Shown piece after piece: positions 1 to 39,507 of a DNA stretch of 39,507 bases. Numbering within the stretch: the stretch's first letter is position 1; every line of letters begins with the position of its first letter. Under the pieces are notes generated by a model. It did no database searches. It saw only the letters and a program-made list of their open reading frames with translations, and was not told the DNA's origin. The stretch is from a virus: positions 1-39,507 of IMG/VR virus record IMGVR_UViG_3300026531_000005. The stretch is one strand, 5' to 3'. The translations under genes were made by a program, and so were the position numbers.

Positions 1-654
1 CAGGGCCCGCGCATTTGCAGTGTCGGCGTCAGTTCCGGTAAAACGACGGAACATATCGCGCAGATCCGGCACCCGGAATTGCGTGGCCGAGAAGTCCGAG
101 AACCAATGCGCGCCGCGGTTCGCCTGCCAAATGGCCTCGGTCTTGACCAGGCCCTGCTCCTGGGCGTAGCCCCAGAGGCGGGCGTAGTCCGCTTTCGACA
201 GCAAACCGCCGATCGCGTCGACCTCACTGACCAAGGGGGTGGCTGTATGTCCATCCAGCGGTCGACCGCAAAGCGACGATCGGTAGCCGTTGAAATAGGC
301 ACTCGTCGACCAACGCCACACCTCTTCGCACTCAGTGACGATGATGGGGCCGACGTCCTGCGTGGGCAGTGCAGTAATGGAGAAGATAGGCGGCCGATTC
401 CCCACGGCCGTGGTGATCAGCTTCTGGATCGCCTTGAGCAGCAAGGTGTTGTCGTTGCGATTCAACGTCTGGCCGCCCCCCAGGATGACGGACACAAGTT
501 CTTCCTGCATACCGTTGAAGGCATAGGCGGGCCACTGCGTTGCGGGCTTGTTCGTAGCGGGGTTGCCGTCGGTCGCCCACCCGGGCGTGCCGGTCGCAGG
601 TGCCGTATCGGCCTGCTCCTTGGTAACGGTGTATGGTGCAATCAGAAGGTCCAT
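1..654 (-). CDS. Tail fibre / tail-collar protein, N-terminal part (runs off left edge)
   Basis: An open frame of 218 codons begins with ATG at 654 and has no stop before the window edge, so the C-terminus is missing. It starts MDLLIAPYTVTKEQADTAPA. A segment near residues 165-205 (GLVKTEAIWQANRG, then FRVPDLRDMFRRFTG) is typical of the region just before the phage tail-collar domain, in which FRVPDLRxxFxRG-like motifs are common. Collar-type fibres project from the baseplate and carry receptor-binding tips. The gene abuts the stop of the DUF2313 baseplate gene with no gap, which is the usual fibre position in Mu-like tail modules. The receptor-binding part lies outside the window. Confidence 0.8.
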   Translation of the reverse strand, partial: MDLLIAPYTVTKEQADTAPATGTPGWATDGNPATNKPATQWPAYAFNGMQEELVSVILGGGQTLNRNDNTLLLKAIQKLITTAVGNRPPIFSITALPTQDVGPIIVTECEEVWRWSTSAYFNGYRSSLCGRPLDGHTATPLVSEVDAIGGLLSKADYARLWGYAQEQGLVKTEAIWQANRGAHWFSDFSATQFRVPDLRDMFRRFTGTDADTANARAL

Positions 655-1251
655 TCAGGTCTGCTCCGAATACGAGAAATTGAGCAATGTGTGCGCAGGC
701 TTCGAAGCCAGCAGCTCACATTGCAGGACGTTGTTATTCCAGTAGGCGAAAGGGCCGCCAAACGAATCGCCGAAGTGAAGCCGGTTGACGGTAAAAGTAG
801 GCGCATTCACCTGCCAGGCATGCGCCCAGTCTTCCCCACCAAAAGGCGTGCCGAAGCGCTTTCCGAATCGGGATGGCATAAATTGCCTCACGACGACGTC
901 ATAGCCCAGACGGTTCGCCAACGCAGTGAAATACGGTATCGACTGCCCGCCCGTAGCCGTAAGCCTCGCGACAACCTGCGCCCGGCGCGCCTGGATCGTC
1001 GGCGCCGGCCCGGCACATGGGTCCGGCAAGCCCAGAGTCAATTCCCACTCTGGAAGGAGTTCGTAGGTCGAGCCAGGAAAGGCATCAACCAGAAGTTGAT
1101 TTGCGCGAGCCGTATTGACCTCGTAAACCGTTACCAGGCCAAGCAAAGCGCGACTCTGAACGCTGCTTGCATCCCGCGACCAAACCCGCCCCCGCGGCAG
1201 GAGGCTCATGAACGCCTGGAGGAAGTCACCAGCTCGTAGTTTCAAGCCCAT
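655..1251 (-). CDS. Baseplate protein, DUF2313/YmfQ family (Mu gp48-like)
   Basis: This 198-residue protein starts MGLKLRAGDFLQAFMSLLPRG. The N-terminal 'LLPRGxxW' stretch and the later 'AGPAPTIQARRAQVVARL' and 'GYDVVVRQF' segments are the usual features of the DUF2313/YmfQ family, which connects the baseplate wedge to the tail fibres in Mu-like contractile tails. The start has a purine-rich GGGGTGAGGG immediately upstream. It follows the baseplate J gene by 9 bases and its TGA touches the ATG of the tail-fibre gene, so the three are translated together. Function is assigned from family and position. Confidence 0.87.
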   Translation of the reverse strand: MGLKLRAGDFLQAFMSLLPRGRVWSRDASSVQSRALLGLVTVYEVNTARANQLLVDAFPGSTYELLPEWELTLGLPDPCAGPAPTIQARRAQVVARLTATGGQSIPYFTALANRLGYDVVVRQFMPSRFGKRFGTPFGGEDWAHAWQVNAPTFTVNRLHFGDSFGGPFAYWNNNVLQCELLASKPAHTLLNFSYSEQT

Positions 1252-1260
1252 CCCTCACCC

Positions 1261-2424
1261 CTATAGGTACGTGACGCCACCAAGCGTTGGCAGCTGTCCA
1301 ATAACGTTCGTGACGTTGCCGGGGTATACGGTCACAACGCCATTTACTGTGCCGGCGACCTCGACCAGAAGCCACCCCGAAGCGCCCGAGACGCTGTTAA
1401 TCGCGCCCTCGATGTCATTGCGGTTGATCGTCCCGCCGCGGGCATCTCCAGTTCGAAACAGCACATCTGCCAGCGCGGCCGAAATCGCGCTTCGCGTCGC
1501 CGCACCGGCGCCAGAAAGTCCAGACAACTTGAAATGCAAGCTGTTATCCACTGGCGCGCACACGAAGACCAGAGCGGTAACGGGCTGCAGCGCGATCAGC
1601 GCATCAGCCAACACCAACTGGTCGCCCGTTGCGACAGCGGCACGCGGCAAGCCGTCAGGCCCCTGATCATGCTGCGACACGCCGTCGTTCCCCTGGGGAA
1701 ATCCACCGTGCGGAGCCTGTGCCGTATCCATCATGAACCGCACGACCACCGTCCCCGCCCCCATGCCGTTGGGCGAGCACCAGGCACGGCTTACCCCCGG
1801 AACGGCCAGCGCCCAGCGGACGTAGTCATCCGCGTTGCCACCGTGCGGCGTCTCCTGATAGGCGGCAATGACACGCTCGCTGTATGCGTCCGGGGACTCC
1901 ACATCGGCGCCGGTAGCGATCGCGCCCACGACTGTGCCAGTGGATTGCAGGCCCGTGATGGTCGATGAAAGGGTCACAGGCGTGCCGGCCGGACAATTCC
2001 CTGCCGCTCCAGCCGCCGTAGCACGAAGGACGACAACCGCCTTTCCGTCCAGGCCGACCGCTTGAGTCGCATCGACCGTGTAGGCCGTTCCATCCGCCCG
2101 CTTGATTTCGACCCCGGCGCTGATGACCACCCCGGCCGTCCCAGTGAACTGGGCGGAAATCACGGCCGCCACGGCGTCCTTTCGGAATACATTCTTCATC
2201 GCCCCCCAGCCCGCCAGGTATTCGTCCGTCGCGGTCCAGGGGACTGCTTGCTTTGAGATCCAGTCGATATAGCCGAAGTGCAGGTGCGCAAGGCCGGCCT
2301 GAGCGACGCCCAGCACGCGCAGGACAGCTTTGCGCAGGAGCGCATTCGCTCCATCCAGGGTCGCGTTGATATCCGCCAGAACCTGATTTCTCAGCTCTGA
2401 CAACGTTGGACGAGAAAATGGCAT
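1261..2424 (-). CDS. Baseplate J-like wedge protein (Mu gp47-like)
   Basis: 387 residues from the chosen ATG at 2424 (MPFSRPTLSELRNQVLADI). A longer frame exists upstream, but it overlaps the preceding gene out of phase and has no family similarity. Baseplate J features are visible: an N-terminal 'FTGTAGVVISAGVEIKRADG' beta region, then 'ADVESPDAYSERVIAAYQ', 'PHGGNADDYVRWALAVPGVSRAW' (split here only for description) and 'GAGTVVVRFM'. The protein builds the baseplate wedges that trigger sheath contraction. Its start lies one base after the TGA of the gp46-like gene, matching the gp46-gp47-gp48 order of phage Mu. Confidence 0.92.
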   Translation of the reverse strand: MPFSRPTLSELRNQVLADINATLDGANALLRKAVLRVLGVAQAGLAHLHFGYIDWISKQAVPWTATDEYLAGWGAMKNVFRKDAVAAVISAQFTGTAGVVISAGVEIKRADGTAYTVDATQAVGLDGKAVVVLRATAAGAAGNCPAGTPVTLSSTITGLQSTGTVVGAIATGADVESPDAYSERVIAAYQETPHGGNADDYVRWALAVPGVSRAWCSPNGMGAGTVVVRFMMDTAQAPHGGFPQGNDGVSQHDQGPDGLPRAAVATGDQLVLADALIALQPVTALVFVCAPVDNSLHFKLSGLSGAGAATRSAISAALADVLFRTGDARGGTINRNDIEGAINSVSGASGWLLVEVAGTVNGVVTVYPGNVTNVIGQLPTLGGVTYL

Positions 2425-2425
2425 A

Positions 2426-2878
2426 TCAGTTGATTCCGTTCCAGGCCCAAAGGTATTTCCCCGTGTGCAGGGAATCACCGCCAGGCGAATAGGCAATGAT
2501 CTGGGCGCCGAGAAAGGACTCTCGGACCCACTCCACGCTGATGTCGAAGCGCGCCACAACCCCGTCGTCGATCAGCCACTTCAGCGCCTCGGCCAGATAG
2601 TCGTAGGCACGGTTCAGCGTCGTCTGGGTCTGCTTCTCTCGCTGCAGGAGCCAGAGCTTGCTACCCAGAGGCGCGTCAGGGTCGAACTGGTCGCCCCACC
2701 AGCCACGAGGATCGCCGGTTCCATCCGGGATGACGTCGTCGGGGGCTGCCATTGCGTCAGTGAAGACGCTTACCAGCATGGCCGTCGCAAGGTCCGCGCC
2801 GGTGACCAACGCGCCTTCAGACAGCAGCCAATCGCCATGAGCAACGCCTGCATCCCAAACTGTGCGGATATCGCTCAT
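2426..2878 (-). CDS. Baseplate protein, Mu gp46-like (gp25/W position)
   Basis: 150 residues, MSDIRTVWDAGVAHGDWLLS at the start. The first third, 'LVTGADLATAMLVSVFTDA', followed by 'RGWWGDQFDPDAPLGSKLWLL' and a helix 'TLNRAYDYLAEALKWLIDDG', is the characteristic order of the Mu gp46 family. The family is thought to play the part of gp25/W at the wedge-sheath contact. It overlaps the spike gene by the four bases ATGA and precedes baseplate J by one base. I see no unusual features. Confidence 0.88.
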   Translation of the reverse strand: MSDIRTVWDAGVAHGDWLLSEGALVTGADLATAMLVSVFTDAMAAPDDVIPDGTGDPRGWWGDQFDPDAPLGSKLWLLQREKQTQTTLNRAYDYLAEALKWLIDDGVVARFDISVEWVRESFLGAQIIAYSPGGDSLHTGKYLWAWNGIN

Positions 2879-3489
2879 TGAGGCTCCCCGGGCTTTTCCG
2901 ATGTCACAGTCGCACTGCCACTCTGGACGTTCTTCACAGGGTGGTGGTGGTCGTTGTACACATCGCGCATGCCCTTCATGGTCCGATCGTTGGTCTCGAA
3001 GTTGTCTTGCATGTCGCCCAACGACTTGACCATAGGTGCCCGCAGCTCGATCCCGCCAGGCGCAACGATGGTCAGCTTCCCGCTCAGGTTCCAGGTCACA
3101 TCTTTCGCGTTGTTCACGACAACGTCCTGGCCGCCGGCATCAACCACGATCCCACCCTCAGCGGTCAGGTAGACATACTTTCCATCTGCGCTGTACAGCT
3201 TCGTTTCACCAGCCAGCAGACCGCGCGGCCGACTCCCTTGATGGTTGACGCCGACCACCATGGTGGACGATCGGTCGCCCGAGACCGCTGCCAGAGCAGC
3301 GTCAGATCCCACCGGAGGATTCGACGTAAGGCCGAATTCCTGCGGACGCACCCGCCTGTCCGCCATTTCCAACCCGCTGGCCCTCACCTGCATCAACTGC
3401 ACCGGCCCGCTGTCATCCACGGCCGTGACGACACCGCGCCCGACCATCATCTGAAGCCGGCGCCACAGCCGTTCGATTGCTTGTTCCAT
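2875..3489 (-). CDS. Baseplate assembly protein / central spike, Mu gp45-like
   Basis: 204 residues beginning MEQAIERLWRRLQMMVGRGV. The N-terminal OB-like part (residues 15-100) is followed by short beta repeats with 'KYVYLTAEGGIVVDAGG' and 'WNLSGKLTIVAPGGIEL', as expected for a trimeric beta-helical spike. Near the tip are three histidines (H181-H183, DHHHPV); P2 gpV and Mu gp45-type spikes use an HxH motif at the apex to bind a metal ion, so these are the likely ligands. The protein punctures the outer membrane. It overlaps the gp46 gene by ATGA and follows the hub gene by one base. Confidence 0.9.
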   Translation of the reverse strand: MEQAIERLWRRLQMMVGRGVVTAVDDSGPVQLMQVRASGLEMADRRVRPQEFGLTSNPPVGSDAALAAVSGDRSSTMVVGVNHQGSRPRGLLAGETKLYSADGKYVYLTAEGGIVVDAGGQDVVVNNAKDVTWNLSGKLTIVAPGGIELRAPMVKSLGDMQDNFETNDRTMKGMRDVYNDHHHPVKNVQSGSATVTSEKPGEPQ

Positions 3490-3490
3490 A

Positions 3491-4609
3491 TCACCCCACC
3501 ACTTGATCCGGTGCGAATTGAGCCCAGATGAAGGGCTGCTGATAGAAGGCCTGCGGCGGCATCAGCAGAACGTCGCAGGTTGTACCTGCGCGTCCGCGGT
3601 TGTAGGTCGTCTCGGCGATCAACCACGATACGGGAGCGGCCTCGGACCCCAGCTTCAAGGACGGAATCGCAAGGGAAGCCATCGTGTTGGGCGTGTACAG
3701 CGTGCCCGACGAGTCCCGCCAGTTGTCGGTGTTCAGCCGGACAAAAAATGACCGTCCCTGCCGCCGAGACATTTCCCACTTCGCCCTGTCTTCAGCCACC
3801 ATGCTTCCGCCCAGAAGGTTTTCCGACAGCACAACCCGCGGCCGATATCGAGGCACGCTTTCATCCACCAGATGCGCGATCTGATTCGGAGCGCCACCTA
3901 CATCGCTGAACTGATCCAGCCCCTGATATATCGCGTAGTAGTCGCTGAACTTCTGATCCATCGAGTACGACGCGACGGCCGAACCGATATTCACGCCCTC
4001 CTGGAAGCCACTAGCCGCGGCCTGTAGCCCGATGCCTGACAGCAGAAGATCGCCCGACGGTGTGTCGTACAGCAGGAGACCGCGGTATCGGCAAACCCGC
4101 TCCAGGATGTCATACGTGCTCTCGCCCGCGATGATCACCACCTGCTCGATGGGCGCGCCTTGGTTCGTACCTTCAGCCAGGCTCGCCTTGATCCCGAACG
4201 GTGCGCAAAGCGTCTGAGCGATATACAGCGCGCTGGCATTGGTGAGCTGGAACCCGTCGAATACCGCAGCGCAATCCACGATGTCCTGGCACTTGCTGCG
4301 GCCCACCAGCGTGACCGAATGTGCGCCGTCGGTGAACGAAGGCACGAAGCGATCGACCCAGCCGGTGGAGACGCGATCGCCTCCGAGGAACACTTCGCAG
4401 TAATCCCCGGGCTGTACCTGCATATCCGGTCGCGTCGCGATGGGATAGCGGTCAGTCATCTTCACCAGGAAATCAGAGGGGCATCGCTCGATTCCCCTCG
4501 TGAACCGCACCTCCTGCCACCCCCCAAGAACGCGCGTATTGGACAGCTCATAGCCCCGTCCGACACGGGTCGAAGTGGACACACGCAGCGTCAGATCATC
4601 ACCATTCAT
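3491..4609 (-). CDS. Baseplate hub protein, Mu gp44 (P) / gpD-like
   Basis: 372 residues starting MNGDDLTLRVSTSTRVGRGY. The order of segments, 'RGIERCPSDFLVKMTDRYP', 'VQPGDYCEVFLGGDRVSTGWVD', 'LVGRSKCQDIVDCAA' and 'GESTYDILERVCRYRGLLLYD', is that of the Mu gp44/tail-protein P hub family, the counterpart of P2 gpD and T4 gp27. The hub trimer joins the tail tube to the spike encoded next door. Its ATG overlaps the end of the circularisation-protein gene by four bases. Confidence 0.9.
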   Translation of the reverse strand: MNGDDLTLRVSTSTRVGRGYELSNTRVLGGWQEVRFTRGIERCPSDFLVKMTDRYPIATRPDMQVQPGDYCEVFLGGDRVSTGWVDRFVPSFTDGAHSVTLVGRSKCQDIVDCAAVFDGFQLTNASALYIAQTLCAPFGIKASLAEGTNQGAPIEQVVIIAGESTYDILERVCRYRGLLLYDTPSGDLLLSGIGLQAAASGFQEGVNIGSAVASYSMDQKFSDYYAIYQGLDQFSDVGGAPNQIAHLVDESVPRYRPRVVLSENLLGGSMVAEDRAKWEMSRRQGRSFFVRLNTDNWRDSSGTLYTPNTMASLAIPSLKLGSEAAPVSWLIAETTYNRGRAGTTCDVLLMPPQAFYQQPFIWAQFAPDQVVG

Positions 4610-6030
4610 TTCGACAGTGCCTCAAACTGGGGCGGCATAAACGCCGGGTGGATAGGATTGACCTGGCGCACAAGTTCTCCGGCTCTCGCCGGATCCCGGT
4701 AGATTCGATTTGCCAGCGCCAGCGCAGGCTGGGAGGCGTTGAAGGAAAACGCCCCCATCTGTGCCAGATTGCCCCCCCTTGCCTGAAGGTCGGAAACGAC
4801 GGCCTTCCTGAGCTGACGCAATGCGTCATAGCTGGCGTCGTCACCACTATCGCCAGCAATCAGGATCTCGGAATCCAAAATTCCGACAACGTCCGTCTGC
4901 ACCCTCGCGGCATCCTCTTGCGAGAACGGCTGATAGTCCGCCGCCGCCTGGGCCAATGCTGCGATTGCCACGCGTCGAAGATGGGCAGAACATGCGACGT
5001 TGGCCGTTGCAATGGCCTGCCCGATAGGCGACTCGGTAGATTCGCCGGCGGGTTGGAACACGGCCAGGCGGCCAAGCATCGCCATGCCATCCGCCGGGTC
5101 AACGGCCGTCGCGGCAACAGACTGCACAAATGCATTCGCAGCATCGCCATATGCCGACGTATCGACGATATTCGCGGCCGCCTGTTGCAACTTGACGCCT
5201 GCAGCAACCACGGCCGCACTGGCGGCCACATTGGCGGTTAGCAGATCGGCCGCCGACGCGCTGCCGGAAGCCTTCCGATTGGAGGTCAGGAAGCCCGAAT
5301 TTCCGCCGCCAAAGAGGCGACCGAAATTGCCGCGCAGGCTCGACACTGCATTGAATACGCGTCGGACGCCGTTGACAATTCCAACCGTCATCTGGTAGTA
5401 GCGCACCGCGGTGTTGACGACCTGGCGAACCACTGCAACGCCCTGCCTGATCGCCGCAGCGACCTTGCGCGCCATGTCCAGCAGGCTACCCTTTCGAACG
5501 GCATCCGCAGCCTTGTTCACCTGGTCGCCCGTCGATTCACCGGCTTGCGGATACTTCCGTTCGCCGCTGACGATCAGCGACATCGTGAACTCGAATACGC
5601 GCCCCAGATCCTTCCGCTCCTCCAGCTCCAGATCCAGACACACAACGTTCGCGACAGTCCCCAGAGTCGGATGAACCAGCGTCTTCGGCCCGGCGGTCTC
5701 GCAGACCGTCAAAAAGGCTGCACGCTGGCCGACTACGCCGCCTCCCCCATAGATGGCGCTGTCCTCGATGAGGAACCCGTGGATCCGGAACTGCCTGGGA
5801 AGCTTCCCCTGATCCTCTGCCCATACCTCATCCCGATATGGATACACATGGACAGCCTGACGGCGACCAGCGTGCAGGCGCGCCCCGTTCACACCGAACG
5901 GAACGCCCCCATAGGAAGCTTGCTGCAGCGAAGCCTCCCAGCTGCCGGCGCCAGGCCCCAGCAGGTCGCCAACGGCGTTCGCAACGCCGCCAATGCTGCC
6001 TGCGACCTGTACGACGTCCGAGATTTTCAT
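4606..6030 (-). CDS. DNA circularisation protein N-like (Mu gp43)
   Basis: 474 residues. The N-terminal ~110 residues contain 'SWEASLQQASYGGVPFGVNG', 'GRRQAVHVYPYRDEVWAEDQ' and 'FRIHGFLIEDSAIYGGG', which mark the DNA_circ_N domain found in Mu gp43 and homologues. The remainder is alanine-rich and probably helical, with little to identify it. The family name comes from an old proposal of a role in Mu DNA; in contractile tails its position between tape measure and hub fits a baseplate/hub role. It overlaps both neighbours by ATGA. Confidence 0.87.
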   Translation of the reverse strand: MKISDVVQVAGSIGGVANAVGDLLGPGAGSWEASLQQASYGGVPFGVNGARLHAGRRQAVHVYPYRDEVWAEDQGKLPRQFRIHGFLIEDSAIYGGGGVVGQRAAFLTVCETAGPKTLVHPTLGTVANVVCLDLELEERKDLGRVFEFTMSLIVSGERKYPQAGESTGDQVNKAADAVRKGSLLDMARKVAAAIRQGVAVVRQVVNTAVRYYQMTVGIVNGVRRVFNAVSSLRGNFGRLFGGGNSGFLTSNRKASGSASAADLLTANVAASAAVVAAGVKLQQAAANIVDTSAYGDAANAFVQSVAATAVDPADGMAMLGRLAVFQPAGESTESPIGQAIATANVACSAHLRRVAIAALAQAAADYQPFSQEDAARVQTDVVGILDSEILIAGDSGDDASYDALRQLRKAVVSDLQARGGNLAQMGAFSFNASQPALALANRIYRDPARAGELVRQVNPIHPAFMPPQFEALSK

Positions 6031-8012
6031 GGCATAGCCCCCAGGCCCATTGAATAGTTCACGCGCGCTGACATGCCCGCGCCATCACCACTGTTTGTGT
6101 CGACGCGTGTACCCGGTGGCGCCGATACGTTGACCTGCAAAGTCAGCTTCTGCAGAGAAGCATCCAGCGCATCCTTGAGGCCATCGAAGCCCGGACCGTT
6201 GCCCATGCCCGGCGCTCCGGCAGCCGCGCCCAGTGCGGGATTGGCCGCTTGGGTAGATCCTGCGGCGCCGCCGCCCATGGCCCCAAGAATCCGGTCTGCC
6301 ATGATTCCGCGCTTGTACTTTTCCCCTTCCACGTCAGCAGGACGCTCGTGGTATTGGGACACGATGGCCGCAGCCCTGTTGGCGCTGGTCGCACGCGCCA
6401 ACAGGTCGCCAGCTACCCGCTGCTGGCCCGGACCGTTGCGCAGCTCCCAGTCGAAGAACTTCAGCTGGTCTTCCAGTGTCGAGTCGCGGATATCGCGCTT
6501 GAATACTCGCTTGAAATCTTCCTGACGGTCCGGGTGCCACTGACCGATCCCGTAGGCCTTGCCGCCATCCCCGACGCTGTAGGGATTGCCGCCGGACTCC
6601 TGAAGAATGTTCGCGGCGATACCGGCGGCCTGCTCTTTGCTCCATCCCATGCCCATGAACTTTTGAGCGATATCCAGGATCTTCGGATCGTTCGTTCCAC
6701 CGGGCGCATACTCCCCGGGGGTCAGATAGCTCTTGCCCTGCGCTCGCCCTGCGCTTGCCAGCGTAGCGTCTTCACCCGCGTTCAGGTCCTTGCTGTAGAA
6801 CAATGCGCCAGCGCCGACTGCATACGGGTTCAGGATCCGGGCGTACCAGGGCGCACCAGCCGCCGCTGCACCAGCCCCGGCCGCACCCGCTGCACCGGCA
6901 GCCGCCGTCGCCTGGAGGGCGGTGGCGGCCGCCTTGGCGGCCGTCAGGCTTGCCACCAAGGCCGCCAGGGAAACACCCCATTCGGCCATAGTCGCCGCGA
7001 ACTTGATTGCCACAATACCCGCCAAGACATTGCCCCACCCGCCAAAGGTGTCGGCGATCTTGTTCACGCGGTCGTACCACGCCCCCCAGTCGATACTGGT
7101 GATCCACGAGGTCAGCTTCCCGACCGCCTCGGCCAGTCGGTCCGCGATGTTCACGCGGTTCTCATCCAGCCATGAGGTCAGCTTCTCGATCATTGGCGTC
7201 AGGACTGGAATGAGCTTGTCGCCAATCGTGTTGGCAAGGGCGCCCGTGCTGGCCTTCAAACCGTTGATCTTGTCCTGGAAGGCCGAGGCGCGCTCGATCG
7301 CTTCCTCTCCGAAGATGTAACCCCTCTTTCCGGCCTCGGCCCGATCAGCGTCGAACGTTCCCCGCTGGATCATGGGCAACAACGACCCCATACCCAGTGC
7401 ATCCGCAGCGGTACGTTGACCAGCGGGGTTCTTGATCTTCCCCAGGGCGGTCATGATGTCGCGCTGGGTGCGCTCGTAGTCAATCTGGCCGTCCTTCCCC
7501 CGGGATATCCTCACGCCCAGCCGCGACAACAGCATCATGGCTTGAGGATTGGCCCCAAACGCGGCCTCTCGAATAGTGTTTTGCGACGACAGCATGCTCT
7601 GGTCGAACTGCTCGGCGGTCACACCGGCACGCTTGGCGGCGTAGTGCCAAGCCTGCAGGCCCCGCGTCGACATGCCCACCTGGCGCGAGGTTCTCTGCAG
7701 GCTCGATCCCAAGTCGCCCCATCGTTGTGCTAACGCTCCCACGCCGGCCGCGCCCGCCAGGCCGACAAGCGCCGACATGCCGGGGATGATCGAGGAAATG
7801 CGATCAGCGGCAGCTCGCGCGCCCTGCGAAATCGAATTCAGGCCTGACGTGATCTTTCCAAGCGCGGTAGCGCCAGTCTTGCCGATACTCGTTAGGCGCC
7901 CCGACATCCGGGCAGCTCTATCCCCGATACGCGAGAATGAGTCCCCGACCTTGTTGCTCACCTTCGACGCGTTATCTATCGCCGAGATTCGGAATGCCAG
8001 TTCATTGGCCAT
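6027..8012 (-). CDS. Tail tape-measure protein with C-terminal tail-lysozyme domain
   Basis: 661 residues from ATG at 8012 (MANELAFRISAIDNASKVSN), chosen because TGGAGG lies 7 bases upstream; a frame reaching 8060 lacks this. The first ~300 residues are helical tape-measure sequence. An alanine/glycine-rich hydrophobic stretch (about residues 350-390) may cross or insert in a membrane. From about residue 443 a lysozyme-like domain appears: 'GIAANILQESGGNPYSVGDG' with probable catalytic Glu472, then 'AYGIGQWHPDRQEDF', as in phage tail lysozymes that cut peptidoglycan during injection. The length sets tail length. The first bases overlap the frameshift extension of the gp41-like gene. Confidence 0.92.
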   Translation of the reverse strand: MANELAFRISAIDNASKVSNKVGDSFSRIGDRAARMSGRLTSIGKTGATALGKITSGLNSISQGARAAADRISSIIPGMSALVGLAGAAGVGALAQRWGDLGSSLQRTSRQVGMSTRGLQAWHYAAKRAGVTAEQFDQSMLSSQNTIREAAFGANPQAMMLLSRLGVRISRGKDGQIDYERTQRDIMTALGKIKNPAGQRTAADALGMGSLLPMIQRGTFDADRAEAGKRGYIFGEEAIERASAFQDKINGLKASTGALANTIGDKLIPVLTPMIEKLTSWLDENRVNIADRLAEAVGKLTSWITSIDWGAWYDRVNKIADTFGGWGNVLAGIVAIKFAATMAEWGVSLAALVASLTAAKAAATALQATAAAGAAGAAGAGAAAAGAPWYARILNPYAVGAGALFYSKDLNAGEDATLASAGRAQGKSYLTPGEYAPGGTNDPKILDIAQKFMGMGWSKEQAAGIAANILQESGGNPYSVGDGGKAYGIGQWHPDRQEDFKRVFKRDIRDSTLEDQLKFFDWELRNGPGQQRVAGDLLARATSANRAAAIVSQYHERPADVEGEKYKRGIMADRILGAMGGGAAGSTQAANPALGAAAGAPGMGNGPGFDGLKDALDASLQKLTLQVNVSAPPGTRVDTNSGDGAGMSARVNYSMGLGAMP

Positions 8013-8150
8013 GTTGTGCCTCCAAGCGCTCTGCCATGTCGTGCCACCACCGCAGTTCACTCAGCCGTAGCCCCAGGACGTCACGCGGCGGCCAGGCGTA
8101 AAACTTCGCCGTAGCCGCCGCCATAAGGCCCCAATCAGGCACTGGCCGGA
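8002..8150 (-). CDS. GpE-like frameshift extension of the tail assembly chaperone
   Basis: This short frame is read only after a -1 slip near the end of the gp41-like gene, or from its own ATG at 8124 (40 residues). It contains FYAWPPRDVLGLRLSELRWW and 'HDMAERLEAQ', the pattern of the small P2 GpE/E-prime family (WPPxxL..L...EL..W...A). In P2, E and the frameshifted E+E' chaperone coat the tape measure during tail assembly. The frame stays open from the slippery site through to TGA at 8002-8004, which overlaps the start of the tape-measure gene by 11 bases. The ORF is too short for ordinary gene callers. Confidence 0.82.
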
Positions 8151-8480
8151 CTACTTTCCCACGCTGGAATCCTCGTCTCCGGCGTCGACCTCGTCTTCGT
8201 CGCCAGCCATGAACGAAGTCAGGTAGTTGGCCGCCGTGGTGAAGTCGCGCGCCCCGATGCGGTTGATCACCGCAATCGGAACCCCCGACACCTTGCCGAT
8301 GAGCTTGCGCAGCGCATCGCCGGCGTCTTTCGAACTGTCCTTGTTGAAAGACAGGACTTCCTCCACGATCGGTTCGCGGAGAACCAACTCGGTGAAGGTT
8401 TCGGCATCGCCCCCCTGGCCCAGGGTGACAGGCTTGCGCAGGGCGATGGTCAGTTCGTCGGGAATCTCTTTCTTCGGCAT
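8151..8480 (-). CDS. Tail assembly chaperone, Mu gp41 / P2 E-like
   Basis: 109 residues starting MPKKEIPDELTIALRKPVTL. The N-terminus ('ITLxxPVxxGG..tELtLREP'-like: 'GDAETFTELVLREPIVEEVL') is typical of Mu gp41/phage tail assembly proteins that sit between tube and tape-measure genes. The acidic tail ends SSVGK directly at a GGGAAAG heptamer and TAG stop, where a -1 ribosomal slip would add the GpE-like domain. The gene starts one base after the stop of the tube gene. Confidence 0.87.
   Translation of the reverse strand: MPKKEIPDELTIALRKPVTLGQGGDAETFTELVLREPIVEEVLSFNKDSSKDAGDALRKLIGKVSGVPIAVINRIGARDFTTAANYLTSFMAGDEDEVDAGDEDSSVGK
8154..8160 (-). promoter_or_regulatory. Slippery heptamer GGGAAAG for programmed -1 frameshift
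   Basis: On the minus strand the last sense codons of the gp41-like gene are GTG GGA AAG followed by TAG. G-GGA-AAG fits the X XXY YYZ rule for simultaneous tRNA slippage, and the same heptamer is used in lambda G/GT. After the slip, translation reads GTA GTC CGG and stays open for 48 codons into the GpE-like domain. The pairing of E and E-prime by -1 frameshift is known from P2 and many other phages; its use here is inferred. Confidence 0.85.
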
Positions 8481-8481
8481 A

Positions 8482-8850
8482 TCAGCTCACAGTCTGTTCG
8501 GAAACGAGGGGACCTTCGAACTTGACATCGAAGGTGGCTTCAGTGGTGTCGACCTCCTGCGCATCGACGCAGGCCATGCTGCGGCCCACCACGGTCTTGC
8601 CGTTGGCGAGCTGCAGCACCACCGTCGCATTGCGCATACGGTTGAAGTCGTAAACCGTCAGACTCCCCGCATCGCGGGCAGTGAAGGAAATCGAGCCAGC
8701 GACCGGCATTTCCTTGACGCCGTGGTATCCGTCCTGGCCCACCAGGCTGGTGCGGGTAACGGTGGAGGGGCTGTACTTCGCCGCCCCTTCCAACATGTAG
8801 GAATTGCCGTCCACCGTGATTTGCGCGGTGCCGGCCAACAGATTCGCCAT
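8482..8850 (-). CDS. Tail tube protein (Mu gp40-like)
   Basis: 122 residues, MANLLAGTAQITVDGNSYML at the start. The repeated pattern 'GTAxItVDGxxy', 'PSTVTRTSLVGQDGYHGVKE' and 'GSISFTARDAGSL' is that of the Mu-type tail tube family; length is normal. Hexameric rings of this protein form the inner tube through which DNA passes. AGGAG lies 7 bases before the ATG. The gene follows the sheath gene but is separated from it by a terminator-like hairpin, and is followed by the chaperone gene after one base. Confidence 0.92.
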   Translation of the reverse strand: MANLLAGTAQITVDGNSYMLEGAAKYSPSTVTRTSLVGQDGYHGVKEMPVAGSISFTARDAGSLTVYDFNRMRNATVVLQLANGKTVVGRSMACVDAQEVDTTEATFDVKFEGPLVSEQTVS

Positions 8851-8865
8851 AATCGGCTCCTATAA

Positions 8866-8890
8866 ATGAAAACGCCGCCCGAAGGCGGCG
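8866..8890 (-). terminator. Intrinsic terminator between sheath and tube genes
   Basis: On the minus strand a perfect 7-bp stem CGCCGCC/GGCGGCG with a TTCG tetraloop (8873-8890) is followed by TTTTCATTT. It lies in the 62 bases between the sheath stop and the tube start. It would cut or reduce read-through in the late operon, unless the polymerase is antiterminated. Confidence 0.8.
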
Positions 8891-8912
8891 CTATGCCACA
8901 GCCCACGCGCGT

Positions 8913-10442
8913 CTACGCGCTGGCGGCCTCGCTGGCCGGCACGATGTTGCTGAATTGCATGAGCAGGGCGAAGATGCGCAGCTGGTTGATCAGGATTGCC
9001 GGATACAACACGTCCACCCGGTTGGGGTTGGTGCGGTTCTGCTCCACGATCAGGCCCTTGGCGAACACGTCAGCCCCCTGCACCCAGCCGCTGTCGTCCT
9101 GCATGGACTGATAGTCCGCGGTCAGGTCGGCCCGGATGGTGCTGGGCGTCACGATGTTGGATCCGGGCGCCGGGCGCGTGCCGTTGGCCGCCAGCTTCTT
9201 GCGGGCGTACTTGGAAGTCACCACCAGCTTCAGGCGCCGCAGGACCGCCGCCAACGTGTTCATCGTCTCGACTTCCAGATAACTGTTGTCCGGCTGGCCG
9301 AACGCGTTCAGCTGGTACGTCGTGATGAGGTTTTCGATTGCCACCGTGCCGTCGTCCGCCACCGTGAAGGTGCTGATGCCGGTGTAGAGCAGCGTGTTGC
9401 GGTCGGTCAGCTGGAACCGCGATTCCAGCGGCGGCGGCAGGAAGCTCGCCAGCGGCACGGTCTGCATCGGCTGGGCCGGATCTGCGCGGCACGATATCGC
9501 CGCCGCAGCCGTCAGATCGGCGGCCAAGATCCACGAAGGCGTCGGCGAATTGTTGAACCCCATGACCGACACATGTTCATCGTTGCGGGTGGCGCCAAAG
9601 GTATGGCATTCGCCCAGCGTGCCGCGGAATCCGCCATAGGCGTGCCCATACAGGCCCTTGGACCAGCTCCAGCGGCCGGTCGTCGTGGACAGAAACGCCT
9701 TGACGGCATTCAGCGACGCGGCGTCGTTGTACGGCATGGCGATGAAGTCGAAGGTCATGTCGCCCAGATTCGCCAGCGCAGTGGTCAGCGTCGGATTGAC
9801 CTGCCCGCCGGACATCGGCGTGATCGTGACGCCCAGCCCCGCAGGGAGAGCTTCGCCGCTCAGTGCGCCGTAGAAGTTCAGGCGCACGTCGATGTCGTTG
9901 CCCGCCAGCCCCTTGTTCTTGGCCGTCAGGTTCACCTTCGTGGTGGACACCGCATCCACCGCGGCCGAAACCGGCAGATCTGCAGCGGCGTTGATCTGCG
10001 CCGCCAGCGCCGTCGCCAGTTGAGCGGTCGTCATGTTCGGCGTGCAGACCAGCGACACAACCGGCGAACCGGAGAATGCTGCGACGTACAGGGACAGCAC
10101 ACCGGTGGCCGTCGCCGCCGAAGTGAAGCTGATTGCGCCCGTGGCTGCGGTGGCCGAGGCATCGTCTGCCACTGGCAGATACCAGACCTCACCGAAGCTA
10201 TCACGCGCACGATAGACGGCCGTCATCAGCGCCAGCATCGAGCCCTGGCCGCCGAGCACCTTCGCCTCGTTGGCGCCCTGGGAAATCGCCGGCTTGCCGG
10301 GAACCGCGGTGCCGGCGGCCGTGATCTGACCGATGATCAGCGCCCGTTGGTTGATCTGACCGGTGTTCGCGCGACTCGGGTCGATATCGGCGTAGAACAG
10401 CGGCACCCGCAGATTCTGCGGGATGTTGGGAAACTGGATCAT
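8913..10442 (-). CDS. Contractile tail sheath protein (Mu gpL/gp39-like)
   Basis: 509 residues beginning MIQFPNIPQNLRVPLFYADI. The opening 'IPxxxRVPlfyaeiD.S.A' and 'ALIIGQITAAGTAVPGKP' are characteristic of the Mu-like sheath, as are 'EVWYLPVADD' and the C-terminal 'NLLTTY..NxfGqPDxSyld.eTl'-type segment (LITTYQLNAFGQPDNSYLEV). Subunits contract to drive the tube through the envelope. A run of G bases and GGGGGGAAAG precede the ATG, and the start touches the stop of the DUF2635 gene. Confidence 0.95.
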   Translation of the reverse strand: MIQFPNIPQNLRVPLFYADIDPSRANTGQINQRALIIGQITAAGTAVPGKPAISQGANEAKVLGGQGSMLALMTAVYRARDSFGEVWYLPVADDASATAATGAISFTSAATATGVLSLYVAAFSGSPVVSLVCTPNMTTAQLATALAAQINAAADLPVSAAVDAVSTTKVNLTAKNKGLAGNDIDVRLNFYGALSGEALPAGLGVTITPMSGGQVNPTLTTALANLGDMTFDFIAMPYNDAASLNAVKAFLSTTTGRWSWSKGLYGHAYGGFRGTLGECHTFGATRNDEHVSVMGFNNSPTPSWILAADLTAAAAISCRADPAQPMQTVPLASFLPPPLESRFQLTDRNTLLYTGISTFTVADDGTVAIENLITTYQLNAFGQPDNSYLEVETMNTLAAVLRRLKLVVTSKYARKKLAANGTRPAPGSNIVTPSTIRADLTADYQSMQDDSGWVQGADVFAKGLIVEQNRTNPNRVDVLYPAILINQLRIFALLMQFSNIVPASEAASA

Positions 10443-10652
10443 TTACTTTCCCCCCTTATTGGGCGGTGCCGGCGGCACCTCGTTGGTGGCCGACTTTTGG
10501 GCGCCAGGGGCGACCGCTTCGACCACGTCGCCGTCGCGCAAGCGCGCGGCCCAGTACAGGTCGTTTCCGTCCACGGGCATGCCCTCTTCAGGCATGAATT
10601 GTTTGCGTACCGGGTCGAACACCGTCAGTCCCGGGCGAGGTTTGATGTACAT
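10443..10652 (-). CDS. DUF2635 small tail protein (Mu gp38-like)
   Basis: 69 residues starting MYIKPRPGLTVFDPVRKQFM. The pattern 'KP..Gl.VrdP....lp..G..Vp...yW.rRl.dGDvve' is that of DUF2635, which stands immediately upstream of the sheath gene in Mu-like tail modules. Its molecular role is not established. TAGGAG precedes the ATG with good spacing, and the TAA is directly followed by the sheath ATG. Confidence 0.88.
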   Translation of the reverse strand: MYIKPRPGLTVFDPVRKQFMPEEGMPVDGNDLYWAARLRDGDVVEAVAPGAQKSATNEVPPAPPNKGGK

Positions 10653-10661
10653 GCAAAGCTC

Positions 10662-11213
10662 CTATTGCGGAAGGTCAAGATCCAAGCCGGGCACAGCTGT
10701 GCCGTCCGGCACCTGAACACGGGTATCCACCCCTTCCAGCGGATTGGTGGGAACGGGGAAGAAGTCCTCCGGACCCTGCACAAACTCCAGGCCCAGTTCA
10801 ACCAGGACGGCGCCCAGGTGATCCCCGGCGTCTTCCGGTCCCCGCGTAATGCGCGTGCGGAAGTAGGAAAACTGATTGAGTTCCTGCATCAGCGGCGGGT
10901 AGTTGATGACCGCGGCCTTAATCTGATCCCGGAGGGTTTCCAACGCGACCTGCAGGGCTGCAGCACCGGCGTTGTCCAGTTCCCCGGGATGACTCGCCCG
11001 GGCCTCGACCACGAGCGCCGAGGTCACTGTGAAGGCCGGGGCACCGCTTCGACCGAACGACACGCCGTCCTCATCGTTCGTTCGCACGAACAGGACGGGA
11101 TACTCTCCATCCCAGGTGGCCTGATCGCGTGGCGAATATGCCCTCGAACCTGCGTCGGTGGTGTTCGTGAGCGCCTGCACGGCCAACGCGCGCAGCTGGT
11201 TTGTCGTCGTCAT
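10662..11213 (-). CDS. Tail completion/terminator protein, Mu gp37-like (tentative)
   Basis: 183 residues starting MTTTNQLRALAVQALTNTTD. Readable segments are 'YPVLFVRTNDEDGVSFGRSG', 'TSALVVEARAS' and 'LEFVQGPEDFFPV'. Size, position before DUF2635 and sheath, and the mix of beta strands around a mid-protein helix fit the tail terminator/gp37 group that caps the tail for joining to the head. I cannot name the family from sequence with certainty. Its ATG overlaps the end of the FII-like gene by four bases. Confidence 0.65.
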   Translation of the reverse strand: MTTTNQLRALAVQALTNTTDAGSRAYSPRDQATWDGEYPVLFVRTNDEDGVSFGRSGAPAFTVTSALVVEARASHPGELDNAGAAALQVALETLRDQIKAAVINYPPLMQELNQFSYFRTRITRGPEDAGDHLGAVLVELGLEFVQGPEDFFPVPTNPLEGVDTRVQVPDGTAVPGLDLDLPQ

Positions 11214-11530
11214 AGCTTTTTCAATTTCAGATGTACCCAGCCCATTCCATCCGGCTGCTGTTCGAAAACGAGGAACGATTCGCCCGTCTTCTTCCGGGTG
11301 ATGTGGTCATCCTTCGCAGGCGGCCGCGGCAGATCGGCCAGGCGAAAGCCCGCACTCGGTGCGGTCGTCACCCAACCGACGCCGCCCTGGCCGTCCTGGA
11401 ATGCCGTCTTGTAGGCGTCGGTGAAGACGCCCGGCACGACCTTGGCCTTGGCACCGCCTGCAGGTTGATAGACCAGCTCTTCACCAAACGCAGTGTTAAT
11501 GGCCTGGCTGACCTGGTCGTAATCAACCAT
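11210..11530 (-). CDS. Head-tail joining protein, lambda gpFII-like
   Basis: 106 residues from ATG at 11530 (MVDYDQVSQAINTAFGEELV), chosen for the GAGG 7 bases upstream and the single-base gap to the preceding TGA. The pattern 'F...l.Y.p..G....v.GVF...y', then 'RLADLP..P..dD.it....geSflV.e.qpDG.GwvhL.L', fits the gpFII/phage_attach family, which forms the connector surface that accepts the tail. It sits between the capsid genes and the tail genes, as FII does in lambda. Confidence 0.75.
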   Translation of the reverse strand: MVDYDQVSQAINTAFGEELVYQPAGGAKAKVVPGVFTDAYKTAFQDGQGGVGWVTTAPSAGFRLADLPRPPAKDDHITRKKTGESFLVFEQQPDGMGWVHLKLKKL

Positions 11531-11531
11531 G

Positions 11532-11789
11532 TCAGCCTCGGCGGATCTGCGGACCGGAGCCGGATCCGAAGCGCGGACCGTTGCCACGCTGAACCGTCGG
11601 CGCATCCGGATCTTCCAGGAAGCCGAGCTGCCGCAGCCGCTCGACCTCGTCGGCAGGCAGATCGACTTCGTCGCCGGCCACCAGCGACTTCCCGTCTTCA
11701 GCCTGCAGGATGCGCCCGCGCGCCACTATGGCCGTTACGGTCTTCGCGGCGGTCGGTCCCTTGTCCTTCTGGTTCGTGGCGCCGCTCAT
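11532..11789 (-). CDS. Small protein at gpFI position, function unknown
   Basis: 85 residues from ATG at 11789 (MSGATNQKDKGPTAAKTVTA); an ATG one codon earlier overlaps the ribosome-binding GGTGGA and is less likely. The protein has a beta-like central part 'VTAIVARGRILQAEDGKSLV', then 'GDEVDLPADEVERLRQLGFL' and a flexible tail with GNGPRFGSGSGPQIRRG. Its place directly after the major capsid gene is that of lambda FI, a packaging accessory protein, but no FI similarity is evident to me. It overlaps the capsid stop (TGATGA) and leads into the FII-like gene. Confidence 0.7.
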   Translation of the reverse strand: MSGATNQKDKGPTAAKTVTAIVARGRILQAEDGKSLVAGDEVDLPADEVERLRQLGFLEDPDAPTVQRGNGPRFGSGSGPQIRRG

Positions 11790-12850
11790 CATTCCACCGC
11801 CGGATCGCAGACGTTGGCCGACAGGCAGGCATTCACTCGGCTGGGGATGATGATGGGGGACGACTGCATCATCAGCAGACGCTGGGCCGGGTCTTCCTGC
11901 ACCCACGTCTTGGGCGCGAACGGCAGCGATTGGTAGTTGAAGGCCGGATCCATGATCTGGCCGAAGGCGCGGGTGCCCTGCAGGTTGGGACCAGACATGA
12001 TCAGGTCACCGTCGTACAGCATCGGCCGCTCGACGTTGTTCTCGTCCACGAACCAGTCGTTGTACAGCCACAGGTCGAACTGCCCCCACTTGCCCTTGTA
12101 GACCGCGCCATGCTTGATCTCGGAGCCGGGGTTAATCGCGTTGCCGAACGGCGCTTGTGCCGGCCAGACGATTGCCCCCTTCAGCGCCGGATCGAGGATG
12201 AACCCCGCCCACGAGCTGGGCGTGAACACCAGCTCCGATACCGTCGCGCCCGAGCGCTTGAGGACACGGGTCGCCCAGGCGTCGATATCGCGGGAGGGAG
12301 AGGCAGTGCCCGCCGCGATGTTGCTGGCAGTCCACTTCCGTCCCAGCGTCAACCCAACCGTCAGGTCCGGCGCCCGGCCGAAGTCCACGATCACGGTTTC
12401 GAAACCCTCGCCTTCGATGGTGACCTGGCCCAGACGCAGCGCGCTGGCGGCCATCCATTCCAGGCGGCGCGTCAGAATGTCAATCTGGTCCGTCATTTCG
12501 GCTTCCAGGTTGGCCATTTCGCGCTCGATGCCCTTCAGGTCGCCACCGATGCGCTCGCCGATCATGCGTCGCACCGGCTTGAGCAGATCCGGCGCGCGCT
12601 TGTCCTTGATGTAGGCGGGCTTGAAGGTGTTGGTCTGGAAGCGGCGCTGTTCGACCAGCTTGCCTTCGACCAGCGGCGAAACGAACGGCGCCATGCGGCG
12701 CATGCCGATGTCAACGTCGATCGCGACTTCTTCGCTATCCGAGGTCACGAGGTTGGGGAAGAACCGGTCCAACAGGAAGGACTGAGCGGTTTTCAGATTC
12801 GGAACGACCTGGATCAGGTCGATGGTGGTGTAAACCAAATTGGAAGACAT
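11789..12850 (-). CDS. Major capsid protein, lambda gpE family
   Basis: 353 residues, close to lambda gpE (341). Recognisable segments are 'FLLDRFFPNLVTSDSEEVAI', 'RRMAPFVSPLVEGKLVEQ', 'FKPAYIKDKRAPDLL' and the long helix 'EREMANLEAEMTDQIDILTR' with 'RRLEWMAASALRLGQVTIEG'. These define the Phage_cap_E family with the HK97 fold. GGAG precedes the ATG. Two features frame the gene: a strong terminator upstream, and a decoration-protein gene beyond it. The order D-E follows lambda. Confidence 0.95.
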   Translation of the reverse strand: MSSNLVYTTIDLIQVVPNLKTAQSFLLDRFFPNLVTSDSEEVAIDVDIGMRRMAPFVSPLVEGKLVEQRRFQTNTFKPAYIKDKRAPDLLKPVRRMIGERIGGDLKGIEREMANLEAEMTDQIDILTRRLEWMAASALRLGQVTIEGEGFETVIVDFGRAPDLTVGLTLGRKWTASNIAAGTASPSRDIDAWATRVLKRSGATVSELVFTPSSWAGFILDPALKGAIVWPAQAPFGNAINPGSEIKHGAVYKGKWGQFDLWLYNDWFVDENNVERPMLYDGDLIMSGPNLQGTRAFGQIMDPAFNYQSLPFAPKTWVQEDPAQRLLMMQSSPIIIPSRVNACLSANVCDPAVE

Positions 12851-12883
12851 TCGTCATCTCCGTAGCAATATTCTGGCGGACGT

Positions 12884-12906
12884 AAAAAAGCCCCGCTCGG
12901 CGGGGC
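12884..12906 (-). terminator. Intrinsic terminator between decoration and capsid genes
   Basis: Read on the minus strand, GCCCCG (12906-12901) and its complement CGGGGC (12895-12890) form a stem with a 5-base loop, followed by TTTTTT (12889-12884). It stands between the stop of the decoration gene and the capsid start, where it would shorten most transcripts unless antitermination operates. Confidence 0.85.
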
Positions 12907-12930
12907 CTCTTCTGCGTGTTGCGCGCGGCT

Positions 12931-13611
12931 TTAAGTCGGGTCGGCCGCCGACACCGAGGACTTGACGTGGATCGCGTACTGGCGCAAGGCCGCGGTCAGC
13001 GCGGGCAGCGTCCAGCTCGGGTCGTAGTACAGCGCACGACCGTTGACCTCGACCTGCACATAGGCACCGGCGTTGACCGGGCCGCTCGTAGCGTCCGAAT
13101 AGTCAGCGAGGATGGCCGAAGGCACCTGACTGCCATCGGTCGCGCCTTTCACCGACAGGACGAACTGGCCGACGGCGTCGTTGACGTCGATAACGAACGT
13201 GTCGCCCGCAGCAAATGCCGTGGCGCCTGCGGTGATGGTGAAGCCGAGGCCACCTTGCGTGTAGGCAGTTCCCACGGCCGCGTTTGCGAGCGCGGTGCCT
13301 TCCGGGTCCACCACCTTGAACGTGGTCGCGGCAGTGGCGGTCAGCTGGTAATTACCCAGCTTGGCGCCTGCGCCCACGGTGACGGCGCCGATCGTGCCAT
13401 TGCCCGTATTGGTGCCGGATGCCGTAGCGACAGCGGTGCTGCTCGTGATCATGCCCAGCACCGCCCCGCGCGGCAGCTTGCCGGACGCGAGGATGATGGG
13501 CTGCGAGACGATCTGCAAACCGCCCGCAATCAGTTGATCGGGGACGAAGACATCCGCCCGGACGCCGGGCTTCTGGGGGCTGTTCCCCACGGGATTGACG
13601 GGAAGCGTCAT
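12931..13611 (-). CDS. Head decoration protein, lambda gpD-like, enlarged
   Basis: 226 residues, about twice lambda gpD (110). The N-terminal 'DQLIAGGLQIVSQPIILASG' with 'LPRGAVLGMIT' and the C-terminal 'SAILADYSDATSGPVNAGAY' match the HDPD family, in which trimers clamp the capsid at threefold axes. Between them lies an extra ~85-residue Thr/Ala/Gly-rich beta segment (about residues 57-145), a common insertion that may be exposed on the head. AGGAG precedes the start. The gene is followed by the terminator at 12884-12906. Confidence 0.85.
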   Translation of the reverse strand: MTLPVNPVGNSPQKPGVRADVFVPDQLIAGGLQIVSQPIILASGKLPRGAVLGMITSSTAVATASGTNTGNGTIGAVTVGAGAKLGNYQLTATAATTFKVVDPEGTALANAAVGTAYTQGGLGFTITAGATAFAAGDTFVIDVNDAVGQFVLSVKGATDGSQVPSAILADYSDATSGPVNAGAYVQVEVNGRALYYDPSWTLPALTAALRQYAIHVKSSVSAADPT

Positions 13612-13644
13612 GAGTATTGCTCCTGATTATCTGAATTGCGGGGT

Positions 13645-14214
13645 TCAAGCTTCGCCGCGGCGCTTCTTGCCCGCCGCGACGATCTTCTGCGCCATGGTCA
13701 TCTGGCCGTCGCCGCCACCCGAACCCGGGTTGGGGATGGTCGTGCCTTGCATGCGCTCGGACAGGGTGCGGCGTGCCGGCGGCGCCTGATCCGCTCGGCC
13801 AGCGTCCAGCGCCGCGATCGCGGCCTTGGACGACATGCCCGTGTCGAAAGCGAACACGCAGGCTTGGCGGGCGACGCCCAGGCGCAGGCCATGGGCCACG
13901 ATGCGGGCGCAACGCACCCGCTCGGCGGCGCGGGCCGCCTTCTTCGACTGGTCTTTTTCCTTGTCGTCGCCGTCGTCTTCGGATTCGGCGTCCGGGTCTT
14001 CCCCGTTTTCCAGCACATCGTCACGCTCGTCGTCTTCGCGGTCGAGTTCTTCCATGCGTTTTGCATAGTCGTCGTCGGACTCGCCTTCCCGCTGCTTGCG
14101 CTCGTCGTCGGACTTGTCCTTGTCGTCCTCGTCGTCCTGTTCGGCACGGGCGCTACGAGCGCGACCCAGGCTCAACAGCGAGGCAAAGGGGGAAGAAGAG
14201 AAAGGTTTCTTCAT
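13645..14214 (-). CDS. Acidic, charged protein, probable capsid scaffold
   Basis: 189 residues. Residues 25-90 are almost all Asp/Glu/Lys/Arg/Ser (EQDDEDDKDKSDDERKQREG is typical), so probably extended or coiled; the C-terminal part is basic (KIVAAGKKRRGEA). No enzyme motif is visible. In lambda the scaffold Nu3 is encoded in the 3' part of the protease gene C; here a separate acidic protein directly follows the S49 protease and precedes decoration and capsid proteins, so scaffold is the best guess. This is inference from position and composition. Confidence 0.55.
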   Translation of the reverse strand: MKKPFSSSPFASLLSLGRARSARAEQDDEDDKDKSDDERKQREGESDDDYAKRMEELDREDDERDDVLENGEDPDAESEDDGDDKEKDQSKKAARAAERVRCARIVAHGLRLGVARQACVFAFDTGMSSKAAIAALDAGRADQAPPARRTLSERMQGTTIPNPGSGGGDGQMTMAQKIVAAGKKRRGEA

Positions 14215-14235
14215 TGCAGTAGTCTCACAGGTTGT

Positions 14236-15123
14236 TTACCGGCCCAGCAGGTCCAGCAGTTCGAGAAATGCGGCGTCGGGCGCCATGACTGCGTCTGCCA
14301 AGCCGCGGCTGACGCCGGCCGCCCCCATGAAGCAGGCGGCTTGTGTGTCGCGCACGGAATCCGGCGCGATATTTCGATTTCGGGCGACGGTTCCCACGAA
14401 CAGCTCGCCCATCGTGTTGATCTCGGCCTGAACACTACTCAGGGCCGCTTCGGATAGCGGCAGCTCGGGACGGAAATCCGCCTTATGGCTGCCGTAGGTG
14501 ATGAACGTCACGGCTACCCCTGACGCGGTCAGCGCCTTGGACAGATCGACATGCATCACGATCACGCCGATCGAGCCGACCCCGCCGGTGCGCGGCACGA
14601 TGATGCGGTCAGCTGCGCTGGCGATCGCATACCCCGCCGAATAGGCCGACTCGGTCAAGATGGCCCAGATGGGCTTATCGCCCCGCAGACCGTAGATGGT
14701 GTCGACCAGGTCGAAACAGCCCGCGACCTCGCCGCCGGGCGAGTCGATATCCAACACGATCGCCTCGACCGCCGGATCCGCATAGGCGCTCAGAATGCTC
14801 TGCCTGATGCCGTCATAGCCAGTCATGCCCGAATAGGGCCGGAGCGACCCAAGCTTCTGCACGAGCGTGCCCTGCACCTTGATGCAGGCAACAGGGGCTT
14901 CTCCCACCATGTCGTAACCAGCGTCGCGAATCGTCTCACCCGGTTTCACCAGCTCGTCGTCATAGTCATCCCAGGCCATCGGACGCAAATTCGCGCCGTC
15001 CAACCGCATGATCTGGCTGACTCCGAGCCGCTCGGCGAGCGCGGCCATGATGACCTCGGCCTTGTCCTGACGAATCGCCAGCGGCGTGTTGAACAGCCGC
15101 TGGCCTAAGTGCGCAAAACGCAT
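14236..15123 (-). CDS. S49-family capsid maturation protease (lambda gpC-like)
   Basis: 295 residues. The SppA/S49 fold is visible: 'VQGTLVQKLG', 'AIVLDIDSPGGEVAGCFDLV', 'ILTESAYSAGYAIASAADRI' with probable nucleophile Ser162, 'GVGSIGVIVMHVDLSKAL' and 'YGSHKADFRPELPLSEA' with probable catalytic base Lys214. Such enzymes cut scaffold and portal during head maturation. The ATG touches the portal's TAA (TAAATG), suggesting coupled translation, and the scaffold-like gene follows. Confidence 0.93.
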   Translation of the reverse strand: MRFAHLGQRLFNTPLAIRQDKAEVIMAALAERLGVSQIMRLDGANLRPMAWDDYDDELVKPGETIRDAGYDMVGEAPVACIKVQGTLVQKLGSLRPYSGMTGYDGIRQSILSAYADPAVEAIVLDIDSPGGEVAGCFDLVDTIYGLRGDKPIWAILTESAYSAGYAIASAADRIIVPRTGGVGSIGVIVMHVDLSKALTASGVAVTFITYGSHKADFRPELPLSEAALSSVQAEINTMGELFVGTVARNRNIAPDSVRDTQAACFMGAAGVSRGLADAVMAPDAAFLELLDLLGR

Positions 15124-16755
15124 TTATTTTTCCTCCGGTAGTTGGGCGGCGTCTTTCGAATCCAACCCCTGAAGCACTGCCGGGACGGGCAAGCCCAGTC
15201 GCTCGTAGCGTTCGATTTCGATAGCCCGCCGGTCGGCCACGTCGCGCCAGTCGGTGCCGGATATCTCCGCGCACTCATCCTCAAGCGAGGACATGCCGCC
15301 GTCGATGCCCAACAACGCGCCTTGACGCTCTTTGACGATGTCGACCAACCCTCGGCCCGGCCCCATCCACTTGGCGCGCGCATACGCCGCACGCGCTTCG
15401 ATAAATTCCGGGGCGTTTCTCGGCATCGGGTAGTCATCCACGTCCATGGATTCCTCCAGCCATGCGCAATAAATCGGGTGGGCCTGACCGGACGCGAAGC
15501 CAATCCGCCGACGGGCGAAGGTCTTCCACGCCTCCAGCATCGCAGACCGATACGCGCTGTAGTTCACTTCCGCCCAGTTCTGGCTGATCTGCTGCGCGGC
15601 CAGTCCGGTCCCTGCGGAAAAATGCCGCAACATGGCGCTTTCAAACGAAGCAAAGTTGCCACTCGGCCGGCTCGAGGCAACAGTGCCGATCGTCTCGCCC
15701 GGGTACAGGTGTGTAACCCCGGCATCGCCCAACCGAGTGCGGCGCTCCTGGTGGAATTCCGAGCGCTCGCGCTGGTATGCGCTGACCTTGTCCGACCCCG
15801 CCAGGGCTTCCTCGACGAGATCCGTATCGAACGGGCTTTGAATGTAGGCAGCAAAGAATGCGTTGATGATGGCCGCATCCAGCTCGGTGCTGTCGTACTT
15901 GATCAGCATCTTGAACCGCTGGATCACCGGCGTGAGAAAGCCGACCCCTCGATGCTGCGACGCCCGATCATGATCGAAACTATGCACCACAATCGGACGC
16001 CCCCAGTTCGTCTCGCGCGCGATGCGATCCCATCGCACGCTATCGCCAGCGCTGAACCAATCCCCCTGATGAGCGCGCCGGATGTGATACCAGGTTGGCA
16101 CGCCGTAGCTATCGACCTCCACGCCCCCACGCAAAGCCTGCTGGTCGAAATTCTGCTGCGGGTTGGAGAGACGATCCGGATCCATAATCTGCACCGCTGT
16201 CGCGTACCGGGCGCGCCCGACCGCGATGCGATCAGGCAGCCAATGCAGCATCGAAAGCGCATCACCGTCAATGAGGTGGTGCCGGAATCCGAGTTGCATC
16301 ATTTGCGGGAACGAGAGCATGCGCTCTGAATCGCAGTAGAAGAACGGATCATTCGCCCACGACCGCCAGTTTGCTTCCACCGCCTGGCCGAACTCGTCCG
16401 CCCAGCGGTGATCGAACGCCTTGATGCCGGTCACCGTCCGCAGCCAGCGATAGTCCGGCTTGGAGATCGGTCGAAAATCCGGCCCGATGACGTTGTCGAC
16501 GGTTCGCATCACCGCAGCTGTCGCCCAGCCATCATTGCGGATCAGGTCTCGTGCCCGCGCCGCCAGGCGGTCGCGGTACATATTGACCTCACCGTCCGGC
16601 GAGGATAGATAAGGATGCCAATCGCGAACGTGGCCACCGTGCTGGTCAGCCGCGTCATATGGCGCGTTGCCACCTGGCGCCAACATGGTCCCAAGGCGGC
16701 GAACCGCGGGCAACGGCTTACCGTGCCTGTCCAGGATAGAAATTGAGTTTTCCAT
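15124..16755 (-). CDS. Portal protein, lambda gpB family
   Basis: 543 residues, near lambda gpB (533). Family markers are 'ARARDLIRNDGWATAAVMRT' and 'DNVIGPDFRPISKP', 'RADEFGQAVEANWRSWA'-like 'WADEFGQAVEANWRSWANDP', 'HHLIDGDALSMLHWLPDR', 'AVQIMDPDRLSNPQ' and 'TGLAAQQISQNWAEVNYSAY'. The dodecameric portal is the DNA gate and the nucleus of head assembly. The start shares one base with the stop of the gpW gene (TGATG). Confidence 0.95.
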   Translation of the reverse strand: MENSISILDRHGKPLPAVRRLGTMLAPGGNAPYDAADQHGGHVRDWHPYLSSPDGEVNMYRDRLAARARDLIRNDGWATAAVMRTVDNVIGPDFRPISKPDYRWLRTVTGIKAFDHRWADEFGQAVEANWRSWANDPFFYCDSERMLSFPQMMQLGFRHHLIDGDALSMLHWLPDRIAVGRARYATAVQIMDPDRLSNPQQNFDQQALRGGVEVDSYGVPTWYHIRRAHQGDWFSAGDSVRWDRIARETNWGRPIVVHSFDHDRASQHRGVGFLTPVIQRFKMLIKYDSTELDAAIINAFFAAYIQSPFDTDLVEEALAGSDKVSAYQRERSEFHQERRTRLGDAGVTHLYPGETIGTVASSRPSGNFASFESAMLRHFSAGTGLAAQQISQNWAEVNYSAYRSAMLEAWKTFARRRIGFASGQAHPIYCAWLEESMDVDDYPMPRNAPEFIEARAAYARAKWMGPGRGLVDIVKERQGALLGIDGGMSSLEDECAEISGTDWRDVADRRAIEIERYERLGLPVPAVLQGLDSKDAAQLPEEK

Positions 16756-17003
16756 CAGCGCATCACGAAGTTAATCTGCCGGCGCGCCCGAGGGACGATG
16801 CCGAGCAATTTCTGCAGGAGGGCGATTTCACCCTGGAGACGGCTCAAGTCGGTGGCCCTGTACGTGACCGACTTCGAGCCATCGGATTGCGCGTAGCTGG
16901 CGGCGGCCACCTGCTTGCCCATCAGGAGTTCAAAATAGGCGGCCTTCAGGGCGGTCAGCCGCGCCTGCATATCCTCCCTGCTCATTCCGTCATAAACGCT
17001 CAT
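16755..17003 (-). CDS. gpW-like head-tail joining protein
   Basis: 82 residues, slightly longer than lambda gpW (68). The opening 'SREDMQARLTALKAAYFELL' with 'MGKQVAAASYAQSDGSKSVT' and 'RLQGEIALLQKLLG' follows the gpW pattern (two helices around a beta hairpin with 'l..A..a...L..G...v.v...gr.v.y...d...L...i..L'). gpW closes the portal after packaging. ACGAGG precedes the ATG. Order terminase-W-portal is as in lambda. Confidence 0.88.
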   Translation of the reverse strand: MSVYDGMSREDMQARLTALKAAYFELLMGKQVAAASYAQSDGSKSVTYRATDLSRLQGEIALLQKLLGIVPRARRQINFVMR

Positions 17004-17014
17004 GGCGTACCTCG

Positions 17015-19183
17015 TTATGCAAGTTTGCTCACCCGCGAGCGCCCGGAGCCTGCCGACTTGACCCGTACCGTAGGACCGCTATGGCCCGAGCCATTCGCGG
17101 GCGTCGGCGCGACCGACACCTCGCCGTCCGGCAAGGGCGGCGCCCCGTGTAGAACCTCCGCCAGATCCTCGACGGTTCGATTCAGCTTGAGACCGAAGTG
17201 GATCAATGCGCAAAGCGCGGCATATGCGTAGACGCGACAGTCCAACGCCTCGTTCGCGCGTCCCGATGGCAGTTCCCACACGCGGTACTTATGCCCGCTC
17301 GCTTCCTTGACCACGATCCGCTCGGATGTGAGCTGCGCGTAGTAGTTCAAGTCACGGTCCGCCGGGAAGTGCATGAATCCCGGACCTGGAGCGTCCTTGT
17401 TCAACCGGTTCCGGATCGTGTCCTTCGCCGTGTTGACGCCAATGATGGTCGGGCGATACGTGGCCTTGTTTCGTCGGCTGGGCACCTTCGTGGGCCAAAC
17501 TGGCGACCGCTGCCCGTTCCGGGCGGATTCCCCCTTGATGGCGTAAATCCGTCTCCCCAATCGGGCCTTGGCGAACTCATACACGCGCTGCGTGTTGTGG
17601 CCACCGGAGTCGATACATGCAGCCGAAACGTTGTATGGCCGACCATCGTGGCGATACCACGTCTTCAACAAGTAGGCGTCGACGCGCGCCCACAGTTCAG
17701 GCGTTTCCGGGTCGCCCTCGAATACCTCATAGTCGATAGACCAGCTTTCCTCATCCCGGCCCCAGCCAACCGTCTCGCACTCGACACGGTCAGGCTGGAC
17801 GTCCAGTCCAGCGGTCACCACCCCAACGCCGAAGGGCACCTGCGCGGCCCAAAGTTCGCCCCGAGCAGCCAGTGTTTCCAGATTCAGATCCTTGCCGCTG
17901 TGCGCACGGTAGGGCAAACCCATCTGCGTGTTCCACCATGCCTGCTTCAGATCCTCGTCGTCCTTCGCTGCAAGCCACTTCGCCGCGATGTCCGCCGGCT
18001 TATCCTTGGTCCACGGGGAATACAGCTTGCTGGCCTGGAAGCCGGCATGCTGGTTATCGACGCCCCAACTTCCGCAGTCCGGACACTTCGCCCGGTACAC
18101 CGCGTGGCGATCGCTGGCCCACCAGTCCCACACCGATTCCACTCCGGCGATGCCGCCGCTGCCAGGATCTGCGGCTTCAGCATCGCGCCAGGCGCGGTCG
18201 TACATTTCGAGGGGGACATGACGGCTACCGCAGCAGCTGAATGGTCGTGTCTGGTGCCACCGCACGGTTTGAAGTGCCCGCAGTCGATCTCCCTCCGACC
18301 AACCCAAGCCGCAAGCTTCACAGAAAATCCGCGCGGTCTTAGGGAAATGCTCCTGCACGACGCCCTTGTCGTCCTTGCGCTTCTTCCAGTCGACATGACG
18401 GAAGAAGTCCAAGAACTGGCGATGTCCGCAGCTTGGGCAGCACACCGAGGCGCGCCGCTGGTCCGACGCCAGATAGCTTTTCTCGATGCGGCTTTCGTCC
18501 TGCACCGTCGGCGAACATGCACGCACCGACAACCAGTTGGCGCCGAAACTCGCGGTGCGTTCTTCCGCCAGCGAGATCGGGTCACCCTCGCGGGTAACCG
18601 GATACTTGTCCACCTCGTCGGCGAGAATCACTCGCACCGGCCGGCGCGCGAGGTTGTCTGGGCTGCCGGCGCCCGCCAGCGCCAAGAAGCCACCAGGGAA
18701 CGACTTGAATAGCAGCGTCTCGTCCGCCGTGCGCGTCTTGCTGGAGCCAACCAGCTCGCGCAGCACGGGCGTCACCCGCACCATGGGATTGATGCGCTCT
18801 TTGCTGAACTGCTCCGCGGCGTCTTCCTTGGGCTGCAACAGCAGCATCGGACAAGGATCCAGATGCGCGAAGTACCCGAAGATGTTCTCCAGCAGTGCAG
18901 TCTTCAGCATCTGAGTGCTGACCATCGCCGTGATGACATGCACACCGGGTTCAGTGGGCGCGAGCATGGGGCCGCGCGCAACCTCCACCGTGCTGGTCGA
19001 CCACTTCCCTGAGGTGCTGCCGGCTTCCTTCGCCAGCTTTCTGAAGCGGTCTGCCCATTCCGGCACGCTGATTCGCGGTGGCGGCGTCCACCCCTGGCGA
19101 GCCGCCCGCAGCAGCAAGGCGCGCTTATCCAGCGCTGAAGTCGGCGGCGGGTTCGCCAAGGTCTGAGATTTGTTTGTGGACAT
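17015..19183 (-). CDS. terL: Terminase large subunit, lambda gpA family
   Basis: 722 residues. The N-terminal ATPase has a lambda-like deviant P-loop 'STQMLKTALLENIFGYFAHL' (Lys94) and Walker B 'RVILADEVDKYP' (Asp189, Glu190). Cysteine pairs CPSCG, CEACG and CPDCG form probable zinc sites. The C-terminal nuclease shows 'TAGLDVQPDRVECETVGWG' and 'NEALDCRVYAYAAL', with acidic residues in the expected places. gpA-type terminases cut at cos. The start overlaps the small subunit by 59 bases; no later Met gives a full ATPase domain, so the overlap is accepted. Confidence 0.95.
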   Translation of the reverse strand: MSTNKSQTLANPPPTSALDKRALLLRAARQGWTPPPRISVPEWADRFRKLAKEAGSTSGKWSTSTVEVARGPMLAPTEPGVHVITAMVSTQMLKTALLENIFGYFAHLDPCPMLLLQPKEDAAEQFSKERINPMVRVTPVLRELVGSSKTRTADETLLFKSFPGGFLALAGAGSPDNLARRPVRVILADEVDKYPVTREGDPISLAEERTASFGANWLSVRACSPTVQDESRIEKSYLASDQRRASVCCPSCGHRQFLDFFRHVDWKKRKDDKGVVQEHFPKTARIFCEACGLGWSEGDRLRALQTVRWHQTRPFSCCGSRHVPLEMYDRAWRDAEAADPGSGGIAGVESVWDWWASDRHAVYRAKCPDCGSWGVDNQHAGFQASKLYSPWTKDKPADIAAKWLAAKDDEDLKQAWWNTQMGLPYRAHSGKDLNLETLAARGELWAAQVPFGVGVVTAGLDVQPDRVECETVGWGRDEESWSIDYEVFEGDPETPELWARVDAYLLKTWYRHDGRPYNVSAACIDSGGHNTQRVYEFAKARLGRRIYAIKGESARNGQRSPVWPTKVPSRRNKATYRPTIIGVNTAKDTIRNRLNKDAPGPGFMHFPADRDLNYYAQLTSERIVVKEASGHKYRVWELPSGRANEALDCRVYAYAALCALIHFGLKLNRTVEDLAEVLHGAPPLPDGEVSVAPTPANGSGHSGPTVRVKSAGSGRSRVSKLA

Positions 19184-19730
19184 GCGCAGTCAAAGCCTCG
19201 GTGACCCGGTCGGCCTCTTCCAGCCCAAGTTCGGCGGCCAGCAGCGGACCAATCTTCGCGGGCCAGTTCAGCCACGCATCGCGCTGTCCCCGAGAGGCTT
19301 CGAAAAGTACGGCCTGGGCCACGGCAAGCTCCACCAGCGCCCCGGATTTCTGTTCATATTCCAGCTGCCGCAGTAGCGCCAGCCAGTTCTCCTTTCGACG
19401 CAGGGCCTCGGCGTAGTCGACCCCGGCACCCTCGTTCAACATCCGGGCGGCTTCTGCCTCCAGGGAGTCGTCGTCACCAGGCGTCGACTCAGGGGAACCT
19501 TGCGAGCCGACCGGCCGGCGAGATGACACCGGTCGCGCGGGCTTCGCGTCGGGCTTGGTGGCCGTCGCATTAGCTTGACGCCACGGAGAACCGATCAAGA
19601 CCGGGTCAAGCGTTCCATCCTTCTTCGCCTTCAGCCGTCCCTGCGTGATCGCCCGCCGCACCAGCGTGTCGGAACATCCTTCTCGGCGGGCGAACTCTCG
19701 AATCGAAAGGCCCTTTTCCGCTTTTGCCAT
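19125..19730 (-). CDS. terS: Terminase small subunit, Nu1-like
   Basis: 201 residues, similar to lambda Nu1 (181). Residues 8-33 (LSIREFARREGCSDTLVRRA onward) form a helix-turn-helix with a following basic 'GRLKAKKDGTL' wing, as in Nu1, which binds cosB. A Pro/Ser/Arg-rich linker leads to 'LRRKENWLALLRQLEYEQKS', and 'WPAKIGPLLAAELGLEEADR' is the segment typical of Nu1-like C-termini that contact gpA. The upstream DNA holds GGTGCGAACACC repeats, the first ending at the ATG. Confidence 0.88.
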   Translation of the reverse strand: MAKAEKGLSIREFARREGCSDTLVRRAITQGRLKAKKDGTLDPVLIGSPWRQANATATKPDAKPARPVSSRRPVGSQGSPESTPGDDDSLEAEAARMLNEGAGVDYAEALRRKENWLALLRQLEYEQKSGALVELAVAQAVLFEASRGQRDAWLNWPAKIGPLLAAELGLEEADRVTEALTAHVHKQISDLGEPAADFSAG

Positions 19731-20020
19731 GGTGCGAACACCTCCAAGTTTCCTGTTCGCACCCCAATTTCAGACGCGATTGCAGCAGCGCGAACCGCTG
19801 CAAACCCGCGCAGGCATTGCGTTTCCGCTGACAGCGCGAACGGGCCAGTGCGAACAGAATGCGAACACCAGTGCAAACCGGTGTTCGCACCGCAGGAAAT
19901 GCCCGAGAGCCGCACAAATGCGCGCTCTCAGCCGCTTTCTGGTGCTCGGGCGTACAGGGTGCGAACACCTTTAGCACCTCAGCGCTGGGCACAAAACGCG
20001 GCGCGCAATGCCCGCGGTGC
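19731..20020 (-). other. Gene-free putative cos/packaging region with GGTGCGAACACC repeats
   Basis: These 290 bases contain no supported gene. GGTGCGAACACC occurs at 19731-19742 and 19958-19969, its exact complement GGTGTTCGCACC at 19880-19891, the 10-base inverted form TGTTCGCACC at 19754-19763, and near copies at 19847-19857 (AGTGCGAACAG) and 19858-19869 (AATGCGAACACC). Weaker GCGCGAAC cores lie at about 19789 and 19834. In lambda, cosB carries repeated Nu1-binding R sites just upstream of Nu1, so these are candidate terminase-binding sites. The nick site itself cannot be placed by eye. Confidence 0.65.
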
Positions 20021-20227
20021 TTACCCCTCCAGAGGGGACCCGTCGGGGTTGAAGCGGGCGGCGTATCCGAGGATCGCCGTCACGACGCCGTCCACCTGCT
20101 CCGCAAGCGGGAGTGCCCGGGCCTCGCTGTCCTGCACGAATGCGTCGCGATCGGCGCGCACGTCCAGCTCCCAAGCATTCACGGCAGCGCGCAACTGGGC
20201 GGTCGTGATCGAGGTCATACCTTCCAT
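20021..20227 (-). CDS. Small protein, function unknown
   Basis: 68 residues from ATG at 20227 (MEGMTSITTAQLRAAVNAWE). The longer frame upstream overlaps the next gene in another phase and is rejected; the inner ATG at 20218 has a ribosome site too close to it. The protein is helical and mildly acidic ('VQDSEARALPLAEQVDGVVT'), ending SPLEG. I do not recognise a family. It lies eight bases after the 229-residue gene and just ahead of the putative cos region. Confidence 0.7.
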   Translation of the reverse strand: MEGMTSITTAQLRAAVNAWELDVRADRDAFVQDSEARALPLAEQVDGVVTAILGYAARFNPDGSPLEG

Positions 20228-20235
20228 GTGGTTTC

Positions 20236-20925
20236 TCACTTCGCAGTTTTCAGAGCCTGCGCCAAAGCGGCGTCGAAGTCCCCAGGGAAATGCCGCTCGA
20301 CCACTTCGCGCGCGGTCGTGCCGAAGTTCAGCTGCTTCTTGATGGGCAAGGCGTCGCCGAACCGGATCAGGAGCTTCAAACGGCCGCCGCGGTTCTGCTG
20401 GCTTGCCAGCTGACCGGTCGTCACCGCCTGGCGCCGCCCACCTGCCTTCACGCCACGCGCCCGCTTGGGCGCAACGCGCTGCCATACCCCATTCACGGCC
20501 TGGCCGTTGCGCGTGCGTATCGAGCCTACATAGACGTCCGGCCTTGCCTTCAGGCGCCCCATAGCGGCGCGAGGCAGGTTGCCGTAGCTATTCAGCTTCA
20601 CTCCTTTGGGATTCAGCAGCGCCCGGCTGTTCAGCTTGTGGACGCCGCCGGTCTCGTAGGGCAGCAGGTAGGCGGCCGCGATCTTCTTGATGTAGACCAC
20701 TGCCACCGGTGACGACTTGCGAGCCTTGCTGACCCCGACCGACTTCTGCGTGAATGGCGTCGGGTTGTCGAAGGTCGACTTGATGTTGGCCTGCTCGGCG
20801 GCCTGGACGCGAGCCGCGGTCGCGTTGATGGCCTGCGCCATCGCAAACGGCAGCTGCTTGGTCGTGAATGCATCCATGCGCCGCAGGACGTCTTTCAGGT
20901 TGGACGTGATCTTTATCTCGAGCAT
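20236..20925 (-). CDS. Putative minor tail/virion assembly protein (gpZ/HK97 gp10-like pattern)
   Basis: 229 basic residues starting MLEIKITSNLKDVLRRMDAF. The N-terminus (an amphipathic 'L...L..m......P.A.a.AIN.TA..v..a....' helix with PFAMAQAINATAARVQAAEQ) and 'PYETGGVHK' resemble phage minor tail Z/HK97 gp10-like proteins that act at the tail end or in assembly. This is similarity by pattern, not a firm family call. GAGGTGAG lies just before the ATG. It is the first gene of the minus-strand late block and starts 88 bases from a divergent plus-strand gene. Confidence 0.55.
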   Translation of the reverse strand: MLEIKITSNLKDVLRRMDAFTTKQLPFAMAQAINATAARVQAAEQANIKSTFDNPTPFTQKSVGVSKARKSSPVAVVYIKKIAAAYLLPYETGGVHKLNSRALLNPKGVKLNSYGNLPRAAMGRLKARPDVYVGSIRTRNGQAVNGVWQRVAPKRARGVKAGGRRQAVTTGQLASQQNRGGRLKLLIRFGDALPIKKQLNFGTTAREVVERHFPGDFDAALAQALKTAK

Positions 20926-20949
20926 CTCTCACCTCACCCACACCCATCA

Positions 20950-20965
20950 CTTACAAGTCTGTAAG
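20950..20965. repeat. Inverted repeat in divergent intergenic region, operator-like
   Basis: CTTACA and TGTAAG form 6-base arms around AGTC. The site lies between the start of the late block (minus) and the first unknown plus-strand gene, so a DNA-binding protein here could act on either direction. I see no second copy. Confidence 0.5.
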
Positions 20966-21013
20966 AATTCTTTGCTACGGTTGCCTAGCGTCCCCACTTC
21001 TTGGAGAGCCAAT

Positions 21014-21298
21014 ATGGGTGAATACGAGATCGCGCATATCAATCAACAGGGACAAGACATGATCATTGTTCCGCTTGACCCAGCCTTCGGCACTAAGCCG
21101 CCAAGCATCCAACAAGACATCATCGAGCAACTTCAGCTTTGCGCTCAGTCAGCAGGATTAGCCGGCACAGTCGTCCCGGTTTGGCGATACGGAAATGGAT
21201 TCAAGTTCATTGCCCCCACGCCATGGAAGGCCTTCTTCCAGAGCCTGCACTGGAACGACATCATCCGTAACCTCAACAAGACCCTGACTTGTCACTGA
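21014..21298 (+). CDS. Unknown 94-residue protein, first gene of plus-strand cargo cassette
   Basis: Starts at ATG 21014 with GGAG 7 bases upstream; a longer frame back to 20717 only shadows the opposite gene. Sequence begins MGEYEIAHINQQGQDMIIVP and has 'SIQQDIIEQLQLCAQSAGLA', 'GTVVPVW' and 'FIAPTPWKAFFQSLHW'. It looks like a compact alpha/beta fold with conserved-looking VPVW and FIAP motifs, and it gives the impression of a conserved hypothetical protein, but I cannot assign a function. It runs against all neighbouring phage genes, is less GC-rich by eye, and is followed by another small unknown gene. Confidence 0.75.
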   Translation: MGEYEIAHINQQGQDMIIVPLDPAFGTKPPSIQQDIIEQLQLCAQSAGLAGTVVPVWRYGNGFKFIAPTPWKAFFQSLHWNDIIRNLNKTLTCH

Positions 21299-21430
21299 GG
21301 GACTGTGCCCTCGTCGCATCATTCGCTGCAGATTGGCCCAGTTGTCTCGAGCGACACGGTCACCATCAAGAACTGGGGCGACCAGTGGTTGTACATGAGC
21401 TTTCACTTTCACCTCACTTTGGAATTTCGC

Positions 21431-21730
21431 ATGGCACATTTCATCGTCACTTTCAGATTCAAGAACGACTCGACCTATCAAGATCGCTACGACTCTTTCG
21501 TCGACAAGGTCAAGGAAATTGCGGAGCTCTCGCCCTGGGATGAAACCTCTTCTTTCTTCGCATTCCAAGCCGACGACAATGCCGTCGGCCTGTGCACCAC
21601 TCTATATGTGGAAACGAAGTTTGACTCCACTAAAGACCGTATGGTGGTAATTGATATAGATCGGAGAGAAAAAGCTACCAAGGGGAATTTTGACTATCTC
21701 CCCCTACTCAACTACGGTCTTGGCTTCTGA
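21431..21730 (+). CDS. Unknown 99-residue protein with ferredoxin-like strand pattern
   Basis: ATG at 21431 is preferred to an earlier in-frame start at 21305 because MAHFIVTFRFKNDSTYQDRY opens a clean first strand, and GGA lies 8 bases upstream. The order FIVTFRF (strand), YQDRYDSFVDKVKEIAEL (helix), SSFFAFQA (strand), LCTTLYVETKFD (helix), DRMVVIDID (strand) is a beta-alpha-beta-alpha-beta order like small ferredoxin-fold proteins (Cas2/GhoS-like size), but catalytic residues are not evident. It is probably co-transcribed with the 94-residue gene 132 bases upstream. Function unknown. Confidence 0.75.
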   Translation: MAHFIVTFRFKNDSTYQDRYDSFVDKVKEIAELSPWDETSSFFAFQADDNAVGLCTTLYVETKFDSTKDRMVVIDIDRREKATKGNFDYLPLLNYGLGF

Positions 21731-22033
21731 GCAAGGAGCGACGCGACGCGGCCTTGATTATTTTTTCGGTCTACGTAAAAAGGTGCCGGGTGCCCCCCCC
21801 CAACTGCACACCGCCCGGCGCGATGATCCCTATCCCGCGCGCCATGCCCAGCGCGCGGACCCTTGATAGCGAAAGGGCGGATTTTTTGGTTATTGCGAAC
21901 GACAACAATGGATGTGTCGCCAGATAGTAAGACCTTTGCACATTCTCGGTAGCGACCGGATGTCAAGGTTGTTTATCGCCAAGTTAAGCGCTTGGGCATA
22001 AACTGCCGACTTCCAACTCTATCGGACGAATAC
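21731..22033. other. Intergenic stretch with C9 run and inverted repeats; no firm gene
   Basis: About 300 bases separate two plus-strand genes. On the minus strand, a coherent peptide (MARGIGIIAPGGVQLGGG, then HPAPFYVDRKNNQGRVASLL) appears only if the frame changes within a run of nine Gs (C9 on the plus strand at 21793-21801). This could be a decayed or frameshifted small gene. CCAAG-N7-CTTGG at 21979-21995 is an inverted repeat just ahead of the 231-residue gene, and TTGTTT plus CATAAA at about 21970-22002 could be promoter elements. None of these is certain. Confidence 0.35.
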
Positions 22034-22729
22034 ATGCCGGCCCCGAATCCCGAGAAAGTCCTGATAAAAGCGTTTGGCGATGATATCGACGACGCATTAC
22101 AGCGCTACTGTGTCGCGGACCAGCCGCCCGCGATTCGACGAGCCGCACTCGACCATATCTACTCTAGAAAATTGGTCCAGGTGGGTCGCCTGCGTTTCGC
22201 GTTTCACGCGGATCCTTCAACTTGCCCTTTTCGTGAACACGATTTCCGTCGTGCACGCGCATTGTTGGTAATGCGGTCCGACACAGCTGGTCGATTCGAA
22301 GAGCAGGCCCTTCAGGGGAATGTGGCCTTCTACGGCGAATACGATGCGGCCAGGCACTATGGCAAGCCCCTCACGGCCGGCATGCTCCTAGATTGGACGC
22401 GCTACGCACAAGACGCTTTCCTAAAACTCAGCGAGCGAGTCGGGGTACGAGACTACCAAATCCGCTACCGCAACCGAGAGAGCCAAGATGGGCGGCCAGC
22501 CCACACGGGCGTTACTGCAAGCGCAGCCCTGTCTAACCCTGACGAACTTGTCCATCTTGTCCGCGCCTACGCTCCCGCGAGTGCGGACCTTGATGCGCTA
22601 GCAACAGAGTTTTCGAGCGGTATCAAGGCGGATTCTGTAGATGCTGAGCTGGTGATACTTGGTCGTGACGGGAAAGACGTCGTCATCGCCAACATCGGCG
22701 ATGGCGCGCGCCTATTTGGAAATCGCTAA
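22034..22729 (+). CDS. Unknown 231-residue protein, cargo gene
   Basis: Starts at ATG 22034 (MPAPNPEKVLIKAFGDDIDD); a TTG 42 bases earlier would add 14 residues, but the ATG is the more ordinary start, with only a weak GGA upstream. Segments such as 'RYCVADQPPAIRRAALDHIY', 'VGRLRFAFHADP' and 'LLDWTRYAQDAFLKLSERVG' suggest a soluble mixed alpha/beta protein without signal peptide or membrane helix. I do not recognise a family or catalytic motif. It stands alone on the plus strand, ending 42 bases before the tRNA-like genes of the opposite strand, a typical place for moron genes. Confidence 0.75.
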   Translation: MPAPNPEKVLIKAFGDDIDDALQRYCVADQPPAIRRAALDHIYSRKLVQVGRLRFAFHADPSTCPFREHDFRRARALLVMRSDTAGRFEEQALQGNVAFYGEYDAARHYGKPLTAGMLLDWTRYAQDAFLKLSERVGVRDYQIRYRNRESQDGRPAHTGVTASAALSNPDELVHLVRAYAPASADLDALATEFSSGIKADSVDAELVILGRDGKDVVIANIGDGARLFGNR

Positions 22730-22771
22730 ACTCCAATTGAGGCCGCACACATGAACGCAGGCTAGTTCGGA

Positions 22772-22842
22772 TGGCGCGGTAGGAATCGAACCTGCGACAA
22801 CCGGGGTATGAACCCGACGCTCTGCCACTGAGCTACACCGCG
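22772..22842 (-). tRNA. tRNA-Met-like gene (CAT), initiator-like, T arm shortened
   Basis: The minus strand reads CGCGGTG-TA-GCTC-AGTGGCA-GAGC and an anticodon arm TCGGG-TTCATAC-CCCGG, giving a CAT anticodon with the GGG:CCC stem pairs characteristic of initiator tRNA. GCAGG-TTCGATT-CC follows, but the acceptor partner TACCGCG begins immediately, so three bases of the T stem are missing. CCA is encoded. It is either a decayed tRNA or an unusual one; lysidine-type tRNA-Ile is also possible for a CAT anticodon. The 5' end directly follows a terminator T tract. Confidence 0.7.
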
Positions 22843-22877
22843 AAAAGAAAAGCCCCGTCCGGGATGCCGGCGGGGCT
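22843..22877 (-). terminator. Intrinsic terminator between the two tRNA genes
   Basis: On the minus strand AGCCCCG and CGGGGCT pair (22877-22871 with 22857-22851), with further internal CCGG pairing, followed by TTTTCTTTT. It lies downstream of tRNA-Gly and immediately before the tRNA-Met-like gene. Confidence 0.75.
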
Positions 22878-22887
22878 TATGTATGTC

Positions 22888-22961
22888 TGGAGCGGGCTGC
22901 GGGAATCGAACCCGCCTAGGCGGCGTGGAAGGCCGCAGCCTGACCACTCGGCCAAGCCCGC
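22888..22961 (-). tRNA. tRNA-Gly (TCC)
   Basis: A complete 74-base cloverleaf including CCA: acceptor GCGGGCT/AGCCCGC, D arm GCCG...GGC, anticodon arm GCGGC-CTTCCAC-GCCGC (anticodon TCC), T arm GCGGG-TTCGATT-CCCGC, discriminator T. All stems pair well. It lies between two terminators, downstream of the candidate late regulator. Phage tRNAs may support late gene translation. Confidence 0.92.
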
Positions 22962-22969
22962 AGAAATGC

Positions 22970-23000
22970 AAAAACCCGCCGGCTTTCGCATGGCGGGTTT
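22970..23000 (-). terminator. Intrinsic terminator after the candidate late regulator gene
   Basis: AAACCCGCC (minus strand, 23000-22992) pairs with GGCGGGTTT (22980-22972) around an 11-base loop and is followed by more T bases (22971-22970). It ends the leftward early transcript, just before tRNA-Gly. Confidence 0.85.
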
Positions 23001-23068
23001 CGTCGGGCGGACTTCTGAGGAAATCCAATAGAACGGATTTTGAACCCCAAAAGTTCTCGCGTCAAGGA

Positions 23069-23659
23069 TTAAGGAATAAATCCACCGTCGCGCAACAATT
23101 TCTCCGCGGCTGCGTGCGCCCCCTGCTCGATCCCATACACCGCAGGCTCGCTGGTCTTGGCCTTGCGCGCCCCCTTGATCCAGCTCGCTGTCTTGGCGCT
23201 GGCCCGCTTGCTGGTGGACAGGCTGCAATCATGGCGCTTCGCCAGATCCTCCAACCCCACGCCGTCCTTTCCCTCGAAGTGGCGGCGCAGCAGGTCCATC
23301 CGCATTTCGCTGTTGACGCTGGGCATGGCAAGGAATTCCGCCAGCTCGGCGGCGAGCGCACGAATCGCCGTCAGCCATTCCAGATGATCACCAGCGCACC
23401 CGCAGTATTTGCAGGGCGACTTGCGCTGACCATACCGGGCGCGCAGCACGGCGAAATGCAACGGGGCGAGGCCGTGCTCCAGGAACTTTCGGGCAGTGCC
23501 GGTCTCGGCTGCGCCGTCAATTCCGGAGAACGGCCCGGGTTCGCCCAGGCGTGCGTCCGCAGCTCTTGCCATCGCAGGGCGCCCAGCAGTATGGCGCTCG
23601 TCGGTGAAGGCGTAGTCCAGCGCCACGGCTATGCGCGGGAAAGGCGTTGCGCGGTCCAT
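23069..23659 (-). CDS. Candidate late-gene regulator with C-terminal HTH (Q-like position)
   Basis: 196 residues from ATG at 23659, which overlaps the upstream TGA (TGATG). It contains a CxxC zinc-like pair (CKYCGC, then GDHLEWL) and, towards the C-terminus, 'MRMDLLRRHFEGKDGVGLED' followed by 'LAKRHDCSLSTSKRASAKTA', which resembles a helix-turn-helix. It is the last gene of the leftward early operon, immediately before tRNAs and the late block: the place of antiterminator Q in lambdoid phages. I infer a late activator or antiterminator; no Q signature is certain. The two terminators inside the late operon would fit an antitermination mechanism. Confidence 0.5.
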   Translation of the reverse strand: MDRATPFPRIAVALDYAFTDERHTAGRPAMARAADARLGEPGPFSGIDGAAETGTARKFLEHGLAPLHFAVLRARYGQRKSPCKYCGCAGDHLEWLTAIRALAAELAEFLAMPSVNSEMRMDLLRRHFEGKDGVGLEDLAKRHDCSLSTSKRASAKTASWIKGARKAKTSEPAVYGIEQGAHAAAEKLLRDGGFIP

Positions 23660-24033
23660 CACTGCCCCTCCACAGTCGGGTCGGGCAGGTACACCGGCTC
23701 CGCTTCATCACTGCCCGCCACGATGCGCAGCCAGGTGTACAGCTGTTCGCGCGCATCCGCGTCGTGACGAGGATGGCCCGCCCACATCAACACCCATTGG
23801 CCGCGCTCGACTTCGCCCAGCGTCATCAGGTGCTTGGCAAGCAGGCGGTCGTACATGGGCCGGTCGGCGAGCGCCACGCCCCCGCGGCAGCGCCAGCATC
23901 GGCACGGGGCGTAGGACGCGGCCAGGCTCCGCAATTGGTTCTGAATGATGCGGCCGGCATCGGCCTGCGGGGTCGGCTTGGGCTCCTCGTAGGGAAGCTC
24001 CAGCCAGGTTTCGGGGTCTTGGTGATCGAGCAT
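23659..24033 (-). CDS. Unknown protein with cysteine cluster
   Basis: 124 residues from ATG at 24033 (MLDHQDPETWLELPYEEPKP), supported by AAGGA upstream; the longer frame is a shadow. The centre has CRCWRCRGGVALADRP, a possible zinc site, flanked by 'IIQNQLRSLAASYAP' and 'WVLMWAGHPRHDADAREQLY'. I do not recognise the family. It shares one base with the downstream candidate regulator and both contain Cys clusters, so they may act together. Small zinc proteins near this position are common in phages. Confidence 0.7.
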   Translation of the reverse strand: MLDHQDPETWLELPYEEPKPTPQADAGRIIQNQLRSLAASYAPCRCWRCRGGVALADRPMYDRLLAKHLMTLGEVERGQWVLMWAGHPRHDADAREQLYTWLRIVAGSDEAEPVYLPDPTVEGQ

Positions 24034-24043
24034 GATCAATCCT

Positions 24044-24442
24044 TCAAACGATTCCAGAGTTGTAGGGAGGGACGCGCAACAGCCGCGCCACAAGCTCAAC
24101 CGCAGAACCGTCCAGGACGGTGCCCTCGGTAAAGCGCAACACCTTCCAGCCCGCGAGGGTGGCGGCGTTGTACTTCTCGCAATCAGCGACGAATCCGGAC
24201 CCCCGGGTGTGACGCCCGTTCGTCCATACGCCGCCTTCAATCTCAACCGCCACCTTCTGGGCGGGCGACGCAAAATCAATGCGCCACATGCGCGGGGGTG
24301 CAAACCGATACTCCCGCTCCGGTGCCGGCACCTTCACCGCACGCAGGTCACGCGCGAAACGCTCCTCCAGTTGGCTGGGCGCCCCCGGGAGGAATCTGGA
24401 GGGCTTCTTCGGCGCCGTCGGCCGTGCAGGACGGGTCACCAT
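24044..24442 (-). CDS. PD-(D/E)XK nuclease, DUF559/Vsr-like
   Basis: 132 residues from ATG at 24442, which overlaps the upstream TGA by one base. The order 'LEERFARDLRAVKVPAPEREY', 'MWRIDFASPAQKVAVEIEGG' (Asp56, Glu67), 'WTNGRHTRGSGFVADCEKYN' and 'LAGWKVLRFTEGTV' is that of Vsr/DUF559-type endonucleases, in which Asp and Glu bind the metal and the HTR and 'D..K...A...GW.vlRf' motifs complete the site. Such proteins act in mismatch repair, recombination or DNA resolution in phage replication operons. The substrate here is not evident. Confidence 0.85.
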   Translation of the reverse strand: MVTRPARPTAPKKPSRFLPGAPSQLEERFARDLRAVKVPAPEREYRFAPPRMWRIDFASPAQKVAVEIEGGVWTNGRHTRGSGFVADCEKYNAATLAGWKVLRFTEGTVLDGSAVELVARLLRVPPYNSGIV

Positions 24443-24636
24443 CACAACGCCCCCATGCGCTTCAGCGCCCTGTCGTGGCAGTTCACGAGGATCCCGTGCC
24501 ATTCGCCGCGCCGGTCCCAGTACGTGCGCCGGCACAGCGCGACTTCGTCAAGGTTGAATTCCTTCATCTGCACCAGTTCCGTCAGCCGATTCTCGATCTT
24601 GGCCGGCAGCGCCTTTGTGTTTTTCTGTTCCGTCAT
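24442..24636 (-). CDS. Small protein, function unknown
   Basis: 64 residues starting MTEQKNTKALPAKIENRLTE. A helical N-terminal half is followed by 'LCRRTYWDRRGEWHGILVNC', which has Arg/Trp-rich content and one Cys-His combination (CHDRALKRMGAL at the end). No family is recognised. AGAGGGAATGAAGAG precedes the ATG, so translation is likely. It overlaps the nuclease gene by one base. Confidence 0.65.
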   Translation of the reverse strand: MTEQKNTKALPAKIENRLTELVQMKEFNLDEVALCRRTYWDRRGEWHGILVNCHDRALKRMGAL

Positions 24637-24863
24637 CTCTTCATTCCCTCTGTAGGCATGAACCCGAGCTGGACAGACCCCGCCTTTCCTGTGGGGCCTT
24701 CACATGAACCGTCGCCGTTCCATGACCCGTCAGCCTTTTCGATCCCAGGGTGCTAACCTCGCCGCCCTTGCTCCTGTTTCAGATCTATCCCACGGTAGGA
24801 GCCTCTTCCCCGCGTCGCCGCCGTTACGCTATGTCCGACCGACGCGGGTGCTGCCTGCTGGCG

Positions 24864-25727
24864 CTACGTCGCCATGGCGGCCCTCCTGGCGGCGCCAAGC
24901 TTGAGAGCGACCGCCAACAGTCCGGCACGCTGGTGCAGGTCGTTGGCGTCCTCGCCCATCACGTCGCTCATGCAGTACGCCAACCCCGCCGCCTGGACGG
25001 CACGCTCACCTGCGCCGCTTTCGTCGTTGTCGGCAAAGGCATACTTGCGCCCCGGGATCAATCCGGCGACGTGCCGCAAATTGATGTCGCTGAAGCACAC
25101 CAGGACGGACGCATTCAAGCGCATCTGCTTCACGGCCGCGTCAACGGACAGCCCGGTGGCGTACCCCTCGCACAGCACCGTTTCCAGGGCGCGAGGCGGC
25201 CCCAGGCGAAGCACCGCCCCCGTTGCGCGCATGCCATAGGCCATCTTCTTGGCCCACTCACGCTTGTCCCCATCCCACCGGATACGCTGCACCCCAACGA
25301 TTCGGTTGTCGGACACGTCCCGCATGGGAATCACCAGCGAGTCGTCCTCGGCGATCAGCCCTTTCAGCGCCGGGAATCCTTTGCGATGCAGATAGCCATG
25401 CAGGCCGGGCACGCAAGAACGGATCAGCGCCTCAGCCTGGAGCGCCGCTCGCTGCTGGCGCGCCTTCTGGCGCTGCTGTTCGGCGGCACGCTTCCGGCCC
25501 CAGGCCCGCTTCTCTTCTTCGGTCCAGGGCTTGAACTCGCCCCCGTACCAATGCACCTCGCCGTCGCCGTCCCAGGCCATGACCCATCCACGCTGGCCGT
25601 CCCAGAAGTAGGCGCCGTTCTTGCTGCGTTCGTGCGCCGTGGTGGCGCATCGGCGGATGCGTTCACTCGGATAAAGGTCCCCCACCAGGACGCCGCATAC
25701 CCGCGCGAATTCGCTAAACGTTTGCAT
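24864..25727 (-). CDS. Toprim-domain primase-like protein
   Basis: 287 residues. The C-terminal half is a Toprim domain: 'TVLCEGYATGLSVDAAVKQM' with Glu187, 'SVLVCFSDINLRHVA' and 'KYAFADNDESGAGERAVQAA' with the DND metal site (Asp233, Asp235), ending 'GEDANDLHQRAGL'. The N-terminal part has 'KNGAYFWDGQRGWVMAWDGD' and a charged helix (~70-95). It lacks a helicase motor, but the SF2 helicase gene lies just upstream with a 14-base overlap, so the pair probably makes primers and unwinds at the origin. Confidence 0.88.
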   Translation of the reverse strand: MQTFSEFARVCGVLVGDLYPSERIRRCATTAHERSKNGAYFWDGQRGWVMAWDGDGEVHWYGGEFKPWTEEEKRAWGRKRAAEQQRQKARQQRAALQAEALIRSCVPGLHGYLHRKGFPALKGLIAEDDSLVIPMRDVSDNRIVGVQRIRWDGDKREWAKKMAYGMRATGAVLRLGPPRALETVLCEGYATGLSVDAAVKQMRLNASVLVCFSDINLRHVAGLIPGRKYAFADNDESGAGERAVQAAGLAYCMSDVMGEDANDLHQRAGLLAVALKLGAARRAAMAT

Positions 25728-27264
25728 TCGCGCCTTCCTTGGCTTTGCCCTTCAGATAGGCGAGACGAAGCGATGTGATCTTGCCCAGCGTGTTGCGGCT
25801 GGGCGCTGTGTTCGGCATGTCGTGAAACTTCCAATCCCAAGAGGGCCAATCGCCCGTGATGTCGTGAAAGAGCGCCCGCGCGCGCTTCTCCTGCTTGTCC
25901 TCGGTGGACTTCTCGCGGGCGAAGGTGCAAAGCTGCTCGTAGAGGTGGCGCCGGTCGTCGGCCAGCTTCTTGTTGCCCAGCATCACCGGCTGCATTTCGC
26001 CCGCCTCGACCTCGACCAGGGCCTGTTTCTGCGGCTCGAAGCCGCAGGCCATGCAGCGGCGCGCGAATGGCGTATGGCCGCAGGACGGGCACCCTTCGCG
26101 CTCGGCGTCCTTGGTTTCTCGACGGATTTCCTTGTCGAGCTTCTCGCCCAGGTCCAGGGCGATCAGGCCGTTGTAGAAAATGTTCTCGAAATCCTTCAGG
26201 AACCGGATGAAGTTGCCGGAGTGGTCCAGCAGGATGCAATCCACCTTGCCCGTCTCAGGCGATCCGCGCAGGCCGCGCCCCCACATCTGGATGGCCGTGG
26301 ATAACGACTTTCGCAAGGGGCGGCAGTCGATCACGCAGCCCACGTCCTTGACGTCAAAGCCCTTAGCCAGGGCTTCCACGCTGATCAGTACCCGGATGAT
26401 CGAGTCGGGCTTCTTGTATTCGGCCAGGAGCATTTCGCGCTCGGCCGACGTGGTGTTCTGGCTGAATACCGCGGCGTGGACGCCCGCCTCATTGAACTGG
26501 CGACACAGTTCTTCGCAGTGGGCGATGGTCGAACCAAAGCAGATGGTCTTGCGCCCTTCGCCGTGCCGAATCCACTCCGATACCACGTCGCCGACGATCT
26601 TCATACCGCGCTCGGCTGCGGAAGACTCGGTCCACTCGCCCCCGGCGGTGTTGGCGCCTTCCATGTTGATGCGCTTGGCGCTCAACACCCGCATAGGGAC
26701 CAGGATCCCCTGTTGCGTCAGGTCGTTCATGGTCGCTGCGTTCACCAGGTTGGTGAACAACTTCCCCAGGCCAGGCGAGAACGGTGTCGCGGATAGCCCG
26801 ACCACCGATGCGGTGCAATTCTGGATATGCTCGGTCCACACGCCCAGCTGCGTGTGCGCCTCGTCGATGATGATGACGTCAGATGCCGGCCAGCCGCGGC
26901 TCGCCAAGGTTTGCGCGCTGGCGATCTGAAATGGCAAGCTGGGATTGACACGCCAATGGTTCGCCTGGATGACCCCGTGGTTGCTCAGACCGTAGCTGTC
27001 TGCGGCTTCGCTGGTCTGGTTGATCAGCGTCACGCGATCGCACACGAACGTCGCGCGTTTGCCGCGCTGCAGCGCCTCATTGGCGATCCGCAGGCCCAGG
27101 TAGGTCTTGCCCGCCCCCGTGGGCGCCATGATCAGCTGGTTCTTGTGGCCGGCCCGGCGGCCTTCCCGTAGCAGCTCGTGCGCTGTCTGCTGGAACGGTC
27201 GCGGCGGCGGGAAAGACGTGGCAGCTGCGCTGGCTTCGGTCTCGGGAAATAGCGTGTTGTTCAT
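25714..27264 (-). CDS. SF2 DEAH-box helicase (UvrB/Res/II type)
   Basis: 516 residues. Motif I 'APTGAGKT' is at residues 47-54, motif II 'IIIDEAH' at 131-137, motif III 'GLSATPF' at 156-162 and motif VI 'QMWGRGLR' at 326-333. Two cysteine pairs (CPSCG at 392-396, CMACG at 404-408) form a zinc site. The domain order matches the small phage helicases that accompany Toprim primases in Burkholderiales phages. It unwinds DNA or remodels protein-DNA complexes during replication. It overlaps the ParB-like gene by ATGA. Confidence 0.93.
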   Translation of the reverse strand: MNNTLFPETEASAAATSFPPPRPFQQTAHELLREGRRAGHKNQLIMAPTGAGKTYLGLRIANEALQRGKRATFVCDRVTLINQTSEAADSYGLSNHGVIQANHWRVNPSLPFQIASAQTLASRGWPASDVIIIDEAHTQLGVWTEHIQNCTASVVGLSATPFSPGLGKLFTNLVNAATMNDLTQQGILVPMRVLSAKRINMEGANTAGGEWTESSAAERGMKIVGDVVSEWIRHGEGRKTICFGSTIAHCEELCRQFNEAGVHAAVFSQNTTSAEREMLLAEYKKPDSIIRVLISVEALAKGFDVKDVGCVIDCRPLRKSLSTAIQMWGRGLRGSPETGKVDCILLDHSGNFIRFLKDFENIFYNGLIALDLGEKLDKEIRRETKDAEREGCPSCGHTPFARRCMACGFEPQKQALVEVEAGEMQPVMLGNKKLADDRRHLYEQLCTFAREKSTEDKQEKRARALFHDITGDWPSWDWKFHDMPNTAPSRNTLGKITSLRLAYLKGKAKEGANANV

Positions 27265-28211
27265 GCCGTGCCCGTCCTCTTTTCCAGCGCGTCCAGCTTG
27301 CGCTTGTAGGTCTTGGCCGTCTTCACCGCGGCGTCCTTCTCGCCGATCAGGCCATTGACGCGTGTGGTCAGAACCCGGTTTTCCTCCGTCAAGCGGGCTA
27401 CTTCAGCCATGGCTGCCGCCAGCTTGTCGTCCGCCTCGAATACGCGGGCCATCATCTGGTTGTCCGCGCTGAGACGTTCGTAATCCGCGAGCATTTCGGC
27501 CTGCGCGTCGTCGCCTCCAGCGGCGTTGACCTGGCCGGACATCGACGGAGGCACGTCGGGCGCTTGCGGCGTGCCGGATGCGGGTTTCGCCGCCTTGGTG
27601 CGCGCGGCCTTCTTGATCGCCTCCGGACCTTCAGCGGCAAGCGCGGCCTGCTCTTCCTGTGGCAGAGTCGCGACCACGGCCGCGTCCTTCAATGACAGCG
27701 CCCCCGCCTTCACAGCGTCCTTGATTTCGGGCGCGGCCTTTCGGCTGACACTCTTGGCCTGCTCGATTGACCTGACGCTCACCCCGGCGGACGCCGCCAT
27801 GTCCGCAGCCGACTTCGCGGCTAATTCCGCACCCGGTGCGGAGTTACGCTCGGCATCCTGATATTCCGCACCGGGTGCGGAATTAGCGCTGATAGGCTTG
27901 CCGATCGAGCGCCACTGCCACAATTCAGTTTCAATCAGCGCCCAGGCACCAGCGGACAGGTGGCGGCGCTCCTTGTTCTGCGCCTTCACGAAGTCGACCG
28001 GCTCCACGTCGGCCGGCAGCTCGCGCTCGGGGCACGGCATGCCCAGGTCCACGCAAGCGCTGTAGCGGTGCCAGCCGTCGATCACCATCCCTTCGAATAG
28101 GGTGATGGGGTTCTGCACGCCAATGCACTCGACGCTGTCTTTCAGCGCTTGAAATTCGGCCGCGCTCATCGCCGGGAATGCGGCGGATAGGGGGTGTTGC
28201 CGGTATGTCAC
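27261..28211 (-). CDS. ParB/sulfiredoxin-fold DNA-binding protein with coiled-coil tail
   Basis: 316 residues from GTG at 28211 (AGGAGG 11 bases upstream; GTGA overlap with the gene before). The N-terminus has ParB-like 'IGVQNPITLFEGMVIDGWHR' and 'YSACVDLG', then 'FVKAQNKERRHLSAGAWALI'. An HTH-like region 'ADMAASAGVSVRSIEQAKSV' and a C-terminal coiled coil (about 255-310) follow. Residues ~112-132 hold two copies of NSAPGAE, encoded by palindromic DNA. Proteins of this type bind DNA or cut it as ParB-like nucleases; partition is not implied. Confidence 0.82.
   Translation of the reverse strand: MTYRQHPLSAAFPAMSAAEFQALKDSVECIGVQNPITLFEGMVIDGWHRYSACVDLGMPCPERELPADVEPVDFVKAQNKERRHLSAGAWALIETELWQWRSIGKPISANSAPGAEYQDAERNSAPGAELAAKSAADMAASAGVSVRSIEQAKSVSRKAAPEIKDAVKAGALSLKDAAVVATLPQEEQAALAAEGPEAIKKAARTKAAKPASGTPQAPDVPPSMSGQVNAAGGDDAQAEMLADYERLSADNQMMARVFEADDKLAAAMAEVARLTEENRVLTTRVNGLIGEKDAAVKTAKTYKRKLDALEKRTGTA
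27824..27883. repeat. Two palindromic 21-bp repeats inside the ParB-like gene
   Basis: ATTCCGCACC-C-GGTGCGGAGT (27824-27844) and ATTCCGCACC-G-GGTGCGGAAT (27863-27883) are 39 bases apart, i.e. 13 codons. The second is a perfect palindrome with one central base. Both strands of each read NSAPGAE in one frame. Confidence 0.85.
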
Positions 28212-28693
28212 AGTGGTCCTGCCTCCTGTGCAACGCGCTCCAGCGGCGCTATGGCGCGCTGAAAGCGCCTTTCAATCGCCGGCGTCCACAACCCGCGTTG
28301 CTGCAGCAGCGCCCGGGTCTCGATGGCATAGCGCCATTCCAGGCTCCGGCGATCCTGTTTGGGAATCCCGCCCTGGTCGTGGGCGCGGTGCAAATCCGGA
28401 CAAAGGGGAAAGCACAGGCTGTCGCACGCCTTCAAACCGCCGCCCTTGTCAAAATTGGGATGGCACGCCTGCGCCGGCATACCGGTGATGAGGCAGCCCA
28501 AGGCCGCCACGTTGCGGCGGTGCGCCTCGGACCGCAGCAGACTTGTTTCTTTGCGGGCCGCAGGGCGGCCGCCCCCGAGCGCCTTGGTGACCTTGTGACC
28601 CAGGCCCTCACCGCGCGACGGCTTGGCGCGCTTCATAGGCTGCCGTGCGCGCAACGGTTGGCCACGCTTCATGGGTTTCGACCGCTTCAGCAT
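28208..28693 (-). CDS. HNH/Ref-like zinc nuclease (tentative)
   Basis: 161 residues from ATG at 28693 (MLKRSKPMKRGQPLRARQPM). The N-terminal 45 residues are strongly basic. Then 'VAALGCLITGMPAQACHPNF', 'GLKACDSLCFPLCPDLHRAH' and 'DQGG' give a Cys/His arrangement close to Ref and DUF968/DUF1364-type HNH proteins, which cut DNA during homologous recombination or resolve branched DNA. The exact family is uncertain. The gene ends with the GTGA overlap to the ParB-like gene and begins within the end of a small unknown gene. Confidence 0.7.
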   Translation of the reverse strand: MLKRSKPMKRGQPLRARQPMKRAKPSRGEGLGHKVTKALGGGRPAARKETSLLRSEAHRRNVAALGCLITGMPAQACHPNFDKGGGLKACDSLCFPLCPDLHRAHDQGGIPKQDRRSLEWRYAIETRALLQQRGLWTPAIERRFQRAIAPLERVAQEAGPL

Positions 28694-28992
28694 GCGCACC
28701 CCGTACTGCTGCGGACACGCATCCAAGGGTTGTAGGCCCAGCCACCGCCGCCCCCGCGCCGGATCAGACCGGCACGCGAGGCATCGAACAAGAACGAATC
28801 CACCGCGTTCGCGGCTGCGAGTTCGCGGGGACTGCTCGCCCAAGGGCTGACGGCGACCATGTCCTTAGCGACCGCGTCGCGGAGCGCAAAGACGTCGACA
28901 ACGCCACGGGTGTCGATGATTGTTTGACGAACACGCTCCACGGTCGCGGGCGGAACGCGGTAGCCGCGGAAGGTATGAAGGCATGCGGCCAT
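28687..28992 (-). CDS. Small protein, function unknown
   Basis: 101 residues starting MAACLHTFRGYRVPPATVER. The central 'VRQTIIDTRGVVDVFALRDA' and 'DSFLFDASRAGLIRRGGGGG' look like a winged-helix style fragment (a helix pair followed by a glycine turn and 'WAY'), but this is a loose impression. Start and stop overlap its neighbours (TGATG upstream, 7 bases downstream), which supports it as a real gene in the leftward operon. Confidence 0.65.
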   Translation of the reverse strand: MAACLHTFRGYRVPPATVERVRQTIIDTRGVVDVFALRDAVAKDMVAVSPWASSPRELAAANAVDSFLFDASRAGLIRRGGGGGWAYNPWMRVRSSTGCAC

Positions 28993-29180
28993 CAGGCGTC
29001 TCCCGAACCGATCCAGATCGCGTCTGGTGCGGGCGGCGTGCTGGTGTCGCCCGGAACGTGCTGGAGGAAGGGCCAGGGCCGCATGCCCAGGTGCTGTTCC
29101 GCGCGCGTCCCGGTGTACGGCGAAGGCGACTTGTCGGCCTTTTCGGCGGGGTGAAGGGGCGTGATGGTGGCGTTAGGCAT
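28992..29180 (-). CDS. Small proline-rich protein, function unknown
   Basis: 62 residues starting MPNATITPLHPAEKADKSPS. Proline, serine and charged residues dominate; 'RAEQHLGMRPWPFLQHVPGD' is the only compact part. No motif is recognised. It shares one base with the next gene and overlaps the YdaS-like gene by 8 bases, so it is probably co-translated in the leftward early operon. Confidence 0.6.
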   Translation of the reverse strand: MPNATITPLHPAEKADKSPSPYTGTRAEQHLGMRPWPFLQHVPGDTSTPPAPDAIWIGSGDA

Positions 29181-29427
29181 GGGCGCCCCCGGCGGTAGCG
29201 ACCAGCTTCAGCTCAGGCCAGATTTCCCAATAGTCGTCGGGGTGCAGGTCGATTCGGGTGACCTTTCTCTGCGAGTTTTGCTCGATGGCAACCGAGAGCT
29301 TTTCCCCTGCAGGGCGATAGCCATACATGACATTGCGCAGATGGGGCCAAGTGGTTTTGCACGCCGCAGCAAAGGCCTGTTTCTCGTCCGAGCTGAGGGT
29401 GTCGAGGAATGTCTTGAGTTTGCTCAT
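29173..29427 (-). CDS. YdaS/Cro-like transcription regulator
   Basis: 84 residues from ATG at 29427 (MSKLKTFLDTLSSDEKQAFA). 'FLDTLSSDEKQAFAAACKTT', 'WPHLRNVMYGYRPAGEKLSV' and 'AIEQNSQRKVTRIDLHPDDY' fit the YdaS/Cro superfamily: an HTH with a helix that reads DNA, then 'R.dl.P.dy'. Cro-type proteins shut off the repressor and favour lytic growth. It is the first gene of the leftward operon and starts about where a transcript from the promoter at 29435-29463 would begin, so the message may be nearly leaderless. Confidence 0.82.
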   Translation of the reverse strand: MSKLKTFLDTLSSDEKQAFAAACKTTWPHLRNVMYGYRPAGEKLSVAIEQNSQRKVTRIDLHPDDYWEIWPELKLVATAGGAHA

Positions 29428-29434
29428 AGCCGCC

Positions 29435-29463
29435 AATCTACACCGTTTGGTGCATGCAAGCAA
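29435..29463 (-). promoter_or_regulatory. Leftward early promoter (TTGCTT-17-TAGATT) with operator in spacer
   Basis: On the minus strand, TTGCTT (29463-29458) and TAGATT (29440-29435) are separated by 17 bases, and the palindrome at 29439-29454 fills most of the spacer. The predicted start (~29428) falls one base before the YdaS-like ATG. A second weaker pair (TTACAC, about 18 bases, TGATAC) lies upstream near 29501-29472. Confidence 0.65.
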
Positions 29464-29501
29464 CCATTCGGTGTATCACCAAATGGTTTAACTATGGTGT
29501 A
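29439..29501. promoter_or_regulatory. Cluster of operator sites between YdaS-like and repressor genes
   Basis: TACACCGTTTGGTGCA at 29439-29454 is a 16-bp near-perfect palindrome. Related sites are ACCATTCGGTGTA at 29463-29475, TCACCAAATGGTTTA at 29476-29490 and a half site GGTGTA at 29496-29501. The common form is TRCACC-N4-GGTGYA. Three or four closely spaced sites between divergent regulator genes is the standard lambdoid operator plan. Confidence 0.8.
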
Positions 29502-29539
29502 ATGACGGCTTCCCCTCCGCCCCCTACGAGCAATCCGCC

Positions 29540-30217
29540 ATGAAAAACGTCGTCGACCTTCGCCGTCACAACCTCGCCCGCCTGGTGGATGAGCACGGCC
29601 TAGCCACCATCGCACGTAAGGCCGGCAAGCCCGCAAGTCAGATCAACGATATGGTCGTCGGGCGGAAGTCCTTCGGGGAGAAGGTGGCCCGCTCTCTTGA
29701 GAAAGCTCTGGATCCTGTGGCGCCGCCCATGTGGCTAGACGCAGAATCGAATTTCGCGGGTGTGATTCCAGGCCAAGGCAACGCAGCAGCCTCCGACATC
29801 GCCATTCCTCAATTCGACACGGGCGGCAAGATGGGCAATGGCCTGGAGCTGCGAGACCAGCCCGGCATCATCAAGAGCTGGAACGTGAGCCTAGATTGGC
29901 TTAACCAGAATGTGCGCGGGGCTACCTCGGCAGCAAACCTTTGCATCGTGACCGGGTTTGGCGATTCCATGCAACCCATGTTCAATCCCGGCGATCCGCT
30001 GCTGGTCGACCGGGGCGTCCGTGAAGCAGCATATGACGCGGTCTACTTTTTCAGGGTTGGCCACGAAGGATTCATCAAGCGCTTGCAACGCATCCCTGGC
30101 AAGGGGTTGGTCGCTCTATCAGAAAACTCCGCCTACCAGTCCTGGGTGATTGAGCCAGACATGGATTTTGAGATATTTGGGCGGGTGCTAATCGTGTGGC
30201 GAAGCCAATTGTTCTAA
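29540..30217 (+). CDS. S24-family (LexA/CI-type) prophage repressor
   Basis: 225 residues. The N-terminal ~55 residues have an HTH ('LATIARKAGKPASQINDMVV'). The peptidase-like domain has 'TGFGDSMQPMFNPGDPLLVD' with Ser143 and 'VGHEGFIKRLQRIPG' with Lys180, 37 residues apart as in LexA. The linker has one Ala-Gly (73-74), farther from Ser143 than in lambda CI, so RecA-stimulated cleavage is unproven. Operator sites stand on both sides of the gene. It keeps both early operons off in lysogeny. Confidence 0.92.
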   Translation: MKNVVDLRRHNLARLVDEHGLATIARKAGKPASQINDMVVGRKSFGEKVARSLEKALDPVAPPMWLDAESNFAGVIPGQGNAAASDIAIPQFDTGGKMGNGLELRDQPGIIKSWNVSLDWLNQNVRGATSAANLCIVTGFGDSMQPMFNPGDPLLVDRGVREAAYDAVYFFRVGHEGFIKRLQRIPGKGLVALSENSAYQSWVIEPDMDFEIFGRVLIVWRSQLF

Positions 30218-30230
30218 GTCACCCCCAACC

Positions 30231-30277
30231 AAAAAGCCGCGCCACACCCCAATAGGTGTACCCAGCGCGGCTTTTTT
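30231..30277 (+). terminator. Terminator of the repressor gene
   Basis: GCCGCGC (30236-30242) pairs with GCGCGGC (30265-30271), preceded by AAAAA and followed by TTTTTT. The A and T runs on either side allow termination in both directions. The loop contains ACACCCCAATAGGTGTA, which resembles an operator with a longer spacer. Confidence 0.88.
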
Positions 30278-30278
30278 A

Positions 30279-30307
30279 TTGACTTCTTATGCACCATTTG
30301 GTGTAAT
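30279..30307 (+). promoter_or_regulatory. Rightward early promoter (TTGACT-17-TGTAAT) with operator in spacer
   Basis: TTGACT (30279-30284), 17-base spacer, TGTAAT (30302-30307). The palindrome TGCACCATTTGGTGTA (30290-30305) occupies the spacer and -10 and matches the operators at 29439-29501. Bound repressor would block RNA polymerase. The promoter drives the operon beginning at 30603. Confidence 0.85.
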
Positions 30308-30602
30308 GCATAAACGCTGTTGAAGCGTGGCACTACCCCCGCAGTCCAGCCCGAAGTTGGGAAGCCCGGACAGAGTGCATCGGTGGATCTACGGAAAGAC
30401 CGACGGGAGGGCGAACAGCTGGTAAGACACGCAATTTTGATCAGAAACCGGTTTGGCCCTGATTGAAATGGCGGTGGAGAATACGCAACGCAATCTCCAC
30501 GCAAAAGAAAGGCCCCAAACCTGTTAGCGCAGGCGGGGCCGATCAATGAAGTACCGCAGTTAGCGCTGCGGCCCTCTACCTGGACGGCTTAGGAGGCCAT
30601 TT
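30308..30602 (+). other. Long leader of the rightward operon with three hairpins
   Basis: No gene is supported in these 295 bases. GTGGAGA/TCTCCAC (30474-30500), GGCCCC/GGGGCC (30511-30540) and CCGCAG/CTGCGG (30554-30571) form successive stem-loops ahead of the AGGAGG at 30591-30596. The second is followed on the minus strand by TTTCTTTT and could end leftward transcripts. Other roles, such as antitermination, are open. Confidence 0.5.
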
Positions 30603-31034
30603 ATGTCCAAGCAAGAAATCCGCCCCACGGGCGCGGAGGGGATTCCTACGCCTGCAAATATACAGCAGGCCCAGCAATTGGGAAAGACCCACCCCCTTCT
30701 CACAAGCTTCCTCGCTGGAAGCATCCCCGAGAACACTCGTGCGCTGTTGGTCACGCTGAATGAAGCAGGCCAGGTCGGCGTCAGTGAGGTGCAATTCGGC
30801 GATTCCGTTTTGAACATCAGAACGGAGCTGCGCAAGCACTTGAACGAGTGCCCCTTCAGCGACGAATGGTTGCGCGATCTGCGCGACTTCATCAATCGGA
30901 AATTGGAAGCCCGCACCCATGCGGCTCGTTGCGGCGGGGTTGCTATCCCCTCCACCAGCGGAGACGCCTTTTCCGTCTTCAACACCCCGCCGACCCAATG
31001 GGCGACTGACGGTTACGCGGGAGAAATGGCATGA
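30603..31034 (+). CDS. Early protein of unknown function
   Basis: 143 residues starting MSKQEIRPTGAEGIPTPANI, with an excellent AGGAGG site. The middle 'ENTRALLVTLNEAGQVGVSE' and 'DSVLNIRTELRKHLNECPFS' followed by 'EWLRDLRDFINRKLEARTHA' suggests a small alpha/beta fold. No family is recognised. It is the first gene after the repressed rightward promoter and overlaps the metallopeptidase gene by ATGA, so a regulatory or host-takeover role is possible but unproven. Confidence 0.75.
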   Translation: MSKQEIRPTGAEGIPTPANIQQAQQLGKTHPLLTSFLAGSIPENTRALLVTLNEAGQVGVSEVQFGDSVLNIRTELRKHLNECPFSDEWLRDLRDFINRKLEARTHAARCGGVAIPSTSGDAFSVFNTPPTQWATDGYAGEMA

Positions 31035-31786
31035 GAAAGGTCGTCACCCTCTCGCATGAGCAATACCGGGGCTTTGCGGAATTGTGCAAGGCCGAGGCAG
31101 GCCAAGCTCTGGAGGTTTCCAGCACCGACGCAATGAATGGCGACTGGGCGCAAGCCGGTTTCATGGCCTGGGAAGTCATCGCCGATGTCCGCGCCAGCCA
31201 GGCAGCTTTCGCCCTGGAGGTCTCCCGCATTGAACTGGCCGATTCCATCATCGTCGGCGACTTCCGTCGCGCCGGCCGGTCCCGCCCCGAAACCAACTGG
31301 GACGCCCTGACCGACGACGAAATCTATCCGTTCATCGTGTGGCACGAAATCGGCCACCGCCGCGACAACTTCAACATGCTCGACGTGATGATGGCGCGCA
31401 GCAACTTCCCGGACGAGGTGGTCAAGCGGATCCGCTGGGTCAATGAAGTTTTGGCAGACCGCTTCGCGTGGGCGCAGATCCGCCCCGGCGAACTGCTGGA
31501 AAAGACCGAAGGCGGCAAGCGCGACGCGCAGCTGATCGAAGACACGATCGCGCTCATGGCCCAGCACTGCCAGCGAGCCAAGTTCAAGCCGCGCCCTATC
31601 CCCGGGGGCCAGTATGCCCACGTCTCGCCGCGCATGCTCGAAAGTCCGCGCCTGGCCGCCTTTGTCGGCCCCGACGTCCATCCCGAGCTGCTGGCTCACT
31701 ACGTGTGGAAGAGCGCCAACCGGCCGATCCGCAGTCGTCGCCCCGCGGCGATCGCGAATCACCAGACGGGCCAGGTGGTCGCATGA
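31031..31786 (+). CDS. HEIGH-motif metallopeptidase, ImmA/IrrE-like
   Basis: 251 residues. 'YPFIVWHEIGHRRDNFN' gives HExxH at residues 105-109 (His105, Glu106, His109), and 'VNEVLADRFAWAQI' supplies the probable third ligand Glu139 with the ExxADxFA pattern of ImmA/IrrE proteases. ImmA cleaves phage or ICE repressors, and IrrE controls DNA-damage response in Deinococcus. Here the enzyme is encoded in an operon controlled by the nearby S24 repressor, which is a possible substrate. The N-terminal ~95 residues are unlike the usual HTH-fused forms. Confidence 0.8.
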   Translation: MRKVVTLSHEQYRGFAELCKAEAGQALEVSSTDAMNGDWAQAGFMAWEVIADVRASQAAFALEVSRIELADSIIVGDFRRAGRSRPETNWDALTDDEIYPFIVWHEIGHRRDNFNMLDVMMARSNFPDEVVKRIRWVNEVLADRFAWAQIRPGELLEKTEGGKRDAQLIEDTIALMAQHCQRAKFKPRPIPGGQYAHVSPRMLESPRLAAFVGPDVHPELLAHYVWKSANRPIRSRRPAAIANHQTGQVVA

Positions 31787-32043
31787 CGAAGCCGCGCAAT
31801 CCCACCGAGCAACTGGCCGCCGCCACGCGCGGGCGCGCCCTTTACATCCGCCTCTACGACAACGCCACGGCCGAGCTGGGCAAGGCGAAGGCAGAGCTGC
31901 AGGACGAGCGCATCCGACACGCGCAGGCCCTCTCCACGCTCGCCAACGTGGCCCACGCGTTGGAGACCGGCACGCCCCCGGACACCGTTCTCACCATCGT
32001 CCGAATCGCTCTGCGGCTCGCCCCCAACGGGCAGCCCCTGTGA
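31783..32043 (+). CDS. Small helical protein, function unknown
   Basis: 86 residues starting MTKPRNPTEQLAAATRGRAL. Residues 20-60 are a charged, alanine-rich helix ('NATAELGKAKAELQDERIRH'), likely a coiled coil. No family is recognised. ATGA overlap with the metallopeptidase gene suggests the two are made together, perhaps as partners. Confidence 0.7.
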   Translation: MTKPRNPTEQLAAATRGRALYIRLYDNATAELGKAKAELQDERIRHAQALSTLANVAHALETGTPPDTVLTIVRIALRLAPNGQPL

Positions 32044-32075
32044 GCGCCCATTCATCTGGAACCGGAGCAAGAAAA

Positions 32076-32756
32076 ATGACTTCGCTGATTTCCTCTGAAG
32101 ATACCAAACCGCTGAACCACGTCTACCTGTCCCGCGCGGCACTGAAAGCGGCCTTGCGCATCGCGGCCAAGCAGGACATCCGCTATTACCTCAACGGCGT
32201 CCACGTTGAGGCTGACAGCACCACCACCCGCCTGATCGCTACGGACGGGCATCGGATGTTGATCCTCCATCGCAACTCGGAGAACGGCATCCAGGAGCCG
32301 GTTTCCTTCACCATCCCGCGCGCCATCGTGCGCCAGATCATCGCTGGCAGTGGCAAGGGCCTCGCCCACGCTCAATTCGACATCCAGCGCGAAGGGCCGA
32401 GCCTCTGGTCCGCACCGTTGGTGCACATCGGCGCTTCCGCACGCCTGACGTTCGCCCAATCGGACGGGAAGTTTCCGAACTGGCGCACCGTCGTGCCCAC
32501 CACCATCAGCGGCAAGGCCGCGCAGCTTAACCCGGCCTATTTGGCTGACATGAACGCCGCAGCCGACGACCTGGGTAGTCGTTTTGTCTCGGTGACGCAC
32601 AACGGCTCATCCCCCGCCTTGGTTCTACCCGAGGGATACATCCCCTGGGAATTCATCGGCCTCGTCATGCCCATGCGGGAAACGAGCGCCCCCACAAAAT
32701 GGACCGTGCCCGCATGGTGCGCGATGCCCAATCAGTCCCAGGAGCAATCTCAATGA
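32076..32756 (+). CDS. Beta sliding clamp-like protein (shortened DnaN)
   Basis: 226 residues. '[20 protein letters not shown]' and '[15 protein letters not shown]' match the start of DnaN domain II (E. coli: QDVRYYLNG, ATDGHRLAV). '[18 protein letters not shown]' and '[13 protein letters not shown]' follow (E. coli: DGRFPDYRRVLP), and 'LVMPMRE' matches the clamp C-terminus (VVMPMRL). Domain I is absent and domain III is shortened, so only about one and a half of three domains remain. It could form a small ring or bind polymerase partners. Confidence 0.82.
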
Positions 32757-33673
32757 GCAACGCCACCGCACAAGCCTGGTTCAGGAACCTCCGAATTTTC
32801 CGCCTTTCGGGCGCATGGCCTCTCGCCGGCGAAGCCCTGGAAGAAGCGCTGAACCGAGCCGCCTTCCAACCGGGCAACAACCTGGAAATGCAGTCGTTGG
32901 GCTGGGTCCCTCCGCGCGAAGGCGGCGGCCTGGCTCACGTCGTCGGCGGACAGATCCTCCTGACCCTGCGCGCCGGCCAGAAGCTGCTGCCGGCCAAGGT
33001 GATCAACCAGGTCGCCAAGGTCCGCGCCCAGGAAATCGAAGAGCAGCAGGGCTACAAGCCGGGGCGCAAGCAGATGAAGGAAATCAAGGAGCGCGTCACC
33101 GACGAACTCCTGCCGCGCGCCTTCAACGTGTACCGCGATACCCGCGTGTGGATCGACCCCGCCAACCGCTGGCTGGTCATAGACGCCGCTGCCTCGGCCA
33201 AGGCCGATGAGGTCGTCGGCCTCCTGTCCAAGTGCCTGGATCCGCTCCCGCTCGAAAACCTGTATGTCGTCCAGTCGCCGGCCTCGGCCATGACGGGCTG
33301 GCTTGCGGAAGACGAGGCGCCGTCCAACTTCAGCATCGACCAGGACACCGAGCTGCGTTCCTCGGGCGAAAGCGGCGCCGCCATCCGCTACGTCAAGCAC
33401 TCCATCGACGCAGACGACGCCCGCCGACACATCCAGTCCGGCAAGCAATGCACCCGCCTCGCGCTGACCTGGGCCGACCGTATCTCGTTCGTGCTGACCG
33501 AGGAACTGGACATCAAGCGCGTCGCCCCCCTCGACGTCATCAAGGAAGGCCCGGGCGCCATCACCACCAACGACGACGAAAAATTCGATTCGGATATGGC
33601 GCTCATGACCGGCGAACTCGCCAAGCTGTTGGCCGAACTGGTCGACGCGCTCGGCGGCGAAAAGCAATTCTGA
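32753..33673 (+). CDS. rdgC: RdgC recombination-associated protein
   Basis: 306 residues, near the host RdgC length (about 300). '[20 protein letters not shown]', '[10 protein letters not shown]', '[20 protein letters not shown]', '[20 protein letters not shown]' and '[20 protein letters not shown]' follow the RdgC pattern along its whole length. RdgC forms a ring on double-stranded DNA and limits RecA activity. It overlaps the clamp-like gene by ATGA and precedes the second ParB-like gene. A role in phage recombination or RecA control is likely. Confidence 0.93.
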
Positions 33674-33683
33674 GGACTACAAC

Positions 33684-34478
33684 ATGGCTAAGAAATCCAA
33701 AGATGTGTACGGCGCCGAAGGGCAAAGCAACCTGCTCACCTTCGACCCCGACAAGCTGGTGCTGGTGACCGACGAGACCAGCCCGCTCTATGACCCCCGC
33801 GTGCACCTGGCCGTCGACGAAGCGATGGCGCGCAACATCGACTTCCAGGGCGTGCTGGAGCCGATCGGGATCTCCAAGAACCCGGAGACCGGCGAAACCG
33901 AAGTCGTCTTCGGCCGGCAGCGCGTCAAGGCTGCGCGTCTTGCCAACCAGTGGCGCCACCACCGCGGCGAGCCTCCGCGCCTGATTCCCGGCGTTGTCTG
34001 GCACGGCGAGCGCAGAAACGCCCTGGATGCCATCGTCGGGGAAAACGAAGCGCGCACGGCCGACACGCCGCTCGGGCGCGCCGAGAAGATGCGCCGCCAC
34101 CTCACCCTGGGCAAGGGCGAAGACCAGATCGCCGTCATCTACAGCTGCTCCGTCGCCACGGTACGCGACACGCTCGCACTGCTGGATAGCCCCAGGGTAG
34201 TGCAGAACGCCGTTGAATCCGGTCAGATCACCCTCACGCACGCCAAGGCACTTGCGAAGCTGCCGGTCGCCGAGCAGCGCACCAAGGTCGCCGAACTGGT
34301 CCAGGCGGGTCAAGGCGTCAAGGCGCACGAGCGCAGCCGCAAGCAAGCCGCCGTCATGGGCGAGCGCCCCCGCGTGAAGTCCCGCAAGCAGATCCAGGCC
34401 GCACTGGAACAGGCCCAGGGCGACTATGCCGCCGCCCTGCGCTGGGTTCTGGGCACTGAAGAGGGAGCCGCTGAATGA
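33684..34478 (+). CDS. ParB-family protein (second)
   Basis: 264 residues. A ParB N-terminal region has 'EPIGISKNPETGETEVVFGR' and 'QRVKAARLANQW', then 'NEARTADTPLGRAEKMRRHL', and an HTH 'EDQIAVIYSCSVATVRDTLA'. 'VESGQITLTHAKALAKLPVA' is a typical later helix pair. The C-terminus is basic. Unlike the 27261-28211 protein it is close to the partition ParB/Noc architecture, but no ParA is encoded nearby. It may bind phage DNA or act in replication. Confidence 0.87.
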   Translation: MAKKSKDVYGAEGQSNLLTFDPDKLVLVTDETSPLYDPRVHLAVDEAMARNIDFQGVLEPIGISKNPETGETEVVFGRQRVKAARLANQWRHHRGEPPRLIPGVVWHGERRNALDAIVGENEARTADTPLGRAEKMRRHLTLGKGEDQIAVIYSCSVATVRDTLALLDSPRVVQNAVESGQITLTHAKALAKLPVAEQRTKVAELVQAGQGVKAHERSRKQAAVMGERPRVKSRKQIQAALEQAQGDYAAALRWVLGTEEGAAE

Positions 34479-34861
34479 GCCACCTCAAACTCGCGCTGCC
34501 CGCCGGATGCGTGCTGGTGCCGGGGGCATCCCCCTCGGCGATCCTCGATGTTCTTGCGGAACGCCAGCGGCAGATCCAGGCCGAAGGATGGTCCACCGCG
34601 CACGACGATGAACACGATGCTGGCGACATGGCCGCCGCCGGCGCCTCCTATGCCCTGAACGCGGCTGACGTGCTGCACCCGTTCAGCCAGGGCGACGGTG
34701 GCGGCGACATGCCGGACTGCTGGCCGTGGGCCAGCGTGTGGTGGAAGCCCTCCACGCCCCGACGCGACCTGGTCAAGGCTTGCGCCCTCATCTTGGCTGA
34801 GATTGAGCGCATCGACCGCGCCGAAGCTGACGCCCTACAGGGCGAAGGCGGTGCCGCATGA
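34475..34861 (+). CDS. EGW/HDD-motif phage protein, NTP-pyrophosphohydrolase-like (tentative)
   Basis: 128 residues. 'VLAERQRQIQAEGWSTAHDD' and 'EHDAGDMAAAGASYAL', then 'WPWASVWWKPSTPRRDLVKA' with 'CALILAEIERIDRA', belong to a family of phage and bacterial proteins often compared with all-alpha NTP pyrophosphohydrolases (EGW, HDDEH and D/E residues near the helix ends). The reaction is not certain. It overlaps both neighbours by ATGA. Confidence 0.7.
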   Translation: MSHLKLALPAGCVLVPGASPSAILDVLAERQRQIQAEGWSTAHDDEHDAGDMAAAGASYALNAADVLHPFSQGDGGGDMPDCWPWASVWWKPSTPRRDLVKACALILAEIERIDRAEADALQGEGGAA

Positions 34862-35895
34862 GCCGCGCAACGATGCCCATCATGGGCGCCATCCTGTTGA
34901 GCGAAATCCCCTTCGCCATGATCGCCCCCCACGAAGCACAGGCCAAGCGCAACCACGGCCAATCTCTGAATCGTCTCGCCGACCGCGGCGGGCTGGCTGT
35001 TCCTGAAGCGCTCGACATTCTCGAAGGACGCTCGCGCGATTCTTCCAAGAACAGCATCAACAACGAACGGTACTTGGTCCAACTCGTTCGTGAATGGCGC
35101 GCCGTCCAGTCGCAGGGCGGGGCGACGGACGGATGTACTGATATTCCTGAGTTGCGTAGCCCGGAAGAAACTGGCTTCGAAGATTGGATGAGCCGTCAGA
35201 TGCCGAAAGGCACCATCATCTCGAACCCAGCCTGGTGGGCGCCTCGAATCCTCAGCGCGGTTAAGCGGATCATTCGCAACCAGAGCATCCTGGCGGGCAC
35301 GCGGGAATGGACACCTATTTCCGAGCGCCTTCCGGATATCCCCGATCGCGCGGCCGGCGGGCGCATTCACGTCCTCGTAGGCCGCCATTATCTGGGCCAG
35401 TGGTACGCCTGGTCGGTTTGGTACGGGCCGCGCGACAAGGATCTGCGCTTCTACGATGAGTTTGTAGACGACGAAACCGAACGGACCAAAGACGAGGAAC
35501 TCGCGACCCACTGGCGCTACATGCCTCCCGGTCCCGTCGTCACTGCCCAGCAAGCAGAAAGCAAGGAAGGGGGGCTGACCATGCGGACCTATCTCGCCGG
35601 CCCCATGACGGGCCACCCCGAACTCAACTTCCCCCTGTTCCACACCGAGGCCCAGCGCCTGCGCGACTGCGGCCACGAAGTGGTCAACCCCGCGGAAATC
35701 AACATCGACCCCGCCAAGGGCTGGACCGAATGCATGCGTGCCGATATCGCCGAGCTGGTTAAGTGCGACGCCATCGCCATGCTGCCCGGCTGGCAGCTGT
35801 CAAAGGGCGCGACCTTGGAACACCACATTGCAACCCAGTTGGGCTTGGTGGTCATCCATCTGGCGCCCGCTCAAATGGAACATTCAGAATGCTGA
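34858..35895 (+). CDS. Three-part fusion: N-terminal phage domain, DUF551-like, DUF4406 deoxyribosyltransferase-like
   Basis: 345 residues. Residues 20-60 ('EAQAKRNHGQSLNRLADRGG', then 'LAVPEALDILEGR') match small phage proteins that are usually separate. Residues ~148-225 ('WTPISERLPDIPDRAAGG', 'HWRYMPPGP') resemble DUF551. Residues 242-345 ('MRTYLAGPMTGHPELNFPLF', 'ECMRADIAELVKCDAIAMLP', 'SKGATLEHHIA') are DUF4406/nucleoside deoxyribosyltransferase-like. ATG at 35581 has a GGAAGGGGGG site just upstream, so the last domain may also be made alone (104 residues). Confidence 0.8.
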   Translation: MSRATMPIMGAILLSEIPFAMIAPHEAQAKRNHGQSLNRLADRGGLAVPEALDILEGRSRDSSKNSINNERYLVQLVREWRAVQSQGGATDGCTDIPELRSPEETGFEDWMSRQMPKGTIISNPAWWAPRILSAVKRIIRNQSILAGTREWTPISERLPDIPDRAAGGRIHVLVGRHYLGQWYAWSVWYGPRDKDLRFYDEFVDDETERTKDEELATHWRYMPPGPVVTAQQAESKEGGLTMRTYLAGPMTGHPELNFPLFHTEAQRLRDCGHEVVNPAEINIDPAKGWTECMRADIAELVKCDAIAMLPGWQLSKGATLEHHIATQLGLVVIHLAPAQMEHSEC

Positions 35896-37934
35896 CTCCC
35901 CAGCTTGTACTCGGCATCTCCGCCAAGATCGTCGTCGACATTTTCGCTGGCGGCGGTGGCTGGTCGACCGCCTACGAAATGGCCACCGGCCAGCACGTTC
36001 ACATCGCCATCAACCACAATCCGGCCGCCCTGAGCATGCATCAGGTCAACCACCCCCAGGCCAAGCACCTCATCGCCGACGTGCGCGAGGTGTGCCCGCG
36101 CCAGGCGACGGGCGGCGCGGAAGTGGGCTGGCTGCACTTGTCGCCGGACTGCACCGATCACAGCCAGGCCAAGGGCGGCCAGCCGCGCAATAGGGCAATC
36201 CGCGCGCTCGCGTGGGTAACCGTGCGCTGGGCTGGGACCGTCAAGCCCGACATCATCAGCCTGGAGAACGTGGTCCAGATATTGAAGTGGGGCCGGCTGG
36301 TCGCCAAGCGCTGCCCAATCACCGGCCGCGTGGTCACGCTGGACATGGTGCCGGACGCCAGCGGTCGCATGGTGCACCGCGTGGCGGATCCAGGCGAGCG
36401 CGTACCGGTCGAGCAGCAGTACCTGGTCCCCGACCCCAAGCAACAGGGCAAGCACTGGCACCGCCTGGTGGCGATCCTGCGCGGCATGGGCTACATCGTC
36501 GAATGGCGTGAGCTGAATGCTGCCGACTATGGCGCTGGCACGACGCGCACCCGCCTTTTCATGATGGCGCGTCGGGATGGACAACCGATCGTCTGGCCTG
36601 CTGCGACCCACTTCAAGAATCCCAGCAAGGCCCAGCGCCAGCGGCGCGCAGCTGCGGACGGTATCGACTGGACCATCGAGGGCAAGAGCATCTTCAACCG
36701 CCCCCGCCCTCTCGCCGACGCCACCATGCGGCGCATCGCCCGCGGCATGAAGCGATACGTGCTGGACAGCGCGGATCCGTTCATCGTGCCGATCGCCAAC
36801 TGGAGCCGGGACGGCTCCCATGCAGCAAGCCAGCCAATCAGCACCATCACGGCAAAGCCCCGGGGCGGCTCGCATGCTGTCGTCGCGCCGGCGCTTGTTC
36901 CTGCCACGCACCACGGCGGCGACCGCATGCACGACATTCAGGGATCCGCGCCGACCATCACCGCCGCCCATCGAGGCGAACTGATGCTGTCGACTCCCGT
37001 GCTGATTCAAGCAGGGTATGGCGAGCGCAAGGGGCAGGCCCCGCGATGCCTCGACCTCCAACAGCCGATCGGTGTAGCTACGGCTGGCGGCGTCAAGCAC
37101 GCAGTAGCCGCTGGCTATCTCGTTCAAGCCGGTCACGGCGAGGGCAAGCCGGGCGCCCGTCGCTGGAGTTACGGCTGCAACGACGCTGCCGATCCGGTGG
37201 GAACCCTCACCGCGAGCAACGGCGGGTTTTCTGTCGCTACGGGCTTCATGGTCCAGGCCAACGGCGGATTCAACGCGACGCCGGCCCACGAGCTGCGGCG
37301 GCCCGCGTCCACGATCACCAACAGCGGCAGCCAGCAGCAGCTCATCACGGCCCATCTGATGACGCTGAGAAGGCACAGCACGGGCACCGCAGCTGACGAG
37401 CCAATGGCGACTATGGCAGCAGCCGGCCAACATCACGGCGTGGTCGCCGCGCATCTGACCGCGATGAGCCAGAATGTCACCGGCTCGGATCTGCAAGAGC
37501 CGGCGCAAACCATTTTGGCAGGAGCCGCCCGGTTTGGGCTGGTCGAATACGACCTGTCGCCCGAGCATGAGGCGGGCGCCCTGCAGGTGGCCGCGTTCCT
37601 AATGCGCTACTACGGCGAAGGCGGCCAGCTGGGGGACCTGCGCGAGCCCGCCAGCACCGTCACCACCAAGGACCGCCTGGCGCTGGTGACCGTGTACATC
37701 AAGGGCGCCCCCTATGTCGTCGTGGACATCCGTCTGCGCATGCTCACGCCCGCCGAGCTTTACAACCTGCAGGGCTTCCCGCCGAGCTACATCATCGACC
37801 GAGGCCACGATGGCCGCCGGTTCACCAAGACCGAGCAGGTGCATATGGTCGGGAACAGCGTCAGCCCGCCCCCAGCCATCGCCCTGATCACCGCCAACGC
37901 CCCCCGCGAACTCTTCTTGAGGATGGCAGCATGA
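35889..37934 (+). CDS. C5 cytosine-specific DNA methyltransferase with repeat-rich target region
   Basis: 681 residues from ATG at 35889, which overlaps the previous stop. Motif I 'VVDIFAGGGGWSTAYEMATG', motif IV with catalytic Cys88 in 'LSPDCTDHSQAKGG', motif VI 'ISLENVV' (126-128), motif VIII 'TRTRLFMMARRDG' (219-231) and motif X 'VGNSVSPPP' (654-662) are present. Residues ~315-600 hold eight degenerate copies of a P-x-x-T-(I/L)-T unit. Phage Dcm-type enzymes protect DNA from host restriction; no restriction gene is present. The family uses SPDC in place of PPC. Confidence 0.93.
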   Translation: MLTPQLVLGISAKIVVDIFAGGGGWSTAYEMATGQHVHIAINHNPAALSMHQVNHPQAKHLIADVREVCPRQATGGAEVGWLHLSPDCTDHSQAKGGQPRNRAIRALAWVTVRWAGTVKPDIISLENVVQILKWGRLVAKRCPITGRVVTLDMVPDASGRMVHRVADPGERVPVEQQYLVPDPKQQGKHWHRLVAILRGMGYIVEWRELNAADYGAGTTRTRLFMMARRDGQPIVWPAATHFKNPSKAQRQRRAAADGIDWTIEGKSIFNRPRPLADATMRRIARGMKRYVLDSADPFIVPIANWSRDGSHAASQPISTITAKPRGGSHAVVAPALVPATHHGGDRMHDIQGSAPTITAAHRGELMLSTPVLIQAGYGERKGQAPRCLDLQQPIGVATAGGVKHAVAAGYLVQAGHGEGKPGARRWSYGCNDAADPVGTLTASNGGFSVATGFMVQANGGFNATPAHELRRPASTITNSGSQQQLITAHLMTLRRHSTGTAADEPMATMAAAGQHHGVVAAHLTAMSQNVTGSDLQEPAQTILAGAARFGLVEYDLSPEHEAGALQVAAFLMRYYGEGGQLGDLREPASTVTTKDRLALVTVYIKGAPYVVVDIRLRMLTPAELYNLQGFPPSYIIDRGHDGRRFTKTEQVHMVGNSVSPPPAIALITANAPRELFLRMAA

Positions 37935-38194
37935 GTCAGCTTGCATTGTTCCATCCCTCAGCTGCAACACCTGACCTACCCGCAGATCCCTACGCGTTCG
38001 ACCATAACCTCGTCGGCGGCGCCCTCCGTCCATTTGTGCGCTTCTGCAAGGAACGCCTGCTCGCCCCTGAGGGCGAAATCAGCCTGTCGCTGATCCTGGA
38101 GAACGCCTGGAAGAACGGCCGCGATCATCCCTATCTCAAGGCCTGGGACACCTATTGCACACGTCACGCGCTGTCCGGAGACCAACAAAAATGA
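37931..38194 (+). CDS. Small protein, function unknown
   Basis: 87 residues starting MSQLALFHPSAATPDLPADP. 'GALRPFVRFCKERLLAPEGE' and 'ISLSLILENAWKNGRDHPYL' suggest a compact helical fold. No family is recognised. It overlaps the methyltransferase and the next gene by ATGA, typical for this operon. Confidence 0.7.
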   Translation: MSQLALFHPSAATPDLPADPYAFDHNLVGGALRPFVRFCKERLLAPEGEISLSLILENAWKNGRDHPYLKAWDTYCTRHALSGDQQK

Positions 38195-39135
38195 CCCCTC
38201 AGATCCAGAACAATGCCGCTCAGGCGGCCGTGCAAGACCTCGAATACGTAGTGCAGCAACTGCGCCAGGCCGGCCGTGTGGTCGACGAAGAAGGCGAACT
38301 GACCGACCGGCTCGACGCCCTGCTGTCCAAGCTGCGCGCCCCTGTAGCCGATGAGCCGTGCAAACGATGCGGCGGCCCCGGCTGGTACACCAGTCACTCC
38401 ACCGGCTACCCGGAGTCGATTCCGTGCAGCGCCTGCAACCCCCAAGGCGTTTCGGTGGAACGGCTGGCGAAGGATCCGTTCCTGGCTGCGCAGCTTTGGC
38501 GCAAGCCCGTAGCCGACGGCTCCGCCCTGGCAAGCGCCCCGATAGACCCTGAAACGGCGCAGGTAGATTTCCTGGTTCGCCTGTTCGAGGAACTGGACAC
38601 ATGGCGCGCCGAAGATTGGAACGAACTGATCGAGCGACGCCCGGCCATCCTCGCGCTGCTGCGTCCCCTGGTCCTGGCAAGCGCCCCTGTGGCCGGGGAG
38701 GCGCAGGCCGACCAATTCATTCAGGCCGCCATCGACCGGGCGCCGGAACCTCTTCGCCGGCTGGGCGAGTACCTTTCCCGCGTGCTTGACGAGGACCAGT
38801 GGGCCACGGCGGAACGGATGCTGCTCGGCGCCTGCAATGCCGCGCCCCAGGCCAGCGCGAACGATTTCGCCAAGTTGCAAAGCGCGTACACGGCCGCTTG
38901 CGACCAGATCGGCGAACTGTTGGCCGAGAAGCAAGCTAGCGCCAATGCAGCCGGGGAAGCTCTGGTGTGGCGCGTTTCGTGGCTAGGCGGTCGGCGTCCA
39001 ACGGACTGGCGCGATTTTGCTACCAACCCACCGCCGAGCGCTGAATATTTGGCGCGCGCCGGCTACACCATTCAGGTTGCCTATGCCGCGCCCCAGGCCG
39101 CGCGCGCCAAAGCTTCACCGGAGGACCTGCCATGA
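38191..39135 (+). CDS. Zinc-ribbon containing phage protein, function unknown
   Basis: 314 residues from ATG at 38191. 'ADEPCKRCGGPGWYTSHSTG' and 'YPESIPCSACN' give two CxxC pairs as in a DnaJ-type zinc ribbon (about residues 57-82). Long helices ('QDLEYVVQQLRQAGRVVDEE') precede it. The later part has two ASAP-type Ala/Ser/Pro linkers and a C-terminal 'WRVSWLGGRRPTDWRDFATN'. Such modular proteins with Ala-Pro linkers are common in Burkholderiales phages. No enzyme motif is visible. Confidence 0.7.
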   Translation: MTPQIQNNAAQAAVQDLEYVVQQLRQAGRVVDEEGELTDRLDALLSKLRAPVADEPCKRCGGPGWYTSHSTGYPESIPCSACNPQGVSVERLAKDPFLAAQLWRKPVADGSALASAPIDPETAQVDFLVRLFEELDTWRAEDWNELIERRPAILALLRPLVLASAPVAGEAQADQFIQAAIDRAPEPLRRLGEYLSRVLDEDQWATAERMLLGACNAAPQASANDFAKLQSAYTAACDQIGELLAEKQASANAAGEALVWRVSWLGGRRPTDWRDFATNPPPSAEYLARAGYTIQVAYAAPQAARAKASPEDLP

Positions 39136-39329
39136 CCAAGATGGTGTATAGCATCGGGGATCTGAAGGAACTGATCGGCCTGTCGAAGTGGACGGTTTAC
39201 GACCTGATCAAGAAAGGCGAGTTTCCCCGGCCGGTTCAACTCAGCACGAACCGGGTGGGGTGGCGCGATGCTGACCTCCGCCGGTGGCTGGACGAACGCC
39301 CCCAAACCACGGAGACCTTGCCGAGCTGA
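39132..39329 (+). CDS. AlpA-family regulator / excisionase
   Basis: 65 residues starting MTKMVYSIGDLKELIGLSKW. 'DLKELIGLSKWTVYDLIKKG' and 'FPRPVQLSTNRVGWRDADLR' followed by 'WLDERP' are the AlpA pattern (MerR-like winged helix). AlpA proteins activate integrase or act as excisionases. It is the last gene before the tRNA-Pro attachment region and overlaps the preceding gene by ATGA. The integrase itself is not in the window. Confidence 0.9.
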   Translation: MTKMVYSIGDLKELIGLSKWTVYDLIKKGEFPRPVQLSTNRVGWRDADLRRWLDERPQTTETLPS

Positions 39330-39351
39330 CACCGCCTCGACGCACCAACGA

Positions 39352-39389
39352 AAAAAGCCCCCCGAGTGCTAGGCACCGGGGGGCTTTTT
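39352..39389 (+). terminator. Strong bidirectional terminator of the rightward operon
   Basis: AAAAAGCCCCCCG (39352-39364) pairs with CGGGGGGCTTTTT (39377-39389) around a 12-base loop. It can act for both strands, shielding the operon from the host tRNA region. Confidence 0.92.
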
Positions 39390-39390
39390 G

Positions 39391-39455
39391 CAGGTGGTCC
39401 ACATTTCGGTCCACCTGCGGGTCTATTTTCTGACGCTGGAACATCAGGACCCGCA
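39391..39455. repeat. Direct and inverted repeats beside tRNA-Pro, arm-site-like
   Basis: GGTCCAC is repeated at 39396-39402 and 39408-39414, inside an inverted repeat CAGGTGG/CCACCTG. TGCGGGTC (39416-39423) and GACCCGCA (39448-39455) form a second, wider inverted repeat. Such sets of short repeats near an attachment core are typical of tyrosine-integrase arm sites. Confidence 0.55.
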
Positions 39456-39462
39456 TGGATAT

Positions 39463-39507
39463 TGGTCGGGGCGGCGGGATTCGAACTCGCGACCCTCTGC
39501 TCCCAAA
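39463..39507 (-). tRNA. tRNA-Pro (TGG), 3' half; probable attachment core
   Basis: Minus strand from the right edge reads TTTGGGA-GCAGA-GGGTC-GCGAG-TTCGAAT-CCCGC-CGCCCCG-A-CCA: anticodon loop with TGG, 3' anticodon strand, variable loop, T arm, acceptor strand and CCA. The 5' half is outside the window. The 3' ends of tRNA genes are frequent prophage integration sites, and the prophage lies on the 3' side, as expected. Confidence 0.88.

Follow-up and report, generated by a model that had tools for sequence, protein, structure and literature searches.

A putative zinc metallopeptidase in the early operon of a temperate phage, inherited independently of the neighboring repressor gene

The window, which is the whole stretch of 39,507 nucleotides analyzed here, is a 39.5-kb virus record, and the phage represented by it is temperate and related to prophages of Achromobacter. 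Its regulatory region contains the gene for an S24-type, CI-like repressor (29540 to 30217, +; Pfam PF00717, 1.2e-15) with the catalytic residues Ser143 and Lys180 and, divergently oriented, the gene for a YdaS/Cro-like regulator (29173 to 29463, −) with a weak match to Pfam YdaS (2.7e-4) and matches to phrog_35 and phrog_10248. Three operator-like sites of the ACACC-N4-GGTGT type, recognized as palindromic repeats, are positioned between the Cro-like gene and the repressor gene (29440 to 29489). The repressor gene is followed by an inverted repeat with a T-run (repeat I1; 30226 to 30281, +), probably its terminator, and by a probable early promoter that was read as TTGACT-17-TGTAAT (30279 to 30307, +). 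This promoter is overlapped by the operator-like palindrome GCACCATTTGGTGT (30291 to 30304), which is of the same kind as the three sites upstream of the repressor gene, so that the early operon is very probably controlled by the repressor.

The first open reading frame (ORF) of this operon (30603 to 31034, +) possesses a conserved start, MSKxxIRPxGAEG, and a variable remainder; in the window and in loci L003, L011, L031, L033, and L038, the start was kept as MSKxxIRPxGAEGISHPR, and the remaining parts were unrelated. The following ORF (31031 to 31786, +) is open, begins with ATG, codes for 251 amino acids, and overlaps the stop of the first ORF and the start of the next one by a few bases each. 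It is a real gene and encodes a putative zinc metallopeptidase of an unnamed family. An earlier note on this DNA had described it as the second gene of a repressor-controlled early operon, and the order of the ORFs together with the probable promoter under its operator-like palindrome agrees with this description. Downstream are an ORF of 86 amino acids (31783 to 32043, +), which often accompanies the metallopeptidase in Achromobacter-type loci, and then, between 32076 and 33673, early genes for a DNA polymerase III beta (sliding clamp)-like protein (32076 to 32756, +; Pfam PF02767, 3.7e-8; TIGR00663, 1.4e-10) and for an RdgC-family protein (32753 to 33673, +; Pfam PF04381, 1.5e-112). Elsewhere in the record, an Rfam Betaproteobacteria-1 RNA (RF02932; 24725 to 24849, −; 86 bits) and two tRNA matches (22776 to 22838 and 22891 to 22961, −) were located.

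Upstream of the first ORF, the early operon contains a leader element of two hairpins (30508 to 30582, +), GGCCCC..CCTG-loop-CAGG..GGGGCC followed by CCGCAG-loop-CTGCGG. Both loops match within a given phage, with TTAGCG twice in the window, TTGACG twice in L003, and TTCGCAG twice in L011 and L032, and with inexact matches in L031, L033, and L040. Across 12 loci, 98.6% of the pairs held, compared to 30 to 58% in slid controls, and 8 of the 18 pairs varied on both sides. The element was positioned at 5750 to 5821 in L003, 8500 to 8572 in L011, and 6235 to 6308 in L032, and was located in other loci as well. Of 40 loci, 22 gave high scores with a covariance model, and 11 of these had served for its training or came from the pattern search; the model found the element in 4 of 268 genomes; no Rfam family was found for the leader at the gathering threshold. 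The element occurs also in phages without the protease, and L040 contains a second, weaker match (6756 to 6826, +; 34.9 bits) directly upstream of the metallopeptidase gene. The putR site of HK022, located about 270 nt behind PR, has a size of about 70 nt and contains two stem-loops (PMC9378689); with 72 nt, two stem-loops, and a distance of about 200 nt from the probable start, the leader element in the window is similar. The twin hairpin is a candidate for an antitermination RNA or an RNA-protein recognition site. A second copy was not found at the leftward leader within the window. The leftward early leader contains an ORF (approximately 28990 to 29070, −) with variable starts and the strongly conserved end HIPGDTxTPPAPGAVWIGSGDA, which is also present in L003, L011, L014, L016, L031 to L040, and L107 to L125; no convincing shared RNA fold was found for the PPAPGAVWIG stretch.

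The deduced metallopeptidase contains HEIGH at residues 105 to 109 (codons 31343 to 31357, +) and NEVLADRFAW at residues 138 to 147 (codons 31442 to 31471, +). Both motifs had been read correctly before, including Glu106 as the glutamate of HExxH, and Glu139 is the probable third zinc ligand. In an alignment of 28 relatives, residues H105, E106, G108, H109, N138, E139, L141, A142, D143, R144, A146, and W147 were invariant despite a decrease of the overall identity to 26%, which indicates that the motif is not a product of chance; within HEIGH, Ile107 alone was exchanged, in relative A3. The dN/dS ratios between close pairs of enzymes were 0.07 to 0.12, with about 0.12 for the window and L003, and this purifying selection indicates that the function of the enzyme has been maintained. 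In two confident AlphaFold models (pLDDT 90.2 and 91.0, pTM 0.86 and 0.87), each of the motifs HEIGH and ADRFAW occupied a helix of its own. With the zinc-metallopeptidase signature, which had been proposed before, conserved as HExxH and ExxADR in all 28 relatives, the protein is probably an active enzyme that would bind zinc and cleave proteins.

The family is known from about 30 phage or prophage loci. A genome scan revealed one close relative with 79 to 81% identity, in Achromobacter ruhlandii LMG 1866 (L003), five further relatives, with identities down to about 31%, came from 268 genomes belonging to the same taxonomic family, and a profile search of viral contigs yielded 29 loci. When an order-wide sample of 399 genomes was searched with the family alignment, the known genome alone was recovered. 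No functional annotation was found for any of the relatives. Where loci were read in detail, the gene is located in the early rightward region adjoining genes for Cro, KilA-N, AntA, or Rha proteins; in L012, L018, and L029, primase or integrase genes are close to it instead, and no repressor was recognized in the vicinity.

The window protein had no match in Pfam, PHROGs, NCBIfam, the PDB sequences, the INPHARED phages, or the PLSDB plasmids, nor was a match obtained when INPHARED was searched with two distant relatives, and the enzyme family is without an entry in Pfam, NCBIfam, or PHROGs. The M78 model (PF06114) did not match the window protein and gave, for the best of 28 members, an E value of 0.093, so that the Pfam cutoff was not reached. 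The motif arrangement of M78, HExxH with a downstream ExxA[ND]xFA, was nevertheless present, with a spacing after HExxH of 26 to 34 versus 15 to 29 in the M78 set, and a Phe at position −4 from the first His was found in every relative of the enzyme and in 21 of 23 M78 proteins. Profile-profile comparison to the M78 set resulted in probabilities of 62 and 40%, restricted to columns 71 to 111, about 40 columns around HExxH, while a split M78 set used as control found itself at 100% over 239 columns. The same comparison (hhalign) to an M48 set gave 11 to 15%, and M48 membership was rejected on the basis of this weaker match; the M48 model (PF01435) touched one family member at an E value of 0.019, without reaching the cutoff, and did not match the window protein.

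The PADLOC model for CapP matched the catalytic core only, in L030 with an E value of 1.9e-6 (residues 82 to 151, both motifs) and in L012 with 1.3e-3, which corresponds to 63 of 242 profile positions in L030 and fewer in L012, and most family members gave no match. Membership in CapP was not supported either: a match over the whole model was not reached, and the neighbors that were read were phage early genes. A single family member touched the metallo-protease phrog_87 at an E value of 0.043. A Foldseek search with two models (pLDDT 90 to 91), performed without a positive control, found no zincin in the PDB or in the viral library BFVD; its matches were meaningless, with TM values mostly below 0.3 and one at 0.29/0.38 without annotation, and were treated as uninformative. 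Since the resemblance to M78 and CapP was limited to the core, “ImmA/IrrE-like zincin” is a reasonable name at the level of the catalytic core. The fit to ImmA/IrrE claimed in the earlier note holds to this extent, but it does not support membership in M78, for which no curated threshold was reached.

Evaluation of the enzyme as a repressor protease needs to consider the linker of the repressor. In LexA, lambda CI, and UmuD, the RecA-type spacing is an Ala-Gly (or Cys-Gly) about 35 to 38 residues before the catalytic Ser. No such pair is present at this distance in the repressor encoded at 29540 to 30217; the sole Ala-Gly of its linker, A73-G74, lies 70 residues ahead of Ser143, which is as unusually far as had been noticed before. 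The closest relatives of this repressor have no Ala-Gly at the equivalent position, and it contains GGKMG, with a Gly-Gly, where the related repressors of L033 and L040 have AAGAMG, with an Ala-Gly. The repressor of the window belongs to a class of S24 repressors with TGG[KA]MG replacing the usual Ala-Gly region, of which further examples were seen in Bordetella phage IFTN9 and in Acidovorax phage AP1. In the repressor of L003, WVQAG is located 38 residues before the Ser, a distance typical of repressors that undergo RecA-type cleavage, such as lambda CI.

If the enzyme cleaved the S24 repressor of its own phage, leaky expression could flip a positive-feedback switch to lytic growth. In agreement with this, the gene belongs to an operon that the repressor would control, its core resembles that of ImmA/IrrE and CapP, which cleave helix-turn-helix (HTH) repressors (PMC10904395), and in the repressor of the window, Ser143 is not preceded by an Ala-Gly at the usual distance. 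The distribution of the two genes, however, speaks against such a switch. The same enzyme is found beside unrelated repressors, some of them canonical. At the place of the operators in the window, L003 possesses different repeats, three copies of the AATAGYAAAGTATTG type, and a different repressor in the same layout, indicating that repressor and operators are replaced together, as one cassette, and that the enzyme is retained. Regulators without detectable similarity accompany enzymes with 92% identity in L031 and L032, and regulators are also unlike each other beside similar enzymes in the window and L003 (79% enzyme identity), L023 and L042 (76%), and L024 and L025 (84%). The enzymes of L014 and L033 are 95% identical, with repressors alike over the HTH half only, and in the reverse case of L033 and L040, the repressors are 88% and the enzymes 63% identical. 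In L013 and L014, the recognized regulator is an HTH protein of 135 amino acids without an S24 domain.

Phages without the enzyme were found by searching viral records for the same operon leader. Six leader-sharing records of 38 to 42 kb (G655, G656, G657, G660, G662, and G664) contained neither the enzyme nor an M78 protein anywhere in the record, with the restriction that IMG/VR records may be incomplete, and their repressors were 87 to 97% identical to those of enzyme-bearing phages. No M78 protein as a substitute was found in 12 records of enzyme-less phages. The repressor of Bordetella phage vB_BaM-IFTN9 is 50% identical to that of the window and also without the expected Ala-Gly, but this phage, whose record states that it was obtained by induction with mitomycin C, carries neither the enzyme nor an M78 protein. 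Taken together, the exchange of repressors, the near-identical repressors without the enzyme, and IFTN9 indicate that repressors of this kind do not need the enzyme. The noncanonical linker was rejected as the reason for the protease because the enzyme family adjoins canonical Ala-Gly repressors in L003 and L031, and because the enzyme is missing from phages with near-identical repressors.

A protease gene that adjoins its cognate repressor gene and is co-inherited with it, as in the ImmR-ImmA pair, was not found here. To judge from these comparisons, the genes for enzyme and repressor evolve independently across phages, and the enzyme is not a dedicated partner of the neighboring repressor. 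ImmR-ImmA and MpaR are organized differently, with the protease gene directly downstream of its repressor gene and both expressed together (PMC6872733). The metallopeptidase gene is placed behind the putative repressor terminator, outside the repressor operon, and should not be expressed in the lysogen, where the operon promoter would be covered by the repressor. In this case, the enzyme could not trigger induction and at most could reinforce it. The feedback switch with the adjacent repressor, as proposed in the earlier note, is contradicted by these data and is unlikely, although a protease with a taste for a feature common to many repressors may be compatible with the exchange of repressors.

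With about even confidence, the enzyme is interpreted as an accessory early zinc protease with a target other than, or not specifically, the repressor of its own phage. The gene at 31031 to 31786 would encode a catalytically competent small zinc metalloprotease, a zincin using HExxH and a downstream Glu ligand, as an accessory member of the early lytic operon. It would be among the first genes switched on, so that the enzyme would be made right after infection or induction and would then cleave a protein that is not the neighboring repressor, or would not be specific for this repressor. The most likely class of substrates would be regulators or defense proteins, either from the host or from a competing element.

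This interpretation as an accessory protease has two main specific versions. The enzyme may act in trans as an anti-repressor and attack the repressors of further phages, whether resident or superinfecting, comparable to MpaR of Listeria, a protease that acts on several prophages (PMC6872733). The missing pairing with the own repressor, yet with antirepressor-type genes (KilA-N, AntA, and Rha) often nearby, would agree with such a function, but no sequence feature common to possible targets was shown and MpaR itself is encoded next to its own repressor, so that this version has a low probability. The early accessory position and the patchy presence among otherwise similar phages could also mean that the enzyme destroys a host defense or restriction protein early in infection. 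A link to known anti-defense families did not appear, however, and the PADLOC matches were those to the protease core of CapP, which makes a function in counter-defense improbable to a similar degree. That the zincin fold serves binding only would be in line with the absence of a known substrate and of any functionally annotated relative but is very doubtful, given that none of the 28 relatives deviates from HExxH with its catalytic Glu.

Extending the interpretation as an accessory protease, it may tentatively be proposed that the family represents a new kind of phage weapon. In this view, an accessory zinc protease, made early and independent of the repressor, would eliminate regulators or defense proteins belonging to the host or to rival mobile elements, and it would be carried by unrelated temperate phages as well as by elements associated with primase or integrase genes. 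Proteins with HExxH that are encoded in the regulatory regions of phages are easily labeled as ImmA-like repressor proteases. Such an assignment should be checked by the joint travel of protease and repressor, which is absent here, and the substrate of this enzyme family would provide insights into early phage-host interaction.

Compared to known systems, the enzyme shares with the M48 peptidases of the HtpX type (PF01435) the motif order HExxH ... ExxAD, but the M48 sequences shown are without the Phe at −4. CapP, the CBASS-associated protease of the CapH-CapP pair, responds to single-stranded DNA, as does PprI (PMC10904395); unlike CapP, the enzyme has no CapH partner or CBASS genes recognized beside it. 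MpaR of Listeria, a DUF955 anti-repressor protease, is likewise a metalloprotease of a phage element that acts on regulators, an activity proposed for the enzyme here, but mpaR adjoins the gene of its CI-like repressor and is co-transcribed with it (PMC6872733). With ImmA of ICEBs1 and M78, the enzyme has in common HExxH followed by E-x-x-A-[ND]-x-F-A, the Phe at −4, and the location in the regulatory region of a mobile element; unlike ImmA, it is not encoded beside and together with a cognate repressor but is swapped independently of the repressor.
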